Shown: piece after piece, positions 1-64,000 of the stretch
Layout: every line of letters starts with the position of its first letter
How positions within the stretch are numbered: position 1 is the first letter of the stretch
Source of the DNA: Acetobacter oeni
GTDB lineage: Bacteria; Pseudomonadota; Alphaproteobacteria; Acetobacterales; Acetobacteraceae
NCBI RefSeq assembly: GCF_011516825.1
Contig: NZ_WOTA01000010.1
Location: forward strand, 1-64,000
Length of the DNA: 64,000 nt
Direction of reading: 5' to 3'
Position numbers and translations under genes: made by a program
The notes under the pieces: generated by a model
Seen by the model: only the letters and a program-made list of their open reading frames with translations
The model's database searches: none
What the model was told of the DNA's origin: nothing

Positions 1-73
1 GATACTGCGCTCGGGTGATTTCAGTCCAGGCCATCTTGATCTCATCAGGTTATCGCAAACCCATGAATCATAA

Positions 74-532
74 CCCGCTGAAATCACTCAACTCATTTTC
101 GGTCAGACACTTAAAGAAGCACTTTTAGAACTCCGGCGTGCGTTTGTGCTCTCCGCCTGCCATTTCCGGGAAACTTCTGTTTATCAATGGTTCCATTATG
201 AAAACCCGACAATCAAACCTGTAAATCTCGGCAATTACAGGAAACTTGCAGAGGAAGCAGAGAAGTCAGGAGAAAAAGACCTGGATTTTAAAAATATCCC
301 CGACCCGAATCTCCAGATAATTTCACACATTTCTAATATTATTAAACACACACGTGACAACTCAAGAAAATATCTCTCTGAACATCCGCCCAAAAAACTC
401 TATGGCATCCGAGTGGAAACTACGGCACCCAATGGATTTCAGCCGCCGATCAATCTTGAGGAACATCATCTGGATTGGATTTTCGATGTTGTCAGCCGCT
501 CCGGACCGCTTGCCAATCCGAACAGAGTTTAA
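74..532 (+). CDS. hypothetical protein, possibly a 5'-damaged gene
   Basis: The reading frame is open from just after a TAA at 71-73 to the stop at 532. The first usable start is GTG at 146, giving 128 aa, but the frame already reads protein-like upstream (ITQLIFGQTLKEALLELRRAF). The true start may be missing or non-canonical, or the 5' end may be damaged. The stretch around SVYQWFHYENPTIKPVNL loosely resembles the recognition-helix part of an XRE-type helix-turn-helix, followed by a charged region and no membrane segment. The gene is AT-rich compared with the genes to its right, suggesting acquired DNA. It has no clear partner; the next gene converges on it. Function not recognised. Confidence 0.4.
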   Translation, partial: PAEITQLIFGQTLKEALLELRRAFVLSACHFRETSVYQWFHYENPTIKPVNLGNYRKLAEEAEKSGEKDLDFKNIPDPNLQIISHISNIIKHTRDNSRKYLSEHPPKKLYGIRVETTAPNGFQPPINLEEHHLDWIFDVVSRSGPLANPNRV

Positions 533-547
533 AGACAGAAATGAAAG

Positions 548-1888
548 CTAATAGATCGGATAAGCGTTCCCTTCGTCGAGCAGGCGACGAAGAGTGCTCA
601 TCGCCTGGTCAAGCTGCTCCATCGTCGGCTTCGCCAGAGCAAGGCGCACCGCATCCTTTGTGTGAGACGGCTGCACGGTAAAACTTGTCGCTGGCGTCAG
701 CGCAATTCCCTCCCGGAGGGCCGCGGCACAAAATGTTTCGGGACGCCAGGGATCCGGCAGCCGAAGCCAGGCATGGTAAGACCGGACATCGCTCTGCAAA
801 CACGTCTCCGGCAGATAATGTCGAAGAATACTCTGCCGATGACGCGCATCCACCCGTCGGTTTGCTTCAAATGTCGAAAGAGCCTGAGACGTTATCATCC
901 CACACCCGATGGCAACGGAGAGCGGAGCAGCCAGCCAGGCACCGGAGCGAAGACTGCCCGCCACCCGATCGCGTAACGCGCGATTACCGATCACCAGCAG
1001 ACCAAGCGGCATTCCCGAAAAGCCTCGTTTCGACAGACTATCGATCAGAATCACATGGTCCGGCGCCAGCGCGGCAATCGGAGGTCCGTCATCGGGCGCA
1101 AGAAAGCCATACACCACGTCCTCGATCAGCGTCACATCATGCCGGACAAGGGTTTCCGCAATGGCTGCGCGTCGTGCCGGACTCATCGTCATACCAAGCG
1201 GATTATGAAGCACCGGCTGGAGATAAACGACGCGCACCTCATGGTTCTGTCGTGCATCTGCGATCGCGTCAGGCAGAACCCCGTCCGCATCCATCGCAAG
1301 CGGGATAACAGTCCGACCCAGCCGCCGTGCGATGGCGCGCGTCATGGGATACGTCGTTGCCTCAATCCCGATTGAGGCCCCCGGTTCGGTCAAAGCGGCA
1401 AAACTGCCCGCAATGGCCTGGCGACCGCTGCCGGCAATCAGAAGATGCCCCGCTTCAGGGCTCCACGCCTCACGATGCAGATGCCAGGCAAAAGTGGCTC
1501 TCACATCAGTCGAAGCATAAGCGGAAGCTGAATTGCCTAAAGCCGCCAACACGTCCGGCATGCAGGATTGTTCCATTACACCTCGGAACAATAAGGCTTC
1601 TTCGGGCAATAACCCCGCAGCATTAAACTCCAGATCGATCAGATGACCCGGCTCGGAGAAACGTGGTTCGGTGACGGGCGGCCTGACGAAAGTCCCCCTG
1701 CCGACATGCCCTGCTACCAGCCCGCGACGGACGAGCTCTGCATAAACACGGGCAGCCGTAGAAACCGCCATTCCATGCTCATAGGCATAATCTCGTACCG
1801 GGGGCAGGCGTGTCCCTGCTTTGAGCGTGCCGCGACGGATCTGTGCGGAGAGCTTGTCGGCATGTCTCAGGAAACTGCTGGCTGACAT
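548..1888 (-). CDS. MocR-type (GntR/aminotransferase) transcriptional regulator
   Basis: This 446-aa protein has the MocR layout. A GntR winged helix occupies about residues 1-70 (TRLPPVRDYAYEHGMAVSTAARVYAELVRRG region, split here by eye). A fold-type I aminotransferase domain follows from about 85, with the pyridoxal-phosphate lysine probably K287 in DSLSKRGFSG and the cofactor aspartate in LIEDVVYG near 257. Such proteins are usually regulators that sense an amino acid or vitamin B6 compound and do not work as enzymes. The gene is divergent from a LysE-type exporter with a 106-bp intergenic region containing ATTGT/ACAAT half-sites, so it probably controls that exporter and itself. The effector is unknown. 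Confidence 0.88.
   Translation of the reverse strand: MSASSFLRHADKLSAQIRRGTLKAGTRLPPVRDYAYEHGMAVSTAARVYAELVRRGLVAGHVGRGTFVRPPVTEPRFSEPGHLIDLEFNAAGLLPEEALLFRGVMEQSCMPDVLAALGNSASAYASTDVRATFAWHLHREAWSPEAGHLLIAGSGRQAIAGSFAALTEPGASIGIEATTYPMTRAIARRLGRTVIPLAMDADGVLPDAIADARQNHEVRVVYLQPVLHNPLGMTMSPARRAAIAETLVRHDVTLIEDVVYGFLAPDDGPPIAALAPDHVILIDSLSKRGFSGMPLGLLVIGNRALRDRVAGSLRSGAWLAAPLSVAIGCGMITSQALSTFEANRRVDARHRQSILRHYLPETCLQSDVRSYHAWLRLPDPWRPETFCAAALREGIALTPATSFTVQPSHTKDAVRLALAKPTMEQLDQAMSTLRRLLDEGNAYPIY
1567..1592. promoter_or_regulatory. perfect inverted repeat inside the MocR gene (possible auxiliary operator)
   Basis: ATTGTTCC (1567-1574) and GGAACAAT (1585-1592) form an exact 8-bp inverted repeat with a 10-bp spacer. 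The right arm extended by one base, CGGAACAAT, is identical to a 9-mer in the divergent promoter region (1899-1907). The shared motif suggests a second binding site for the same regulator within the coding region. This is inferred from sequence only. Confidence 0.35.
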
Positions 1889-1890
1889 TT

Positions 1891-1934
1891 ATTGTGCTCG
1901 GAACAATGTAATAATTGATCGACTAATTGTACCG
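1891..1934. promoter_or_regulatory. putative MocR operator between divergent genes
   Basis: Three related half-sites lie between the MocR gene and the exporter: ATTGT (1891-1895), CGGAACAAT (1899-1907) and ATTGTACCG (1926-1934). The second and third are inverted with 8 of 9 matching positions. The first and second form a shorter ATTGT/ACAAT palindrome. MocR regulators commonly bind repeated sites between themselves and a divergent target, which fits the placement. Confidence 0.45.
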
Positions 1935-1994
1935 ATCTACGAGGGAGAAAGCCAGCCTTTCGATATTACTCCACCCTGCCTGGAATCATCCGTT

Positions 1995-2648
1995 ATGACA
2001 GCCGCACATTACCTCGCCTTTCTGATGGTTGCGGCGGCACAGGTTGCCACGCCCGGTCCGTCCACCGTTTTCCTGGTCAACAATGCTGTATCCCTCGGCT
2101 TCCGGCGTGCGATTTTCGCACTTAGCGGTGATCTGTGCGCGATCCTGCTGCTGGCGACCTTATCCGCAGCCGGGGTCGGAGCGCTCATCACCGCAAGCCC
2201 GATGCTATTTATCGGACTGCGTCTTTTCGGCGCGGCCTATCTCATCTGGCTTGGCATCCGGTATCTGCGTCCCGCACCTCCTCTGCCGTTCCGGAACTCA
2301 AATGCCCCGAACCCAAATGCGACAACAAAACAAAAGGGAGGACGCGCCTCCTGGATACACTCGTTTTCGGTCGGTATCAGCAATCCCAAAGCTATTCTGT
2401 TCTTTTCCGCCCTGTTTCCACAGTTCATATCCGATGCACCGGGCCACCGGCGTTATCTGATACTTGCTGTGCTTGTCATCTCATTTGCCATCGTGAAATT
2501 TCTGGTACTCGGCATTTATGCGATCCTGGCGCGCCGCATCAGATCTTCTCTGAGCCGCCCAGGTGTGGCAACCAGAGGCCGGTTGACCACCGGTGCGTTT
2601 TTCCTGCTGTTCGGAACCGGACTGATCATTTCTATTTTTGTCGGATAA
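1995..2648 (+). CDS. LysE/RhtB family amino-acid exporter
   Basis: This 217-aa, strongly hydrophobic protein has about six predicted membrane segments and the family's N-terminal signature (AAAQVATPGPSTVFLVNNAV) and central SVGISNPKAILFFSALFPQF segment. The family exports amino acids or related metabolites across the inner membrane. The ATG at 1995 is chosen because it gives the usual 205-220 aa length and puts the signature near the N-terminus; the frame is open further upstream, but that part is not protein-like for this family. The gene is divergent from a MocR regulator, which is probably its controller. Substrate unknown. Confidence 0.88.
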   Translation: MTAAHYLAFLMVAAAQVATPGPSTVFLVNNAVSLGFRRAIFALSGDLCAILLLATLSAAGVGALITASPMLFIGLRLFGAAYLIWLGIRYLRPAPPLPFRNSNAPNPNATTKQKGGRASWIHSFSVGISNPKAILFFSALFPQFISDAPGHRRYLILAVLVISFAIVKFLVLGIYAILARRIRSSLSRPGVATRGRLTTGAFFLLFGTGLIISIFVG

Positions 2649-2665
2649 ACACGAGAACAGATCGA

Positions 2666-2760
2666 CCCGGGGACCACAGGCCCCTGCACCCTGATTTATA
2701 ACAAACCGGTTTCCAAAGGCCCCGACCTTTGGTGGGTTTCAGGGCAAAGCCCTGAGAACA
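2666..2760 (-). repeat. dispersed palindromic repeat, copy 1
   Basis: This copy contains CCAAAGG...CCTTTGG and CAGGGCAAAGCCCTGAGA, preceded by a GGGACCACAGGCCCC block. It lies between the convergent exporter gene and the small secreted protein gene. The same blocks occur at least ten times in this window, mostly at gene 3' ends. Confidence 0.75.
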
Positions 2761-2784
2761 ACAACGCCAGACGCAAACAGGACC

Positions 2785-2812
2785 AAAAAAAAGCCCCGTC
2801 GAAACGGGGCCG
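2785..2812 (-). terminator. rho-independent terminator of the small secreted protein gene
   Basis: GCCCCGT (2793-2799) and ACGGGGC (2804-2810) form a 7-bp stem with a 4-base loop. Eight A residues precede it on the plus strand (2785-2792), giving a U-tract on the minus-strand transcript. It lies just past the stop codon at 2831. Confidence 0.85.
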
Positions 2813-2830
2813 GGTGAGACGAACCGACTC

Positions 2831-3157
2831 TTACCAGCCGGACGTCAGTGAATTAAAACCGTCACGCTCCGACTTCAATTCCTTTTTCTTGTCAGAATAA
2901 GCGTTTTTGTAAGGATCAACAGCGTTCGAGTAGCTGTCTTTCGCATTCTGCTCGCGTTTTCTGATCCCATCACGAACATTCTGCATGCTGTTCGTCACAC
3001 CATCCTTCTCGTTTTTCACGCTCTGGTTAAAGGCCGATTTTTCCGAGCCGAGCGCATTTTGCGCCAGCTGACCGGGCGTAAGAAACTGGGCACGGCTTTC
3101 TTTCGCCCCGAGAGCGCATGCGAAGACCGCAATCCCGACAAGAATTACACGTCTCAT
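2831..3157 (-). CDS. small secreted, charged hypothetical protein
   Basis: This 108-aa protein has a clear signal peptide (MRRVILVGIAVFACALGAKESRAQ, cleavage probably after SRA). The mature part is very hydrophilic and rich in Lys, Asn, Ser and Asp (KNEKDGVTNSMQNVRDG, KREQNAKDSYSNAVDPYKNA) and looks helical. A good ribosome-binding site (GGAGG) sits about 8 bases before the ATG, and a strong terminator follows, so it is probably monocistronic. It is probably periplasmic. I do not recognise the family. Confidence 0.7.
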   Translation of the reverse strand: MRRVILVGIAVFACALGAKESRAQFLTPGQLAQNALGSEKSAFNQSVKNEKDGVTNSMQNVRDGIRKREQNAKDSYSNAVDPYKNAYSDKKKELKSERDGFNSLTSGW

Positions 3158-3966
3158 TAAACAAATCCTCCGATTCCGGACACGGTTATGGGGAGATGGT
3201 GTCTCCGAAGTGCGGCAAAGTCGTATCGAAATGTAACTCTCCGAAGAGTTGAGATCAATTTTGATACAGTCCGAGCCACGGAGTGTCGTCTCTCAGGGCT
3301 TTGCCCTGAAACCCACCAAAGGCCGGAGCCTTTGGAAACCGGTTCGTTTATCAACAGCTCGGGGCGCAAGGACCGTCATGCATGACACGCCTTCGCATGA
3401 CGCCCCCCAGGTCCGAACAGAGCCCCTGCAGTTCCGTTTTATAACAGGTCCCGACCCGACACCGGGCGACCACAAATCAGGACGCATTGAGCAGCAGCCT
3501 CTGCCCGATCATTCAGCCCGCCACAACATTCCGGAACCAAACTAAATATTTCCATAACTTTCCGGAATCCCCACTGTCCCCGGTCCCGGTCAACACCCGC
3601 CGTGCAAAATAAATTCTCCCGTAACAGCAGCAGAGACAGCCTCAGTTACAGATCGCCACAACCAGAGCTCTCACCATGCCACCCCGCCACAGACCTCGCC
3701 CCCGGCCCCGCCCGGCACAAACCGAAACACTGTCCCCCCAAACCGGCAACAATCCGTGATCCGTCAAAACTCCCACCCCACCCCTTCCGGAAAACCCGCC
3801 CCCGAAAATCACTCGCATCCCCGGTCTCCGGCAAAGCCCGGGACACATAACCCGGCCTCCGGCACATCACACATCCATCGTCAGACGCTTCGCAAGCCGC
3901 CGCGTATACCGTAAGAACCAGATCACCGGGTTCCGGCCCGTCCAGCAAAAACAGGAGGAGACTCTC
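3158..3966. other. 809-bp gene-free region with a repeat copy and a C-rich stretch
   Basis: No convincing gene is visible here. It holds one copy of the dispersed repeat (3288-3366). About 3540-3870 is unusually C-rich on the plus strand (many CCCC runs, few G) with no codon pattern I trust. The end supplies the ribosome-binding site AGGAGG for the ankyrin gene. Confidence 0.6.
3288..3366 (+). repeat. dispersed palindromic repeat, copy 2
   Basis: TCTCAGGGCTTTGCCCTGAA is followed by CCACCAAAGGCC...GCCTTTGG and a CGTTTATCAACAG segment. It is in opposite orientation to copy 1, and the two flank the small secreted protein gene (2831-3157). Confidence 0.75.
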
Positions 3967-4476
3967 ATGACAGAGCAGGAAGACAAGACGTTCGACCAGG
4001 CCGAAGTCGAGGCTCTGTTCCTGAACGCCGCCCGCGACGGCGAAACCGACCTCGTCAGTGAATTCATAGCCGCCGGCCTCAGTCCCGATCTCGCTAACGA
4101 AAAAGGCCATTCAGCCCTGATCCTGGCGACCTATAATGGCCACGAAGAGACCGCCCGCGTGCTGCTGAACGCCGGCGCCGCCATCGACCAGCGGGACGCC
4201 AAAGGCGCCACGGCCCTCGCCGGCGTCGCCTTCAAGGGCAGCGCGGCACTGGCGAAACTGCTCCTGGCAGCAGGCGCCACCGTCGACGCCGCCAATGACG
4301 TCGGGCGCACCCCCCTCATGTTCGCCGCCATGTTCGGCCGCAAGGATATGGCCCGTCTTCTGCTGGACGCCGGAGCCGACCCCGCCCTGAAAGACGGCGA
4401 GGGGCAGAGCGCCCGCGACCTGGCCACCGCACAGGGCTACCCGGAAATGATGAGCATCCTCGGAAGCGAAGCATGA
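3967..4476 (+). CDS. ankyrin repeat protein
   Basis: This 169-aa soluble protein is made of about four ankyrin repeats. Recognisable repeat cores are [24 protein letters not shown] (read as two parts), [24 protein letters not shown] and [24 protein letters not shown], the last two starting near residues 78 and 111. No signal peptide is present, so it is probably cytoplasmic and protein-binding. It has a strong AGGAGG site. Its stop overlaps the hisC start (ATGA at 4473-4476), indicating translational coupling. A partner cannot be named, and a role in histidine synthesis would be guesswork. Confidence 0.9.
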
Positions 4477-5549
4477 GCCGGTTCTGGAGTCCGCTCGTCC
4501 ACCGCCTGACACCCTACGTTCCCGGCGAACAGCCCAAGATTACCAACATCGTCAAACTCAATACCAACGAAAGTCCCTACGGCCCCTCGCCAATGGCCAT
4601 AGCCGCCATCCGGGAAGCCACCGACGACACGCTTCGCCTCTACCCGGACCCGGAATCCCTCGCCCTGCGGGAGGCCATAGCCGCCCGCCACGGGCTCACC
4701 GCCCGGCACGTCTTTGTCGGCAACGGCTCCGACGAAGTCCTCGCCCACGCCTTCCAGGCCCTGTTCAGCCACGGTGACCCGATCCTGTTCCCGGATGTCA
4801 CCTACAGCTTCTACCCGGTCTATTGCGGCCTCTATGGCCTGCCCTTTCAGACCGTCCCGCTCGACGCCTCCATGCGCATCCGACCGGAAGACTACGCTCT
4901 TCCCAACAGCGGGATCGTTATCGCCAACCCCAACGCGCCGACAGGCATTGCCCTCAGCCGTGGGGACATCGAAAATCTGCTCGCCAGTCACCCGGACCGG
5001 GTGGTCCTGATCGATGAAGCCTATGTCGATTTCGGCGCCGACTCAGCCATTCCGCTGATCGAACGCCACCCGAATCTGCTCGTCGTCCAGACCCTCTCCA
5101 AGTCCCGGGCGCTGGCCGGGCTGCGCGTCGGATTCGCACTCGGAAACCCCGATCTGATCGAGGCCCTCGTGCGTGTCAAAGACAGCTTCAACTCCTACCC
5201 GCTCGACCGCCTGGCCCAGGCCGGCGCTCAGGCGGCGATCGAAGACGAAGCCTGGTTCCGCGATTCCGTGGCGAAAGTCATGGCGACACGGGCATCCCTT
5301 TCATCCGCGCTGACAAAGCTCGGATTTGAGGTCTTGCCTTCCTGTGCCAACTTTGTTTACGTTCGGCATGCTGACCGCGACGCAGCCATGGTGGCTGCCG
5401 CGCTGAGAGAAAGGGCGATTATCGTGCGCCACTTAAAAGGCCCGCGAACGTCTTCCTGGCTCAGGGTGACGATCGGCACCGCCCCGCAATGCGCGGCTCT
5501 GGCTGACGCTCTCGGGACAATCGTCCGCAGGAATACTCCACCCGGTTAG
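4473..5549 (+). CDS. hisC: histidinol-phosphate aminotransferase
   Basis: This 358-aa PLP enzyme converts imidazole-acetol phosphate plus glutamate to histidinol phosphate in histidine synthesis; relatives also act on aromatic amino acids. Visible landmarks are the N-terminal [12 protein letters not shown], the [10 protein letters not shown] cofactor-phosphate region, NPNAPTG near 153, DEAYVDF with D181, and the lysine K210 in [16 protein letters not shown]. The length is normal. The ATG overlaps the ankyrin stop, so the two are probably co-transcribed. No other his gene is adjacent. Codons are strongly C-ending, in keeping with the C-rich plus strand here. Confidence 0.93.
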
Positions 5550-5724
5550 CCGGGTCCTTCCTGATAAGCGTCACTATTCCGGAAACAGGTCAAAACCCGA
5601 TATGCGGGCGAGAGCTGATCGGCAGGATCAGATCTCCTTAAAAGCATGTCGGAAATCCTGTTTCTTTCTTTTTTGTTCATGGTCTGGTCCTACATAAGGG
5701 ATCTTCACCTCATGTCCTGCCTGA

Positions 5725-6030
5725 ATGGGTTTTGAAATCATGCGTGCTTTTCACGGCCAGTTTTCGGACAACCAGCCGATCCGCCGCTCCCTTGCCGAGA
5801 AGCAGAAACAGCTTCGCGACCTCAAGGAAACCCTAGCGTCGATGAAGTCCCACACTGCCGCCACGCTGCGCGACAGCGTTCGCAAACGTATCGTGCAGCT
5901 GGAGGCCGAACTGTCCGCCGCTCCGGCCCTCAAAAGCTCCGGCGACACCAGAAGCGCCCGGCCCCCGCGCTCCGCAGACGACGCGCAGCGTCGCCCCCGC
6001 AGCCGTATCCGGTCCGATGCCCTGAGCTAA
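5725..6030 (+). CDS. small coiled-coil hypothetical protein
   Basis: This 101-aa protein starts at ATG 5725, or at 5740 in the same frame (MRAFHGQF). The middle (SLAEKQKQLRDLKETLASMK and VRKRIVQLEAEL) is a predicted amphipathic coiled coil. The tail is rich in Arg, Pro and Ser and probably disordered. A textbook terminator follows 16 bases after the stop, supporting a real transcript. No membrane segment or signal peptide. Function not recognised. Confidence 0.6.
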   Translation: MGFEIMRAFHGQFSDNQPIRRSLAEKQKQLRDLKETLASMKSHTAATLRDSVRKRIVQLEAELSAAPALKSSGDTRSARPPRSADDAQRRPRSRIRSDALS

Positions 6031-6045
6031 GCGACGAACCACCTG

Positions 6046-6083
6046 AAAGCGTCCGGAGGGCTCACTTCCGGACGCTTTTTTTT
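6046..6083 (+). terminator. rho-independent terminator
   Basis: AAAGCGTCCGGA (6046-6057) pairs with TCCGGACGCTTT (6067-6078), followed by a T run to 6083. It terminates the small coiled-coil gene ending at 6030. Confidence 0.9.
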
Positions 6084-6300
6084 ACGTTCTCTGAAAAAAA
6101 TGTGAGCAGGACCGTTTTCAACAATCCTCGACAACCACAAATATTTTTGAATTCTTTTGCTTCCGGACTCAGCCCCGGAACCCGCAAAGAAGCACAGTTC
6201 CTTAGCTGGTTGTTAAATAAACCCGAATGCAGGCCGTTCGCTTAACCCAAATTCAACATGATCCGCCCATGCTGCACAAAACAATGCAGTGGAGACAAGG

Positions 6301-6966
6301 GTGGCTACGACCATCATTACTCAGGGCCAGGGGTATACCATCGCCAGAAGCGATGAAGCGCACTCGACTGTTCCTTACAAACCATCAGGCTACGGCGGCA
6401 GGAGCAGGAATCATGGCTATGTCGATCTCGTCGACCAGCCTGAACTCGCCACCTTCATCCCTGAAGCGCAACGCTCCGCCGGCCTCCTCCGCTTATTGCA
6501 AACCGTCAACAAACGGGGCTCATCTTTCCTGACCTGCGGGTGCGAATGCGGCCTGGTCCGGCGCAAAACTCCGGCTCCCGACGGCTCAGACCGTTATATT
6601 GGCTCCTACATTGCCATCGCCTTCCGCCAGCCCGACCGCAACACACCAGACCGGATTTACAAACTGGCCCAGGCGCTCCTCGGTCACATCAACGGCAGCC
6701 AGAAACACCATATCAGCTTCGAAATTACACTCGTGCCCCTTCTCGATTTCTTCGGACACGGTCGATGCTGTATCCTGCATATCAACGCATCGGGGGCTGG
6801 GCATACCGACCAGCAGGCCTGGAGCGCTTTCGATTTTGCATGTAATTCTCTGGCAACGGCCACCGATCAACTCAATGAGCTGCCGGAAAGCACCCCGCTA
6901 TTCACCGGGCACCAGCTGCTCTTTCCCCGCGTCAGCCACCCCCTCAAAGCCTCAATCCCGGCATAA
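6301..6966 (+). CDS. hypothetical protein, 221 aa
   Basis: GTG at 6301 is preferred because GGAGACAAGG sits just upstream; a GTG at 6289 in the same frame would add four residues. The protein has no signal peptide. It has a polar N-terminus, a Cys cluster (FLTCGCECGLV, residues about 75-85), and an organised C-terminal half (IYKLAQALLGHINGSQ; ISFEITLVPLLDFFGHG) suggesting an alpha/beta fold. Spacing and composition match a real gene. Function not recognised, and no operon partner is evident. Confidence 0.6.
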   Translation: MATTIITQGQGYTIARSDEAHSTVPYKPSGYGGRSRNHGYVDLVDQPELATFIPEAQRSAGLLRLLQTVNKRGSSFLTCGCECGLVRRKTPAPDGSDRYIGSYIAIAFRQPDRNTPDRIYKLAQALLGHINGSQKHHISFEITLVPLLDFFGHGRCCILHINASGAGHTDQQAWSAFDFACNSLATATDQLNELPESTPLFTGHQLLFPRVSHPLKASIPA

Positions 6967-7059
6967 TTCCGGCCCGGACTGGTTCTTTAATCAGCTCTCA
7001 CTGACACCCGACAGAAACCGGGATAATAAACGGTCGCGCTCTGAGACAGTATCCCTGTT

Positions 7060-8304
7060 TCAAATGCCCATCGCGTGCTTCACAAACGCTTTCCGCAAAC
7101 GCGGAAACCGCTGTACCGTCGCGATCCCTACATCCCGCGCCATCCGCAGCACCGGATTGTCATTGCTGAACAGCCGATCCAGCGCATCGGTCGCCACGAA
7201 CATCAGCATGTTCGTCGGACGACACCGCGCCTGATACCGCGCCAGCAACGCAGGAGAACCGGGATCTTCGCCGCGCTGATGCGCCTCGATCAGCAACTCA
7301 GACAGCGCGATCACATCCCGAAACCCCAGGTTCAGACCCTGTCCCGCAATCGGATGAATCCCATGTGCCGCATCGCCTGCCAGCACCAGCCGCGTCGCCG
7401 TGTAACGCTGGGCATACTGCGCTGAAAGCGGATATACCCATCGACGTCCCACCGGCGTCACTTCGCCAAGTCGGTCTCCCATCCGGCGTCGCAACTCCCG
7501 TGCAAACGCCTCATGCGGCAGCCCCGCGAGACGATGAGCCATCGCATCCTTCTCGCTCCAGACCACAGCCGAAAGATGGGGAAACTCCGCCGTCCCGGTC
7601 ATCGGCAACTGCGCAAACGGCCCCCCCGGCAGAAAATGTTCCAGGGCCCCGTTGTCATGTGGATATTCATGCGCAATAGCGCAGACGATCCCGCTCTGGC
7701 CGTAAGGCAGCTTCGTCACCGGAATCCCCGCCTGAGACCGCGTCCGGCTGGCCCGCCCGTCCGCCGCGACCAGCAGCCGTGCACGGACCACACGTCTGTC
7801 CTTCGCCGTGACTGTCACACCCGCCTCGTTCCGCACCACGGTCACCTCTGCCGGCGCCAGTAACGTCACATTCGGAGACGCGTGCAGGGTCGCATTCAGC
7901 GCCACGCGCAATGCCCGCGCCTCAGCCATCCAGCCAAACGGCTGATCCGAATCCTCGCGCGTAAACTCAAGCGACAGCGGCGAAGGCGCCTCGCCAACAC
8001 GCCCGTCCGTTACCAGAATATCCTCAATCGGACACGGCACCTGCGGCAAATGGCCCCACACCCCCGCATCGTCGAGCAGCTTTTTCGAACCTGCGGCAAT
8101 GGCATAAGCCCGCCCGTCGAAGTCCGGATGCTCCATCGGAGGCAGAGGCGCCCGGTCCACAACCGCCACACGCACTCCCTCGCGGGCCAGACGGCAGGCC
8201 AGCGTCGCCCCCACAGGCCCCGCCCCGATAATGCAGATATCGACCTCGGCGGCGCCCGTGGAAACGCCCGCTCCGCTCTCATCCGTCTTGCCGGATGTCA
8301 TCAT
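7060..8304 (-). CDS. UbiH/UbiF-type FAD-dependent ring hydroxylase
   Basis: This 414-aa flavoprotein monooxygenase is of the ubiquinone-synthesis type. The N-terminal FAD site reads DICIIGAGPVGATLACRLAR, the central NAD(P)H/FAD DG motif is LLVAADGRASRTR, and the C-terminal FAD-ribityl motif is LVLAGDAAHGIHPIAGQGLN. These enzymes hydroxylate the aromatic ring of ubiquinone precursors at the inner membrane. The ATG at 8304 is chosen because AAAGGA sits 7 bases upstream; an upstream extension to 8406 lacks family similarity. Which ring position it acts on (UbiH, UbiF, UbiL or UbiM type) cannot be decided here. Confidence 0.88.
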   Translation of the reverse strand: MMTSGKTDESGAGVSTGAAEVDICIIGAGPVGATLACRLAREGVRVAVVDRAPLPPMEHPDFDGRAYAIAAGSKKLLDDAGVWGHLPQVPCPIEDILVTDGRVGEAPSPLSLEFTREDSDQPFGWMAEARALRVALNATLHASPNVTLLAPAEVTVVRNEAGVTVTAKDRRVVRARLLVAADGRASRTRSQAGIPVTKLPYGQSGIVCAIAHEYPHDNGALEHFLPGGPFAQLPMTGTAEFPHLSAVVWSEKDAMAHRLAGLPHEAFARELRRRMGDRLGEVTPVGRRWVYPLSAQYAQRYTATRLVLAGDAAHGIHPIAGQGLNLGFRDVIALSELLIEAHQRGEDPGSPALLARYQARCRPTNMLMFVATDALDRLFSNDNPVLRMARDVGIATVQRFPRLRKAFVKHAMGI

Positions 8305-8455
8305 GCCCGCGTCCTTTCGAAACTCAGAGGTACGATCATAACGCACCAGCTGGCCGCATTCCGGCTTCATATGGAAATGCGGCCAGGAAACCGGGAGACA
8401 TGCCATGCTTTAAAGCGCGAGACTATCCCATTCCGCAGCGTCTGTCGCAGCGTGA

Positions 8456-8857
<402 letters not shown>

Positions 8858-8865
8858 TGCCTCCG

Positions 8866-8925
8866 GGCTCTGCCCTGAAACCCTGCGGGAACCACAGCCT
8901 CCGGCAACCCGTTTTATTAAACTAC
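8866..8925 (+). repeat. dispersed palindromic repeat, diverged copy 3
   Basis: The segment GGGCTCTGCCCTGAAACCCT is followed by a degenerate middle and CGTTTTATTAAAC, matching the order of blocks in copy 2. It lies immediately after the P-II gene stop. Confidence 0.5.
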
Positions 8926-9024
8926 ACCGTGATCAAAGGGACCACTCTGCGGGGTTCGGGGTAAAGCCCCGTAAAAACCTACATCGCCCTTCCCATCGCG
9001 CCCCGGACACCCCATTATAATCCC

Positions 9025-9375
9025 ATGACCCAGCAGCCCCGCTTCTCCGTCTCAGACGCCGCCGCCCGCCGAATCGCGGAAATTATCGCTGTGCGCCAAG
9101 ACGACAGCATCCCTCACGCCCTCCGCGTGGCCGTATCAGCCGGTGGCTGCAACGGTTTCCAGTACGAGTTCAGACTCGACGCTGAAACCGCTCCTGACGA
9201 CATCACCATCGAGAAAAACGGCATCCGCGTCGTCGTTGATCCCGGCAGCCTCGATCTGCTCGAAGGCTCCGAACTCGACTATATCGACAAACTTATGGGC
9301 GCCCACTTCGCCGTAAAAAACCCCAATGCCGCCTCATCCTGCGGCTGTGGCACCAGCTTTTCCCTCGCAGGCTAA
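9025..9375 (+). CDS. erpA: iron-sulfur cluster insertion protein (A-type, ErpA/HesB)
   Basis: This 116-aa A-type carrier has the three invariant cysteines: C42 in SAGGCNGFQYEF and C106/C108 in SSCGCGTSF near the C-terminus. These proteins receive Fe-S clusters from the scaffold and hand them to apo-enzymes in the cytoplasm. Length is typical. The xth gene follows after 37 bp in the same direction, an arrangement also known in other alphaproteobacteria, so the two are probably co-transcribed. Confidence 0.88.
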   Translation: MTQQPRFSVSDAAARRIAEIIAVRQDDSIPHALRVAVSAGGCNGFQYEFRLDAETAPDDITIEKNGIRVVVDPGSLDLLEGSELDYIDKLMGAHFAVKNPNAASSCGCGTSFSLAG

Positions 9376-9412
9376 AGCCCGCACAGACCTGAAGCGGGAC
9401 TCTTACGCCGGC

Positions 9413-10183
9413 ATGAAAATCGCGACCTGGAACGTCAACTCCATCCGCCAGCGCCAGTCCCTCGTGCTGGACTGGCTGAAACGGAACGAACCCGATCTCC
9501 TTCTTCTCCAGGAGATCAAGTGCGAAACTCACCAGTTTCCGACGGAGTTCTTCCTGGAAGCAGGCTACACCGCCCACGTCGCCGGCCAGAAATCCTATAA
9601 CGGCGTCGCCATCCTCTCCCGCGTCCCGGTCGAACTTCGTGTCAGCAAGCTCCCCGGCCTGCGCGACCCCGAGCCCCCCGCCCGCTATATCGAGATTGCC
9701 GCCGGCAACCTCGTCGTCGGAAACCTCTACCTTCCTAACGGCAATTCCGGCGGCGAAACCGGCTTCGAAAACAAACTGGAGTTCTTTTCCGCTCTCGCCG
9801 GACACGCCGAAGCCATGCTGCGCGACGACACCGATTTCCTCCTCGCCGGGGACTACAACGTCTGCCCCACCGATCGGGACTACGCCCCCGGTGCGCTCCC
9901 GCCCACTGACGCCCTCGTACGCCCCGAAAGCCGCGCGGCTTACCGCCGCCTTCTCTGGCTCGGCCTCACCGATGCCGTCCGTACCCTGCATCCCACCGAC
10001 CCCTGCTACACGTTCTGGGATTACCAGGCCGGTGCCTGGAACCGGGACAGCGGCCTCCGCATCGACCACGCGCTACTCTCCCCGCGCATCGCCCAGCGAC
10101 TCTTCAGCGCTGCCCCCGACCGTGAAGAACGCGCCATGCCGCAGCCATCGGATCATGTTCCGGTGCTGATCACGCTCAGCTAA
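9413..10183 (+). CDS. xth: exodeoxyribonuclease III
   Basis: This 256-aa Mg-dependent AP endonuclease / 3'-exonuclease acts in base excision repair. Family motifs are MKIATWNVNSIRQR (start), LLLQEIKCE with the metal-binding glutamate, NLYLPNG, LLAGDYNVCPTDRD with the catalytic Asp/Asn, WDYQAGAWNRDSGLRIDHAL, and the final SDHVPVLITL with the catalytic histidine. ATG at 9413 places the first strand at the N-terminus as in the family. It lies downstream of erpA. Confidence 0.93.
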   Translation: MKIATWNVNSIRQRQSLVLDWLKRNEPDLLLLQEIKCETHQFPTEFFLEAGYTAHVAGQKSYNGVAILSRVPVELRVSKLPGLRDPEPPARYIEIAAGNLVVGNLYLPNGNSGGETGFENKLEFFSALAGHAEAMLRDDTDFLLAGDYNVCPTDRDYAPGALPPTDALVRPESRAAYRRLLWLGLTDAVRTLHPTDPCYTFWDYQAGAWNRDSGLRIDHALLSPRIAQRLFSAAPDREERAMPQPSDHVPVLITLS

Positions 10184-10400
10184 GCAGATCGATCACGATC
10201 TGGAACTTCCCACCCGCCATGATCACCCACACATGCGACAGGATTTTCGACTAAAAGATGCGGCATGGCGACCTGCCTCTTCCGAACCGCCCTCTTTTCA
10301 GCTCTCGCCCTCGTTAATTCTGTTCCCTGTAACCCCGATCGCGAAGTCAGTTATTCCCGGGTCTAAGTCCTTCCACATAGCCAGACTGAAACTCCGGCTG

Positions 10401-10823
10401 TCAGTCGTCCGAACTGACACGGCGTCCACGCTTAATCCCGGCACGATGCGCCTTCCCGTCCAGCCGCCGCTGACGCGCCGCACGCCCCGGACGGGTTTTA
10501 ACCCGGAAAGTCTGACGATGGGCCGCTTCACGGATCAGTTCTGAAAGCCGCCCGATTGCATCTTCGCGATTCTTCTGCTGCGTGCGAAAATTCCGGGCGG
10601 TAATCACGATTACCCCTTCCCGTGTCGCACGACTGCCTGCCAGCCGGATCAGTCTTTCTCTTGTCCGGTCACATAATGAAGGTGAGCGGGCTGCGTCAAA
10701 CCGAAGCTGCGCTGCTGTGGCAACCTTGTTGACGTTCTGCCCGCCGGGGCCGGAGGCCAGGATATAGGTAAAAACAAGCTCTGACTCCTGAAGAACCAGA
10801 CCCGGTGCAACATCTATCGCCAT
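10401..10823 (-). CDS. arfB: alternative ribosome-rescue factor (peptidyl-tRNA hydrolase ArfB)
   Basis: This 140-aa protein has the release-factor GGQ motif (SGPGGQNVNK, G27-G28-Q29), an ITARNFRTQQKNREDA core, and a basic tail (RPGRAARQRRLDGKAHRAGIK as the final segment, shown in part) that in ArfB inserts into the empty mRNA channel. It hydrolyses peptidyl-tRNA on stalled ribosomes. It lacks the codon-recognition domains of RF1/RF2. It converges with xth, with about 200 bp of otherwise featureless DNA between them. Confidence 0.9.
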   Translation of the reverse strand: MAIDVAPGLVLQESELVFTYILASGPGGQNVNKVATAAQLRFDAARSPSLCDRTRERLIRLAGSRATREGVIVITARNFRTQQKNREDAIGRLSELIREAAHRQTFRVKTRPGRAARQRRLDGKAHRAGIKRGRRVSSDD

Positions 10824-11183
10824 AATGTGAAAACAAACCGAACAGAAAACCGATCCGCGTCATTACGAACACAGACCACGAGCGGGACTACTAACAGGTC
10901 GCGTAAGAAAATGGCCACATTCCCTCAGCCCGGCATTCACCGGGAGGAAAAAGCGAATCCCACGTTATATTTATCGTTATAACACGACAAGATGCTTCCG
11001 GAATGACAGAGATTCGACATCGTCGCCTTGAGACAGAGACAGAGACAGAGACAGTGTACACAGGACAGCAATTATGTTTCCGGCAACGGACTGAACCGAG
11101 TTTGCTCCGTTCAGTCCCCTTAACCTATAGTCGCAGAGACAAACCCATTCCGGGATTATCACGACCAGAGCCACAACCACCGC
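10824..11183. other. 360-bp intergenic region with a GAGACA microsatellite
   Basis: This region separates arfB and the dehydrogenase operon, which point away from each other, so it should hold both promoters. No gene is visible. Its main feature is the four-copy hexamer repeat at 11030-11053. I could not assign -35/-10 elements with confidence. Confidence 0.55.
11030..11053 (+). repeat. tandem hexamer microsatellite (GAGACA x4)
   Basis: Four exact GAGACA copies lie about 130 bp before the first dehydrogenase gene. Copy-number change by slippage could alter promoter spacing, but no evidence of variation is available in one sequence. Confidence 0.85.
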
Positions 11184-11873
11184 ATGCCATCATCACCTTT
11201 ACCCCGACGTCTTCTTCTTCAGACTCTTGCCGGTGCAACGGCCCTCACAACCTGCACTTATATCGCCCGCCGCTCCCAGGCCGCTCCGCCAGAAATCAGG
11301 TATGAACCCGCCTTCTTCACACAGGAAGAATGGCGCTTTCTCCATGCGGCCTGTGACCGTCTGATTCCACAGGATGTTTATGGTCCGAGTGCGATCGAGC
11401 TGGGCGTGCCGGAGTTTATAGACCGGCAAATGGAAACACCTTACGCATACGGCGCCTTGTGGTACATGCAGGGGCCACACATTACCGGCCCTGCCAACCT
11501 GGGTTATCAGCTTATCTACACACCGCGTGACATCTACCGTTACGGCATCTCCGGTGCATGTGATCTCTGCCGTCAGATGCACAACACGGAATTTGCCGAC
11601 CTTGATCCGGCCACGCGTGATTCATTCCTCCGTGAGCTGGAATCCGGCGAGCACCAGTTCGGCGATCTGCCAGCTTCAACCTTCTTTGGTCACCTGCTGG
11701 GCAACACACAGGAGGGCGCCTTCTCGGACCCGATCCATGGAGGGAATAAAGGGCTGGGAGGCTGGGCCATGACCGGCTTTCCGGGTGCCCGTGCCGATTT
11801 CATGGACTGGGTCGACCAGTATGGAAAACAATATCCGCTCGGATCGGTATCGATCTCCGGGGAGACAATCTGA
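11184..11873 (+). CDS. membrane FAD dehydrogenase, small (gamma) subunit; gluconate 2-dehydrogenase subunit 3 family
   Basis: This 229-aa protein has an N-terminal twin-arginine-like export signal (SPLPRRLLLQTLAGATALTT) and the family core FFTQEEWRFLHAACDRLIP, VPEFIDRQMETPYAYGALWY, SDPIHGGNKGLGGWAMTGFPG and ARADFMDWVDQYG. In this family the small subunit carries the flavoprotein through Tat export and forms part of the periplasmic complex. It starts the operon, and the next gene begins one base after its stop. Relatives are gluconate, 2-ketogluconate and sorbitol dehydrogenases; the sequence alone does not decide the substrate. Confidence 0.88.
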   Translation: MPSSPLPRRLLLQTLAGATALTTCTYIARRSQAAPPEIRYEPAFFTQEEWRFLHAACDRLIPQDVYGPSAIELGVPEFIDRQMETPYAYGALWYMQGPHITGPANLGYQLIYTPRDIYRYGISGACDLCRQMHNTEFADLDPATRDSFLRELESGEHQFGDLPASTFFGHLLGNTQEGAFSDPIHGGNKGLGGWAMTGFPGARADFMDWVDQYGKQYPLGSVSISGETI

Positions 11874-11874
11874 C

Positions 11875-13659
11875 GTGGCCACCATCACACGTAAATCCGT
11901 CAATGTCGTTATCGTCGGCGGCGGCTGGGCCGGTTCCATTATGGCTAAAGAGCTGACGGAAGCTGGTCAGCATGTCGTTATGCTTGAACGTGGAGCAGAG
12001 CGAAGTACAGCTGTCGACGGTGCTTATCCCACCTCACTTGATGAGCTGGAAGGAAACTTCCGTTTCAAAATTTTTCAGAAGTTACAGAAAACAACTGTCA
12101 CTATCCGAAACAACATCACCCAGACCGCACTGCCGTACCGGCAACTGGCTGCCTTTTTGCCGGGCGAGGGCGTTGGCGGTGCCGGCCTGCACTGGTCCGG
12201 GGTCCATCTCCGCATCGCACCTGATGACCTCGCCATGCGTAGCACGGTAATCGCTAAATATGGAAAATCCTTTATCCCGGATGGAATGAATCTTCAGGAT
12301 TATGGCGTCACATATGCCGAACTTGAACCTTTTTTCGACAAGGCCGAAAAAGTCTTTGGCACATCCGGAGAAGCCTACACCGTCAATGGAAAAATTGTCG
12401 GAAAGGGAAATGCATTCGCTCCCGATCGCTCCGATGACTTCCCTCTTCCCCCCCTTAAGGACGTAACCGGAGCACATCTTTTTCGGAAAGCAGCCGAGGC
12501 AGTCGGCTACCATCCTTACTCCATTCCTGCGGCTAACGCGTCCCGACAATATACCAATACATATGGTGCCCAGATGGGCCCATGTAATTTCTGTGGCTAT
12601 TGCAGCGGCTATGCCTGCTACATGTATTCAAAAGCGTCTCCGAACGTAAATATTCTTCCGGCATTGAGAAACAATCCACTTTTCGAAATTCGTCCGAACG
12701 CCACGGTCCTGCACGTCAACCTAGATTCCACGAAAAGCCGGGCCACCGGCGTTACCTATCTGGATGACAAAGGCGACAAAATCATTCAGCCTGCCGAACT
12801 CGTCATCCTGGCTGCTTTCCAGTTTAACAATGTGCATCTGATGCTCGTTTCCGGAATCGGAAGCCCCTATGATCCGGTTGCCAACACCGGTGTCGTCGGA
12901 CGCAACTTTGTCTATCAGAACATCAGCACCACCACCGCCTGGATGGATCCTTCAGTTTACACGAACCAGTTCATCGGAACGGGCGGCGGCGGCGTCGCTT
13001 TCGATGATTTTAACAGCGAAAACTTCGATCATGGACCACTCGGTTTCATTGGTGGATCACCTGTGTGGGTGAACCAAGCCGGCGTCAAAGCCATCGCTGC
13101 CGCCAAAGCAGGCGGACCACCAGGAACACCAAGATGGGGATCGGCCTGGAAAAGCGAAATGATCGACACATACACGCATGCTGTGCGGATGGACGCTCAT
13201 GGCTCCAACATGGCTTATCGTGATGTTTTTCTCGACCTTGATCCAACCTGGAAAGATGCTTTCGGCCGACCTCTGCTACGGATGACATTCGACTGGAAAG
13301 AAAATGATATCCGCATGAACCGTTATGTCGTCGGTAAAATTGAAGCTGTAACGAAAGCTATGGGCGCCCGCCGCACCCATCTCGGAATGAAGGAATTCGG
13401 GCAGCCTTTCGATACACGCTTTTATCAGACCACGCATCTTGGGGGTGGCGCGGTTATGGGAGATGACCCGAAATCAAGTGCCCTTAACCGCTATCTGCAA
13501 TGCTGGGACGTTTCTAATGTTTTCGTTATCGGCTCGAATGCTTTTCCGCAGGGCACAGGTTATAACCCGACCGGCATGGTCGCGGCTCTCGCTTACTGGA
13601 GCGCACACCATATCCGCATGACCTATTTAAAAAACCCCGGCCCTCTGGTGCCCGTGTGA
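11875..13659 (+). CDS. membrane FAD dehydrogenase, flavoprotein subunit (GMC oxidoreductase)
   Basis: This 594-aa GMC-family flavoprotein has an N-terminal dinucleotide fold (VVIVGGGWAGSIMAKELTEAG with LERG). Other features are the VGGAGLHWSGVHLR region, a Cys-containing segment (GPCNFCGYCSGYACYMY, near residue 240), and the C-terminal SNVFVIGSNAFPQGTGYNPT with its conserved Asn. It oxidises a sugar or sugar acid in the periplasm and passes electrons to the cytochrome subunit. GTG at 11875 is preferred: it follows CCGGGGAGAC and starts right after the small-subunit stop, whereas an ATG at 11785 would overlap 89 bases. Four cysteines in the GPCNFCGYC region could hold a cofactor; this is inference. 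Confidence 0.88.
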   Translation: MATITRKSVNVVIVGGGWAGSIMAKELTEAGQHVVMLERGAERSTAVDGAYPTSLDELEGNFRFKIFQKLQKTTVTIRNNITQTALPYRQLAAFLPGEGVGGAGLHWSGVHLRIAPDDLAMRSTVIAKYGKSFIPDGMNLQDYGVTYAELEPFFDKAEKVFGTSGEAYTVNGKIVGKGNAFAPDRSDDFPLPPLKDVTGAHLFRKAAEAVGYHPYSIPAANASRQYTNTYGAQMGPCNFCGYCSGYACYMYSKASPNVNILPALRNNPLFEIRPNATVLHVNLDSTKSRATGVTYLDDKGDKIIQPAELVILAAFQFNNVHLMLVSGIGSPYDPVANTGVVGRNFVYQNISTTTAWMDPSVYTNQFIGTGGGGVAFDDFNSENFDHGPLGFIGGSPVWVNQAGVKAIAAAKAGGPPGTPRWGSAWKSEMIDTYTHAVRMDAHGSNMAYRDVFLDLDPTWKDAFGRPLLRMTFDWKENDIRMNRYVVGKIEAVTKAMGARRTHLGMKEFGQPFDTRFYQTTHLGGGAVMGDDPKSSALNRYLQCWDVSNVFVIGSNAFPQGTGYNPTGMVAALAYWSAHHIRMTYLKNPGPLVPV

Positions 13660-15032
13660 TGGAAACATCGAAAACGTGTCAAAATAAAAAATATATTTCC
13701 TGTTATCTGACATCTGACAGAAAGAGGCTTGGGTTCACAGTCATCATTGCGGCTCTCACATGCATCTTTTCATGCAGCGCATCTGCAGAGAATATTTCTC
13801 CTGTTGCGCAACAGGGAGAATATGTGGCGCGTGCTGCGGATTGTGCGGCCTGCCATACTCTGCCCGGACATGATCAGTTTTCGGGAGGGTTACCGTTTGA
13901 CCTGCCTTTCGGTACAATTTTCTCTTCTAATATTTCCCCCGACCGCGATCACGGGATCGGACGCTATACGGAAAGCCAGTTTAGCCAGGCAGTACGACAA
14001 GGCATTCGCGCTGACGGAGCGCCACTTTATCCTGCCATGCCTTATCCATCTTATGCCCGCATGACGGATGCGGATATCCATGCACTCTATATCTATTTTA
14101 CAACCACGGTCAGACCCTCCCCTGAAACTCCGCCTGCCAGCACGGCAACATGGCCTCTCTCCATGCGTTGGCCACTCCATGTCTGGCAGGCATTTTTTGT
14201 GCCTTCAGCAGAACAAGCCAGAAAATCAACGGCCCGTTTTACTGAAGACGACATGCTTGCCCGGGGCGCTTATCTCGTAGAAGGACCAGGCCATTGTGGC
14301 GCCTGCCATACGCCCCGAGCTATGACGCTTCAGGAAAAAGCTTTGACAGCGCAGGAAAGTGCGGTTTTTCTTTCAGGTGGAAATTCTGTCGATGGCTGGA
14401 CTCCAACAAGTCTGCGCGGAGAGAACCGGACAGGACTCGGTCGCTGGTCAGAAGTGGATATCGTCGGTTTTCTTCGCAACGGACGCACAGCCCGAGGTTC
14501 AGTCTTCGGTGGTATGACCAGTGCCATCGTTCATGGAACACAATATCTGAATGATAAAGATCTTTCCTCTATCGCCCATTTTCTCAAATCACTTCCAGCC
14601 TGCGACAAAGATCAGCCACCATGGCAGTATAGCCCGACCGAGACTATAGCATTACACAACGGTGACACATCAGCCCGCGGAGCACGACTTTATGCAGATC
14701 GTTGCGCAGCCTGTCACCGTACCGACGGATATGCTTACCCGACCACTTTTCCGCCACTTGCAGGTAATCCCGTCGTGATGAATCCAGCTCCGGACAGCCT
14801 GATCCAGATCGTCCTTGCCGGCAGCACACTTCCTGCGATGCGATCATCGCCAACAACTTTTGTCATGCCAGGATTTGGCAAAACGATGACCGACCAGCAG
14901 GTCGCAGATGTTGTTTCATTTATTCGCGCGAGCTGGGGAAATGATACCGGGCCGATTAGTAAGGAAAACGTCCGTCGCCTCCGAAAATTTCAGTCAAAAA
15001 TAATCTCACACACACAAATTCCGCTAAACTGA
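13659..15032 (+). CDS. membrane FAD dehydrogenase, tri-heme cytochrome c subunit
   Basis: This 457-aa protein has three c-type heme sites: CAACH (62-66), CGACH (213-217) and CAACH (349-353). The N-terminal hydrophobic signal (FTVIIAALTCIFSCSASA) directs export. The subunit anchors the complex to the periplasmic side of the inner membrane and passes electrons to ubiquinone. ATG at 13659 overlaps the flavoprotein stop (TGATG), so translation is coupled. Subunit order small-flavoprotein-cytochrome matches FAD-gluconate, 2-ketogluconate and sorbitol dehydrogenases of acetic acid bacteria. Sequence here is less GC-rich than most of the window. Confidence 0.9.
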   Translation: METSKTCQNKKYISCYLTSDRKRLGFTVIIAALTCIFSCSASAENISPVAQQGEYVARAADCAACHTLPGHDQFSGGLPFDLPFGTIFSSNISPDRDHGIGRYTESQFSQAVRQGIRADGAPLYPAMPYPSYARMTDADIHALYIYFTTTVRPSPETPPASTATWPLSMRWPLHVWQAFFVPSAEQARKSTARFTEDDMLARGAYLVEGPGHCGACHTPRAMTLQEKALTAQESAVFLSGGNSVDGWTPTSLRGENRTGLGRWSEVDIVGFLRNGRTARGSVFGGMTSAIVHGTQYLNDKDLSSIAHFLKSLPACDKDQPPWQYSPTETIALHNGDTSARGARLYADRCAACHRTDGYAYPTTFPPLAGNPVVMNPAPDSLIQIVLAGSTLPAMRSSPTTFVMPGFGKTMTDQQVADVVSFIRASWGNDTGPISKENVRRLRKFQSKIISHTQIPLN

Positions 15033-15158
15033 TGTCAAATAATTCTTTAACAATACGTTATTTTATCTAATATAATCCAGAGTTCGATCAAAATATTACT
15101 ATTTACACAACTCAATGCCACAAAAATTATTTGTTTATCTTTCAGAAATCACATTTAT

Positions 15159-15188
15159 AAGGCAGAGACACTCCTGTGCCTCTGCCTT
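15159..15188. terminator. hairpin between convergent genes
   Basis: GGCAGAG (15161-15167) and CTCTGCC (15180-15186) pair, extended by CAC/GTG across one mismatch. It lies between the cytochrome gene (ends 15032) and the CHRD gene (ends 15223). Neither side has a long T-tract, so termination is likely but not certain. Confidence 0.5.
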
Positions 15189-15222
15189 GGCCCTGACCAT
15201 TTCAGAAGAAAAACGCTGACAA

Positions 15223-15657
15223 TCAGCGACGTCCCATCTGGGCACGAGCTTCGCCATTTGGACAGGCTTCGGTATGCAGGTTCAGATAAACCATTCCGTC
15301 CGTCAGCTCCTTCGCCTGTTCGCTATCAAGAGTCACCTTTCCGGAAAGCGGGCTCTTGTACGGGCCGTCCACTGGCACCATGACATCAGCATCCTGATCG
15401 TAGGAAGCCGGACCATGGAAATGAGCTGCATTGACAGGTCCTGACAGGCCCTTCCAGATGATCCTGTAAGTCAGCACATTCGTGTCCGGGTTAAGCGTGG
15501 CTCTGACCTCACCTGAAGGGACTGACTTAGTCCCGTGCTCTGCCCGGAATGTTCCGCTAAAAACCTCGCTTTTTGCGGCCAGCGCTGCCTGCGAAAGCAT
15601 TGCACCAACCCCGACAGCCAGAACGGCGGCGGGAACGATCCTGTATATACTGAACAT
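15223..15657 (-). CDS. CHRD-domain secreted protein
   Basis: This 144-aa protein has a signal peptide (MFSIYRIVPAAVLAVGVGAM...AALA). It is followed by a CHRD domain: FSGTFRAEHGTKSVPSGEV, YRIIWKGLSGPVNAAHFHGP, and the C-terminal YLNLHTEACPNGEARAQM, with the typical AHFHGPA and NLHT...NGE motifs. The domain is common in exported bacterial proteins of unknown function. ATG at 15657 is chosen because GGAG lies 6 bases upstream; longer in-frame starts at 15669 and 15690 exist. Convergent with the dehydrogenase operon. Confidence 0.82.
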   Translation of the reverse strand: MFSIYRIVPAAVLAVGVGAMLSQAALAAKSEVFSGTFRAEHGTKSVPSGEVRATLNPDTNVLTYRIIWKGLSGPVNAAHFHGPASYDQDADVMVPVDGPYKSPLSGKVTLDSEQAKELTDGMVYLNLHTEACPNGEARAQMGRR

Positions 15658-15806
15658 GATATGCTCCATTGCAATATCGACTGACAGCATGAAAACGCCA
15701 CAATCAGACCATCGTTCATAATGGTATCTTTATCTCGGCGTGAACAGCAGGAGTTTACTCTCCGCTAACCGGAATCGGTTCAAATACTTCCCGGGAGGAT
15801 ACCGCA

Positions 15807-16046
15807 ATGACGACGCTATCTAACATCAGCGGCACCAGCTATGCCGTGCTTGCCATGCAACATAAGGCTCGTACGTCCGGTTCACCGACGACTGTCGCAG
15901 ACACGAATATTAATGCCACAGGCAAACGCTCTCATGGCAGTTCCCTGTCTATCGGGCTGGATGCTACCGGAAATGTCATCACCGAAGAAGATCGAAGCAA
16001 AGCCGACAAAGATGAGACATCAGCCTCGGTCAACCTGTTTGGTTGA
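15807..16046 (+). CDS. small hypothetical protein, 79 aa
   Basis: A strong ribosome-binding site (GGGAGGATACCGCA before the ATG) supports translation. The protein is polar, rich in Ser, Thr, Asn and Gly (SGSPTTVADTNINATGKRSH; GSSLSIGLDATGNVI), with no signal peptide or membrane segment, and ends in an acidic/lysine stretch. It is probably largely disordered. Function not recognised. Confidence 0.55.
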   Translation: MTTLSNISGTSYAVLAMQHKARTSGSPTTVADTNINATGKRSHGSSLSIGLDATGNVITEEDRSKADKDETSASVNLFG

Positions 16047-16104
16047 GTGCCGCCCCGGACGGCTCAGGATTTTCTCAGTTCAGCCTGCATAATAACGTCA
16101 TGCA

Positions 16105-16692
16105 TTAACTGCAAACACGGAGCTTCCAGGGTTTTTCATTTTTCTTCGGAGGCTCTGCGACGACAGGGACAGCGTTCGGCAACCGCACATTGACCGGGAG
16201 ACACATCGCAGACCGAAGGGCACGGAAAAGCGCGCCATGCGCTACGATCATAACCATACCCGACCCCGACAACGCCCTGTTTACAGCATTAACCGCCCGG
16301 TCGCGTAACAGTGTAAAAGGTTCAGCTCCAGGTGGAGTATAATGACCTTCGATCCAGTCATCGTACCAGTCTCCCATCGGTCGCCCTTCCTGGTCGCCGA
16401 AACAGACTTCCTCCAGGCCTTTGTCTACAGTCAGCGATGGACGTGCACCGGACCGCTCTAATGCGTCAGCTGCAATCTCGGCGGTCCTTAAGGCTCGAGT
16501 AAGCGGCGAAGAGACAATTCGTTCAATTCTCATATCCTGCACTGCGTGTTCTGCCAGTATTGTGCCGGCAACCTCGGCCTGTGCAAGACCATTCGCATTC
16601 AGCGGAATATCAGTTCGCCCCTGAGAGAGGCCCTGTCGATTCCAGTCTGTCTCCCCATGACGAAGATACCAGTAAGAGGTCGAACTTAGCAT
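16105..16692 (-). CDS. histidine phosphatase family protein (phosphoglycerate-mutase-like)
   Basis: This 195-aa protein has the phosphohistidine motif YLRHGETDWNRQG near the N-terminus, the ERIVSSPLTRALRTAEI arginine segment, the acidic LEEVCFGDQEG, and the second histidine in MVMIVAHGALFRAL. Family members are broad phosphatases (GpmB/CobC type) or mutases; no cobalamin genes are nearby, so CobC is unlikely. It lies 15 bp downstream of prs on the same strand, suggesting co-transcription. Cytoplasmic. Confidence 0.85.
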   Translation of the reverse strand: MLSSTSYWYLRHGETDWNRQGLSQGRTDIPLNANGLAQAEVAGTILAEHAVQDMRIERIVSSPLTRALRTAEIAADALERSGARPSLTVDKGLEEVCFGDQEGRPMGDWYDDWIEGHYTPPGAEPFTLLRDRAVNAVNRALSGSGMVMIVAHGALFRALRSAMCLPVNVRLPNAVPVVAEPPKKNEKPWKLRVCS

Positions 16693-16707
16693 ATATGCCT
16701 CTCCCGC

Positions 16708-17640
16708 TCAGTCAAACAGAGACGACACGGAGCTCTCGTCCGAGACGGCCCGCATAGCCCGCGCCAGTAATCCGGCAATACTGATCTGTCGGATATTATG
16801 TGCTGCTTCAACGGCTTCCGTCGCCATAATGCTGTCGGTCAGAGTTAACATCTCGATCGATGAACTCCCGATACGTTCAACTGCACGCCCTGTCAGCACA
16901 CCGTGCGTCACGTAGGCTCCGACAGAAGCGGCGCCCTGATTGCTGATCGCCTGAGCAGCGTTACAAAGCGAACCGCCGCTGTCGACAATATCGTCCACCA
17001 GCAGACAGTGACGCCCTTTGACATCGCCGATCACGTTCATCACCTCCGAGACGCCGGCGCGTTCACGACGTTTATCGATAATTGCCAGATCCGTATTGAG
17101 ACGCTGCGCCAGCTGCCGGGCACGAACTACGCCGCCAACATCCGGCGAAACAATCATAAGATCACGATCGCCATAACGCTCTTTAATATCTCGCACAAAG
17201 AGTGGAGCGGCATAAAGGTTGTCTACAGGAATATCAAAGAACCCCTGGATCTGCATGGCATGCAGATCCATGGTCAGAATCCGGTCTGCGCCGGCTTCTA
17301 CGAGCAGATTGGCCACCAGCTTTGCGCTGATTGGAGTGCGTGGACCTGATTTGCGGTCCTGCCGTGCATAGCCAAAATATGGCATGACAGCTGTGATACG
17401 GCGTGCCGATCCACGGCGCAGCGCATCCAGCATAATCAACAGTTCCATCAGATTATCATTGGTCGGCGTACAGGTACTTTGCACGACGAAAACGTCTTCA
17501 CCACGAACATTCTCGAAGATCTCGACAAAGATCTCCATATCTGCAAATCGTCGGACCGACGCATTGCAGAGAGACATGTTAAGCTCGGCAGCAACAGCCT
17601 CAGCCAGAGGAGGATTGCTATTACAAGCGACGATCTTCAT
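16708..17640 (-). CDS. prs: ribose-phosphate pyrophosphokinase
   Basis: This 310-aa enzyme makes PRPP from ribose 5-phosphate and ATP for nucleotide, histidine and tryptophan synthesis. Family signatures include [27 protein letters not shown] (ATP-binding loop), [15 protein letters not shown] (Mg-binding signature), [12 protein letters not shown], and the PRPP loop [15 protein letters not shown]. Length matches the family. The phosphatase gene follows closely. Confidence 0.93.
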
Positions 17641-17842
17641 TGGCTAACGTTCCCGCGAAACTGCCACAAGCCACCCATGCAACCAGGCGTTGCGAGGGGT
17701 TCTAGCAATGTCACAGCCGCCTGTCATCCAGGCGACAACGCATTCCCTCTACCCGGCCAATTAACTCATCAACGGACCCAGACATTCCAGGATACCTGCC
17801 CAAACGCTGTATCCACGACAAAGCCCCGGACAACATCCAGCG

Positions 17843-20050
17843 TTAAGACGCTGAAATATTCCACGAAGAGCCAAACTGCGCGGCGGAGGCATATCCGGCC
17901 GTCGAAGAAACTGCTGGTGCTGATGAGGCAGCAGACTGAGGCCCCTTGCGCAGCACGAGCACACCACCTGGTTCAAACGAATAAATATAATCAGCATGCG
18001 CAATGGTCGCCGGTCGGTGAGCCACCATAACCCGGGTAATATTCATATCGCGAAGCGAGGTTGCCACGATTGATTCGGTATATTCGTCAAGATGACTGGT
18101 GGCCTCGTCGAGGAACAGGATCTGAGGCTGCTTATAGAGAGCGCGTGCCAGAATAACACGTTGTTTCTGACCTCCTGAGAGAGCTCCCCCCATATCACCG
18201 ACCAGCGTTTCCAGGCCCATCGGCATACGTTTAATATCTTCAAGAATTGCCGCTTTTGCAGCACATTGCGCAATCAGATCCTGATCCGGATGTTCGGCAA
18301 AGCCACTGATATTATCAGCGATTGATCCTGAGAAAAGTCCGTCGTCCTGCAGCACTCCGGCAATACGCTCACGGTAGCCATCAAGCGACAGCACCGACAC
18401 ATCAACACCATCGATAAAAATACGTCCCTCATCCACAACCTGAAGTCCCATCATTGCTTTCAGCAATGTGGTCTTGCCGCACCCTGATGGCCCGACAATC
18501 GCAACGCTTCGGCCTGCCGGGATATCGAGATCAATGTTCCGAAAGATCCATGGTTCCTGTTCAGCATAGCGTACTGACAACTCCCGGCATGCCAGAGCCG
18601 CAGAACCATGATGCGCTGCCGAAATTGTTGTACTGACAGGTTCGGGTTCCGTCATAACGATGTCGGCGAGACGGTCACTCTGAATATTGAGCATTCGCAG
18701 TTTGAAGCCCGTACTCACAAGAGAGCCAACGCGGCTGGCAAACTGATCTTTATAAGACAGGAACGCGACAAGCATACCAACAGACATGGACCCGTCCATC
18801 ACCTGCTTCGCGCCCAGAACCATCATAATCAGACGATCTGCACCAAAAATAAAATCCCCCAGCCGGCCATAAATAAGATCGAACCGCTGTAGCCGGAGTT
18901 TGATGTTGATACTGTCGACGATAATATTCAGCCAGGTCGTGCGACGTCTTTCTCTGAGTCCGAGAAGCTTGACACTCGCCATCCCCCTCAAAGTCTCGAT
19001 AAAATGGCTCTGCTGACGAGCATTGACGACAATCTGTTCTTCTGATGCCTCACGATAGGTCCGGTAGGTCAAAAGCCTGAGCAAAATGTCCAGAAGAAGA
19101 GCAACGCACGCAACAAGACCCAGCCAGCCGCCATAAACGAACAGCATGATTCCCATACCGATGCCCATGAGGCCGTCCATGACGGTCTGGACCATGTCCG
19201 TCGTCAAAGCCTGCTGAATCGACCCGAGCGAACCAAAACGGGAAAGAACGTCACCAACATGGCGTTTACTGAAATAATCAAGCGGCAGACGGGTCAGATG
19301 ATCAAAGAGACTGGTATTCCATTCCAGACCAACTCTCGTGCTGAACAGTGTGACCGCCCATGTACGGACAGAACCGATAAACATCTGCACCAGCAGCAAT
19401 AAGGCGAGCCCGAATGTGATCGTCATTAACAGATCATGATCTGCAGTAACGATAACTTCGTCGATCACGACCTGTGAAATCATCGGCGAAATCAGAGCTA
19501 TGACCTCCAGTCCCAGCGACAGGAAGAACAGCCCCATAAGAGCGCCCCGCAGACCGGCAACATGGCGAAACAGGTCGCGCAGACGGATCGTTTCACGCTC
19601 ATCTTTACGTTCGAACGACTCATTTGGCGTCACCTCAAGAGCAACGCCCGTAAACTCTCTGGACACCTCTTCGAGCGGGACTGTCCGGTGACCGACAGCC
19701 GGATCATTAATTGTGATCAGGTCGCCTTTGACCGACACGAGAACCACAAAATGGTTCATTCCCCAGTGAAGAATACAGGGGGTCCGGAGTTTAGACAGAT
19801 CCTGCAGATCAAGCCGCACTGCACGGCTGGTAAAACCGAGTGTGTCAGCAGCCTGCACGAGACTGCGTAATGTCACACCTTTGATAGAAACCGAATAACG
19901 GCGACGCAGCGTAGCAAGATCAATCTGGTGACCATAAAATCCGAGAACCATCGCCAGACAGGCAATTCCGCATTCCGCAGCCTCAACCTGCAGAACAACC
20001 GGCACTTTTTTACCGAAACCAAACTGAAGGGAATCAAAAGGAGTACTCAT
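17843..20050 (-). CDS. C39-peptidase ABC transporter (double-glycine peptide exporter)
   Basis: This 735-aa fused exporter has three parts. The first is an N-terminal C39 cysteine peptidase (1-130) with catalytic C27 in QVEAAECGIACL, H100 in HWGMNHFVVL and D116 in INDPA. The second is a six-helix membrane domain (about 165-450). The third is an ATPase with Walker A GPSGCGKTT at 520, signature LSGGQKQR at about 624 and Walker B ILFLDEA at about 645. Such proteins cut leaders after Gly-Gly and export the mature peptide. All catalytic residues are present. Its ATG overlaps the adaptor gene stop (20047-20050), and the candidate substrate lies upstream at 21530-21928. Confidence 0.92.
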   Translation of the reverse strand: MSTPFDSLQFGFGKKVPVVLQVEAAECGIACLAMVLGFYGHQIDLATLRRRYSVSIKGVTLRSLVQAADTLGFTSRAVRLDLQDLSKLRTPCILHWGMNHFVVLVSVKGDLITINDPAVGHRTVPLEEVSREFTGVALEVTPNESFERKDERETIRLRDLFRHVAGLRGALMGLFFLSLGLEVIALISPMISQVVIDEVIVTADHDLLMTITFGLALLLLVQMFIGSVRTWAVTLFSTRVGLEWNTSLFDHLTRLPLDYFSKRHVGDVLSRFGSLGSIQQALTTDMVQTVMDGLMGIGMGIMLFVYGGWLGLVACVALLLDILLRLLTYRTYREASEEQIVVNARQQSHFIETLRGMASVKLLGLRERRRTTWLNIIVDSINIKLRLQRFDLIYGRLGDFIFGADRLIMMVLGAKQVMDGSMSVGMLVAFLSYKDQFASRVGSLVSTGFKLRMLNIQSDRLADIVMTEPEPVSTTISAAHHGSAALACRELSVRYAEQEPWIFRNIDLDIPAGRSVAIVGPSGCGKTTLLKAMMGLQVVDEGRIFIDGVDVSVLSLDGYRERIAGVLQDDGLFSGSIADNISGFAEHPDQDLIAQCAAKAAILEDIKRMPMGLETLVGDMGGALSGGQKQRVILARALYKQPQILFLDEATSHLDEYTESIVATSLRDMNITRVMVAHRPATIAHADYIYSFEPGGVLVLRKGPQSAASSAPAVSSTAGYASAAQFGSSWNISAS

Positions 20051-21351
20051 TTATCGACGAGGCCACCACTGACAGCTATAATGCTGTCATGCATGCTGGT
20101 CACCGGGTCAAAAATCCATTGGTAAAGGTGCCGTGAATCAATTGCGATATCGGCCTCGACTTCCATCCCGGCCTGAAGCGGTTTGTCATGGCTATAAGCA
20201 ATTACATATGGGAGATCAGGCTTAACCCGTATCCTGTAAAGATCCGACGATGACTTCTGATCTTTCGAACTGTCCGCCTGCTGTTGCTGCTGAGTTTGTC
20301 CGGGTTCTGTCGCCGTTAAAGGCGCCCGTGTGATTTCTGTCACACGCCCCCTGGCAAGACCGAAACGCTGATATGGAAAGGCTGCGTAACGCAGAAGGAC
20401 AGGCTCACCTTCACGAACAAAACCGATGGATGCACTTGTCACGTACAATTCAGCATCAAGCGCACGTCCTGTGGGCAGCAGCGTCACGAGTGGAGCTCCA
20501 GAACTCACCTGCTGTCCCGGATTTGCACGTACGGCGCTCAGAACGCCGTCCTCCGGGGCCTCGATCAGGATTTCACGATGGCTTTCACTTTCGTCAATCT
20601 GCTGATCAATCTGGGCAATCTGTCGATCAAGATCGTTAATATCGTGCGCTGTCTGCCGATCATACCGTATCAGCTTCGATGTATTATCTGAGATTTTACC
20701 TTCGGTATCGGTATAATTCTGAAGAAACTGAGCATGACTGCTAAGCAACTGAGCATAAGTATAAAGCTGACTCTGAAACTGCGTCTCAGTCACGAGATGA
20801 GCACTCTGAGCATTTCTCATCCGGTTTACGGCTGCTTCAACGACTGGCAGCACTTTAGCATCATTGGCAAGTTGCTGCCCTGTCAGAACATGCTGCTGCT
20901 GCAGGTTCCGAATCTGATTTACCAGAGCCTGCTTCTCGACAGGTGCGTCCGCAACCCGGATTTCCTTCTGCCGCTCGAACAGCTCGCGTTGCCGGTGTAA
21001 TTGCGCAAGAACCTGTCCCTGCGTAGCGCCGGCTGTCGTCCGGGCCTCAAGATCAATCACGAAGAGCGGTTGCCCCTTGTGAACCTGCATGCCTTCTTCG
21101 GCCAGCCTCTTACTGACAACTCCCGCCGCACTTGCATCAATCGTAATCAGGCCGGTCGGCGGGAGCATCAGACCTGTCGCATGTACACGGCGTGTATAAA
21201 TACCAAAGCGTACATAGAGGATGGCCAGAACAACAAGCCCCAGCGTTACCCAGGAAATAACCCGGACAGACAGGGATTGCGTGGCCTGCACCTGCCCCAG
21301 CCACGCCTGTCGGCGTGCGTCGATCGCTTCCTGGCGATAAAGTGACGACAT
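20047..21351 (-). CDS. HlyD-family membrane fusion protein of the peptide exporter
   Basis: This 434-aa adaptor has one N-terminal membrane helix (VISWVTLGLVVLAILYVRFGIY, in two parts, residues about 32-53). A split lipoyl domain follows (GLITIDASAAGVVSKRLAEEGMQV... and ILIEAPEDGVLSAVRANPGQQV), flanking a long coiled coil (about 110-265, many Gln, Leu and Glu). A beta-barrel region follows, with a Gln-rich insert (QTQQQQQADSS). It bridges the ABC exporter to an outer-membrane channel. It is translationally coupled to the ABC gene. No TolC-like gene lies in this window, so the outer channel must be elsewhere. Confidence 0.9.
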   Translation of the reverse strand: MSSLYRQEAIDARRQAWLGQVQATQSLSVRVISWVTLGLVVLAILYVRFGIYTRRVHATGLMLPPTGLITIDASAAGVVSKRLAEEGMQVHKGQPLFVIDLEARTTAGATQGQVLAQLHRQRELFERQKEIRVADAPVEKQALVNQIRNLQQQHVLTGQQLANDAKVLPVVEAAVNRMRNAQSAHLVTETQFQSQLYTYAQLLSSHAQFLQNYTDTEGKISDNTSKLIRYDRQTAHDINDLDRQIAQIDQQIDESESHREILIEAPEDGVLSAVRANPGQQVSSGAPLVTLLPTGRALDAELYVTSASIGFVREGEPVLLRYAAFPYQRFGLARGRVTEITRAPLTATEPGQTQQQQQADSSKDQKSSSDLYRIRVKPDLPYVIAYSHDKPLQAGMEVEADIAIDSRHLYQWIFDPVTSMHDSIIAVSGGLVDK

Positions 21352-21422
21352 ACAAAAAGGAATCTCTCAGTACAGAGCGTTTCGCTTACATAGTCACAAC
21401 AAAAAAATAAAGATAAAGGAAA

Positions 21423-21476
21423 CAAAAAAAAGACGATCACCTGGTGGTCTGCCTGTGCAGCCACCAGGTGATCGTC
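21423..21476 (-). terminator. strong terminator between precursor gene and export genes
   Basis: GACGATCACCTGGTGG (21432-21447) pairs perfectly over 16 bp with CCACCAGGTGATCGTC (21461-21476), with a 13-base loop. On the minus strand it is followed by a run of U (plus-strand A at 21424-21431). It sits between the precursor stop (21530) and the adaptor start (21351). It should end most precursor transcripts and allow limited read-through into the exporter genes. Confidence 0.9.
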
Positions 21477-21529
21477 AATTAATCAGATTACAGCCGTCAG
21501 AAACTCAGGTTATAATTTCTGTCCGAAGA

Positions 21530-21928
21530 TCAGCCCAGAGTACCCGTGCCATTCGGCGGGAAAGTAACTGTGCTCATACCTGACACCATGCCGCATCCGT
21601 TCAGCGTTACAGCTGACTTAATCGAAGAAACGACCGTATTAAGCAAAGAAGTCGCCTGAGCGACTGTCATGCTGAGGCCTTCTGTATAACCGAGCCGGGT
21701 GTCGGTACAGACATTCTGGACAGCCGAACTGATTGTTGAACAGCTGGCGTGATTATAGATGTCCGCTGCGACGTTATATTCGCCGGCAAGGTATCCGGCA
21801 TAGGCCGCTATCACAGCCGCACTCGTGCCACATGATGGCGCAGGGCTACAGGACGGCGCCGGATGACAGGAAGAAATACAGCATCCACCTGATACTTCAT
21901 CAAGTTCAGTCATAGTAAGTTCACGCAT
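21530..21928 (-). CDS. cysteine-rich double-glycine-leader precursor (bacteriocin-like)
   Basis: This 132-aa protein begins MRELTMTELDEVSGG, matching the double-glycine leader pattern L(-12)...EL(-8,-7)..V(-4)..GG at every key position. Cleavage after G15 would leave a 117-aa product starting CCISSC and containing eight cysteines (16, 17, 21, 27, 33, 63, 74, 112) with a repeated PAPSC unit. An Ala/Gly-rich segment follows (AAVIAAYAGYLAGEYNV). The gene lies just upstream of a matching C39 exporter and adaptor and has its own terminator. Role as an exported antimicrobial or signal is inferred; I know no close family. GGGGG precedes the ATG. Confidence 0.82.
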   Translation of the reverse strand: MRELTMTELDEVSGGCCISSCHPAPSCSPAPSCGTSAAVIAAYAGYLAGEYNVAADIYNHASCSTISSAVQNVCTDTRLGYTEGLSMTVAQATSLLNTVVSSIKSAVTLNGCGMVSGMSTVTFPPNGTGTLG

Positions 21929-22317
21929 CTGAATTACCCCCGTTATTTCATGATACTTCCCACATCTGACCCGTCCGCGAATCAGTGGGCAACCAAGCGC
22001 GACGCCATTACCTGACGTCTCGTCTTAAGTGGTTATTAATATTTTTTAGAGAATCGTTCCAGAGAATAAATCTCTCAACGCACAAACCGAACACGAAAAA
22101 CACAACGACATTTTATATCGCAGTAATGTATCATATCAGGGCATTTTTTGACTTCGCATCCCCAAAAAAAGCGGGACACACCTCACCGAATCAGCCATAT
22201 CAGCGTGCGTGTTTGAAAATAAAAAACATTAACGTTTTATTTCGTTGACAGCATATCAGGCTGGTAGTTAAAAAAAATCAAACAAGCCTTTTTCGATTCT
22301 GTTTTAAGGAACTCCAC
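21929..22317. promoter_or_regulatory. AT-rich divergent promoter region of the peptide locus
   Basis: This 389-bp region lies between the precursor gene (minus) and the Hint-protein gene (plus). It is markedly AT-rich (for example TTATTAATATTTTTTAG at about 22033) and contains no convincing gene. Both promoters should be here. A clear operator was not identified. Confidence 0.55.
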
Positions 22318-24060
22318 ATGCTTGACAGCACAAGCAGCGCACTGGCTGCGGCAGAAGCTGTACAATACGCAGCTTACACCAGCGGTAATGGCTCGGAAGC
22401 CGATCCTTACGTGCTTGCGTCCAGTTCAGACACAATAACACTGGAAACAGGCAAATGGTACGTTTTGCCAGATGGCGCGAGTATTGGCACAGTTGTTACG
22501 AATGAGTACAATTCCTCCAAGTCCACTGGTGGAATTAATGTAAACGGCGCGCACCTCGACATCCAGACCAGTGCAAGTGTAGCCGGCACCATTAACATGG
22601 GCACTTCAGGCTCAATACTTGTTCTGGAAAATACCAGTGGAAAATGGGCTTATCAGGCCAACATGCCAGGAGCAGACCTTTCAGCCGGTGGCGACCAGTT
22701 CTACACCTACCCTTCGCTTCAGAACGCCACGATTACCAATTTCGGCTCCGGCTCCGGCATTTGCGCTGAAGATGTTCCGGGGGGGTATGGCACACTGGGC
22801 ATCGCCAGTACCACTGCATCATCCGGTTCCAGCCTTGTGCTCAAGCATGACACATCGATTTCAGTTACCGACACTCCGGCCGATCCCGGCGGCAAGACGC
22901 TGCCTGGTTATATCAGTGTACCGGTCACAGTAGGAGCCAACTATCCGCTAACGTATTTCCATACCGATCCGAACAACTCCTGCCAGATTGATGGTTGTTT
23001 TCTTACCGGAACGCATATTCTGACACGCGACGGCGAAAAACCAGTTGAGACTCTGGTTGCCGGGGACGAGATCGCAGTCCTTGTTAACGACACTCTGACA
23101 TATCATCCGCTTAGCTGGCTCGGACGTTCACATGCCGATGTATCCAGACTTGATTTTGAGCAGGATGCTTATCCTGTTCGTATTCATCAGGATGCGTTTG
23201 GCTCAGGAATGCCGCACCGTGATCTGCTCGTAACATCCGAACATTGTATCTATATTGACGGACAGTTTGTCCCTGTTCGCATGCTGGTCAATAACCGCTC
23301 AATCGTTATAGATCGCAGTATCCCTGCTTATGATTTTTACCATGTCGAACTCGACGAGCACGCTGTGATCGTATCCGAAGGACTGTTCAGCGAAAGCTAC
23401 CTTGATACAGGAAACCGCGGAACTTTCGAAAACTCCGTCATTCGGTCCATGCGCCCACATTTCGCTGGTGGCATTATCATTTCCGGTGGCAAAAACTGGG
23501 AAAATGATGCCGCGGCACCACTGGTCACCGCACAGGACAAAGTAGAGCCTATATGGAATCAGCTGGCATCCCGGGCGAAACAGCTTGGCTTTGATAAAGA
23601 TTCCGCCTCAGAGGCAGCGAAGAAGATTACTGATCCGGATCTCAGGCTGGTAACCAGGGACGGTCGTGAAATCCGGCCGGTTCGTCACACTGACCATACT
23701 TATTGCTTCATGGTTCCGGCCAATGTTGATTCCGTAAGAATCGCTTCAAACATTACTCGTCCTTCTGATGCTATTGGCCCTTTTTGTGATGACAGACGTA
23801 AACTTGGTGTCCTTATTGGCAATGTGTGCGTTACAAATGGTCGTGACCGTCAGGCCGTGACAGTTCACAAAAGTCGTGATGCGGTTGATGGATGGCACAA
23901 TTTTGAAGGCGGCATTGGTCGCTGGACAGCGGGGAACGCGCTTCTGACGCTTGGACAAACTTCTGGAGGACTGTTTGCAAAAATGGTTGAGATTGAAGTG
24001 CTGTCTGCTGGCCCATATCTTGTCAGAAATACAGGTAAAACAGATATCCAGGTCGCCTGA
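22318..24060 (+). CDS. Hint-domain (Hedgehog/intein-type) surface-like protein
   Basis: This 580-aa protein has an N-terminal part (1-220) made of short beta-strand repeats rich in Gly, Ser, Thr and Asn (GGINVNGAHLDIQTSASVAG; GTINMGTSGSILVLENTSG), resembling passenger regions of exported adhesins. A Hint domain starts at C227 (CFLTGTHILTRDG, then KPVETLVAGDEI) with the conserved TSEHC histidine near 309. The C-terminal 200 residues are unassigned. Hint domains can self-cleave; the starting Cys is present. No classical signal peptide is visible. AAGGAA precedes the ATG. It is divergent from the precursor gene; a functional link is inference. Confidence 0.82.
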   Translation: MLDSTSSALAAAEAVQYAAYTSGNGSEADPYVLASSSDTITLETGKWYVLPDGASIGTVVTNEYNSSKSTGGINVNGAHLDIQTSASVAGTINMGTSGSILVLENTSGKWAYQANMPGADLSAGGDQFYTYPSLQNATITNFGSGSGICAEDVPGGYGTLGIASTTASSGSSLVLKHDTSISVTDTPADPGGKTLPGYISVPVTVGANYPLTYFHTDPNNSCQIDGCFLTGTHILTRDGEKPVETLVAGDEIAVLVNDTLTYHPLSWLGRSHADVSRLDFEQDAYPVRIHQDAFGSGMPHRDLLVTSEHCIYIDGQFVPVRMLVNNRSIVIDRSIPAYDFYHVELDEHAVIVSEGLFSESYLDTGNRGTFENSVIRSMRPHFAGGIIISGGKNWENDAAAPLVTAQDKVEPIWNQLASRAKQLGFDKDSASEAAKKITDPDLRLVTRDGREIRPVRHTDHTYCFMVPANVDSVRIASNITRPSDAIGPFCDDRRKLGVLIGNVCVTNGRDRQAVTVHKSRDAVDGWHNFEGGIGRWTAGNALLTLGQTSGGLFAKMVEIEVLSAGPYLVRNTGKTDIQVA

Positions 24061-24507
24061 CTTTTATACTCTCTTCGCCTGGCCCGGACGCTCATCGGGC
24101 TGATTCTGAAATACGGGAAAGGAGGGTTTTTACCCTCCTTTTTTGTTGTTCGAAAAACTTAATACCAGAGAAACGATAAGGCCACGCTCTGGCAAAGCCC
24201 ACATAACAACGCATATGCCCGGCTTCACATATTATGCTGGTTGTTTACATAATATTCCTGCCACTGCGATATAGTGGAATCATTCGTTCAGACTTTCGGC
24301 ATCACGACCTGCCTTACGTCTCCATGAATTCGGAAACAATTTAGAAACAGGCATTCACTCGTGCGAAACTGTTTTACCTTATTTTCCATATTACGGAGTT
24401 GTGCTCTCTGAGCCGGAACTCTCACAAAGGGAATCTGAAAGTCCGCAACTGGTTCATCTGGTCTGGTTATCAGCTGATGTGCCAATGAACGAAGCGGGCA
24501 GGAGCAC
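24061..24507. other. 447-bp intergenic region upstream of the SARP-like regulator
   Basis: It begins with the Hint gene terminator and is AT-rich in the middle (CACATATTATGCTGGTTGTTTACATAATATT, read as two parts, around 24226-24256). It ends with the AGGAG site for the regulator. No gene is visible. Confidence 0.55.
24118..24144 (+). terminator. rho-independent terminator of the Hint-protein gene
   Basis: AAAGGAGGGT (24118-24127) pairs with ACCCTCCTTT (24132-24141), followed by further T residues. It lies about 58 bp past the stop at 24060. Confidence 0.9.
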
Positions 24508-26646
24508 ATGAGTTTGTTTGAGCTGACCAAGCCAGGATTGAGAAAATCCGACGCAGCAATTCTGCGCATTGAACTTCTCGGTTCAATGTCGGCTCATATG
24601 CTCGACGGCTCCGTAATCACTCCGACCGGCGCCAAAACCAGAGGTCTTCTGGCGATACTGGCGTTATCTGACCGAAGGACGGTGACCCGACGTACGCTGG
24701 CCAGCCTTCTCTGGAGCCGCCGTTCGGATGAACAGGCACGTGCTTCGCTAAGGCAGGAAATTCACCGGCTTGCCGAAGCACTTAGTCCTCTGGGGACAGA
24801 TATTATCGATGTCCAGAGACACACTCTGGCCCTGAAGCCCGTACTGACGACAGTGGATGCCGAGCGGTATCTGAATGCAACAACATCCGGTATCCTTAAA
24901 CTCCCGGAAACGGCCGCCACCCTGCTGACCGATCTCGACTCTGTCGATCCGGCGCTTGATGAATGGCTGTCAGCGCAACGAAACCGGCTGCGGGAACATC
25001 TCGTCACGACTCTTGAACAGGCTCTCGCCGCACTGCCGGAGACCGAGCAAAGAATGGCAGTTGCGGCACGTCTGCTGCGTCTGGACCGGCTTAACGAAAA
25101 TGCGTGGCAGGCTCAGTTGCGCGAACTTGCGCGTCGAAATGACACCGGGGCCGGCCTCCTCGCGGCAGAACAATGCGTAATTACGTTCCGCGATACCCTT
25201 GATGCGGAGCCGGGTCCGGGAACCATGGCTATTATCTCAGAACTTCGCGCTCAGCATGCGAATGGAAAAGCAGGTTCTGAGAGCGCGTCCTGGATGGCGG
25301 AGAGCATAGCTCATGCATCTCAGAGCAGCGGAACTTACCGGGCGGCGGGACTGTCCTCAGCGGAACATATCGCACGCCATGGCATCCTGAACAGCCATAT
25401 CGCAAGTGTTGGATTCTTACACATACAAGGTGCACAGCTTCTGTCAGTTTCAGCCGATCAGGCTGACAATCTGTTTGATTTTCTCATCATCCAGCTGGTT
25501 CAGTTCGGTTTCCTGTCTGTCTTTCCATGTCAGAAAATTGCGCCCGGGACGGGAAGCATAGCAGCCTCAGAAAACTACCCGCAGTCTGATTATCTCGTAG
25601 AAACCAGACTACAGCCCGGCACCACATCACCTGTTGAAGGACTGGCGCGCGCCCCCCGTCATGCCACAAGATTAACTGTCCGCCTCACGGACCGGCGGCA
25701 CGGCGGCGTCATCGTCTGGGCCGAGCGGTTCCATGTCACGCCCGAAACCATTGATGCCGTTGCTTCTCTCATGACGACAGAAATTGCCTGGCGCATAGCT
25801 GTCACGGAGGCCCGGAATACGACAGGACGTGCAGCAGAGGATCTTCTTCCCGTCGAAGCCGGGTTACGTTCGCTTGCACTTATCAACCGGAACGAACCCG
25901 CAGTTTATTCACAAGTGGAGACGTTACTCGAACGTGGATTACAACGTGATCCTGAGCATCCGTTCCTGCTTCTTGTTTCTGCAATTTTCAGGCTGATACG
26001 TTCTTTCGAGCAATGGAACGAAACGGCATACACACAGGATATCGAAGCAGCGACTGAGGCCGCGCGCCAACTGGTCCACGCAATGCCTGAAAGCATGATC
26101 GGCAGGCTTATTCTGGCAAGACTGCTTCTGAATATTCCGGGTGAAGCGAACTATGGCGCAAATCTGCTCGCTGAGATAGCGCCGGCAACCCCTTCAGCCG
26201 GCCTCATTGCCGCAATCAGCGCTTACTCGAAGCTCGTCAGTGGAGATACAGATGCCGCACGCAGCAGCCTGGAATTATTTATCAGGTCTCACGCGACACA
26301 CCCTTTCGCGGACCTGTTTGATACTGATTTTGTGCTTTTGCTCCTCCTGACCGGTTGCACCGAAGAGGCGATCCGGCGGGCAAAAACCTCCATCAGCACG
26401 GCGCCAACCCGCGTAGCAATGCTCGTGCTTTATCTTGCTGCGCTGCAGAAACTCCAGTACGAGGACGGGACAGATACCGAAGATGAAAAGGCCGACATTA
26501 AAGGGCGTCTTGCCTGTCTGGCACCTTCGCTTTCGGTGGACACCGTAATGGAACATTACAGTCATCTCCCTGCGCTACAGCAACTGATGCTTCGTCGATT
26601 GCTGACTGACGCAGGACTGTCCGAAACTGCATCTGTTTTGAATTAA
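24508..26646 (+). CDS. SARP/BTAD-type transcriptional regulator with TPR-like C-terminus
   Basis: This 712-aa protein has an N-terminal winged-helix-like DNA-binding region (ILRIELLGSMSAHMLDGSV, then KTRGLLAILALS and LASLLWSRRSDEQARASLRQ, residues about 18-95). A bacterial-transcriptional-activation-type helical domain follows (about 100-245; LRLDRLNENAWQAQLRELA). The rest is a long helical region with TPR character (about 440-700). SARP-like proteins activate secondary-metabolite or export loci. AGGAG lies 4 bases before the ATG. It is next to the peptide export locus and may control it; this is inferred from position. No ATPase P-loop was seen between the domains. Confidence 0.78.
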   Translation: MSLFELTKPGLRKSDAAILRIELLGSMSAHMLDGSVITPTGAKTRGLLAILALSDRRTVTRRTLASLLWSRRSDEQARASLRQEIHRLAEALSPLGTDIIDVQRHTLALKPVLTTVDAERYLNATTSGILKLPETAATLLTDLDSVDPALDEWLSAQRNRLREHLVTTLEQALAALPETEQRMAVAARLLRLDRLNENAWQAQLRELARRNDTGAGLLAAEQCVITFRDTLDAEPGPGTMAIISELRAQHANGKAGSESASWMAESIAHASQSSGTYRAAGLSSAEHIARHGILNSHIASVGFLHIQGAQLLSVSADQADNLFDFLIIQLVQFGFLSVFPCQKIAPGTGSIAASENYPQSDYLVETRLQPGTTSPVEGLARAPRHATRLTVRLTDRRHGGVIVWAERFHVTPETIDAVASLMTTEIAWRIAVTEARNTTGRAAEDLLPVEAGLRSLALINRNEPAVYSQVETLLERGLQRDPEHPFLLLVSAIFRLIRSFEQWNETAYTQDIEAATEAARQLVHAMPESMIGRLILARLLLNIPGEANYGANLLAEIAPATPSAGLIAAISAYSKLVSGDTDAARSSLELFIRSHATHPFADLFDTDFVLLLLLTGCTEEAIRRAKTSISTAPTRVAMLVLYLAALQKLQYEDGTDTEDEKADIKGRLACLAPSLSVDTVMEHYSHLPALQQLMLRRLLTDAGLSETASVLN

Positions 26647-26821
26647 AATGCCTGATACCCCGGAAGAAAGACCGGCGGCGCTTGGCTCCGCCTGCTCAAC
26701 GGGATATGAAAGCCTGGCCAGACTACTTGCGGTCATGCCCCATTCTGCCGCCTCCGAGGCCGGGAGATGCCACAAAGGCGGGGGCTGTTGGCGTGCCTTT
26801 CTACAGGAGTCGCAGCACCAC

Positions 26822-27334
26822 ATGTCCACCACTCGTCCCTGCCAGACTTCATTGTATGTCAGACATACAACGCACCTGGTTGCTGTTCTCACGCTTTTTA
26901 CACTGACAGCCTGTTCAGGCGGCGATAAGGCCAGCGACCTGACCGCGCCGAGAAATCACCTTCTCAGCGAGGATCGTGGAGCGACCGGAGGTGATGACCA
27001 GCTAAACGGGGGTGTTAACGCCTACCTGTGGCGTGGTGCTCTGGATACCCTGTCCTTCATGCCTATTGCGTCGGCTGACGCCGTAGGAGGCTTCATCCTG
27101 ACCGACTGGTATACACCGCCGGCAGCACATGGTGAGCGTTTTAAGATTACGGCCTATATTCTTGACCGCCGCCTCCGTTCCGATGCCCTGCGGGTAAGTG
27201 TTTTCCGCCAGATGCAGCAGGATGGCGCCTGGATTGATACGCCGCCAGCCGCGAACATGGCATCGGACATTACATCGAAAATCCTGGCACGGGCACGTGA
27301 GCTTCGGGCCGACAACGGAAACCGCGACAACTGA
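26822..27334 (+). CDS. DUF3576 lipoprotein
   Basis: This 170-aa protein has a lipoprotein signal (HLVAVLTLFTLTACSGGD, lipobox LTAC). The DUF3576 core covers VNAYLWRGALDTLSFMPIAS, GGFILTDWYTPP, ERFKITAYILDRRLRSDALRV and the tail ASDITSKILARARELR. It is probably anchored in the outer membrane facing the periplasm. ATG at 26822 follows AGGAG. The following genes are leuS, lptE and holA, an arrangement widely conserved in alphaproteobacteria, where DUF3576 is thought to belong to the envelope. Exact role unknown. Confidence 0.85.
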   Translation: MSTTRPCQTSLYVRHTTHLVAVLTLFTLTACSGGDKASDLTAPRNHLLSEDRGATGGDDQLNGGVNAYLWRGALDTLSFMPIASADAVGGFILTDWYTPPAAHGERFKITAYILDRRLRSDALRVSVFRQMQQDGAWIDTPPAANMASDITSKILARARELRADNGNRDN

Positions 27335-27452
27335 GATCAGGCAGCGCCTCCCGGCTATTGTCGGGAGCAACCTGTCAGCGTGATCCGGCTCATATCCGCT
27401 TCTTTACGCAGCACATTATGAGCCTTTTTTTCTGTATCCTGGATAAGACACC

Positions 27453-30071
27453 ATGACTGCCGATGATACTCTGACCCATTACGACTTTCGCAACGTGGAA
27501 AGCCACTGGCAGGAAGAATGGGAGAAGGCCGGTGTCTTTACGGTTCCCGATATTCCGCCTGCCGGAAAACCGAAATACTATGTCCTGGAAATGTTTCCCT
27601 ATCCGTCCGGGCAGCTTCATATGGGCCATGTGCGGAATTACGCGCTGGGCGATGTAATCGCGCGGTATAAACGGGCACGTGGGTTCTCGGTTCTGCATCC
27701 GATGGGATGGGATGCGTTTGGGTTGCCCGCTGAAAATGCAGCGCGTGAGCGTGGCGTACATCCGAAAGAGTGGACCCTGGCGAATATTGCCGCGATGCGT
27801 GAGACATTGCAGCGTCTGGGATTTTCGCTCAACTGGGATCGGGAAATTGCCACGTGCCTGCCGGATTACTACGGCAAGCAGCAGAAGCTGTTTCTGGATT
27901 TCCTGAAAGCCGGTCTGGTTGACCGGCGGGAATCCTGGGTGAACTGGGACCCGGTGGATCATACGGTTCTGGCTAACGAACAGGTTGTCGATGGCAAGGG
28001 CTGGCGTTCCGGGGCGCTGATCGAAAAAAAGAAGCTTTCGCAGTGGTTTCTGCGCATTACGAAATTCGCGCCGGATCTGCTGGACGGGCTGAAAACACTG
28101 AAGCGCTGGCCGGACCGGGTCCGGGTGATGCAGGAGCGCTGGATCGGCCGGTCAGAGGGGGCGCGTCTGCGGTTTTCACTTGCTCAGCCGCCTCATGGGT
28201 TTGATGAGAATCTTGACTCCGTTGAAGTGTTCACCACCCGACCGGAAACATTGTTCGGCATGTCGTTTCTGGCCATTGCTCCGGATCATCCGCTCGCCGC
28301 CAAAGTGGCGGCCCGGAATACGGAGGCCGCCGCATTTGTGGCCGAGTGTCGCCGGATGGGAACATCTGTCGAGGCGGTTGAAACAGCGGAGAAGCGCGGG
28401 CTGGATACCGGGCTCCGGGTCAGCCACCCCTTTTTACCGGATGCGACTTTCCCGGTCTGGATCGCCAACTTCGTACTGATGGATTATGGCACCGGCGCAC
28501 TGTTCGGCTGCCCCTCCGGCGACCAGCGCGATCTGGATTTCGCCCGTAAATACGATCTTCCTGTCAAAGCTGTCGTGCTGCCGGCGGGCGAGGATGCCGC
28601 GAGCTTCGGGATTACGAAGAAGGCGTGGACCGGCGAAGGCACGATGATCAATTCCGGATTTCTGGATGGAGAGACCTGCGAAGCGGCCCGGAAAGAAGCG
28701 ATTGCCCGCCTTGAGGGGCTTGGAATCGGAAGTGGCGTCGTTAACTGGCGGCTACGGGACTGGGGTGTCTCGCGTCAGCGTTACTGGGGCTGCCCGATCC
28801 CGGTCATTCACTGTGAGAGCTGCGGCGCCGTGCCGGTTCCGGATGACCAGCTTCCTGTCGTGCTGCCGGAAGATGTCACCTTTGACCGGCCGGGGAACCC
28901 GCTCGATCATCACCCGACATGGAAGCATGTGTCCTGCCCGTCCTGCGGTAAGCCAGCCTTACGCGAAACGGACACGTTCGATACGTTTGTCGACAGCTCC
29001 TGGTATTTCGCGCGGTTCACCGCGCCGCATGCCGATACGCCGACGGTGCGGGCCGCAGCGGACGGGTGGCTGGCGGTCGATCAGTATATTGGCGGCATCG
29101 AACATGCCATTCTGCACTTGCTCTATGCCCGTTTCTTTACGCGGGCCATGCGGGAAACCGGCCATCTCGACGTGACCGAACCCTTTGCCGGGCTCTTTAC
29201 GCAGGGCATGGTCAATCACGAGAGCTACAAAGACAGTGACGGAAACTGGCTGTATCCGGAAGAAGTGGAGCGCGGTTCTTCCGGTGCGACGCATCGCGGG
29301 ACCGGCAATGCTGTAACGGTTGGCCGTGTCGAGAAGATGTCCAAATCGAAGCGGAACACGGTGGCGCCGTCGGCAATCATCGATCGGTTTGGTGCTGATA
29401 CCGCCCGCTGGTTCGTGCTTTCGGACAGCCCGCCGGAACGGGATATGGAGTGGACGGAGGCCGGGGTTGCCGGTGCGGGGCGCTTCGTGCAGCGGCTGTT
29501 CCGCATCGTACGAAGCGTGGTGGCCGATTGTACGGCGGATGCGGCGCTTCCGGATGACATCTCCACAGCGGGAGACACATTGCGGCGTGCGACGCATCGC
29601 ACGATTGCGGCCGTGACGGAGGCTCTTGAGGGGTTTGCCGTCAATGTCGCCGTGGCGCGGCTGCATGAGCTGACCTCGGCGCTGGCTGATGCCGAGCGTT
29701 CCGCGAAAGAAGCCGGAGTCGCATTCGCGCGGCGTGAAGCGGCGCGGACGCTCTCGCTGCTTGTCGCGCCGATGATGCCACATCTGGCGGAAGAGCTTCT
29801 GGCGGCGCTTGAGCCGGGTCAGTCTCTGGCGGCTGAGCGGAGCTGGCCGGAAGCCGATCCGGCTTTGCTGGCTGTGACGCAGGTTCATCTTGCGGTTCAG
29901 ATCATGGGGAAACTGCGCGGCACGATCGAAGCGGAGCCTGATGAAGACCCGGCGGCTGTGCTGGCGCGTGCCGAAGCGGAACCTAATGTGGCCCGGCTTC
30001 TTGAGGGGCAGCGGATCGTGAAGCGTATTCATGTCCCGAACCGGATCGTCAATTTCGTGGTGGCAAAATAA
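27453..30071 (+). CDS. leuS: leucyl-tRNA synthetase
   Basis: This 872-aa class I enzyme charges tRNA-Leu. The HIGH-type motif is in [17 protein letters not shown], and the KMSKS motif is in [10 protein letters not shown] near residue 630. A CP1 editing domain lies between ([35 protein letters not shown]), and a cysteine-pair segment follows it ([18 protein letters not shown]). The C-terminal anticodon-binding part ([11 protein letters not shown]) is intact. It is the first long plus-strand gene with clearly G-rich codons. lptE starts directly after its stop. Confidence 0.95.
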
Positions 30072-30773
30072 ATGAGCGTTTCACGCAACCGTTTCTCCGC
30101 TCTGCTGACAAAGGTTGCGTGCAGGCTCGTGCTGACTGCGCCGCTCTGCATTACGGCGTGTGGTTTCCAGCCGCTTTATCAGGATACGGCGCATCATGCC
30201 GGCGTCAGTGAAACGCTGAAGCGGATCTATGTCGCCGGGATTCCGGATCGTTACGGCCAGCTTGTGCGGCTGGCTCTGCAGCAGGACATGGCAGGCGCGG
30301 GGCCGGAAGATCCCGACGGGTATACGATCTATGTGAGCCCTTCAATGAGCAACGAGTCCGTCGATATTCACGCCGACAACACTTCGGGCCGGAACCGTGT
30401 CGTGGGACGCGCCCACTGGCGGCTGTTTACTGTCGGCCAGCATCCCAAACTGCTTGCGGAAGGGGATGCGACGACAATGGATGGAATCAATAATACCTTC
30501 GAGCAGTATTTTGCTCAAAACATGAATACCGAGACGTTGCAGACCCGTGTGGCGCAGACGCTTGCTGAGAGTGTGACGCAGCAGGTGGCCATCTGGTTTG
30601 AAACAAAGGCGCCGACCGAGAAAAACAAGAAGAAAGCACCTGTCTATTATCCGATCCCGAATGGCATGCCTAACTCCAGTGAGGAGCAGCCTGTCGAACG
30701 GGCCGGTGATGACGGTCTGCCGGCGATGGCCACCGGGCGGCTGGACCCGAACAGCGATCCTACCAACTACTAA
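30072..30773 (+). CDS. lptE: LPS-assembly lipoprotein LptE-like
   Basis: This 233-aa lipoprotein has lipobox LCITACGFQPLY near residue 30; C-G-F-Q-P-L-Y is the usual LptE start. The core includes IYVAGIPDRYGQLVRLALQQDM and VVGRAHWRLF. LptE plugs the LptD outer-membrane channel that places lipopolysaccharide in the outer leaflet. It begins immediately after the leuS stop and is followed by holA after 23 bp, an order seen in many alphaproteobacteria. The last 50 residues are polar and probably disordered, which is longer than usual. Confidence 0.87.
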   Translation: MSVSRNRFSALLTKVACRLVLTAPLCITACGFQPLYQDTAHHAGVSETLKRIYVAGIPDRYGQLVRLALQQDMAGAGPEDPDGYTIYVSPSMSNESVDIHADNTSGRNRVVGRAHWRLFTVGQHPKLLAEGDATTMDGINNTFEQYFAQNMNTETLQTRVAQTLAESVTQQVAIWFETKAPTEKNKKKAPVYYPIPNGMPNSSEEQPVERAGDDGLPAMATGRLDPNSDPTNY

Positions 30774-30796
30774 AAGACAGGCGGGCTGATTGCGGC

Positions 30797-31816
30797 ATGG
30801 TGAAGGTCGATACCCGCTCGATCGGTAAGGTGCTGAATGCGCCGGATGCCTGGCGTTTTGTTCTGCTGCATGGTGATGACAGCGGGCTGATCCGGGAATA
30901 TGCGTCCGATCTGGTGAAGCGCGTGGCCGGATCGCTGGACGACCCGTTCCGGGTGGCCGCGCTGTCGCGCGAGACGCATGACCGTTTTGAGGAAGAAGCG
31001 ACGGCTTTGTCGCTGGACGGCGGGCAGCGGGTGGTCTGGGTTCGGGAGGGGACGGACAGCCTTGCCCGGCCTGTTTCCTCTGTTCTGGACGGCGCGGGTT
31101 CGGCGGTGATTATTGTCGAGGCCGGTGTGCTGCCGGCACGGGGAAAGCTGCGGAAGCTGGCGGAGGAGCGGTCGGATTCCGCATCAATCGGGTGTTATCC
31201 GGAGGAAGGCCGCGCGCTGGAGAATTCGGTGCGACAGATGTTCGCTGAGCGGCAGGTCGGGATCACATCCGAGGCGCTGGGCTGGCTGGTGTCTCAGTTA
31301 GGGGCGGATCGGATCGGGGTTCGCAATGAGATTGAGAAACTGGCGCTCTATGCCGGTCCAGATCATGAACTGGACCTGGAGGATGTCCGGATCTGTATTG
31401 GTGATTCCGGTTCGGCTTCGATTGATGATTCGGTGTTTCTTGCCATGGAGGGCGACCGGGGCGGCACGGATCTGGCGCTGGAGCGGGCTTTGTCCGAGGG
31501 GGCGAATCCTGTGGCGGTGGCGCGGGTTCTGCTGGGGCATATCGGGCGCCTGCGGCGGGTGAAGGCGGCGACGGAACAGGGGCAGTCTCAGTCGGAGGCC
31601 ATGAAGTCGCTGCGTCCGCCGGTGTTTTTCAAAAAACAGCAGGGGTTTGAGCGGGCGCTTGGTCTGTGGTCCCTGCCCGCGCTGACGGACCTGGCACGAC
31701 GGACGCAGGCGTTTGAGCTTTCATGCAAGCAGACCGGGGCGATGGATGTGCTGCTGTGCCGGCGGCATCTTTCGGTCATTGCGGCGCGGGCCGCGGCGGC
31801 GGCCCGGAGACGATGA
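30797..31816 (+). CDS. holA: DNA polymerase III delta subunit
   Basis: This 339-aa clamp-loader subunit opens the sliding clamp. Features include the N-terminal WRFVLLHGDDSGLIREYASDL, the LVSQLGADRIGVRNEIEKLALY region, the short DSVFLAMEGD segment, and a C-terminal collar-type helical domain (VARVLLGHIGRLRRVKAATEQG). Length is typical. In many alphaproteobacteria this gene lies by parB near the origin; here queA follows and parB is absent. Confidence 0.88.
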   Translation: MVKVDTRSIGKVLNAPDAWRFVLLHGDDSGLIREYASDLVKRVAGSLDDPFRVAALSRETHDRFEEEATALSLDGGQRVVWVREGTDSLARPVSSVLDGAGSAVIIVEAGVLPARGKLRKLAEERSDSASIGCYPEEGRALENSVRQMFAERQVGITSEALGWLVSQLGADRIGVRNEIEKLALYAGPDHELDLEDVRICIGDSGSASIDDSVFLAMEGDRGGTDLALERALSEGANPVAVARVLLGHIGRLRRVKAATEQGQSQSEAMKSLRPPVFFKKQQGFERALGLWSLPALTDLARRTQAFELSCKQTGAMDVLLCRRHLSVIAARAAAAARRR

Positions 31817-32464
31817 GGACGGGTGGCGGCATGGCGCTGTGTTCCTGATCAGACTGGATGATTTGTGACAGAAGACCTGTCTCCGTGATCGGGGACCAAC
31901 CGTTTTTTGTGTGGGATCTGTTGCGGGGACAGGACGGAGTCAGGGTGGATTCCGGACTGTTACGGACTTTTTTGTTTTACATTCGCAATATAAATCCGGT
32001 GTAGTTTCCGGGACCTGGAAGATTGCGGATCGCGCTCTTCGGGGAGAGTTTTCCAGCAGGGTATGGGGAGCCTGTCAGCCGGGCTGTGATCCCTGCGGGA
32101 GGCGCGTGTTCCTGTATTATCTGTCCGGATATTGTTTGCGGGTGAAATTCCGGCACGCCTCTGGCTCTGGTCGCATGAAGTGTTGCTGCTTTTCTCAGGG
32201 CCTTGCTCTGAAACCCGCCAGAGGCCGGGGCCTTTGGAACCCGGTTTGTTTATCAACGGATCGGGACGCAGGGGCCTGCGGCTCCTGTCGGGTTCGGGCA
32301 GAGCCCGGGCTGGCACCGACCCGTGGAAAATCACCCCTCAACAGTTAACGCTAACAAAACCTGTCCGAACGCCACGATCTCTGTCGGGTTGTGAGTGAGG
32401 TTGGAGTCGGTTCATCGTGAAGAGGCTGGCGCAAAGGAGCCGGAATTCGTAAAGGCTGCGGCCT
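31817..32464. other. 648-bp intergenic region between holA and queA
   Basis: The first about 370 bp hold no gene I can support. The second part carries a full repeat copy (32191-32318). No promoter was confidently assigned to queA. Confidence 0.55.
32191..32318 (+). repeat. dispersed palindromic repeat, copy 4
   Basis: A nearly complete copy: TCTCAGGGCCTTGCTCTGAA, GCCAGAGGCC...GCCTTTGG, GTTTATCAACGGATCGGGAC, AGGGGCCTGCGGCTCCTG and TTCGGGCAGAGCCCGGG. The same order of blocks appears inverted at 48356-48472, 54177-54296 and 61350-61465. Confidence 0.75.
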
Positions 32465-33535
32465 ATGGACGATCTTACTGCTGATTTCGACTTTGACCTG
32501 CCGCAGGAACGGATTGCGCAGCATCCGGTGAAGCCGCGAGACAGTGCGCGGCTGCTGGATGTGCCGTGTGATCCGGGGGTGCCGGTTGTGGACCGGCATG
32601 TCCGGGATCTGCCGGGGCTGTTGCGGGCCGGGGATCTGCTGGTGGCCAATGATACGGCGGTGATTCCGGCGCAGCTGCATGCGCGGCGGGGCGTGGCTAA
32701 GATCGGGGTGACGCTGGATCAGCATCAGGCGGACGGGTCGTGGAGCGCGCTGATTAAAAATTCGAAGCGGCTGCGGACGGGAGATGTGCTGACGTTTCCC
32801 GGGGCTTCGGACGGGGATGTGGCGACGGTTGCGAGCCTGGATGGCGAAGGCGGGGCGACGTTGCGGTTTTCCTGTGAGGGAGAAGCGTTTGACGGCTTTC
32901 TCCGCAAGGCGGGGGCGCTGGCGTTGCCGCCCTATATTGCGCGTCCTTCAGGGCCGACGGCGGAGGACGAAGTCGATTACCGGACGATTTTCGCGGAACA
33001 TCGGGGGGCTGTGGCAGCGCCGACGGCGGGGCTGCATTTCACCCCGGAGTTGCTGGCCAGGCTGGATGAGGCGGGTATCGGGCGGGAGACGCTGACGCTG
33101 CATGTGGGGGCCGGGACGTTTCTTCCGGTTCGGTCGGAGACATTGTCGGCGCATAAGATGCATGCGGAGCGGGGGATCATCACGCGGCGGGCGGCGGACC
33201 GGATCAACGAGACGCGGGCGCAGGGCGGCCGGATCGTTGCGGTGGGGACAACATCGCTGCGGCTGCTGGAGAGTGCGGCGGATGAGGGTGGCACGGTGAG
33301 GCCGTTTGACGGGGAGACGTCGATTTTCATTCATCCGGGGTATCGGTTCCGGGCGGTGGATCTGCTGATGACGAATTTCCATCTGCCGCGTTCGACGCTG
33401 TTCATGCTGGTCTGTGCGTTTGCGGGGACGGAGCGGATGCGGGCGGCTTATGCGCATGCGGTGTCGGACGGGTACCGGTTTTATTCTTATGGGGATGCGT
33501 GTCTGTTACGCCGGACGGACGCGGTTTGTCCGTAA
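32465..33535 (+). CDS. queA: S-adenosylmethionine:tRNA ribosyltransferase-isomerase
   Basis: This 356-aa enzyme makes epoxyqueuosine in tRNA from SAM and preQ1-tRNA. Family motifs include the start DFDFDLPQERIAQHP, DLLVANDTAVIPAQLHA, VAAPTAGLHFTPELL, LTLHVGAGTFLPVR, and the C-terminal FIHPGYRFRAVDLLMTNFHLP followed by STLFMLVCAFAG. It heads a queA-tgt-queG cluster covering three later steps of queuosine synthesis. Codons are strongly G-ending. Confidence 0.95.
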   Translation: MDDLTADFDFDLPQERIAQHPVKPRDSARLLDVPCDPGVPVVDRHVRDLPGLLRAGDLLVANDTAVIPAQLHARRGVAKIGVTLDQHQADGSWSALIKNSKRLRTGDVLTFPGASDGDVATVASLDGEGGATLRFSCEGEAFDGFLRKAGALALPPYIARPSGPTAEDEVDYRTIFAEHRGAVAAPTAGLHFTPELLARLDEAGIGRETLTLHVGAGTFLPVRSETLSAHKMHAERGIITRRAADRINETRAQGGRIVAVGTTSLRLLESAADEGGTVRPFDGETSIFIHPGYRFRAVDLLMTNFHLPRSTLFMLVCAFAGTERMRAAYAHAVSDGYRFYSYGDACLLRRTDAVCP

Positions 33536-33555
33536 CAGAATGGTTTGCAAGGATC

Positions 33556-33594
33556 CGCAACCTTTGCCGGGTTTCAGGGCGCTGCCCTGAGGCT
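33556..33594 (-). repeat. dispersed palindromic repeat, short copy 5
   Basis: Only the core block is present: CTTTGCCGGGTTTCAGGGCG followed by CTGCCCTGAGG. It lies in the 88-bp gap between queA and tgt. Confidence 0.6.
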
Positions 33595-33623
33595 TTTGCT
33601 ATGACTCAGAGAACTGGACCGAG

Positions 33624-34790
33624 ATGAAAAGCGACACATTCCGCTGGATCTGTGAATCCACCGATGGCGCGGCGCGGGCGGGGCGGCTGCAGACGGCGCA
33701 CGGGCCGGTTGAGACACCGACCTTCATGCCGGTTGGCACGGCCGGCACGGTCAAGGCTATGACGATGGATGCGGTGCGGTCCACGGGCGCGGGGATTGTG
33801 CTGGGCAATACGTATCATCTGATGCTGCGCCCGGGCGCGGAGCGGGTGCGGGCTCTGGGCGGGCTGCATCGGTTCATGGACTGGCCGGGACCGATTCTGA
33901 CGGATTCCGGCGGGTTTCAGGTGATGTCGCTCGGGGCGTTGCGGAAGCTGGATCAGGACGGGGTGACGTTTCAGTCGCATATTGACGGGTCGAAGCACCG
34001 GCTGGACCCGGAGCGTTCGACGGTGATTCAGCATGCGCTGGATGCGACGATCACGATGTGTCTGGATGAATGTCCGGCGCTGCCGGCGGCGCCTGAGGCG
34101 ATTGCGGCTTCTATGCGGATGTCGATGCGGTGGGCGGCGCGGTCCCGCGAGGCGTTTGTGGCGCGTCCGGGTTACGGGCAGTTCGGGATTGTGCAGGGCG
34201 GGACGGAGCCGGAGCTGCGGGCGGAGAGTGTGAAGGCGCTGACGGATATTGGTTTTGAGGGGTATGCGGTTGGCGGTCTGGCGGTTGGCGAGGGTCAGGC
34301 GCTGATGTTCTCGACGCTGGATGTGACGACGCCTCTGATGCCGGTCGATGCGCCGCGTTATCTGATGGGCGTGGGGACGCCGGACGATCTGCTGGGAGCG
34401 GTGGAGCGCGGGATCGACATGTTCGACTGCGTGATGCCGACGCGGGCGGGGCGGACGGCGCGGGCTTATACCGAGCGTGGGACTCTGAATCTGCGGAATG
34501 CGCGGTTTGCGGAGGATGCGCGGCCGCTCTCGCCGCATTGCGACTGTCTGGCGTGTTCGCGGCATTCGCGGGCGTATCTGCATCATCTGTTCCGGACGAA
34601 CGAGATTCTCGCGCCGATGCTGCTGACCTGGCATAATCTGGCGTATTATCAGCGGCTGATGCGGGGCATCCGGATGGCGATTGTCGATGGCACGTTGTCG
34701 GCGCACGGGGCGCATCTGCGGGCGGAATGGGCCATGGAGGACTGGTCTGAGGATGAGATGCCGCAGCCGGTCATTCCGCCTGTGCCCTGA
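33624..34790 (+). CDS. tgt: tRNA-guanine transglycosylase
   Basis: This 388-aa enzyme exchanges guanine 34 for preQ1 in tRNAs with GUN anticodons. Motifs: [42 protein letters not shown] (catalytic aspartate), the nucleophile region [12 protein letters not shown]...[13 protein letters not shown], and the zinc site [17 protein letters not shown]. Length is normal. Between queA and queG on the same strand. Confidence 0.95.
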
Positions 34791-34872
34791 TGATCGGGGC
34801 TATGTCCTCACCCGGTCGGGCGCGCGGCGGCCTGCGTGCTGACCTGTTTAATACAATGGGATTCGGGCGGAG

Positions 34873-35964
34873 ATGGTTTCCGGCGGGTTCGGGGCACGGG
34901 TTCCGGTGAGTTCTTCTTCTCTGGCGGAGCGCATTCGGGAGCGTGCTTTTGCGCTGGGGTTTGATGCGTTCGGGATTTGCGACGCGGAGACCGGCCCGGA
35001 GGCGGGTGAGCGGCTGAGGGCGTTTGTGGCGGACGGGCGGCACGGCACGATGGGCTGGCTGGCGGAGCGGGTGGAGGCACGGGCGCATCCGCAGGGGTTG
35101 TGGCCTGAGGCGCGGAGTGTGATTTCGGTCGGGATGTCTTATGCGCCTGAAGGCGATCCGCTGGCGACACTGGGGCTGCCGGGGGCGGGAAATATCTCGG
35201 TTTATGCACGGCATCGCGATTATCACGATATCATCAAGGGGTTGCTGAAGCATCTGGCGCAGTTCGTGGTGGTCGAGTCACGGCGTGGCGGGGTTGAGGC
35301 CGGGGTGAAGGTGTTTGTGGACACGGCGCCGGTGCCGGAGAAGCCGCTGGCGGAGCGGGCGGGGCTGGGCTGGCAGGGCAAGCACACGAATGTGGTGTCG
35401 CGGGACCATGGAAGCTGGCTGTTGCTGGGAGAGGTTTACACGACGCTCGTGCTGCCGCCGACGGCGCATCGGGCGGGGCAGTGCGGGAGTTGCACGCGGT
35501 GTCTGGTGGCGTGTCCGACGGATGCGTTTCCCGCGCCGTATGAGATGGATGCGCGGCGGTGCATTTCCTATCTGACGATCGAACATGCGGGGCCGGTTCC
35601 GGAAGAGTTTCGGGTGGCGATGGGGAACCGGATTTACGGCTGCGATGACTGTCTGGCGGCGTGTCCGTGGAACCGGTTTGCGGCGGAGTCCCGGCATCTG
35701 AAGCTGCGGGCGCGGGAGGATCTGGTGGCGCCGGATCTGGCGGAGCTGGCGGTTCTGGACGATTCGGGGTTCAGGCGGCTGTTTTCGGGGTCTCCGATCA
35801 AGCGGATCGGGCGGGGGCGGTTTGTGCGCAATGTCCTGATTGCCGCGGGCAATTCCGGGGACGCCCGGCTGCTGGAGGTGGTGCAGGGTTTGTGTGAGGA
35901 TTCCGATCCTGTTGTGGCGGAGGCGGCGCGGTGGGCGTGCGGGCGACTCGGGGCGGCGGAATGA
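34873..35964 (+). CDS. queG: epoxyqueuosine reductase
   Basis: This 363-aa enzyme reduces epoxyqueuosine to queuosine using cobalamin and Fe-S clusters. Two [4Fe-4S] motifs are visible: CGSCTRCLVACPT (about residue 205) and CDDCLAACPW (about 257). The central VDTAPVPEKPLAERAGLGW and GKHTNVVSR segments and a C-terminal HEAT-like part (IAAGNSGDARLLEVVQGL) are present. ATG 34873 is used; GTG 34906 (VSSSSLAER) is an alternative. The stop overlaps the start of the next small gene. Confidence 0.93.
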   Translation: MVSGGFGARVPVSSSSLAERIRERAFALGFDAFGICDAETGPEAGERLRAFVADGRHGTMGWLAERVEARAHPQGLWPEARSVISVGMSYAPEGDPLATLGLPGAGNISVYARHRDYHDIIKGLLKHLAQFVVVESRRGGVEAGVKVFVDTAPVPEKPLAERAGLGWQGKHTNVVSRDHGSWLLLGEVYTTLVLPPTAHRAGQCGSCTRCLVACPTDAFPAPYEMDARRCISYLTIEHAGPVPEEFRVAMGNRIYGCDDCLAACPWNRFAAESRHLKLRAREDLVAPDLAELAVLDDSGFRRLFSGSPIKRIGRGRFVRNVLIAAGNSGDARLLEVVQGLCEDSDPVVAEAARWACGRLGAAE

Positions 35965-36185
35965 CGCGGCATCTGGCCAAGCGCAGTCTGGTGCTCTCCG
36001 GCCATGGAACGAGTGTGGCGCTGGAGGCTGAGTTCTGGGACGTTCTGGACGGGATGGCGGCTGTGCGGGGGGAGTCCGTGGCGCAGCTGGTGGAGAGCAT
36101 TGACGTAACGCGCGATCCGGGGCGGCCGCTGGCGTCCGCGTTGCGGATTGCCGCGCTGCTGCATGTGAGATCGTCCGGCGTCTGA
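35961..36185 (+). CDS. ribbon-helix-helix domain protein
   Basis: This 74-aa protein resembles the ribbon-helix-helix type common in alphaproteobacteria: KRSLVLSGHGTSVALEAEFW (strand and first helix), VRGESVAQLVESIDVTRDPG and LASALRIAALLHV. It is probably a small DNA-binding protein. Its ATG overlaps the queG stop (ATGA at 35961-35964), so translation is coupled. Target unknown; a role in controlling queuosine genes is only a guess from position. Confidence 0.75.
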   Translation: MTRHLAKRSLVLSGHGTSVALEAEFWDVLDGMAAVRGESVAQLVESIDVTRDPGRPLASALRIAALLHVRSSGV

Positions 36186-36435
36186 GACTGGGGACGGATA
36201 GAGTGCCCGAGTCGCCCGCAGTCCACGGCGGATTTCCGGGGAACGAGACGTGCGATAGGCCGGCCGCATGCTTCCACGGGACGACAGAACCGGCCCCTTT
36301 TTGCGTTTAGCTAACAAGATGAAAAACTTATCTGCCGCCCCTATGATTATTAACTTTTCAGAAAGAGCAACTGCTCTAGCGTCCCTCCGGCGGCGGGAGA
36401 ACGCCGAAAATCGATCAAACCGAGATGAGGATTCC

Positions 36436-36615
36436 ATGTCTGCCAACGTCCTGCGTATGCCTCATTGTCCGCAGACCAGTCCGCTGATGATTTCGCATTC
36501 CCTGTTGCAGATGGCTGATGTTGTCTGGCGCGCCGGTCTGCCGGGGCTGGCGAAGGAGCTTGTGGGGCTGGCGCATTCCGCGATTGACCGGCCTTCTGAT
36601 CAGGCGGGGCTGTGA
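36436..36615 (+). CDS. small hypothetical protein, 59 aa
   Basis: GAGG lies 7 bases before the ATG. The protein is MSANVLRMPHCPQTSPLMIS followed by a helical stretch (LLQMADVVWRAGLPGLAKEL) and a short polar tail. No signal peptide. Function not recognised; a repeat copy follows immediately after the stop. Confidence 0.5.
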   Translation: MSANVLRMPHCPQTSPLMISHSLLQMADVVWRAGLPGLAKELVGLAHSAIDRPSDQAGL

Positions 36616-36754
36616 GTGCGCCCGGCTCTGCCCGAATCCGTCAGGGGTGCGTCACGCGAAAGCGTGCCATTGCACGACGGCCCCTGCGCCCCGACTGGCT
36701 GTTTTTCCGGAGGCCCCGGCTTCTGGCGGGTTTCAGGGCAACGCCCTGAGAACG
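36613..36754 (-). repeat. dispersed palindromic repeat, copy 6 with insertion
   Basis: It carries GCCCGGCTCTGCCC, GGCCCCTGCGCCCCGA, TTTTCCGGAGGCCCCGGCTT and GGGTTTCAGGGCAACGCCCT. Between the first two blocks is an extra hairpin-like segment (GTCACGCGAAAGCGTGCC), not seen in other copies. Confidence 0.65.
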
Positions 36755-36833
36755 GCAGCGACACATAATCCGGACAGAACCACGCGGTAAGGGTGGGCTT
36801 GGGCGGTTTTATCAGCGGTGCTAGAGTCGGATT

Positions 36834-37661
36834 ATGAGCATCTGGGGTAAAGTATTCGGCACTGTGGCCGGGTTTGCGGTTGGCGGGCGGATGGGAGCGG
36901 TGCTTGGCGCCGCGCTGGGTCATGCCGCTGATCGCGGCACATTGCTGGAGCCGCCTTCGGGGGGCTGGAGCGACCGCTGGGCGTCCCGTGCCGCGCCTGA
37001 TCCGAACGGAGCCGCTGCGTTTGTTGCGGCGAAATTCGCGGCGGTGACGGGTCGGAAGGACCAGCTTTACGCGCTCTGCACGATCATTCTGACGGCCAAG
37101 CTTGCGAAGTGCGATGCGCCGGTTAACCGGCGGGAGATCGACGCTTTCAAGAGCCGTCTGCGGGTTCCGCCGGAGAATGTCGCCGAGGTGGGACGTCTGT
37201 TCGATCTCGCCCGGCAGCGGACGGATGATTACGAGCATTTTGCCCGGGAGCTGGGGCACAGCTTCCGCGATGACAAGCTGATGCTTGAGGATCTGCTGTC
37301 CACTCTGTTTTTCATTGCCCGGGCCGACTGTCCGAAAGGTCAGCCTCTGCATCCGGCCGAGATTCGGTTTCTCTCGCGGGTTCACAAGGCGTTCGGGCTC
37401 AGCCAGGGCGCGTGGGACCGGGGGGAATCCGGGCGGTCGCGTCCGGCGATGGCGGAGGATGACGCCTATACCGTTCTCGGGGTGTCGATGACGGCGACGA
37501 ATGAAGAGATCCGGGCCACATGGCGCACGCTTGTACGGACGCATCATCCCGACACTCTGACGGCGCGCAATGCCAGTCCGGACGAGATCAGCGTGTCGGT
37601 GGCGAAAATCTCGAAAATTAACGCGGCCTGGGACGTTATAAAGCGCGACCGGCGGTTGTAG
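36834..37661 (+). CDS. TerB-like and J-domain protein (DjlA-like)
   Basis: This 275-aa protein starts with a Gly-rich hydrophobic segment (IWGKVFGTVAGFAVGGRMGA, with VLGAALGHAAD), similar to the N-terminal membrane region of DjlA. A TerB-type helical domain follows (about 60-195; LTAKLAKCDAPVNRREIDAF). A C-terminal J domain has HPD in VRTHHPDTL and the start DAYTVLGVSMTATNEEIRATW. It is probably a membrane-associated co-chaperone for DnaK. The dnaKJ genes are 20 kb away. Confidence 0.85.
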   Translation: MSIWGKVFGTVAGFAVGGRMGAVLGAALGHAADRGTLLEPPSGGWSDRWASRAAPDPNGAAAFVAAKFAAVTGRKDQLYALCTIILTAKLAKCDAPVNRREIDAFKSRLRVPPENVAEVGRLFDLARQRTDDYEHFARELGHSFRDDKLMLEDLLSTLFFIARADCPKGQPLHPAEIRFLSRVHKAFGLSQGAWDRGESGRSRPAMAEDDAYTVLGVSMTATNEEIRATWRTLVRTHHPDTLTARNASPDEISVSVAKISKINAAWDVIKRDRRL

Positions 37662-38054
37662 GACCGGGCTTTCCGCCCGCTGCTTCGCATCGGTTCTGCC
37701 CGCGTTATGTCTTGCTGTCCGCATCGGGGCTTTGCCCTGGAAACCATCCGGGGCGCGGGCTTCCGGAGGCCGGTTTGCCGATCAGAGGCGAGCGGAGTCT
37801 CAACTTTCTGTCATGAACGGCGTTCAGGTTCCGGCGTCGTATTCCGTGCTTCGGGGAGGTGCGGCACATCGGTCACAGCGGCTGGTTGTGCGCTCCGGGA
37901 CGGGAAGTTCCGTGCCTTCCGCTGATTGCATCCGTAACGCGACGTGTTAGAGAGGGCAGGGATCTGACGATTTTTGCCGGCCGGAAGAGCTGGTTCCGCC
38001 GGGGGACTGAAGGATTCCGGCAAGATCGAAGTTGCAACGGAGACACTCACGGGT
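37662..38054. other. 393-bp intergenic region before mlaA
   Basis: It contains a diverged repeat copy (37722-37778) and the leader before mlaA. No gene is supported; short frames here lack ribosome-binding sites or protein-like sequence. Confidence 0.5.
37722..37778 (+). repeat. dispersed palindromic repeat, diverged copy 7
   Basis: GGGGCTTTGCCCTGGAAACC followed by GGGCTTCCGGAGGCCGGTTTG. It lies just downstream of the TerB/J-domain gene. Confidence 0.5.
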
Positions 38055-38903
38055 ATGGGTTCAGTCACTGACAATCAGCAGATTGCTTCCCTCCCGGGCG
38101 GTTTGGCACAGCGTTCAGTTCCTTTTCACAGGCGATACAGGGCCGCTGGCCGGTTTGGCTCCCTGGTTCTTGGCGCTCTGACGCTGGCCGGGTGTGCGTC
38201 CATGGTCGCGCCGAAGCCCAAAGATCCGGATGCACTGGCTGAATATGAAGAAGCCAATGACAGATTCGAGCCGCTGAACCGCAAGATGTATAATCTGTCG
38301 GTCTGGGCCGATAAATATTCTCTGCGTCCGGTGGCCAAGGCTTATGTGTGGGCGGTGCCCCGGCCTGTTCGCAGTTCGCTGGGCAACATGATCCGGACGA
38401 TGAACGAGCCGGTTGTGTTCTTCAACGATGTCGGGGCCGGCAAGCCGCGCCGGGCGGGCGATTCGTTCGCGCGGTGGTGCATTAACATGGTGGCCGGTGT
38501 CGGTGGTTTTGTGGATGTGGCCAAATATGTCGGCTATCCGCATCATGATAACGATGGCGGTCTGACGCTGGCGACGTGGGGCATTGCTTCCGGTCCTTAT
38601 CTGTTCCTGCCGATGATGGGGCCGTCTTCCATTCGTGACGGGGTCGGCTACGGGATCGATCAGGGGCTGTCGCCGTGGAATTATGTTCCGCGTGGATACG
38701 GTCTGATTACTTTTAACTGGGCCTATAATATCATGGGGACGATCAACACGCGCGCTGATCATCTTGACGACCTTGATCAGGTTCAGCGTGACGCGCTTGA
38801 TCCGTATGCCACCATTCGCAGCGCCTATCAGCAGCAGCGCAAGGCGCTGGCCGATTCCATCAAGAACGACCACCGGGCGACCGTGCCTGACTGGTACAAC
38901 TGA
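38055..38903 (+). CDS. mlaA: MlaA (VacJ) family lipoprotein
   Basis: This 282-aa outer-membrane lipoprotein removes phospholipids from the outer leaflet. It has lipobox LTLAGCAS near residue 45, then NDRFEPLNRKMYNLSVWADK, the RPVAKAYVWAVPRPVRSSLGN helix, GVGGFVDVAKYVGYP, DGGLTLATWGI and GPYLFLPMMGPSSIRDGVGY. ATG 38055 is chosen as it gives a reasonable signal length; an upstream extension to 37974 is not protein-like. The extra about 25 residues before the hydrophobic signal are longer than usual. mlaC follows after 31 bp. Confidence 0.88.
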   Translation: MGSVTDNQQIASLPGGLAQRSVPFHRRYRAAGRFGSLVLGALTLAGCASMVAPKPKDPDALAEYEEANDRFEPLNRKMYNLSVWADKYSLRPVAKAYVWAVPRPVRSSLGNMIRTMNEPVVFFNDVGAGKPRRAGDSFARWCINMVAGVGGFVDVAKYVGYPHHDNDGGLTLATWGIASGPYLFLPMMGPSSIRDGVGYGIDQGLSPWNYVPRGYGLITFNWAYNIMGTINTRADHLDDLDQVQRDALDPYATIRSAYQQQRKALADSIKNDHRATVPDWYN

Positions 38904-38934
38904 TCCGATGCAGGACGACCAGGGACAATTCACC

Positions 38935-39561
38935 ATGAAGACCAGCTTAAGCCGCCGTTTTGTGCTTGGGGCCATTGCGGCTCTGGCTCTGATTGCCGGC
39001 CTGAACCGCCCTGCGTCTGCGGCAGAATCGGCAACTGATTTCGTTCGTCACCTCGGGACCCAGCTTGTCGGGATCGTTAACAGCGATCTTTCCTCGTCGG
39101 AGAAGAAGCAGAAGGTTCTGCCGCTGTTGCAGAGCGACGTTGATGTCGATGCGATCGGGCGGTTCTGTCTCGGGCGCTACTGGCGCATGGCCACGCCGGA
39201 ACAGCAGGCGACTTATCTGAAGCTGTTTCATCAGATTCTTGTGAACGCGATCACGGACAAGCTGGGCGATTATCGCGGCGTCAGCTTCACGATCGGATCG
39301 ACGACGCCGAGTGGTGAGGATCAGGCTGTGGATGCGATTCTGCATCGTCCGCAGCAGGCGGATGCGAACATGCAGTGGATTGTCAGCACGGCTGGCGGTT
39401 CACCTAAGGTTGTGGATGTGATTGGCGAGGGTGCGAGTCTGCGTCTGACGCAGCGTCAGGACTATGCCTCTTATATTCAGCGGACTGGTGGCAAGGTCGA
39501 TACGTTGCTGAGTGCGCTTCAGCGTCAGCTCGACAAGCATCGCGCGGCGGAGGGCGACTGA
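38935..39561 (+). CDS. mlaC: MlaC-type phospholipid-binding periplasmic protein
   Basis: This 208-aa protein has a twin-arginine-like signal (SLSRRFVLGAIAALALIAGL...ASAAES). The MlaC/Ttg2 domain follows: LLQSDVDVDAIGRFCLGRYW, ATPEQQATYLKLFHQILVN, and VVDVIGEGASLRLTQRQDY near the C-terminus. It carries phospholipids between the outer-membrane MlaA complex and the inner-membrane MlaFEDB complex. It directly follows mlaA; the mlaFED genes are not in this window. A terminator follows. Confidence 0.87.
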   Translation: MKTSLSRRFVLGAIAALALIAGLNRPASAAESATDFVRHLGTQLVGIVNSDLSSSEKKQKVLPLLQSDVDVDAIGRFCLGRYWRMATPEQQATYLKLFHQILVNAITDKLGDYRGVSFTIGSTTPSGEDQAVDAILHRPQQADANMQWIVSTAGGSPKVVDVIGEGASLRLTQRQDYASYIQRTGGKVDTLLSALQRQLDKHRAAEGD

Positions 39562-39562
39562 T

Positions 39563-39600
39563 TTCTCAGGGCTCTGCCCTGACGCCCGCCGGAAGCCGCG
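39563..39600 (+). repeat. dispersed palindromic repeat, short copy 8
   Basis: TTCTCAGGGCTCTGCCCTGA followed by CGCCCGCCGGAAGCCGCG. It begins right after the mlaC stop. Confidence 0.5.
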
Positions 39601-39666
39601 CCGCGGTCCGGGAAGAGTCCGGAATAGTTATGGCGGCGACACATCACGGTGTTCTGAACAGTACGA

Positions 39667-39702
39667 ACGGCCTTGCACCGGATCAGGTGTGAGGCCGTTT
39701 TT
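39667..39702 (+). terminator. rho-independent terminator after mlaA-mlaC
   Basis: ACGGCCT pairs with AGGCCGT, extended inward by GCACC/GGTGT past one mismatch, and followed by TTTTT at the end. It separates mlaC from the nuoM-like gene. Confidence 0.85.
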
Positions 39703-39811
39703 CTGTGTTATCGGGGGTGTGCTCGGCGGAACGTGACCGGGGGGCGGCTGGCGATGCCTGTCCGACGGGACTAAGGTCTGTTCACTTTCGTACCGGACCT
39801 GTGAGTACGCC

Positions 39812-41332
39812 GTGCACCCGATCCTTTTGTCGCTCGTCACTTATCTTCCCCTGGCTGGCGGCATCGCCATCATGCTCGGTCGCGGACCGGCGGAAACGGC
39901 GGACCGGACATCCCGCTGGATTGCGTTATGGACGAGTCTGATCGTTCTGGCGCTGGTAACGGTGATGTGGACGGAGTTCGATCCGCGTCTGCCGGGGGCT
40001 CAGTTCGAGCAGCAACTGTCCTGGATGCCGGCTTTCGGGATTTCGTATCACACCGGGGTTGACGGGATCAGTCTGGTCTTTGTGCTGCTGACGGCGTTTC
40101 TGACGCCGCTTTCGATCGGGGCGGGCTGGCGGAGCATTCGCGGGCGGGCGTCTGACTTCATGGCGGCGATCCTGTTTCTGGAAACGGCTCTGATGGGGCT
40201 GTTTTCCTCGCTGGATCTGGTTCTGTTCTATGTTTTCTATGAAGCGACGCTGATCCCGGGCAGTCTGATGATTGGCGTGTGGGGCGGGCCGAAGCGGATC
40301 TGGGCTTCGCTTCAGTTCTTTCTGTTCACGTTTGGCGGCTCGCTGTTCATGCTGGTGGCACTTGTGGCGCTGTGGACGATGGCGGGGACGACGGACATTC
40401 CGGTGCTCACGCAGTCGCATTTTTCGACGGCGGTGCAGTGCTGGCTGCTGGCGGCGTTTGTCATTGCTTTTGGCGTGAAGCTGCCGCTGTTTCCGCTGCA
40501 TGCCTGGCTGCCGGATGCTTATACCGAGGCACCGACGCCGGCTTCCGCGATGCTGTCGGGCGTGCTGTCGAAGACGGGCGCTTATGGTCTGCTGCGGTTC
40601 GGGGTTCTGATGTTCCCTGATGCGGTGCATCGGTTTGCGCCGTTTATTCTGCCGCTTGGCGTGGTGGCGATCATTTATGCGGCGTTCATCGCCTTCGCGC
40701 AGACGGACATGAAGCGGCTGATCGCGTATTCCTCGTTCTCGCATATGGGGATGATTGCGGTCGGGCTGTTCACGCTGGATGTGGAGGGTGTTGACGGGGC
40801 GATCTATCAGATGCTGTCGCATGGTGTGGTAATCGCGGCGCTGTTCTTCAGTGTGGCGGCGATTGCCTGGCGGGCGGAGACGCGGAACATTTCGGCGCTG
40901 GGCGGTGTGGCGTTCCGGATGCCGGCTCTGGCGACGCTGGCGATGCTGTTTACGATGGCCAATGTCGGGTTGCCGGGCACGGGTTCCTTTGTGGGCGAGC
41001 TGCTGATTCTGATGGGCGCGGTGCATGTCTCGTTCTGGCTGGCGCTGCTGGCGGGCACGACGATGATCATGGGTGCTGTGTATATGCTGGCGCTGTATCG
41101 GGATGTGATCTTCGGCACGGTGAAGGGCACGGTGGGTTTGCTGCGGGATCTGACGGCGGCGGAGATGGCGGTTCTGGGGCCGCTGGCGATTGTCATTCTG
41201 TGGATGGGCGTGCATCCGGCGTCGTTCACGCGGCTGTTCGATCCGGCCATCACGCAGGCGCTGGGGACCAATGCGGCGACGGCGTTTCATACGGTGGCGA
41301 GCCATGTGCAGGTGGCCGCCGCGAGCCGGTAG
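39812..41332 (+). CDS. NuoM-type NADH-quinone oxidoreductase / antiporter-like subunit (orphan)
   Basis: This 506-aa, highly hydrophobic protein with about 14 membrane segments is of the Mrp/NuoLMN antiporter family and is closest to NuoM. Key parts: FYVFYEATLIPGSLMIGVWG with the conserved glutamate, the IAFGVKLPLFPLHAWLPDAYTEAP region (two parts) with the conserved lysine, and RLIAYSSFSHMGMIAVGLF. It starts at GTG 39812. Complex I subunits are normally encoded together, but neighbours here are mlaC and an ArsC-like gene. It may supplement a nuo operon elsewhere or serve another ion-coupled complex. It appears intact. Confidence 0.85.
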   Translation: MHPILLSLVTYLPLAGGIAIMLGRGPAETADRTSRWIALWTSLIVLALVTVMWTEFDPRLPGAQFEQQLSWMPAFGISYHTGVDGISLVFVLLTAFLTPLSIGAGWRSIRGRASDFMAAILFLETALMGLFSSLDLVLFYVFYEATLIPGSLMIGVWGGPKRIWASLQFFLFTFGGSLFMLVALVALWTMAGTTDIPVLTQSHFSTAVQCWLLAAFVIAFGVKLPLFPLHAWLPDAYTEAPTPASAMLSGVLSKTGAYGLLRFGVLMFPDAVHRFAPFILPLGVVAIIYAAFIAFAQTDMKRLIAYSSFSHMGMIAVGLFTLDVEGVDGAIYQMLSHGVVIAALFFSVAAIAWRAETRNISALGGVAFRMPALATLAMLFTMANVGLPGTGSFVGELLILMGAVHVSFWLALLAGTTMIMGAVYMLALYRDVIFGTVKGTVGLLRDLTAAEMAVLGPLAIVILWMGVHPASFTRLFDPAITQALGTNAATAFHTVASHVQVAAASR

Positions 41333-41375
41333 AGGGGTTCTGCGGTCTCTGCCTGGCGGGCAGAGACTGTGAGGA

Positions 41376-41729
41376 TCAGGCTTTTTTGCTGAACACGGCT
41401 TCGTAAATTTCGGGCTTGAATCCGATGGTGATGTGTCCTGTGTCGAGCACGGGGCGTTTGATCATGGACGGGCTGGCCAGCATGAGGGCGATGGCTTTCT
41501 CTTCCGTCAGGTCGGTTTTATCGGCTTCGGGGAGTTTCCGGAATGTGGTGCCGGCGCGGTTGAGGAGTTTTTCCCAGCCGGCTGCGCTGACCCAGGCTTT
41601 GAGTTGCTCCGGGTCGATGCCCTGTTTTTTGTAGTCGTGGAATGTGTACGCGATGTTGTGGTCGGTGAGCCAGGTGAAGGCTTTTTTCATCGTGTCGCAG
41701 GCTTTGATGCCATAGATCGTGACAGGCAT
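41376..41729 (-). CDS. ArsC/Spx family protein (YffB-like)
   Basis: This 117-aa thioredoxin-fold protein has MPVTIYGIKACDTMKKAFTW with a single N-terminal cysteine (C11), the YTFHDYKKQGID segment, and PSMIKRPVLDTG, typical of the ArsC/Spx/YffB group. It lacks the second Cys of Spx-type CXXC and is probably a YffB-like protein rather than a true arsenate reductase, with possible glutathione-dependent activity. ATG 41729 matches the family start. The TonB receptor gene lies just upstream on the same strand. Confidence 0.85.
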   Translation of the reverse strand: MPVTIYGIKACDTMKKAFTWLTDHNIAYTFHDYKKQGIDPEQLKAWVSAAGWEKLLNRAGTTFRKLPEADKTDLTEEKAIALMLASPSMIKRPVLDTGHITIGFKPEIYEAVFSKKA

Positions 41730-41766
41730 GAGTTCCGTGTCCTCCGGTGGGGTTCGGGCTGTTGTT

Positions 41767-44197
41767 TTACAGTCCGACGCTGACCGACATAATGGCCGCG
41801 AATCCCGGATCGACATAATAACCTGGTGAGCTGCCGCTGACCGTTCCGCCAAAAACACCCTGAGTGGCGCGGGCGTTGTCGGAATAGCCATACACGCCGA
41901 TACGCTGGGTCGAGTTGCTGAGGTTGTTCAGGGTTACCTGGATTTTCGGTGCTTTCATAAAGCCGATATCCCGTGCGCGGTAGCCAGGGGTCAGAGAGTC
42001 GGTGATGTAGCCGGGCATTTTCTCGTCATCCATCAGCGTTGCGTACTGTGAGCTGATATATTTGACGTTGAGATTGCCGAAGAAATGTCCGTCATCGCAG
42101 GTCAGGCCCAGCGCGGCCTGGTAATGCGGGCTCATCACCTGCGTTTTGCCGGCTGTTCGCAGGTAATCAACCGTTCCGTTGGAATCGGTCGTTGCTGTGT
42201 TGTTATCCTGCCGCGCCGACAGATAGGCGAATGTCACGTAAGGCGTAAACCGTCCCCAGATCGGCGCGGTTGCAAACTGCACGTCCACGCCACGGCTGGT
42301 CTGGCCGCCGGCATTTTCCGTACGACTGACCTGGACGCCGTTCTGATAGGTGTTGAGGGTCAGAAGGCGGTTGACGATGTTCATGTTGTAGAACACCACC
42401 GAAGCGATGATTTTCTCACCGTTGTAGCGGTACCCAAGCTCTTCCTTGATCGCGTATTCCGATTTCGGCATGGAGGCACCATTAACGAGGCTGCCGGAAC
42501 TGATTGAGTAGGCGTCCAGGTTGCTGCCCATGTAAGGCTGCCGGTAATCGCCCTCGCCCAGGATGAAAATCTGATTGTAGCGGTCCAGGCTGTAGCGTGC
42601 GCTCACGGTTGGCAGCGGCACATTTTCGCTGACGCCTTCATGCGGGGTTGCTCCCGACAGGTAATTGTCGGCTGACCGGGTGATCATCACATCCTTGAAT
42701 CCGGCGTTGATGTTCAGTTTGTCATGGAAGAGTCTGAGGCTGTCGCCGACATACAGGCCGTTCAACTGGTAATGGAGGAAGTAATCGGCTGAATAGTATT
42801 TCTGTCCGTTCGGCAGGGTGTACTGACTGGACAGTTTTGTGATGTCGTAAGGCTGGCCCGTGGCCTGATTGACGATCCCGACCGGATCTTTTTCCGACAG
42901 ATTGTAGTTCTCATACCAGTAGCCGACGTAAAGATCGTTGTGCCGGGTATGCCAGTTCAGCTTCAGATTATTGCCGCCGATATAGGTCATGCCGTAACTT
43001 GCATTGTCGACCAGAACACTGGTGCCGCTGGCGAGGCTGCCGGCGCCGGTTCCCTGCGCCAGATTCACGTCCACGTTCTGCGTGCCGGCGTACGTGCTGC
43101 CCTGCCGGACGGTATCGGCGCCCATCGACCAGCCGTAGCCGTACCAGAAATACGGTGTATCCGTCAGGGTCAGATTGTCATTGAGCACGAATTTCATCGG
43201 CATCAGGATCGTTCCGCTGTAAAACGGCGCGGCGTTGTTCAGCTTGTAGTAGCTGGTATCGTTGACGCCGCTGTAGGTTCGCATCCGGGCTGACCCATCG
43301 TGTCTGCCGCCATTCCTGCGCCGTCGGGTAGTAATAATAACCTGAATCTGAAAGGTTGAAGACCTGCTCGAATGCGATCGAGCTGCCTCCGGAAAATTCC
43401 TTCAGGATTTTGGCATCCGAATGAATCTTCTTCTGGATGCCGGGCCCGTACCAGTTTTCCTCGGTTGCATCGGAGACGGAGGCGAACGCACGGACGCCGG
43501 AATGACCGATCTCTCCTGTATCTGCCCTGAAAAATCCACGAAAGGTATTAAACGATCCGTAACTGAAATCGATCTGCGCGCCGGCTTTCGCTGTGGGATC
43601 GCGCATTTTCATATAGATCGTGCCGGCGAGCGAACTTGTCACGGGATCATCCGTGCTGCTGGAGCCGGGCGCAATCGCGATCTGTTCCATATTTTCGGTA
43701 TCGAGCACTTCCGCCTGATAATTACCGGCACCCGGTGAAAGGACTGGTGCGCCGTCCATCAGCCAGCCCATGTCGTTTGAGGTCAGGCCACGAACCTGCA
43801 GGCCGGAACTGTTGATTCCCGCTGCGTCCGTGGGCATGGCGTTGACGCTGGGCATCATGGCCAGGAGATTGACGACATTCTGTGTCGGGGCCTGTTTGGA
43901 TATGTAATCCTGCCCGACATACTGTATGTTTCGCGATTCTTCGACACGCCGCATGAGGCCGCCACCCACAGTGACATGCAAGCGGTTTTTACTGACCGCG
44001 ACTTCGTCGGCGCCGCCGCGCGCTTCGATTCCTTTGATGGGAAGCGCCTTTTTCGGAAGCGTCGTTTTTCCGGCTGGTGTCGTTCGATGCGTATGCGGCG
44101 ATGCGTGAGGGCGATGAATGACCGGCGTGGCCGCATGGGCGATTCCGGAGAGAGCGGTGGTCAGTAAAACCGCACGGCCTGCGGCCCGTCTCAGCAC
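41767..44197 (-). pseudogene. TonB-dependent receptor, split by a frameshift
   Basis: Two overlapping frames together encode one receptor of about 800 aa. The upstream part (GTG 44197; signal RAVLLTTALSGIAHA) has the plug domain (NVVNLLAMMPSVNAMPTDAA, LQVRGLTSNDMGWLMDGAPV). The downstream part (to 41767) holds the beta-barrel (FKDVMITRSADNYLSG; SARYSLDRYNQIFILGEGDY). The frames switch near 43303: removing one base there joins ...YYYPTAQEWRQ to HDGSARMRTYSGVND. It is either a true one-base mutation or a sequencing error. Substrate unknown; no siderophore genes nearby. Barrel end VSVGL lacks the usual terminal aromatic residue. Confidence 0.8.
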
Positions 44198-44878
44198 GCG
44201 ACATATCTGACATTCCCGTTCTCACTCGTCTTCCGCGCAACCGGTAACCGAACGTAAGTCTCACCGTTCTGGATGTGCAATGACCTGGAGTGGAATTGCG
44301 GCGTAAATTTCGTCCTGGCGGTCAGGTTTTTCGTGATTGTGTCGGGTTAGCAACAGTTTGACGGGCTGGCCGGGGTGTGTTTCTGGTGTGGTGGTGCTGT
44401 TTATGTAGATGGGGAGGCGATTTTTCTTCCGGAGGTACTGGCTGTTATGCCCTGCTCGTCAAAGCGTCTGCGTTTTTGGCAGCGTGGGTCGGGCTTGCTG
44501 ATCGATGGTTGTTCCTGAGTATTGTATTGCGGTCTCTCTGAAGCCTTGATTTCAGGTTTCCTTTTGTCTGTCCGATATGGGGGGAGAGTGGAAAGTCCGC
44601 TATTGAGGTGGAATACACCGGAATGCTGACATTTTTTAGAACGCTTCGGGCGGCTCGTAGCCCGAAGTAGCCCTTCATGATCCGCGCGGCGTGGACTCTG
44701 GGCAGACACAAAGGGCGGATTACGGACTTTCTCTACGTGGAACTGGTGGGTTGTCCGGTTAGAGGAAGCTGATATTCAGTAGAGTTTCATGGAGAGGACA
44801 ACCGAGCCTGATACCTAGCTGCAACGCTTGGGGAAACCGTATCAAGTATCTGAGGGTGCTTAAACGAGGAGTGCAGAC
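44198..44878. other. 681-bp gene-free region between the TonB receptor and darT
   Basis: No convincing gene is visible on either strand. Composition falls towards that of the darTG pair, and the region may mark the left edge of an acquired segment. The end contains GAGGAG before the darT start. A possible promoter is TTGTCC...GATATT around 44752-44780, with low confidence. Confidence 0.5.
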
Positions 44879-45595
44879 TTGCCGAACCGATTCATTTTTC
44901 GACAGGTTCATTATGAAGACCTATCGACCTTTCTTATGGATGGTGAAGTTAGAGCCAAGCGACATCAATACCCTCAACGCTGTCATCAAACGTCATATCG
45001 AGCAATTGTGGACCGTCGTGGAACAGACGAGTTTCAGATGCCGTACGGTCGTGTGGTTAACGATTTTGTACCGTTTTATTTTAGCCCAATAACGCCGTTC
45101 ACATACACCATCTACATGGGGAACGTACCATTGATTTCTCCGGCGGGGGTGGAACTTCGTAAAGCTTGCGAGGATGATCGGATCTTTTTGGTCAGTTCAC
45201 CACAATCATTCATAGGTTCCAGTTTATTAACTTGCTTTAGCGACTATGCACTGAATTCGAAAGCGCCGATGCCAACGATTGAATCCGACCTCACCAAGCT
45301 CGAAGACCACGTCCACTGGGACGTCTTCGATGAGGCTCCGATGATTTCGGCGATACCAGACATCGGCTACGCGGGTGTCTGCAAGTGGTACCACAACATG
45401 GCAACCCCGCCGGAGCGCATGACGCGTAGCGCGAAGCGTATGGCAGAATTTTTGGTTTATGGCGCGGTACCGCTGGACAAAATTATGTGTATAGTGGTGA
45501 AAACGGATGCGATGCGAGCTACCTTGGAGGGGATGATGGCTGTTTCAACATGGAACATCCCGATTTTGACACAGCGTGGGTGCTTCTACGGATGA
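44879..45595 (+). CDS. darT: DarT ssDNA thymidine ADP-ribosyltransferase toxin
   Basis: This 238-aa protein has the DarT (DUF4433) pattern: FRQVHYEDLSTFLMDGEV near the start, VPFYFSPITPFTYTIYMGNV (64-83), and MAEFLVYGAVPLDKI with candidate catalytic glutamate E190. DarT attaches ADP-ribose from NAD to thymidine bases in single-stranded DNA, blocking replication. It serves as a toxin and phage-defence protein. It appears to start at TTG 44879, which has GAGGAG upstream; no ATG fits, and weak initiation would keep toxin low. Its stop overlaps darG (ATGA at 45592). GC is far below neighbours (one 60-base line near 45181 has 21 G+C). Confidence 0.9.
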   Translation: MPNRFIFRQVHYEDLSTFLMDGEVRAKRHQYPQRCHQTSYRAIVDRRGTDEFQMPYGRVVNDFVPFYFSPITPFTYTIYMGNVPLISPAGVELRKACEDDRIFLVSSPQSFIGSSLLTCFSDYALNSKAPMPTIESDLTKLEDHVHWDVFDEAPMISAIPDIGYAGVCKWYHNMATPPERMTRSAKRMAEFLVYGAVPLDKIMCIVVKTDAMRATLEGMMAVSTWNIPILTQRGCFYG

Positions 45596-46662
45596 CGATA
45601 CGAACCAAAAAAGGAGACATGTTTTCCGAGCCTGTGGGGGCTCTGGTGAACACTGTTAACTGTGTCGGCGTTATGGGAAAAGGCGTCGCTCTGGAGTTCA
45701 AGAACAGATGGCCCGCAAATTTCCGCGCCTACAAATCTTTGTGCGATGCCAAAGGTTTAAGTCCCGGCCAAGTATTCGTCTTCGATACCAAGGAGTTGTT
45801 TGCCTCAGAAGGACCGCGATACCTGATCAACTTCCCAACGAAGGCCCATTGGCGCTCGAAGTCCAAGATTGAGTACATTGAAGACGGTCTCGATGCACTC
45901 GTCGAGGCGATTCAAGAACACGAGATAACGTCCATTGCGATCCCCCCTCTTGGTTGCGGAAATGGCGGACTGGACTGGACGGATGTGCGCCCTTTGATCG
46001 AAGCGAAGCTTTCGTCTCTTAGTGACGTCGAGATTGTTTTGTTCGCGCCCAAGAATGCCACCGACGTCCCTGAGCACGTTCATTCGAGCCTGCCGATGAC
46101 TTTCCAGCGTGCGATTTTGCTCAAAGCTCTCAACGATCTCGAACGCTACTTCAACGGGTCTTTTGACAGAATTTCGCTGCAAAAAATCGCATATTTCCTG
46201 CAAGCTTTGGGCGTGGACTTCAAACTCAGGTTTGCCCGCAATCTTCATGGCCCTTATTCGGAAACCTTGAAGCTTGCCTACATCTCGATGGAGCGTCGTG
46301 GAATGATCGACGGTTTCTTAAGTGGCGAGCGCCAATCGCATGTGACGCCCAGTGGGTGTGCCGTTGCGAACGAGTTTTTGAACCAAGCCGGAACTGCTGC
46401 AAGTGACATTATTGATCGTTTGAACAAGCTGGTTCAGGGCTACGAAAGCCCTTACGGATTGGAGCTTCTTTCCTCGGTCCATTTGCTTGCCCATCACGAA
46501 GGCCATTTTCCAGTTGAGAAGATCATTCGCGAGATGCAGGGATGGAGTGAGGCCAAGCGGAACCAATTTAGTGAGGACGCGATCCGGGCTGCATACGACC
46601 GTCTTAAAGACGATGGCCTTTTGCACCAGATGAAGCCAAACGATGCCGAACTTTCAATTTGA
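45592..46662 (+). CDS. darG: DarG antitoxin (macrodomain ADP-ribosylglycohydrolase)
   Basis: This 356-aa protein has an N-terminal macrodomain (1-155): KKGDMFSEPVGALVNTVNCV, GVMGKGVALEFKNRWP, the LINFPTKAHWR segment with K84, and IPPLGCGNGGLDW. This domain removes ADP-ribose from DNA. The C-terminal part (about 165-350; LNDLERYFNGSFDRISLQKI, NLHGPYSETLKLAY) is the usual DarG DNA/toxin-binding region. ATG 45592 matches the family start and overlaps the darT stop, so toxin and antitoxin are translationally coupled with the toxin first. Confidence 0.92.
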   Translation: MTIRTKKGDMFSEPVGALVNTVNCVGVMGKGVALEFKNRWPANFRAYKSLCDAKGLSPGQVFVFDTKELFASEGPRYLINFPTKAHWRSKSKIEYIEDGLDALVEAIQEHEITSIAIPPLGCGNGGLDWTDVRPLIEAKLSSLSDVEIVLFAPKNATDVPEHVHSSLPMTFQRAILLKALNDLERYFNGSFDRISLQKIAYFLQALGVDFKLRFARNLHGPYSETLKLAYISMERRGMIDGFLSGERQSHVTPSGCAVANEFLNQAGTAASDIIDRLNKLVQGYESPYGLELLSSVHLLAHHEGHFPVEKIIREMQGWSEAKRNQFSEDAIRAAYDRLKDDGLLHQMKPNDAELSI

Positions 46663-47021
46663 TCAATAGACTTCTGCTTGCGTTTGGCTGTCTCTCTAGT
46701 CTTGTCGTGGTTGTGTGAATGTGGCGTAAGCCCGGTTTGGCGGGCCGCGTCGCAGCATTGCGAAGTTATTTCGAGTGTCCGAATGGGCCGGCAGCAACAG
46801 TTAGAGCAGGTGAGGACCTCACCGACCCGAGATGCACTCCTGCGCAAGTCGGCTGATTAGCTTTGAACCAGTTATGTCCGCTATCGGGAAAAAGACCGGA
46901 AAACTCTATGTCCGGAGAGAGGCGTAAGCGGACATATTTTCGTAAGATTTATGCCCGGATTTTAATAAATCGGGGTGAAGGGGCCTGTGGCCCCTTCCGG
47001 GTTCGGGCGGCGCCCGGGGTT
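46663..47021. other. 359-bp region between darG and recA, with inverted repeats
   Basis: No gene is supported. It contains TATGTCCGCT (46873-46882) and its exact inverse AGCGGACATA (46927-46936), 44 bp apart, and then a partial repeat copy next to recA. It may include the right edge of an acquired segment. Confidence 0.5.
46978..47020 (+). repeat. dispersed palindromic repeat, partial copy 9
   Basis: GAAGGGGCCTGTGGCCCCTTC-type hairpin followed by GGGTTCGGGCGGCGCCCGGG, matching the right half of copy 4. It lies directly at the recA 3' end and may act in its termination, though no long T-tract is present. Confidence 0.5.
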
Positions 47022-48077
47022 TCAGTCCTCGTCAGTTTCGTTGTCCGGGCCGGTCATCATGGCTTCGGCGACGATGCCGGCCTGTTCGCGTACTTTCCGT
47101 TCTATTTCGTGGGCCATTTCGGGGTGATCGCGCAGGAAGTTTTTCGCGTTTTCGCGGCCCTGGCCGATGCGCTGGCTGTCGCAGGAGAACCAGGCGCCGG
47201 ATTTTTCGACGACGCCGGCTTTGACGCCGAGATCGACCAGTTCGCCCATTTTGCTGATGCCCTCGCCGTACATGATGTCGAATTCGACCTGACGGAACGG
47301 GGGCGCCATTTTGTTTTTCACTACTTTGACGCGGGTCTGGTTGCCGGTGACTTCATCCTTGTCCTTGATGGCACCGATGCGGCGGATATCGAGTCGGATG
47401 GAGGCGTAGAATTTCAGGGCGTTGCCGCCTGTGGTGGTTTCGGGGTTGCCGAACATCACGCCGATTTTCAGACGGATCTGGTTGAGGAAGATCAGCAGCG
47501 TGTTCGAGCGCGAGACAGTGCCGGTGAGTTTGCGGAGAGCCTGGCTCATCAGGCGCGCGTGCAGGCCGACATGGCTGTCGCCCATATCGCCTTCGAGTTC
47601 GGCGCGCGGCACGAGGGCGGCGACGCTGTCCACGACCAGCACATCGATGGCGCCGGAGCGGACGAGGGTGTCGGCGATTTCCAGTGCCTGCTCACCGGCA
47701 TCGGGCTGGCTGATCAGCAGGTTGTCCACATCCACGCCCAGTTTGCGGGCGTAGCCGGGATCGAGCGCGTGTTCGGCATCGATGAAGGCGCAGGTGCCGC
47801 CTTTTTTCTGGGCTTCGGCGATCGCGTGCAGGGCGAGCGTTGTCTTGCCCGAGCTTTCCGGCCCGTAGATCTCGACGATGCGGCCTCGCGGGAGGCCGCC
47901 GATCCCGAGTGCGATATCGAGTCCGAGCGAGCCTGTGGAGATACAGTTCGCTTCTTCCTTCGGCCGCTGGCCGAGGCGCATGACCGATCCCTTGCCGAAC
48001 GCCCGTTCGATCTGGCTCAATGCGCCTTCGAGCGCTTTTGTCTTATCCATTTCCATTCCCTGAATCCCGATTTCCAC
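47022..48077 (-). CDS. recA: recombinase RecA
   Basis: This protein (about 351 aa) drives homologous recombination and LexA/UmuD cleavage. Landmarks: [20 protein letters not shown], Walker [77 protein letters not shown] (two parts). GTG 48077 is favoured by AGAGGAGG at 6-base spacing; ATG 48056 or 48050 (MDKTKAL) are alternatives that match family N-termini. The reading frame is open to 48152. An SOS box lies about 230 bp upstream. The acidic tail is normal. Confidence 0.95.
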
Positions 48078-48306
48078 CGCTGGCCTCCTCTGGAGAGAGA
48101 ACAGCGACGGCGTCCCGGGCCCGAAAGCCACGTTTGTCGCCGAGTCTGTCACAGCCTGAGCCTCTCCGGCAATGAGGCGGAACCGGAATTCGCTCCGGGC
48201 CGCTCTGTCTGTTTCCTGGATACCGCAGGAATCCGGACGTTTCCGTCCGCTGCGGTCTGAAGCGTAAACGAGCCGTTAATAATTCGTTCGCGTTTGTTCT
48301 ATTTGG

Positions 48307-48321
48307 AACAAAAAAGGAACA
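48307..48321 (-). promoter_or_regulatory. LexA-type SOS box upstream of recA
   Basis: On the minus strand the site reads GTTCCTTTTTTGTTC, an exact GTTC-N7-GTTC, the direct-repeat LexA site of alphaproteobacteria. It lies upstream of recA on the same strand. Additional GTTC words nearby (48287-48290, 48297-48300, plus strand) are 6 bases apart and do not fit the N7 rule. Confidence 0.7.
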
Positions 48322-48355
48322 AATGCAAGGAGAACAGTTTGCTTTCATGAACCTG

Positions 48356-48472
48356 GGCTCTGCCCGGACCCGGCAGGGACCGCAGGGTCCGGCACTCCAT
48401 ATGTTGATAAATAAACGGGGTTCCAAAGACCCGGGTCTTTGGTGGGTTTAAGGGCAAAGCCCTGAGAACTCT
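48356..48472 (-). repeat. dispersed palindromic repeat, copy 10
   Basis: Full copy: GGGCTCTGCCCGGACCCGGC, AGGGACCGCAGGGTCC, TTGATAAATAAACGGGG, CCAAAGACCCGGGTCTTTGG and AGGGCAAAGCCCTGAGA. It lies between the recA upstream region and the 3' end of the DUF202 gene. Confidence 0.75.
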
Positions 48473-48490
48473 GCTGCCTGCCGGCGGTGT

Positions 48491-48862
48491 TCAGGTGGTC
48501 AGCAGCATGATGAAGGCAAAGACTCCGACCAGTCCCAGCACGCAGACAAGGATGATGCTGAGCGGATTCACGCCGACGGAATGTGTATCCGGCGAGAGGA
48601 TATCGCGGCGGGCGGCGAGGTAATGCCACAGGGCGGCGGGCAGCAGGATCGTGCCGGCGGCCACCAGGGCCGCGCCCAGCAGGGAGGCCGGGCCGCGCGG
48701 GCCGACGCCTGTCAGATGCGTGGGCGGGATATGGGCGACGAGACGCAGGAACAGGTCAAATTTTGCCAGGAAGCAGCCGAACGCGATGATGGCGAGGGCG
48801 GTTCTGACCCAGGCGAGAAAGGTGCGTTCGTTCGCCGCGTGGTCGGTGTAGCGGGGGATCAT
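48491..48862 (-). CDS. DUF202 (YidH) family membrane protein
   Basis: This 123-aa inner-membrane protein has the DUF202 start DHAANERTFLAWVRTALAII and three membrane segments (about 20-40, 60-82, 98-120; the last LSIILVCVLGLVGVFAFIML). Function in bacteria is not established; eukaryotic relatives carry the domain in vacuolar transport chaperones. The O-antigen-ligase-like gene lies just upstream on the same strand, 102 bp away. Confidence 0.85.
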   Translation of the reverse strand: MIPRYTDHAANERTFLAWVRTALAIIAFGCFLAKFDLFLRLVAHIPPTHLTGVGPRGPASLLGAALVAAGTILLPAALWHYLAARRDILSPDTHSVGVNPLSIILVCVLGLVGVFAFIMLLTT

Positions 48863-48964
48863 GGTCCGGGTCTTTCGCCTTTAAGGCTGTATGTCGTTGT
48901 CACGGACGGGCTGCTTTGGTTATGCGGTTGCGGGCGGGAAGACGGTGCTTTCAGGGACATGCTT

Positions 48965-50383
48965 TCAGGGCGGGCCGGGGCGAAGATATGCGCCTGAGGC
49001 GGCCAGCGCCCATCCGGCTGTGAGGAACAGCCATCCGGCAGGCGGGACGGAGAACAGGGCGCTGGTGCTGGCCAGGGGCCAGAGCTGGACACAGCAGGCG
49101 ACCAGAAGCATGGCGTTGCGCGGGGTGGCGGGGACGGTCGCAGGGACATCCGAGACCCGCTCCGCGCCGTGGGCCGGGAGGTGCGGACGGGCGATGAGTC
49201 GCAGCCAGCACAGCGCCATTGCCATGAACAGGAGCAGGCCGGGCAGGCCGGCGGCTGTGGCGGCCTGGAGGTAGTAATTATGCGGGTGGAGGTTACAGCC
49301 TGCTTCCGGCGGCGCGATATAGGGGATGCCGAGCAGCTTCATGTCGTGGACATATTGCGGATCGAGGCAGTGGAGCCGGAAGCCGTCGAATCCCACGCCG
49401 AGCCAGGGGTGGGCGGCGACCATGGCGCTGGCGCGGCCGAAGAGCTGGCCGTAATCGCTGGAGGCGAAGTGGCTCATCTGGTGGCTGAATTTCAGCACCA
49501 GCTTGGCGTAGGTGGGTGGCGAGACGACCGGGAGCGCGGCGAGGAGCGCGGCACCCAGGACGAAGGCGCCGAGGACGGGCAGGCGCATCGGTCTGACCAG
49601 CAGGGCGGTGAGCAGCAGTCCGACGCAGGTCAGGAGGGTGGGCATCCGCTGGCCGATCAGGATCATCGTGACGACGGAGAGCAGGAGCAGGGCGGCGCCG
49701 GTGAGGCGGGAGCGATGGTCGGTTTTTTGCAGGCGTGTCAGGATGCCCGGCATGAGGCCGGGGAACAGGACCATCAGCAGGGCGCTGCCGGCTTTCGGGT
49801 GGACGAAGGGGCCGGTCAGGGCGCCGTCTCCCCAGCGCGGGTCACCGAACAGGTTGGTGCCGGTGAGATACTGTTCCCAGCATTCCAGGATCGTCCAGAT
49901 GGCGAGAAAGGCGCAGACGGCACCGAGCGCCCGCTGTGCCCGGGGGCCGGTCAGCACCCAGTAAGCGAGGGCGGCGCAGAAGACGAAGAAGCGGAGGGTG
50001 AGCAGGCCCTGGACGAAGGAGGCGGCGGGTCCGGCGAGGGCGGAGGAGAGGGAGATCAGGCCCCATAAGGCGAGGCCGCACTGCATCCAGCGGGCACGGA
50101 GCCAGGACCAGTCGCGCAGCAGGGCGCTGCGGACCAGGAACAGCATGGCGACGATGGACAGATCGGCGTCGGCCATGGCGCGGGCGCGAAACAGCAGGAC
50201 GGGGAGGAGGACGGTGAGGAGGGTAGCGAGGGTCCGCAGGGCCGGTTGCAGGATGATCGCGCCGGGGGAGAGGCCGGGCATGGCGTTGCCGAAGCCGGAG
50301 GCCGTGCCGTCAGCGGTCGTGCTGTTGCCGGCTGTACTGCTGTCGGCGCGAAAGCCGTTCATGACGAAGACGTTCAGCTTCAT
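48965..50383 (-). CDS. O-antigen ligase-like (Wzy/WaaL-type) membrane protein
   Basis: This 472-aa protein has about 10-12 membrane segments and the large periplasmic loop typical of the Wzy_C family: LFGRASAMVAAHPWLGVGF, then LHPHNYYLQAATAAGLPGLL with conserved His residues near 380. Such proteins ligate O-antigen to lipid A-core or polymerise surface polysaccharide. The first about 40 residues are polar and atypical; the true start may be M8 or M35. No other polysaccharide gene is near, so the exact substrate is unknown. Confidence 0.82.
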   Translation of the reverse strand: MKLNVFVMNGFRADSSTAGNSTTADGTASGFGNAMPGLSPGAIILQPALRTLATLLTVLLPVLLFRARAMADADLSIVAMLFLVRSALLRDWSWLRARWMQCGLALWGLISLSSALAGPAASFVQGLLTLRFFVFCAALAYWVLTGPRAQRALGAVCAFLAIWTILECWEQYLTGTNLFGDPRWGDGALTGPFVHPKAGSALLMVLFPGLMPGILTRLQKTDHRSRLTGAALLLLSVVTMILIGQRMPTLLTCVGLLLTALLVRPMRLPVLGAFVLGAALLAALPVVSPPTYAKLVLKFSHQMSHFASSDYGQLFGRASAMVAAHPWLGVGFDGFRLHCLDPQYVHDMKLLGIPYIAPPEAGCNLHPHNYYLQAATAAGLPGLLLFMAMALCWLRLIARPHLPAHGAERVSDVPATVPATPRNAMLLVACCVQLWPLASTSALFSVPPAGWLFLTAGWALAASGAYLRPGPP

Positions 50384-50456
50384 AGGTCAGAAGGGCTCTG
50401 CTCTCATGGGGGACCGGCTCGCTCCGAGCCCGGGGACGGGTGCGGGGACCGGGCGG

Positions 50457-51983
50457 TCAGGTGCCTGTTCCGCCGACGGTCAGGCCGGTCATTTTCAGGG
50501 TTGGCTGGCCGACGCCGACGGGTACGCCCTGCCCGGCCTTGCCGCAGGTGCCGATGCCGGGATCGAGCGCGACATCGGCGCCGATCATCGAGACGGTTTT
50601 CATGGCGTCCGCGCCGTTGCCTATCAGGGTCGCGCCTTTGACGGGGTATGTCACCTTTCCGTTCTCGATCATGTAGGCTTCGGAGGCGGCGAACACGAAC
50701 TTGCCGGAGGTGATGTCCACCTGGCCGCCGCCGAAATTCACGGCGTAGAGGCCACGTTTGACGGAGCCGATCATCTCGTCCGCTGTTGCGTTGCCGCCGA
50801 GCATCAGCGTGTTGGTCATGCGGGGCAACGGGACGTGGGCGTAGGACTGGCGGCGGCCGTTTCCGGTCGGGGCGACGCCCATGAGGCGGGCGTTCAGGCG
50901 GTCCTGGATGAAGCCGGTGAGGATACCGTCCTCGATCATGACGGTGCGACCGGTTGGGGTGCCTTCGTCATCGACGGTGAGGCTGCCGCGCCTGTCGGGG
51001 AGGGTGCCGTCATCGATGACGGTTACGCCCGGGCTGGCGACGCGCTGGCCCATGAGGTCGGAGAACATGGAGGTTTTCTTGCGGTTGAAATCGCCTTCCA
51101 GCCCGTGTCCGACGGCCTCGTGCAGCAGGATTCCGGGCCAGCCGGCGCCGAGCACGACTTCCATTTCCCCGGCGGGAGCGGGTTTTGCGTCCAGGCTGAT
51201 CATGGCCATGCGGAAGGCTTCGTCCACGGCGCCGCGCCATGCGTCTTCTTCCAGCAGTTTCGCCACGCTGTAGCGACCGCCGAAGCCGTGCGAGCCGCTT
51301 TCGCGCAGTCCGTCCCGTTCGACGACGATGCTGACATTGAGGCGCACGAGAGGGCGGAGATCCGCGACCCGGACACCATCGGCGCGGACGATCTGGACGG
51401 TCTGCCATTCGGACGAGAGCGAGGCCATGACCTGCACGACGCGGGAATCGAGGCCGCGCGCATAGGCGTCGATTTCGCCGAGCAGGCTGGCGCGTCTGAC
51501 GAAATCGGTGCCGTCGAGCGGATTGATTTCGGTGTAGAGGTGGGTGTTTGTCGGGCGGGGCGGCGGTGCCATGAGTCCGGAGCGGCCGTTACGCACCTGC
51601 TGCACGGTCTCTCCCGCGCGGCGGAGGGAGACGGCGCTGATTTCGTCGGAGTGGGCGAACCCTGTTTCCTCGCCGAGCACGCTGCGCAGGCCGAAGCCGC
51701 TGCTTGTGTTGAAGGAGGCGGAGCGGATCACGCCGTCATCGAGCGACAGGCCTTCGCTCTCGCGGTATTCGAGGAACAGCTCTCCGTCATCCATGCCGTT
51801 CAGCACCTGCGACGTGATGGTTGCGGCTTCGTCCCGGCTGAGCAGAGCGCCGCTGCGTCCGAAGAACAGTTCATCGGTGGCGGCGAGAGGCCCCAGCCCT
51901 TCGACAGATGACCGGCGGCTGCGTGTCTCCGATGCGACTGCGTCAGGGCCGGGAGCGGTCGGGGTTGAGGCTGAGGACGACAT
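50457..51983 (-). CDS. tldD: metalloprotease TldD
   Basis: This 508-aa protein is the TldD subunit of the TldD/TldE protease, which in enterobacteria degrades unfolded peptides and matures microcin B17. The zinc motif HEAVGH (H288, H293) sits in ILLHEAVGHGLEGDF. Other family parts: ELFLEYRESEGLSLDDGVIR, RRQSYAHVPLPRMTNTLML and VKRGLYAVNFGGGQVDITSG. ATG 51983 follows GGGAG. tldE is not adjacent. Because TldD can process peptide precursors, its presence may matter for the peptide locus at 17.8-26.7 kb, but this is speculative. Confidence 0.92.
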   Translation of the reverse strand: MSSSASTPTAPGPDAVASETRSRRSSVEGLGPLAATDELFFGRSGALLSRDEAATITSQVLNGMDDGELFLEYRESEGLSLDDGVIRSASFNTSSGFGLRSVLGEETGFAHSDEISAVSLRRAGETVQQVRNGRSGLMAPPPRPTNTHLYTEINPLDGTDFVRRASLLGEIDAYARGLDSRVVQVMASLSSEWQTVQIVRADGVRVADLRPLVRLNVSIVVERDGLRESGSHGFGGRYSVAKLLEEDAWRGAVDEAFRMAMISLDAKPAPAGEMEVVLGAGWPGILLHEAVGHGLEGDFNRKKTSMFSDLMGQRVASPGVTVIDDGTLPDRRGSLTVDDEGTPTGRTVMIEDGILTGFIQDRLNARLMGVAPTGNGRRQSYAHVPLPRMTNTLMLGGNATADEMIGSVKRGLYAVNFGGGQVDITSGKFVFAASEAYMIENGKVTYPVKGATLIGNGADAMKTVSMIGADVALDPGIGTCGKAGQGVPVGVGQPTLKMTGLTVGGTGT

Positions 51984-52182
51984 GAGCAAAACTCCCGGAG
52001 AGGCGGAGCCGGAAGAACCGACTCCGAAAAAACTGGGTAACATATTGGGTGGTCTGTCAGGATTCACCACCCGGATACACTCCTGTGTCATAACTGATTT
52101 TCCCGCGCACCGGAAAACCCGGACGGATTTCAACCGCTTTAATCCCGAGGTCGGGCCGACCGGGGACTGGAAAGGATAGTTT

Positions 52183-54156
52183 TTGAGGCTGCTGAATTCG
52201 CACCGTTCGCTGCTGGCTCGCCTGCCTGTTTTCAGTGCTGTTTTCCTGCCCGGAATGGCTCGTCCCGCTCTGGCCCTGCTGCTTCTGGCCGGGGCTGCGG
52301 GACTGGCGCCGGATGCCCGCGCGCAGTCGGTGGCTGCTGAACCGACGCAGGTCACGCAGACCGTGGTGGGGCAGACCGCTCCCGTGGCCCCGGTTATTCT
52401 GCTCCATCCGACGGTGGTCCCGGCTTCGTATTCGACCGTACGCGTCGATACGTCTCAGGATCTGCGGCCGCCTTCGATCGCGCTGGACGGCCTGTTCGCG
52501 GCGATTGGCGAGGCGAGGATTTTCACCGATGCCAAGGCGGCGGCGGATGCTTATCCGAGCCTTCCGCCGTCCGAGATTCTGACGGCCTGGCGGGCGCAGA
52601 AGAACGATCCGGGTTTCGATCTCAAGACGTTCGTGGCGACCTATTTCACGATTCCGGCTTTTGTCTCGGCGGCTTATCAGCGCAAGCCGGGGGAGAGTGT
52701 GCGGGATTACATCTCCGGCATGTGGACGGTGCTGACGCGGCCGCCGGACACGCCGCAGCCATGGTCCTCGCTTCTGCCGCTTGCCGAGAAATATGTCGTT
52801 CCGGGCGGGCGGTTCAGCGAAATCTATTACTGGGACAGCTATTTCACGATGATTGGTCTCAATGAGGATGGCCGGACCGATCTTCTGCGGACAACATTGC
52901 AGGATCTGGCTTCGCTGATCGACCGTTACGGTCACATCCCCAATGGCAGTCGCACTTATTATCTGAGCCGGTCGCAGCCGGCTTTTTTCGCGCTGATGAT
53001 CGATCTGCTGGCGACGCATGATGGTCAGAACACGTACAAAACGTTTCTGCCCGAGTTGCAGCGTGAATATGATTACTGGGTGGATGGCGCGGCGACGCTC
53101 GAGCCCGGGCATGCCTGGCGTCATGCCGTGCGTCTGAAGGACGGCACGCTGATGGTGCGTCCGTGGGACGATCTGGATACGCCGCGTGACGAGAGCTATC
53201 CGCAGGACATTGCCACGGCGGCGTCCACGAAGCGGCCAGCGGGCGAGGTCTGGCGTGATCTTCGCGGCGGGTCAGAGACCGGCTGGGATTTCTCGTCCCG
53301 CTGGCTGGCTGATCATCATACGCTGAACACGATCATCACGACGGATCTCATAACGGTCGAGATGAACTGTGCCGTTGCGCATCTCGCGGAGACGCTTTCC
53401 AGAGCTTACGCGATCACCGGCGACAGGGCGTCGGCGGATCGTTATGCGAAAGACGCCGCGCAGCGGATTGCGGCCATTCGCCGGGTTCTGTGGGACGAAA
53501 AGCGTGGTGCGTTCTATGATTATGACTGGAAGACGGAGCAGCTCAGCGATGTGCTGTCCGGCGCGACGGCGGCGCCGCTGTTCTTCCGGATGGCGACGAA
53601 CGATCAGGCGCATACCATTGCGAAGACGCTGCGGGAAAAGCTGCTGAAAACGGGTGGTCTGACGGCGACCGATGTCGTCAGCGGGCAGCAATGGGATTCA
53701 CCGAATGGCTGGGCGCCCTTGCAGTGGATGGCGATCAAGGGTCTCAACCAGTATGGCGAGGATGCGCTGGCGGAGGAGATTGCACAGCGCTGGATGGCGC
53801 GGGTGATCGGCACTTACGAGAAAAGTGGTGTTCTTTACGAGAAGTATGATGTTGTCGCGCAGGATATCAGTCCGACCGGGGGTGCCGGCGGGGGTGAGTA
53901 TCCGATGCAGATCGGGTTTGGCTGGACCAATGGCACGCTGCTGGCGCTGATGAATCGCTATCCGCAGGATGTTCAGCGGATTCTGACGAAGAACCCGCTG
54001 GCGGGGCAGGAATCGAAAGATAATCCGGCGACGGAGGAGTCCGAGGCGGCGCCGGTTCCGGTTGTCAGGAAACCGACGATGACGGGGCAGGTGCCTTTGC
54101 CGTTGCCGGCGCAGGCTCAGGCTCAGGATAACGGTTTGCAGGTGGTGCCGCACTGA
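52183..54156 (+). CDS. treA: periplasmic alpha,alpha-trehalase (GH37)
   Basis: This 657-aa glycosidase splits trehalose to two glucoses. Both trehalase signatures are present: PGGRFSEIYYWDSYF and QWDSPNGWAPLQWMA. The RPWDDLDTPRDESY and GGGEYPMQIGFGWTNG segments are also typical. A signal peptide (FLPGMARPALALLLLAGAAG...ARAQS) places it in the periplasm. It appears to start at TTG 52183 after AAAGGA; no ATG fits as well. It is divergent from tldD. The C-terminal 60 residues are polar and rich in Pro, Gln and Glu. Confidence 0.92.
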   Translation: MRLLNSHRSLLARLPVFSAVFLPGMARPALALLLLAGAAGLAPDARAQSVAAEPTQVTQTVVGQTAPVAPVILLHPTVVPASYSTVRVDTSQDLRPPSIALDGLFAAIGEARIFTDAKAAADAYPSLPPSEILTAWRAQKNDPGFDLKTFVATYFTIPAFVSAAYQRKPGESVRDYISGMWTVLTRPPDTPQPWSSLLPLAEKYVVPGGRFSEIYYWDSYFTMIGLNEDGRTDLLRTTLQDLASLIDRYGHIPNGSRTYYLSRSQPAFFALMIDLLATHDGQNTYKTFLPELQREYDYWVDGAATLEPGHAWRHAVRLKDGTLMVRPWDDLDTPRDESYPQDIATAASTKRPAGEVWRDLRGGSETGWDFSSRWLADHHTLNTIITTDLITVEMNCAVAHLAETLSRAYAITGDRASADRYAKDAAQRIAAIRRVLWDEKRGAFYDYDWKTEQLSDVLSGATAAPLFFRMATNDQAHTIAKTLREKLLKTGGLTATDVVSGQQWDSPNGWAPLQWMAIKGLNQYGEDALAEEIAQRWMARVIGTYEKSGVLYEKYDVVAQDISPTGGAGGGEYPMQIGFGWTNGTLLALMNRYPQDVQRILTKNPLAGQESKDNPATEESEAAPVPVVRKPTMTGQVPLPLPAQAQAQDNGLQVVPH

Positions 54157-54176
54157 ACCGATGGCGGGGTCTGGAA

Positions 54177-54296
54177 CCGGGCTCTGTGCCCGGACCCGGC
54201 AGGAGCCAAAGGCCCCTGCACCGTTTTATAAACAGACCGGTTTCCAAAGACCCGGGCCTTTGGCGGGTTTCAGGGCAAAGCCCTGAGAAAAGCGTC
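54177..54296 (-). repeat. dispersed palindromic repeat, copy 11
   Basis: Full copy: GGGCTCTGTGCCCGGACCCG, AGGAGCCAAAGGCCCCTGCA, TTATAAACAGACCGG, CCAAAGACCCGGGCCTTTGG and CAGGGCAAAGCCCTGAGA. It lies between the convergent treA and dnaJ genes. Confidence 0.8.
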
Positions 54297-54319
54297 CCCT
54301 GTAAAAGCCTACGACCCGG

Positions 54320-55474
54320 TCAGCTCTTACCTTCAAAGAAATCCTTCACGCGGCTGAAGAAGCCGGCATGTTCCGGGCTGCCTTTGATGTTCTCGCCGGC
54401 TTCTTTTTCAAATTCCTCAAGAAGTTCACGCTGACGTTTATTCAGGTGCTGTGGTGTTTCCACGGTGACCTGAATGTACATGTCGCCACGGGCGGAAGAC
54501 CGCAGCACCGAGAAACCTTTGCCGCGCAGGCGGAAATGTTCGCCGCTCTGCGTTCCGGCGGGGATTTTCACGCTGGCGCGACCGCCGTCGATGACCGGCA
54601 CTTCGATTTCTGTGCCGAGAGCGGCCTGGGACATGCGGAGCGGCACGCGGCAGTAGATGTTCGAGCCGTCACGCTGGAAGAGGTCGCTGGCCTGGATGGC
54701 GACGTGGACATAGAGGTCGCCAGGGTCGGCGCCTTTGCCGCCTGACTCGCCTTCGCCGGTCAGGCGGATGCGCATACCGTCCTCGACGCCGGCGGGGATG
54801 GCCACTTCGAGCGTGCGGGATTTCTGGATCGTGCCGACGCCCCGGCAGGCCGGGCACGGGTCTTTGACGACTTTACCCGCGCCGTGGCAGGTCGGGCAGG
54901 CGCGCTCGACGACGAAGAAGCCCTGCTGGGCGCGCACCTTGCCCGCGCCGTGACAGCTCGGGCAGACGCTGACGCCGGATTCACCGTCTTTCGAGCCTGT
55001 GCCTTCACAGGATTCGCACATCACGCGGGTATTGATGGTGATGGATTTCTTTACGCCGGCAAAGGCTTCGGCCAGCGTGATCTCGGCCTGCGCCTGAATG
55101 TCGGCGCCGGCGCGACGTGCGCCGCCACCGCCGCGGCGGCCACCGCCCATCATATCGCCGAACATCTGCTCGAAAATATCGCCCAGACCGCCGCCTCCGG
55201 CGAAACCGCCGCCGAAGTCGAAGCCACCGGGGCCGGCGCCGCCGCCTTCGAAGGCGGCATGACCGAACCGGTCATAGGCGGCGCGTTTCTGTTCGTCTTT
55301 CAGGACATCGTAGGCCTGGTTGATTTCTTTGAAGCGGGCCTCCGCCGCGGCGTCTCCCGGATTACGATCCGGGTGATATTTCATGGCCTGTTTACGATAC
55401 GCTTTTTTCAATTCATCGGATGACGCCTCCCGGCTGACTTCCAGAACGGCGTAATAATCAATTTTCGTGGCCAT
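54320..55474 (-). CDS. dnaJ: chaperone DnaJ
   Basis: This 384-aa co-chaperone stimulates DnaK ATPase. J domain with HPD in AMKYHPDRNPGD; a long Gly/Phe-rich linker (FDFGGGFAGGGGLGDIFEQM); four zinc-finger repeats (CESCEGTG, CPSCHGAG, CPTCHGAG, CPACRGVG); and the C-terminal substrate-binding part. AGGAAATCC precedes the ATG. It lies downstream of dnaK on the same strand. Confidence 0.95.
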   Translation of the reverse strand: MATKIDYYAVLEVSREASSDELKKAYRKQAMKYHPDRNPGDAAAEARFKEINQAYDVLKDEQKRAAYDRFGHAAFEGGGAGPGGFDFGGGFAGGGGLGDIFEQMFGDMMGGGRRGGGGARRAGADIQAQAEITLAEAFAGVKKSITINTRVMCESCEGTGSKDGESGVSVCPSCHGAGKVRAQQGFFVVERACPTCHGAGKVVKDPCPACRGVGTIQKSRTLEVAIPAGVEDGMRIRLTGEGESGGKGADPGDLYVHVAIQASDLFQRDGSNIYCRVPLRMSQAALGTEIEVPVIDGGRASVKIPAGTQSGEHFRLRGKGFSVLRSSARGDMYIQVTVETPQHLNKRQRELLEEFEKEAGENIKGSPEHAGFFSRVKDFFEGKS

Positions 55475-55644
55475 GGATTTCCTCGCAGGCGGCCTCCGGT
55501 CGCGGACGCTTCACTATGCGTCGGGAGGACAAAAAAACGAGCGCCCGCTCCTGGAAAAGAGCGGGCGCCCTGAACCCGCGAGACATATCTGTCTCCGGGA
55601 ACGGGGGCCGGACGAAATGTCCGGCCGGCAGAGGGCTGTGCCGC

Positions 55645-57558
<1,914 letters not shown>

Positions 57559-57668
57559 GTATTCTCTCTCCACTCAGCGGCATCATCCGGCCCGAAGCAC
57601 CCGACGCTGCCCTTCATTGCTGCGGCCCCTGTCATTTTTCAGACCCGGCCCGCCTTAAGCTTACACCG

Positions 57669-57697
57669 ATGTAAGAACCGCCGGAACGGGTTTCAAG
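57669..57697 (-). promoter_or_regulatory. possible heat-shock (RpoH) promoter of dnaK
   Basis: On the minus strand CTTG (plus-strand 57694-57697) is followed after 18 bases by CTTACAT (57669-57675). This is close to the alphaproteobacterial RpoH pattern CTTG-N17-CYTATNT, with one mismatch and one extra spacer base. It lies about 110 bp before the dnaK start. No CIRCE element was seen. Confidence 0.4.
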
Positions 57698-57734
57698 GGT
57701 CTTTTGCCCGCGAAACCGGTTTCCGTCCGGCTGC

Positions 57735-58373
57735 TTACTGTGCTTCGCCGTTTCCGTTCTTCGCGACGACTACCATGGCTGGTTTCAGCAGGCGGCCGTG
57801 CAGGGTCCAGGTGGGGGTCCAGGCCTGCATGACCGTTCCGTTCGGGTGTTCTTCGCTTGGCTGTTCCGCCATCGCCTGATGGTGGTTGGCGTCGAACGTC
57901 TGACCGGACGGGTCGTGCGAGACCACGCCGTGCCGTTCGAGGATGGAGAGGAAGGAGCGCTCGGTGCCCTCGATCCCTTCCCGCATCTTGGTGATGATGC
58001 TGTCCTCGTTTTCCGCGGGCTTTGGCAGGCTGGCGAGGCCACGACGCAGGTTTTCGGCTGCCTCGACGACATCGCGGGCGAATTTCTGCACGGCGTACTG
58101 GCGGGCGTCCTCAAGCTCGCGCTTTGTCCGGGTGCGAAGATTCTGCATCTCCGCTTCCGAGCGGACCCACTTGTCGTGTTCCTCGTTCAGCTGAGTTTCG
58201 AGCTCTCTGATCCGGACGCTTGCGGCGCCCATCACCTGATCGGTGCTGTCCGCGTTCTCGGGAGAAGAGGCCTGTGGGGGCGTCTGCTCTGTATGACCGG
58301 TCTCAACGTGATCCGCCGACGATCCGGCCTCGTGATTTTCTGTCGTATTCATCATGGTAATGAAATTAGGCAT
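57735..58373 (-). CDS. grpE: nucleotide exchange factor GrpE
   Basis: This protein (212 aa from ATG 58373) promotes ADP release from DnaK. An acidic, disordered N-terminus is followed by the long paired helix (RELETQLNEEHDKWVRSEAE, then MQNLRTRTKRELEDARQYA). The C-terminal beta domain has FDANHHQAMAEQPSEEHPNG and VMQAWTPTWTLHGRLLKPAM. Start sites at 58355/58352 (MMNTTENHE) are also possible; none has an ideal ribosome-binding site. It lies upstream of dnaK with a 176-bp gap. Confidence 0.92.
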   Translation of the reverse strand: MPNFITMMNTTENHEAGSSADHVETGHTEQTPPQASSPENADSTDQVMGAASVRIRELETQLNEEHDKWVRSEAEMQNLRTRTKRELEDARQYAVQKFARDVVEAAENLRRGLASLPKPAENEDSIITKMREGIEGTERSFLSILERHGVVSHDPSGQTFDANHHQAMAEQPSEEHPNGTVMQAWTPTWTLHGRLLKPAMVVVAKNGNGEAQ

Positions 58374-58704
58374 CCCGATCCCGGCCCGCAAGAACGCCGC
58401 ATGAAGAAAACATGACGTCTTCAGGGCCGGTTATGTTGCAGTTTCGCCATCCGGCGGTGACCGGACAGGCGGTCCGCTCTGTTCCGTCCGATGAACGCGG
58501 GGGTCATATTCAGCTGCTTCTTCACAAAACCCCAACTCTCATTCATGCATGCCAGTCAGACCGTTGTGAGGCGACCCCATGGTCCGGGGGCGTTGCCGGC
58601 GCTATGGTTCTGCCCGCAGGGCACCTGCCGGCGGTCCGCCGGGTCGTCGGGCAGACCGGCACGCCGAAAACCGGCGGGTCGTCTTTATCAGGAGATGAGG
58701 ATAC
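58374..58704. promoter_or_regulatory. divergent region between grpE and chvI
   Basis: This 331-bp region holds both promoters by position. No gene is visible. GAGG directly before the chvI GTG is the only clear element. No CIRCE (hrcA-type) element was found before grpE. Confidence 0.45.
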
Positions 58705-59418
58705 GTGACGGAGACGACAAAACAGACGATCGCGCTGGTTGATGACGATCGTAATATCCTGGCCTCCGTCCAGATGACTCTGGAAGCCGAGGGCTATCAG
58801 GTCCGGACCTATACGGATGGTGAGCAGGCATTGCAGGATCTGAACGCCCGCCCGGTCGATCTGGCCGTTCTGGATGTGAAGATGCCGCGCATGGACGGCA
58901 TGGAGCTGCTTCAGAGGCTGCGCGCCCGGTCCAGTCTGCCGATCATTTTCCTGTCCTCGAAGGATGAGGAGGTCGATCAGCTGATGGGTCTTCGGCTTGG
59001 CGCGGACGATTACATTACGAAGCCGTTTTCCCAGCGTCTTCTGATCGAGCGCATCCGGGCGCTTCTGCGGCGCAACGAGGTCAACCGGGCCGAGGCGGCG
59101 GGTGAGAGCACCGGCTCCCTGCTTGTCCGGGGCAGTCTGAGTCTGGACGAGGCGCGTCACCGCAGCCAGTGGCGCGATCAGGATGTTCCGCTGACCGTGA
59201 CGGAGTTTCTGCTGGTCAAGGCGCTTGCGGCGCGTCCGGGGCTGGTCAAATCCCGCGATCAGCTGATCGACGCGGCTTATGGCGACAACATCTATGTCGA
59301 TGACCGGACGATCGACAGCCACATCAAGCGGGTGCGGAAGAAATTCCGGCAGGTTGATGAGGCGTTCAATCAGATCGAGACGCTTTACGGTATCGGCTAT
59401 CGCTATAAGGAAGAGTGA
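58705..59418 (+). CDS. chvI: response regulator ChvI
   Basis: This 237-aa OmpR-family regulator has a receiver domain with acidic pocket LVDDDRN and phosphoacceptor D57 in [13 protein letters not shown], and the lysine in [10 protein letters not shown] winged-helix domain follows ([39 protein letters not shown], and [11 protein letters not shown]). ChvI with ChvG governs envelope and acid responses in alphaproteobacteria. GTG start follows GAGG at 5 bases. The kinase gene follows 67 bp later. Confidence 0.92.
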
Positions 59419-59485
59419 GCGATGAGCGGGGGGCATTCATGAGCAGTCGGGCCGCCGCGGATTTCTGCATTTCCGGCTTCTGACC

Positions 59486-61348
59486 GTGTCTGACGGGAAC
59501 CCTGATCCCGGGGACGATGATTTCCGCACCGCCGGTCTGCGCGTGGAGGCGCCGCTGACGGAGGGCCGTATTGCGCGGGCCGGGGTTCTGACCCGGCTGA
59601 CGGTCTGGCTTCGCGAGGCGGGGAAGACATTCCGGGGGTTTATTCCGCATCCGTCCGACACACCGTCGGATCTGCTCGATGCGTCGGGCCGGCGTCTCAT
59701 TTCGCCGATGATGCGCCGGATTCTGCTGGTCAACACGCTGCCGCTGATTGTTTTCGGTCTGACGCTGCTGTTTCTCAACCAGTTCCGGAACAGTTTGCTG
59801 GATGCCGAGGTGAATGCGCTGCGGGAGCAGGCGAAGATTTATGCGGGCGCGCTTGGGCAGAGTGCTGTTTCGATCAATCCGGCGGCGCGGAACCGGCGCG
59901 GGGTTACGTTTCCGGGTGGCGCCTATGTGCTTGAGCCGTCTCTGACGCGGCCGCTGCTTCTGCGGCTGAGCGAGCCGAGTCCCATGGCAGATGCTCGTGT
60001 TTATGCGCCGGACGGGCAGCTGATTGCCGACAGTTATCAGGAAAAGCTTGCGCATCGCCCGGCGGGCGGGCCGCCTGTGCCGCCTGATCAGCAGACGCCT
60101 CCGGCTGAGAGCGTTACGGGGCATCAGCCGGCGCAGGCGCGGAACAGTTTTCTTCATCGTTTTCTCGATTCGCTGGTAGGGGGCGCGGATGACAGTCCGC
60201 TTCCTTCCGACGGGGACAGCGGTTCGCGGCGGGGTGGCGATGTCGGGCATGACGATACGGAAGCGCCGCCGTATATCCGGCGGACGCGCGATCACACGCT
60301 TGTCATCACCGTTGCGGAGCCGGTCATTCATGACGGGCAGACGGTTGGCGTGATTCAGCTCACCCGGACGGGTGAGGTTGTCGATACGTCGCTGTTCAAG
60401 ATCCGCTCTTCCATTCTGTCGCTGTTCCTGCTCGCGATGGCGATCATGGCGATGCTGTCCTGGTATCTGTCGCTGACCATTGCCCGCCCGCTTCTGCGTC
60501 TTGCGGGGTCGGCGCATGTCATGCGGGAAAGTTCGGGGAGGACCGGCACGGTACCGAGTGTGCTGCTGGGGCGGCGCGATGAGATCGGCGATGTGGCGCG
60601 GGCGTTGCAGGACAGTGCTCAGGCGCTCTGGACGCGGATGGATGCGATTGAGCGGTTCGCGGCGGATGTTTCCCATGAGATCAAGAACCCGCTGACCTCC
60701 ATTCGTTCGGCGATCGAGACCTCTCTGCGGATTGACGATGTAGAGCGGCAGCGGCGTCTGCTGACCATCATTGCCGACGATGTGCGCCGGCTTGACCGTC
60801 TGATTACCGACATTTCTGATGCCAGCCGGCTGGATGCGGAGCTGTCCCGGGCGCAGGCGACTCCGGTTGCCATTACGCCGCTACTGTCTCTTCTGGCGGA
60901 AATTCATCAGTCGACCCGCAAGCCGGATCAGCCGCAGATCCGGCTGTCGATCGCGGGTGATGAAGCTGGTCATGAGCTGCGTGTTCTGGCGCTGGAGGAC
61001 AGACTGGTTCAGGTTCTGCGGAATCTGATCGGGAATGCGATCTCGTTTTCGCCGCCGGAGGGGTATATTCTTCTGGAGGCTCATCCCGAGGGGCAGATGG
61101 TGGAGATTGCGGTGTCCGATGAGGGGCCTGGCATTCCGCAGGCCAAGATCGACTCGATTTTCGACCGTTTTTATTCCGAGCGCCCGAAATCGGAGAATTT
61201 CGGGCAGCATTCCGGGCTTGGTCTGTCCATCAGCCGGCAGATTATTCAGGCGCTGCGCGGGACGATTCATGCTGAGAACCGCACGGACGGACAGGGGCAT
61301 GTTCTTGGCGCCCGGTTTGTGATCCGGCTGCCCCGGGCGGCGGGGTAG
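59486..61348 (+). CDS. chvG: sensor histidine kinase ChvG
   Basis: This 620-aa membrane kinase has a first membrane helix near 75-95 (ILLVNTLPLIVFGLTLLFLN), a periplasmic sensor domain (about 96-305) with a low-complexity insert (GGPPVPPDQQTPPAES), and a second helix near 310-330. HAMP, then the phosphoacceptor helix FAADVSHEIKNPLTSIRS with H397, and the ATPase domain (NLIGNAISFSPPEG, DEGPGIPQAKIDSIFDRFY, GLGLSISRQII) follow. Partner of ChvI. The start is GTG; the exact N-terminus is uncertain. Confidence 0.9.
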   Translation: MSDGNPDPGDDDFRTAGLRVEAPLTEGRIARAGVLTRLTVWLREAGKTFRGFIPHPSDTPSDLLDASGRRLISPMMRRILLVNTLPLIVFGLTLLFLNQFRNSLLDAEVNALREQAKIYAGALGQSAVSINPAARNRRGVTFPGGAYVLEPSLTRPLLLRLSEPSPMADARVYAPDGQLIADSYQEKLAHRPAGGPPVPPDQQTPPAESVTGHQPAQARNSFLHRFLDSLVGGADDSPLPSDGDSGSRRGGDVGHDDTEAPPYIRRTRDHTLVITVAEPVIHDGQTVGVIQLTRTGEVVDTSLFKIRSSILSLFLLAMAIMAMLSWYLSLTIARPLLRLAGSAHVMRESSGRTGTVPSVLLGRRDEIGDVARALQDSAQALWTRMDAIERFAADVSHEIKNPLTSIRSAIETSLRIDDVERQRRLLTIIADDVRRLDRLITDISDASRLDAELSRAQATPVAITPLLSLLAEIHQSTRKPDQPQIRLSIAGDEAGHELRVLALEDRLVQVLRNLIGNAISFSPPEGYILLEAHPEGQMVEIAVSDEGPGIPQAKIDSIFDRFYSERPKSENFGQHSGLGLSISRQIIQALRGTIHAENRTDGQGHVLGARFVIRLPRAAG

Positions 61349-61349
61349 C

Positions 61350-61465
61350 GGGCTCTGCCCGGACCCGGCAGGGACCACAGGCCCCTGCACCCTGATTTGT
61401 TAATAAACAGACGGGTTTCCGGAGGTCCCCGGCTTTTGGTGGGTTTCAGGGCAAAGCCCTGAGAA
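61350..61465 (-). repeat. dispersed palindromic repeat, copy 12
   Basis: Full copy: GGGCTCTGCCCGGACCCGGC, AGGGACCACAGGCCCCTGCA, TTAATAAACAGACGGG, TTTCCGGAGGTCCCCGGCTT and CAGGGCAAAGCCCTGAGA. It lies between the convergent chvG and infC genes, directly after the chvG stop. Confidence 0.8.
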
Positions 61466-61517
61466 GCATCCTTTAACGGTAGCGGTGTTTAAGGCCGGGC
61501 AAACTGAAATCGCCATG

Positions 61518-61551
61518 AAAAAACCCCGGAATGACTGAACATTCCGGGGTT
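61518..61551 (-). terminator. rho-independent terminator of infC
   Basis: AACCCCGGAATG (61522-61533) pairs perfectly over 12 bp with CATTCCGGGGTT (61540-61551). Plus-strand A residues at 61518-61523 give a U-tract on the minus-strand transcript. It lies 26 bp past the infC stop. Confidence 0.92.
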
Positions 61552-61577
61552 CGTTCTCTCGGGCCGGGTCGCAGAAA

Positions 61578-62114
61578 TCAGCGGGGGGAGAGGACCATCA
61601 CCATCTGACGGTTCTCAAGCCGGGGCATCTGCTCAACCTTTGCCTCTTCGTCCATTTCCGTGCGGATTCGCTCCAGAACTTTCACGCCGAGATCCTGGTG
61701 GGCCATTTCGCGTCCACGAAAACGCAGGGTCACTTTGACCTTGTCGCCTTCGCCGATGAACGACTTCATGGCGCGCATCTTCACCTGGTAGTCATTTTCG
61801 TCGATGTTCGGACGAACCTTGACTTCCTTGATTTCGATGACTTTCTGCTTTTTCCGCGCTTCGTTCCGCTTTTTCTGCTGCTCGTACTTGTACTTGCCGT
61901 AATCAAGTATTTTGCAGACGGGCGGCTCGGCGTTCGGGCTTATTTCCAGCAGATCGAGCCCTACGCCGTAAGCGCGGGCCAGAGCATCACGCGTTGACAT
62001 GACGCCCTGCATCTCTCCGTCCTGATCGATCAGGCGGATCTGGGGTATACGGATCTCCTCGTTGACGCGGGGTCCCTCCCGGCTTGGGGGAGCGGGAATG
62101 GGTGGTCTGGCTAT
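61578..62114 (-). CDS. infC: translation initiation factor IF-3
   Basis: This 178-aa factor prevents premature subunit joining and checks initiator tRNA pairing. N-domain: [40 protein letters not shown]; the linker is [21 protein letters not shown]-domain: [20 protein letters not shown]. The best start is the rare codon ATA at 62114-62112: AGGAG sits 6 bases upstream, and the protein then begins with the usual Ala-Arg-Pro-Pro. A longer ATG start (62231) would translate through a terminator-like hairpin and is unlikely. rpmI and rplT do not follow, as a terminator and chvG lie downstream. Confidence 0.92.
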
Positions 62115-62134
62115 GGTCAGCTCCTGTCGACGTG

Positions 62135-62169
62135 AAAAAAAAAGGCGCGCGGGCCGGAAGGCCCGGCGC
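62135..62169 (-). terminator. terminator-like hairpin in the infC leader
   Basis: On the minus strand GCGCCGGGCC pairs with GGCCCGCGC (one bulge) around a TTCC loop and is followed by nine U (plus-strand A at 62135-62143). It ends about 20 bp before the infC start. It could terminate transcripts from the upstream protease gene or act as an attenuator in the infC leader. Confidence 0.75.
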
Positions 62170-62310
62170 TCATAAGGTTCCGGATACAGTATGTGCGTAA
62201 ATGGACACGCAAGATCAAGCGTTCCCGTCATGCTTCACACGCGATCAGCTATGCGAAAATCGCCCGGCAGCCCGGATATGGTAACAAGGTCGTGTTAATG
62301 AGTCACTTTT

Positions 62311-63492
62311 TTACTGGTCATCGCCATCATTATCCCGTCCGTCATCCGCCGGGCGGGCACCGATAGGCACCTGAAGCACGACGGTCGCGGCTTTGCGCCG
62401 GACGGTCAGCGGCAGGACGGTTCCCGGCTTTGCCGCCGCGACGACGCGGATCAGGGTACGGGCGTTTTCGACCCGGTCGGCACCGACCGTGGTGATGAAG
62501 TCCCCTTTACGGACGCCGCCTTTCTGAGCCGGGCCGCCCTTGTCGAGATCCACGACGCGCGAGCCGTCCTGCCCGTCCACGTCTTCCAGCGTGACGCCGA
62601 GCCATCCGCGATCAATACGTCCCTGGGTGCGGAGCGCCTCGACGACCGGGATCACGATTTCGGACGGGATGGAGAATCCGATTCCGACCGAGCCGCCGGT
62701 GGGCGAGACGATGGCGGTGTTGATGGCGATGACCTCGCCGTTCATGTTGAAGGTCGGGCCGCCGGAATTTCCGGGATTGATGGGGGCGTCGAGTTGCAGG
62801 AAGTCATCGAACGGGCTGGCGCCGATGTCGCGGCCGCGTGCGGAGACGATGCCGGCCGAGACCGATGAGCCGAGGCCGAACGGATTGCCGGCGGCCATGA
62901 TCCAGTCGCCGACCTGGACGTGTCGGCTGTCGCCCCAGCGGACGAAAGGCAGCGGCGTCAGGCTTTCGACCTTGATGACGGCGATATCGGTCAGGTCATC
63001 GCTGCCGAGCACCCGGGCGGGGAGTTCGTGCCCGTTGGCGAGGGAGACGGTGATGTTGTTGGCGTCTCCGACCACATGGTTGTTGGTCACGATGACGCCG
63101 GACGGATCGACGATGAAGCCGGAGCCGGCGCCGAGCATTTCCTCGCCATGACGGCGGAGGCGCTCGCGGAATTTACGTTCGAGCGGGGTGCCTCTGACAT
63201 CCGGCAGGACGTGCAGATGGCGGTCCGAGGCCGGGTCCATATCGCGGGTGACGGCGATATTCACCACGGCGGGGACGACTTTACGCACCAGCGGCGCGAA
63301 TGTGACGGGCAGACCCGAAACCAGGGGCAGGCCTGTCGGGGGAGCGTCGGGCGCGGCTGTGGGAGGCGGGGCGGTCTCGGCCCGGGCTGACCGGATGAGC
63401 AGACCCGGCCCCGGTTCGCCGCCGGAGGCAAGGAGCGTCAGGGTGGCGCAGGCCAGCGTGAGTCCCCGGCCGGGACGACGGCAATGCGCCAT
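62311..63492 (-). CDS. DegP/HtrA-like periplasmic serine protease
   Basis: This 393-aa protease has a signal peptide-like N-terminus (LTLACATLTLLASGG) and a Pro/Ala-rich linker. The trypsin-like domain has catalytic H139 (VTNNHVVGD), D169 (LTDIAVIKV) and S243 (PINPGNSGGPTFN). One PDZ domain follows (about 285-375; RGWLGVTLEDVDGQ, GGVRKGDFITTVGADRV). One PDZ makes it closer to DegS/HhoB-type than to two-PDZ DegP. The C-terminus is a short acidic tail (DDGRDNDGDDQ). It acts in periplasmic protein quality control. Confidence 0.88.
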   Translation of the reverse strand: MAHCRRPGRGLTLACATLTLLASGGEPGPGLLIRSARAETAPPPTAAPDAPPTGLPLVSGLPVTFAPLVRKVVPAVVNIAVTRDMDPASDRHLHVLPDVRGTPLERKFRERLRRHGEEMLGAGSGFIVDPSGVIVTNNHVVGDANNITVSLANGHELPARVLGSDDLTDIAVIKVESLTPLPFVRWGDSRHVQVGDWIMAAGNPFGLGSSVSAGIVSARGRDIGASPFDDFLQLDAPINPGNSGGPTFNMNGEVIAINTAIVSPTGGSVGIGFSIPSEIVIPVVEALRTQGRIDRGWLGVTLEDVDGQDGSRVVDLDKGGPAQKGGVRKGDFITTVGADRVENARTLIRVVAAAKPGTVLPLTVRRKAATVVLQVPIGARPADDGRDNDGDDQ

Positions 63493-63644
63493 CAGCGGGC
63501 TTCGGGTCGTCGGAGAGTATTCGGTGGCATCAGCGGGGTGCAGTTCTCATAACGAAAAGATAGTGTCTGATCATAACACGAATGAAGCGCAATGCCCCAC
63601 GGCGGCGCGGAGACTGTTTCCACGGGCGCTGTGTCCCTGACTCC

Positions 63645-64000
63645 TCACCGTTTTGGGGCTTTGCCGGGCTTTCCGCCTGGGGTCCGGGGCGGGCGTGGGG
63701 CGGGCGGTTCGGCGACGGCGGGGTTTTCGGGCCAGTCATGGCGCGGGTAGCGTCCGCGCATGTCGCGTCTCATATCGGGCCAGCCGCCTGTCCAGAAAGC
63801 CGCCAGGTCCGCTGTCAGGGCCTGGGGGCGTCCGGCGGGTGACAGGAGCGCCAGCCGGAGCGGCACCTGACCGCCGGCGAGACGGGGCGTTTCGATCGTT
63901 CCGTAGAAGACCTGTGCTCTGGCGGCGGCGATCGGGACGGGTTCGGTGTAATCTATTTTCACGCGACCGCCTTTCAGCGCCAGTTCGGTCGGGAGATCGC
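63645..64000 (-). CDS. hrpB: ATP-dependent helicase HrpB, C-terminal part (cut by the window edge)
   Basis: The frame is open to the window end, so only the last about 118 codons are seen. The sequence LPTELALKGGRVKIDYTEPV, then FYGTIETPRLAGGQVPLRLA, LLSPAGRPQALTADLAAFWT and RRDMRGRYPRHDWPENP is the typical C-terminal domain of HrpB-type DEAH helicases. Ends with a Pro/Lys-rich tail (PRPPRTPGGKPGKAPKR). The catalytic core lies outside the window. Molecular role of HrpB in bacteria is not well established. Confidence 0.88.
   Translation of the reverse strand, partial: DLPTELALKGGRVKIDYTEPVPIAAARAQVFYGTIETPRLAGGQVPLRLALLSPAGRPQALTADLAAFWTGGWPDMRRDMRGRYPRHDWPENPAVAEPPAPRPPRTPGGKPGKAPKR

Follow-up and report, generated by a model that had tools for sequence, protein, structure and literature searches.

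Within a 64,000-nucleotide stretch of Acetobacter oeni DNA (hereafter the window), the genes of a peptide exporter and its adaptor lie beside a double-glycine precursor gene, a divergent Hint-domain gene and a SARP-like gene. The question raised by this arrangement is whether these genes belong to one system and, if so, what the system makes. Judged by gene neighbourhood and sequence conservation, the first four very probably constitute a single unit, and the fifth is best set apart from it.

Gene content of the locus

All five genes had been named in a sequence-only reading of the window, and both their identities and their positions were borne out by the open reading frames and profile searches. 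The exporter (735 aa; minus strand, 17843..20050) carries ABC motifs and combines in one protein matches to Peptidase_C39 (E 3e-37), ABC_membrane (1.1e-33) and ABC_tran (3.8e-30) among the Pfam and NCBIfam profiles. The C39 catalytic residues Cys27, His100 and Asp116 are kept in 41 of 41 aligned exporters. By its domains and catalytic residues it is thus a peptidase-containing (C39) ABC exporter, a known kind; its score against NHLM_micro_ABC1, the NCBIfam model for NHLP bacteriocin export, was 488.9 bits, below the cut-off of 853.3. The adaptor, a HlyD-type membrane-fusion protein of 434 aa identified by its ORF and profile matches (minus strand, 20047..21351), shares 4 bases with the start of the exporter gene. 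The precursor (132 aa; minus strand, 21530..21928) consists of a 15-aa leader, MRELTMTELDEVSGG, encoded at 21884..21928 on the minus strand, and a 117-aa mature part. In the gap between adaptor and precursor is a terminator-like hairpin (21432..21476, minus strand) with a 16-bp stem (-38.6 kcal/mol) and a T-run behind it; none of 40 mononucleotide shuffles was as good. Since the precursor gene sits before this hairpin, its product is probably produced in larger amounts than the exporter. The Hint_2 protein (580 aa) is encoded on the plus strand at 22318..24060, and has a mostly-beta N-terminal domain (residues 1-225), a Hint domain (residues 227-364; 22996..23409, plus strand) with Cys227 and a TSEH sequence that includes His309, and a C-terminal domain. 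The SARP-like gene follows on the plus strand at 24508..26646.

Several other readings of the locus were dropped. Conservation between the Hint and precursor genes is spread over several frames and both strands, which pointed to a DNA motif and not to a hidden small gene. A defence system was set aside when a PADLOC search matched nothing beyond the exporter, via its ATPase part among the matches listed. Likewise, plasmid-borne copies were discounted because neither the precursor nor the Hint N-terminal domain had a match in the plasmid collection. The genes downstream of the exporter in one relative (G027), considered as immunity candidates, appear by eye to encode SbcC/SbcD-type nucleases.

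Occurrence in other genomes

The precursor family (E<1e-10) was found in 13 of 147 genomes. The Hint N-terminal domain occurs, as a single copy each, in the identical set of 13 and in no others of the 147. The exporter, at E<=1e-100, is more widespread (28/147), and its set includes all 13 precursor-bearing genomes. The Hint gene is divergent from the precursor, HlyD and ABC genes in 12 of the 12 unbroken loci; the 13th (G007) is split by contig ends. Gluconobacter frateurii (L126) and G480/L260 have the identical gene order, and the G. thailandicus copy is cut off by a contig end. In G044 and G011 the cassette is intact though remote from leuS. Because the 13 genomes represent one genus, and probably one group, this co-occurrence does not amount to 13 independent events, and related upstream regions are alike in sequence through descent.

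Within the close clade we found neither the exporter pair without the precursor and Hint gene nor a Hint gene with unrelated neighbours throughout, either of which would have spoken against the one-system view. In more distant relatives the exporter pair does accompany unrelated peptides, and roughly half of the mapped cases lack an adjacent Hint gene; the exporter is therefore modular. Of 12 further loci with 62% identity or more, 6 have a Hint gene adjoining the exporter relative; no Hint match lies near five additional exporters with 35-48% identity, of which one is on a 7-kb contig. Different Hint lineages are found beside the related exporters. A rough chance estimate for this adjacency comes to 2e-8 when the 12 loci are treated as independent, or to 9e-5 for 3 of 6 lineages, the gene and lineage numbers in both cases being assumptions. 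A Hint gene elsewhere in the A. oeni genome (C10:89888) was rejected as a second exporter-linked case, since the adjoining ABC matches appear by eye to be an ABC-F type ATPase.

The SARP-like gene does not follow this pattern. Its product has a BTAD match (23.7 bits against a cut-off of 22.1), and the gene adjoins DUF3576-leuS in all six checked genomes that have no cassette at that place. Together with the lack of the motif described below, this neighbourhood comparison indicates that the gene is a bystander belonging to the leuS neighbourhood, and not the system's regulator. The one-system proposal accordingly holds for exporter, adaptor, precursor and Hint gene, through conserved adjacency, joint presence in 13 genomes of the 147 and a shared upstream motif in most loci, but not for the SARP-like gene. 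The lower GC content earlier taken to mark the block does not set it apart as an island: in 2-kb windows the values stay at 0.49-0.56 all the way between 11 and 27 kb, a span that takes in prs, a phosphatase-superfamily gene and a cytochrome gene, and there are other dips in the window, for example at 44-47 kb.

A shared upstream motif

A shared DNA motif, TTAACGNTTTATTNTCT, was modelled from six distinct sites upstream of unlinked precursors, and upstream regions were scored against 400 random windows as well as 1000 dinucleotide-shuffled versions of each stretch. Upstream of the Hint gene, 10 of the 14 cassette loci have the motif between -89 and -98 (the misses are L077, L078, L126 and L260). 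None of the 400 random windows was as good in any of the ten; at most one shuffle was as good in nine, and 14 were in the tenth (L072). Upstream of the linked precursor, no more than 3 of 400 random windows equal the site in 11 of the 14 loci, and no more than 2 of 1000 shuffles do so in 10 of 14. The misses here are L068, L072 and L079, and the best site in L069 and L070 is at about -208 rather than the usual -150. In A. oeni itself the Hint-side copy (22229..22246, plus strand, 89 bases 5' of the Hint start) is strong, with 0 of 400 random windows and 0 of 1000 shuffles as good. The precursor-side copy (22060..22077, minus strand, 149 bases 5' of the precursor start) is weak, being equalled by 3 of 400 and 30 of 1000.

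Scores were low upstream of the SARP-like gene, HlyD, prs and DUF3576, and upstream of all 4 tested among the 5 other Hint genes of the genome. In distant cassettes, too, one of nine upstream regions scored high (the L084 precursor, 17.3 at -241). The motif was first spotted by eye in alignments of linked and unlinked genes, which leaves the test less than fully independent. Even so, the cassette products are probably under shared regulation.

The putative exported protein and its possible function

On balance we favor reading the locus as a secretion cassette of acetic acid bacteria with four genes and two partners, whose products would act at the cell surface. The C39 domain would cut the precursor after GG, and exporter and adaptor, with a TolC-type pore encoded elsewhere, would release mature proteins that usually begin with Cys. 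The Hint domain would form a thioester at Cys227, by which its N-terminal domain would be freed or transferred. The precursor and Hint products would be made together under a common regulator, and both would act at the surface. Export and trimming of the peptide, self-processing of the Hint protein and joint work of the two at the surface make up the most likely course of events, the last step being something we infer. The cassette shares catalytic residues, ABC core, adaptor and GG leader with other C39 exporters that work with HlyD proteins and GG peptides, but adds a Hint partner dedicated to it and a 117-aa product with a cysteine arm. The precursor and Hint products are more likely surface or matrix proteins or signals than a pore-forming bacteriocin; a surface or matrix role in particular is put forward tentatively.

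The main alternative is a microcin or bacteriocin locus, in which the GG peptide would kill neighbours, the Hint gene would be unrelated and immunity would be encoded elsewhere. Microcin V, a class II microcin, has a 15-aa GG leader, and that of the cassette is of the same style and length. Moreover, glycine-rich or bacteriocin-like peptides lie beside related exporters, two of them reaching a hydropathy of 1.74-1.83, and an unlinked precursor in the same genome has GxxxGxxxG, where the window precursor has AxxxGxxxG only. However, the precursor falls below the Pfam cut-offs for both MccV (14.8 bits against 27) and Bacteriocin_IIc (15 against 27.1). Its 117-aa mature part is predicted to form a cysteine-rich N-terminal arm followed by three helices, and its maximum 19-residue hydropathy is 1.14, low for a membrane-inserting peptide, for which 1.6 is a rule of thumb. 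In the PDB the predicted fold had no match at E<=0.001, and the sequence gave only chance-level matches (best E 0.032). As the sequence-only reading had noted, no recognised immunity gene is seen in the cassette by ORF list or gene map. This, together with the co-occurrence of the Hint gene and the shared motif, makes a bacteriocin locus unlikely.

The contact-dependent Cdz system of Caulobacter, as described in the available text of PMC5380434, lends the bacteriocin reading some further support. It too has a type I exporter, small secreted proteins and two divergent transcription units, with the pore gene absent from the cluster. The cassette differs in that no CdzI-type immunity gene was noticed in its ORF list, in that the window peptide shows AxxxGxxxG only and no extended glycine zipper, and in its Hint protein; the word 'hint' does not occur in that available text.

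A second alternative gives the residue after GG a chemical role. The Cys227 thioester would be captured by the N-terminal Cys of the trimmed peptide, and the Hint N-terminal domain would be passed to it by native chemical ligation to give a covalent surface conjugate. Of the 25 family members listed, linked and unlinked ones together, 23 have Cys directly after GG despite variable neighbouring residues, and the Hint Cys and TxxH are intact. Nevertheless, G044, G011 and L108 have Phe at this position and G480 has Tyr, and in G044 and G011 this goes with intact Hint motifs; the peptides of other Hint-linked exporters carry Thr or Arg; and, since the arm is cysteine-rich, disulfides may account for the cysteine. 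Such natural protein-ligation secretion is therefore quite improbable. In a sister version, the domain would be passed to a lipid such as a hopanoid, by analogy with Hedgehog and cholesterol. If true, either ligation or lipid transfer would amount to a new type of protein maturation in bacteria.

The sequence-only reading had offered surface receptor, immunity factor and second substrate as possible roles of the Hint protein. It is very unlikely that the Hint protein gives immunity to the exported peptide or serves as its receptor. Its strict co-occurrence with the precursor, and the want of another candidate in the cassette, would fit such a role. Against it are the Hint fold with catalytic-type residues, the fact that no membrane segment was noticed by eye, and the further precursor paralogs found at unlinked places in most cassette-bearing genomes, 12 loci of which have no Hint match within 19 kb. 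Chance adjacency kept by descent, although the close loci are related and each of six Acetobacter relatives has 16-24 Hint matches (two of the six, G033 and G047, having no exporter match), is highly improbable given that the pair recurs in Gluconobacter, that two genomes have the cassette whole at a different chromosomal position, that different Hint lineages adjoin related exporters, and that the motif is shared.

The Hint protein

The Hint protein matches PF13403 (Hint_2) over residues 227-364 with E 4.8e-35 and 121.5 bits (cut-off 28.4), and the Hint Cys and TSEH are invariant in 12 of 12 close proteins, including those of G044 and G011. Foldseek matched the structure model, which is of low confidence (mean pLDDT 55), to 6tmm (E 4e-6), 2lwy (1.1e-4) and 1at0 (3.9e-4), that is, to bacterial intein-like and Hedgehog autoprocessing domains. 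By its profile, Cys and TxxH, and its predicted fold it is a member of the Hint superfamily, and self-processing is reasonably likely. It differs from those domains in belonging to the PF13403 branch, in its C-terminal domain and in its peptide-exporter partner. Hedgehog-type proteins transfer sterol via a C-terminal recognition region; the cassette Hint has a C-terminal domain. No Sec signal was visible by eye.

In polymorphic toxins HINT is a self-processing domain directly ahead of the C-terminal toxin domain, according to the available text of PMC3482391; by comparison, the Hint proteins compared here differ in their N-terminal part and have a common C-terminal part. In a tree of Hint cores the exporter-linked proteins are scattered, with weak deep support.

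Neither the cassette nor the Hint partnership was described, by title or abstract, in the literature searched (subscription journals lying mostly outside its scope), and no role for Hint_2 proteins, which are numerous in acetic acid bacteria, was described there. The gene set suggests an undescribed surface or competition system in vinegar bacteria and some relatives. In food bacteria that can be cultured, the cassette links a single Hint lineage with a single exporter, peptide family and DNA motif, and the role of a bacterial Hint protein is therefore directly testable. In the available text of PMC11999647, the mutations listed for a strain with increased cellulose production include one in a Hint-domain gene of unknown function.

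A conserved four-gene unit

The five genes that the sequence-only reading had grouped into one peptide maturation and export system were all found at the coordinates it gave, and family matches bore out each assignment: a C39-peptidase ABC exporter (17843-20050, reverse strand), an HlyD adaptor (20047-21351, reverse), a double-glycine precursor (21530-21928, reverse), a Hint_2 protein (22318-24060, forward) and a BTAD/SARP-like regulator (24508-26646, forward). The catalytic Cys, His and Asp of the C39 peptidase are present in the window exporter and are kept in all 41 aligned exporters; the precursor has a 15-residue leader of the GG type, and PF13403 is a strong match in the Hint protein. 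Over 434 residues the window adaptor shares 89% identity with its A. musti counterpart. The exporter of genome G043 (locus L079, 11600-13773) lies in two frames with a break near residue 621, either an assembly error or a broken gene.

The precursor family was found at E<1e-10 in 13 of 147 genomes, A. oeni included (37 genomes were tallied in this search; the remaining 24 were weak matches, E about 0.001-0.1, left uncounted). When residues 1-225 of the Hint protein, its N-terminal domain, served as the sole query against the 147 relatives, single copies came up in the identical 13 genomes, all of which are also among the 28 with an exporter match at E<=1e-100. The Hint gene is divergent from precursor, adaptor and exporter in all 12 unbroken loci, the window counted in; in G007 the two halves of the cassette are parted by contig ends. 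The four-gene unit was also found in Gluconobacter frateurii (L126) and in genome G480 (L260), which was assigned to the same genus as G328, and in G. thailandicus precursor, adaptor and exporter are present at a contig end. Among 397 genomes drawn evenly from the family, the precursor was matched at E<=1e-6 in six, four of the same genus as A. oeni and two of the genus of G480 and G328. The block as one system is thus well supported for exporter, adaptor, precursor and Hint gene.

The regulator falls outside this unit, since the SARP-like gene stays beside DUF3576-leuS in all six genomes checked: G020, G040, G036 and G024, as well as G044 and G011, where the cassette itself lies apart from leuS. 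Its positions in G003, G014, G017 and G019 agree, and SARP matches at E<=1e-30 occur in 27 of 81 genomes. Low GC, which had been read as a mark of the block, extends to the adjoining genes. The SARP-like gene beside DUF3576-leuS (24508-27334) is a recurrent Acetobacter arrangement.

Hint genes at more distant exporters

Beyond the close clade, the mapping covered twelve exporter loci with 62% identity or more. The Hint gene adjoins the peptide/adaptor side in six, lies about 3.5 kb off in one (the first locus of G028) and is absent nearby in five; no Hint gene was near five further exporter loci of 35-48% identity, a partial match in G048 being left out. Rough chance estimates, with gene and lineage numbers assumed, were 2e-8 for adjacency in 6/12 loci treated as independent and 9e-5 for 3/6 lineages. 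Among 14 loci (L121-L133 and L141), the Hint gene is adjacent in five, lies about 7-8 kb past a related adaptor gene in four (L131, L132, L133 and L141, from Commensalibacter intestini and three Bombella species) and is lacking in five, one of which ends at a contig edge. At E<=1e-5 no Hint gene was matched in any of 66 loci (L134-L200 without L141), several of them short. Exporter-linked Hints fall in several places in a tree of 65 sequences whose deep support is weak, and Hint-linked exporters do so in the exporter tree. Peptide sequences at the distant exporters are unrelated: an 86-aa family in G022, G028, G036, G042 and G048, a glycine-rich peptide of 116 aa in G087 and a bacteriocin-like peptide of 61 aa in G040.

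Hint_2 matches number 16-24 in each of six Acetobacter genomes (G022, G028, G033, G036, G040 and G047) and zero in 14 control genomes. In G036 there is a second, tandem Hint-like protein (L087, 12926-14128) in which the start of the Hint domain is divergent.

Predicted products

In the precursor model (seven sequences, mean pLDDT 71) the leader and cysteine arm (1-32) are disordered and helices follow at 36-58, 63-84 and 89-106; the model matched no PDB fold at E<=0.001. Cys directly follows GG in 23 of 25 listed family members (exceptions G044 and G011); beyond these, L108 has Phe and G480 Tyr, each with Cys second, giving 23/27 overall. Confidence in the Hint protein model as a whole is low (pLDDT 55), but fold matches to intein-like and Hedgehog domains were obtained for the Hint region, and Cys227 and His309 are invariant in an alignment of ten sequences. 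Published studies of Hedgehog and of intein-like domains in bacteria (PMC7664689, PMC7765530) imply that a Hint domain reacts through a thioester. No Sec signal was visible by eye in the Hint protein. Elsewhere in the A. oeni genome its C-terminal domain is matched once, likewise within a Hint protein.

A classical pore-forming bacteriocin is less likely, given that no immunity gene is in sight, the size and low hydropathy of the product, and the presence of a Hint partner. We lean instead towards a surface role for the system.

A shared upstream motif

Twelve unlinked precursor paralogs (L097-L108) are spread over 11 of the 13 cassette genomes; G013 has two, and none was found in G011 and G044. 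That of A. oeni (G000:C2:224790-225197) stands alone among core-type genes. Alignments of the Hint-precursor intergenic regions and of regions upstream of unlinked precursors revealed, by eye, a common element, found in the window at 22229-22246 (forward) on the Hint side and, as a weak copy, at 22060-22077 (reverse) on the precursor side, and at -105 to -108 in 11 of the 12 unlinked precursors.

Six distinct sites 5' to unlinked precursors were used to build a model, which was tested at 14 cassette loci. On the Hint side the motif lies at -89 to -98 in ten, and in each of these no window among 400 drawn at random from the locus scored as well. Since these windows were mostly coding, the comparison was repeated with 1000 dinucleotide shuffles per upstream stretch: at most 1/1000 were as good in nine loci, 14/1000 in L072, and 192-462/1000 in L077, L078, L126 and L260, where the motif was missed. 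On the precursor side, at most 3/400 random windows were as good in 11 of 14 loci and at most 2/1000 shuffles in ten; the figure for the window was 30/1000 shuffles, and the motif was missed in L068, L072 and L079 (139-367/1000). The best precursor-side site in L069 and L070 is at about -208. Scores were only 2.0-9.9 upstream of the SARP, HlyD, prs and DUF3576 genes and four other A. oeni Hint genes, and one of nine upstream regions of distant cassettes scored high (L084 precursor, 17.3).

A second model, of 12 precursor-side sites, was run over 2.6 million bases on both strands, some genomes being present twice. At a score of 18 or more it gave 37 matches, all upstream of precursor or Hint genes except two in L090; at a looser threshold of 13 it gave 81, against 31 in mononucleotide-shuffled sequence. 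From these upstream sequences, Hint and precursor genes are probably regulated together, the case being slightly weakened by the dinucleotide-shuffle outcome, with no effect on the odds of the overall reading.

A terminator-like hairpin (-38.6 kcal/mol) lies 3' to the window precursor gene. Two scans combined gave hairpins of -16 kcal/mol or lower in 11 of 14 loci, and L068, L072 and L075 have weak ones only. Elsewhere in A. oeni (G000:C9; L110, 6850-10278), a Hint_2 protein carries AIDA-type repeats and a fused glycosyltransferase domain of group 1.
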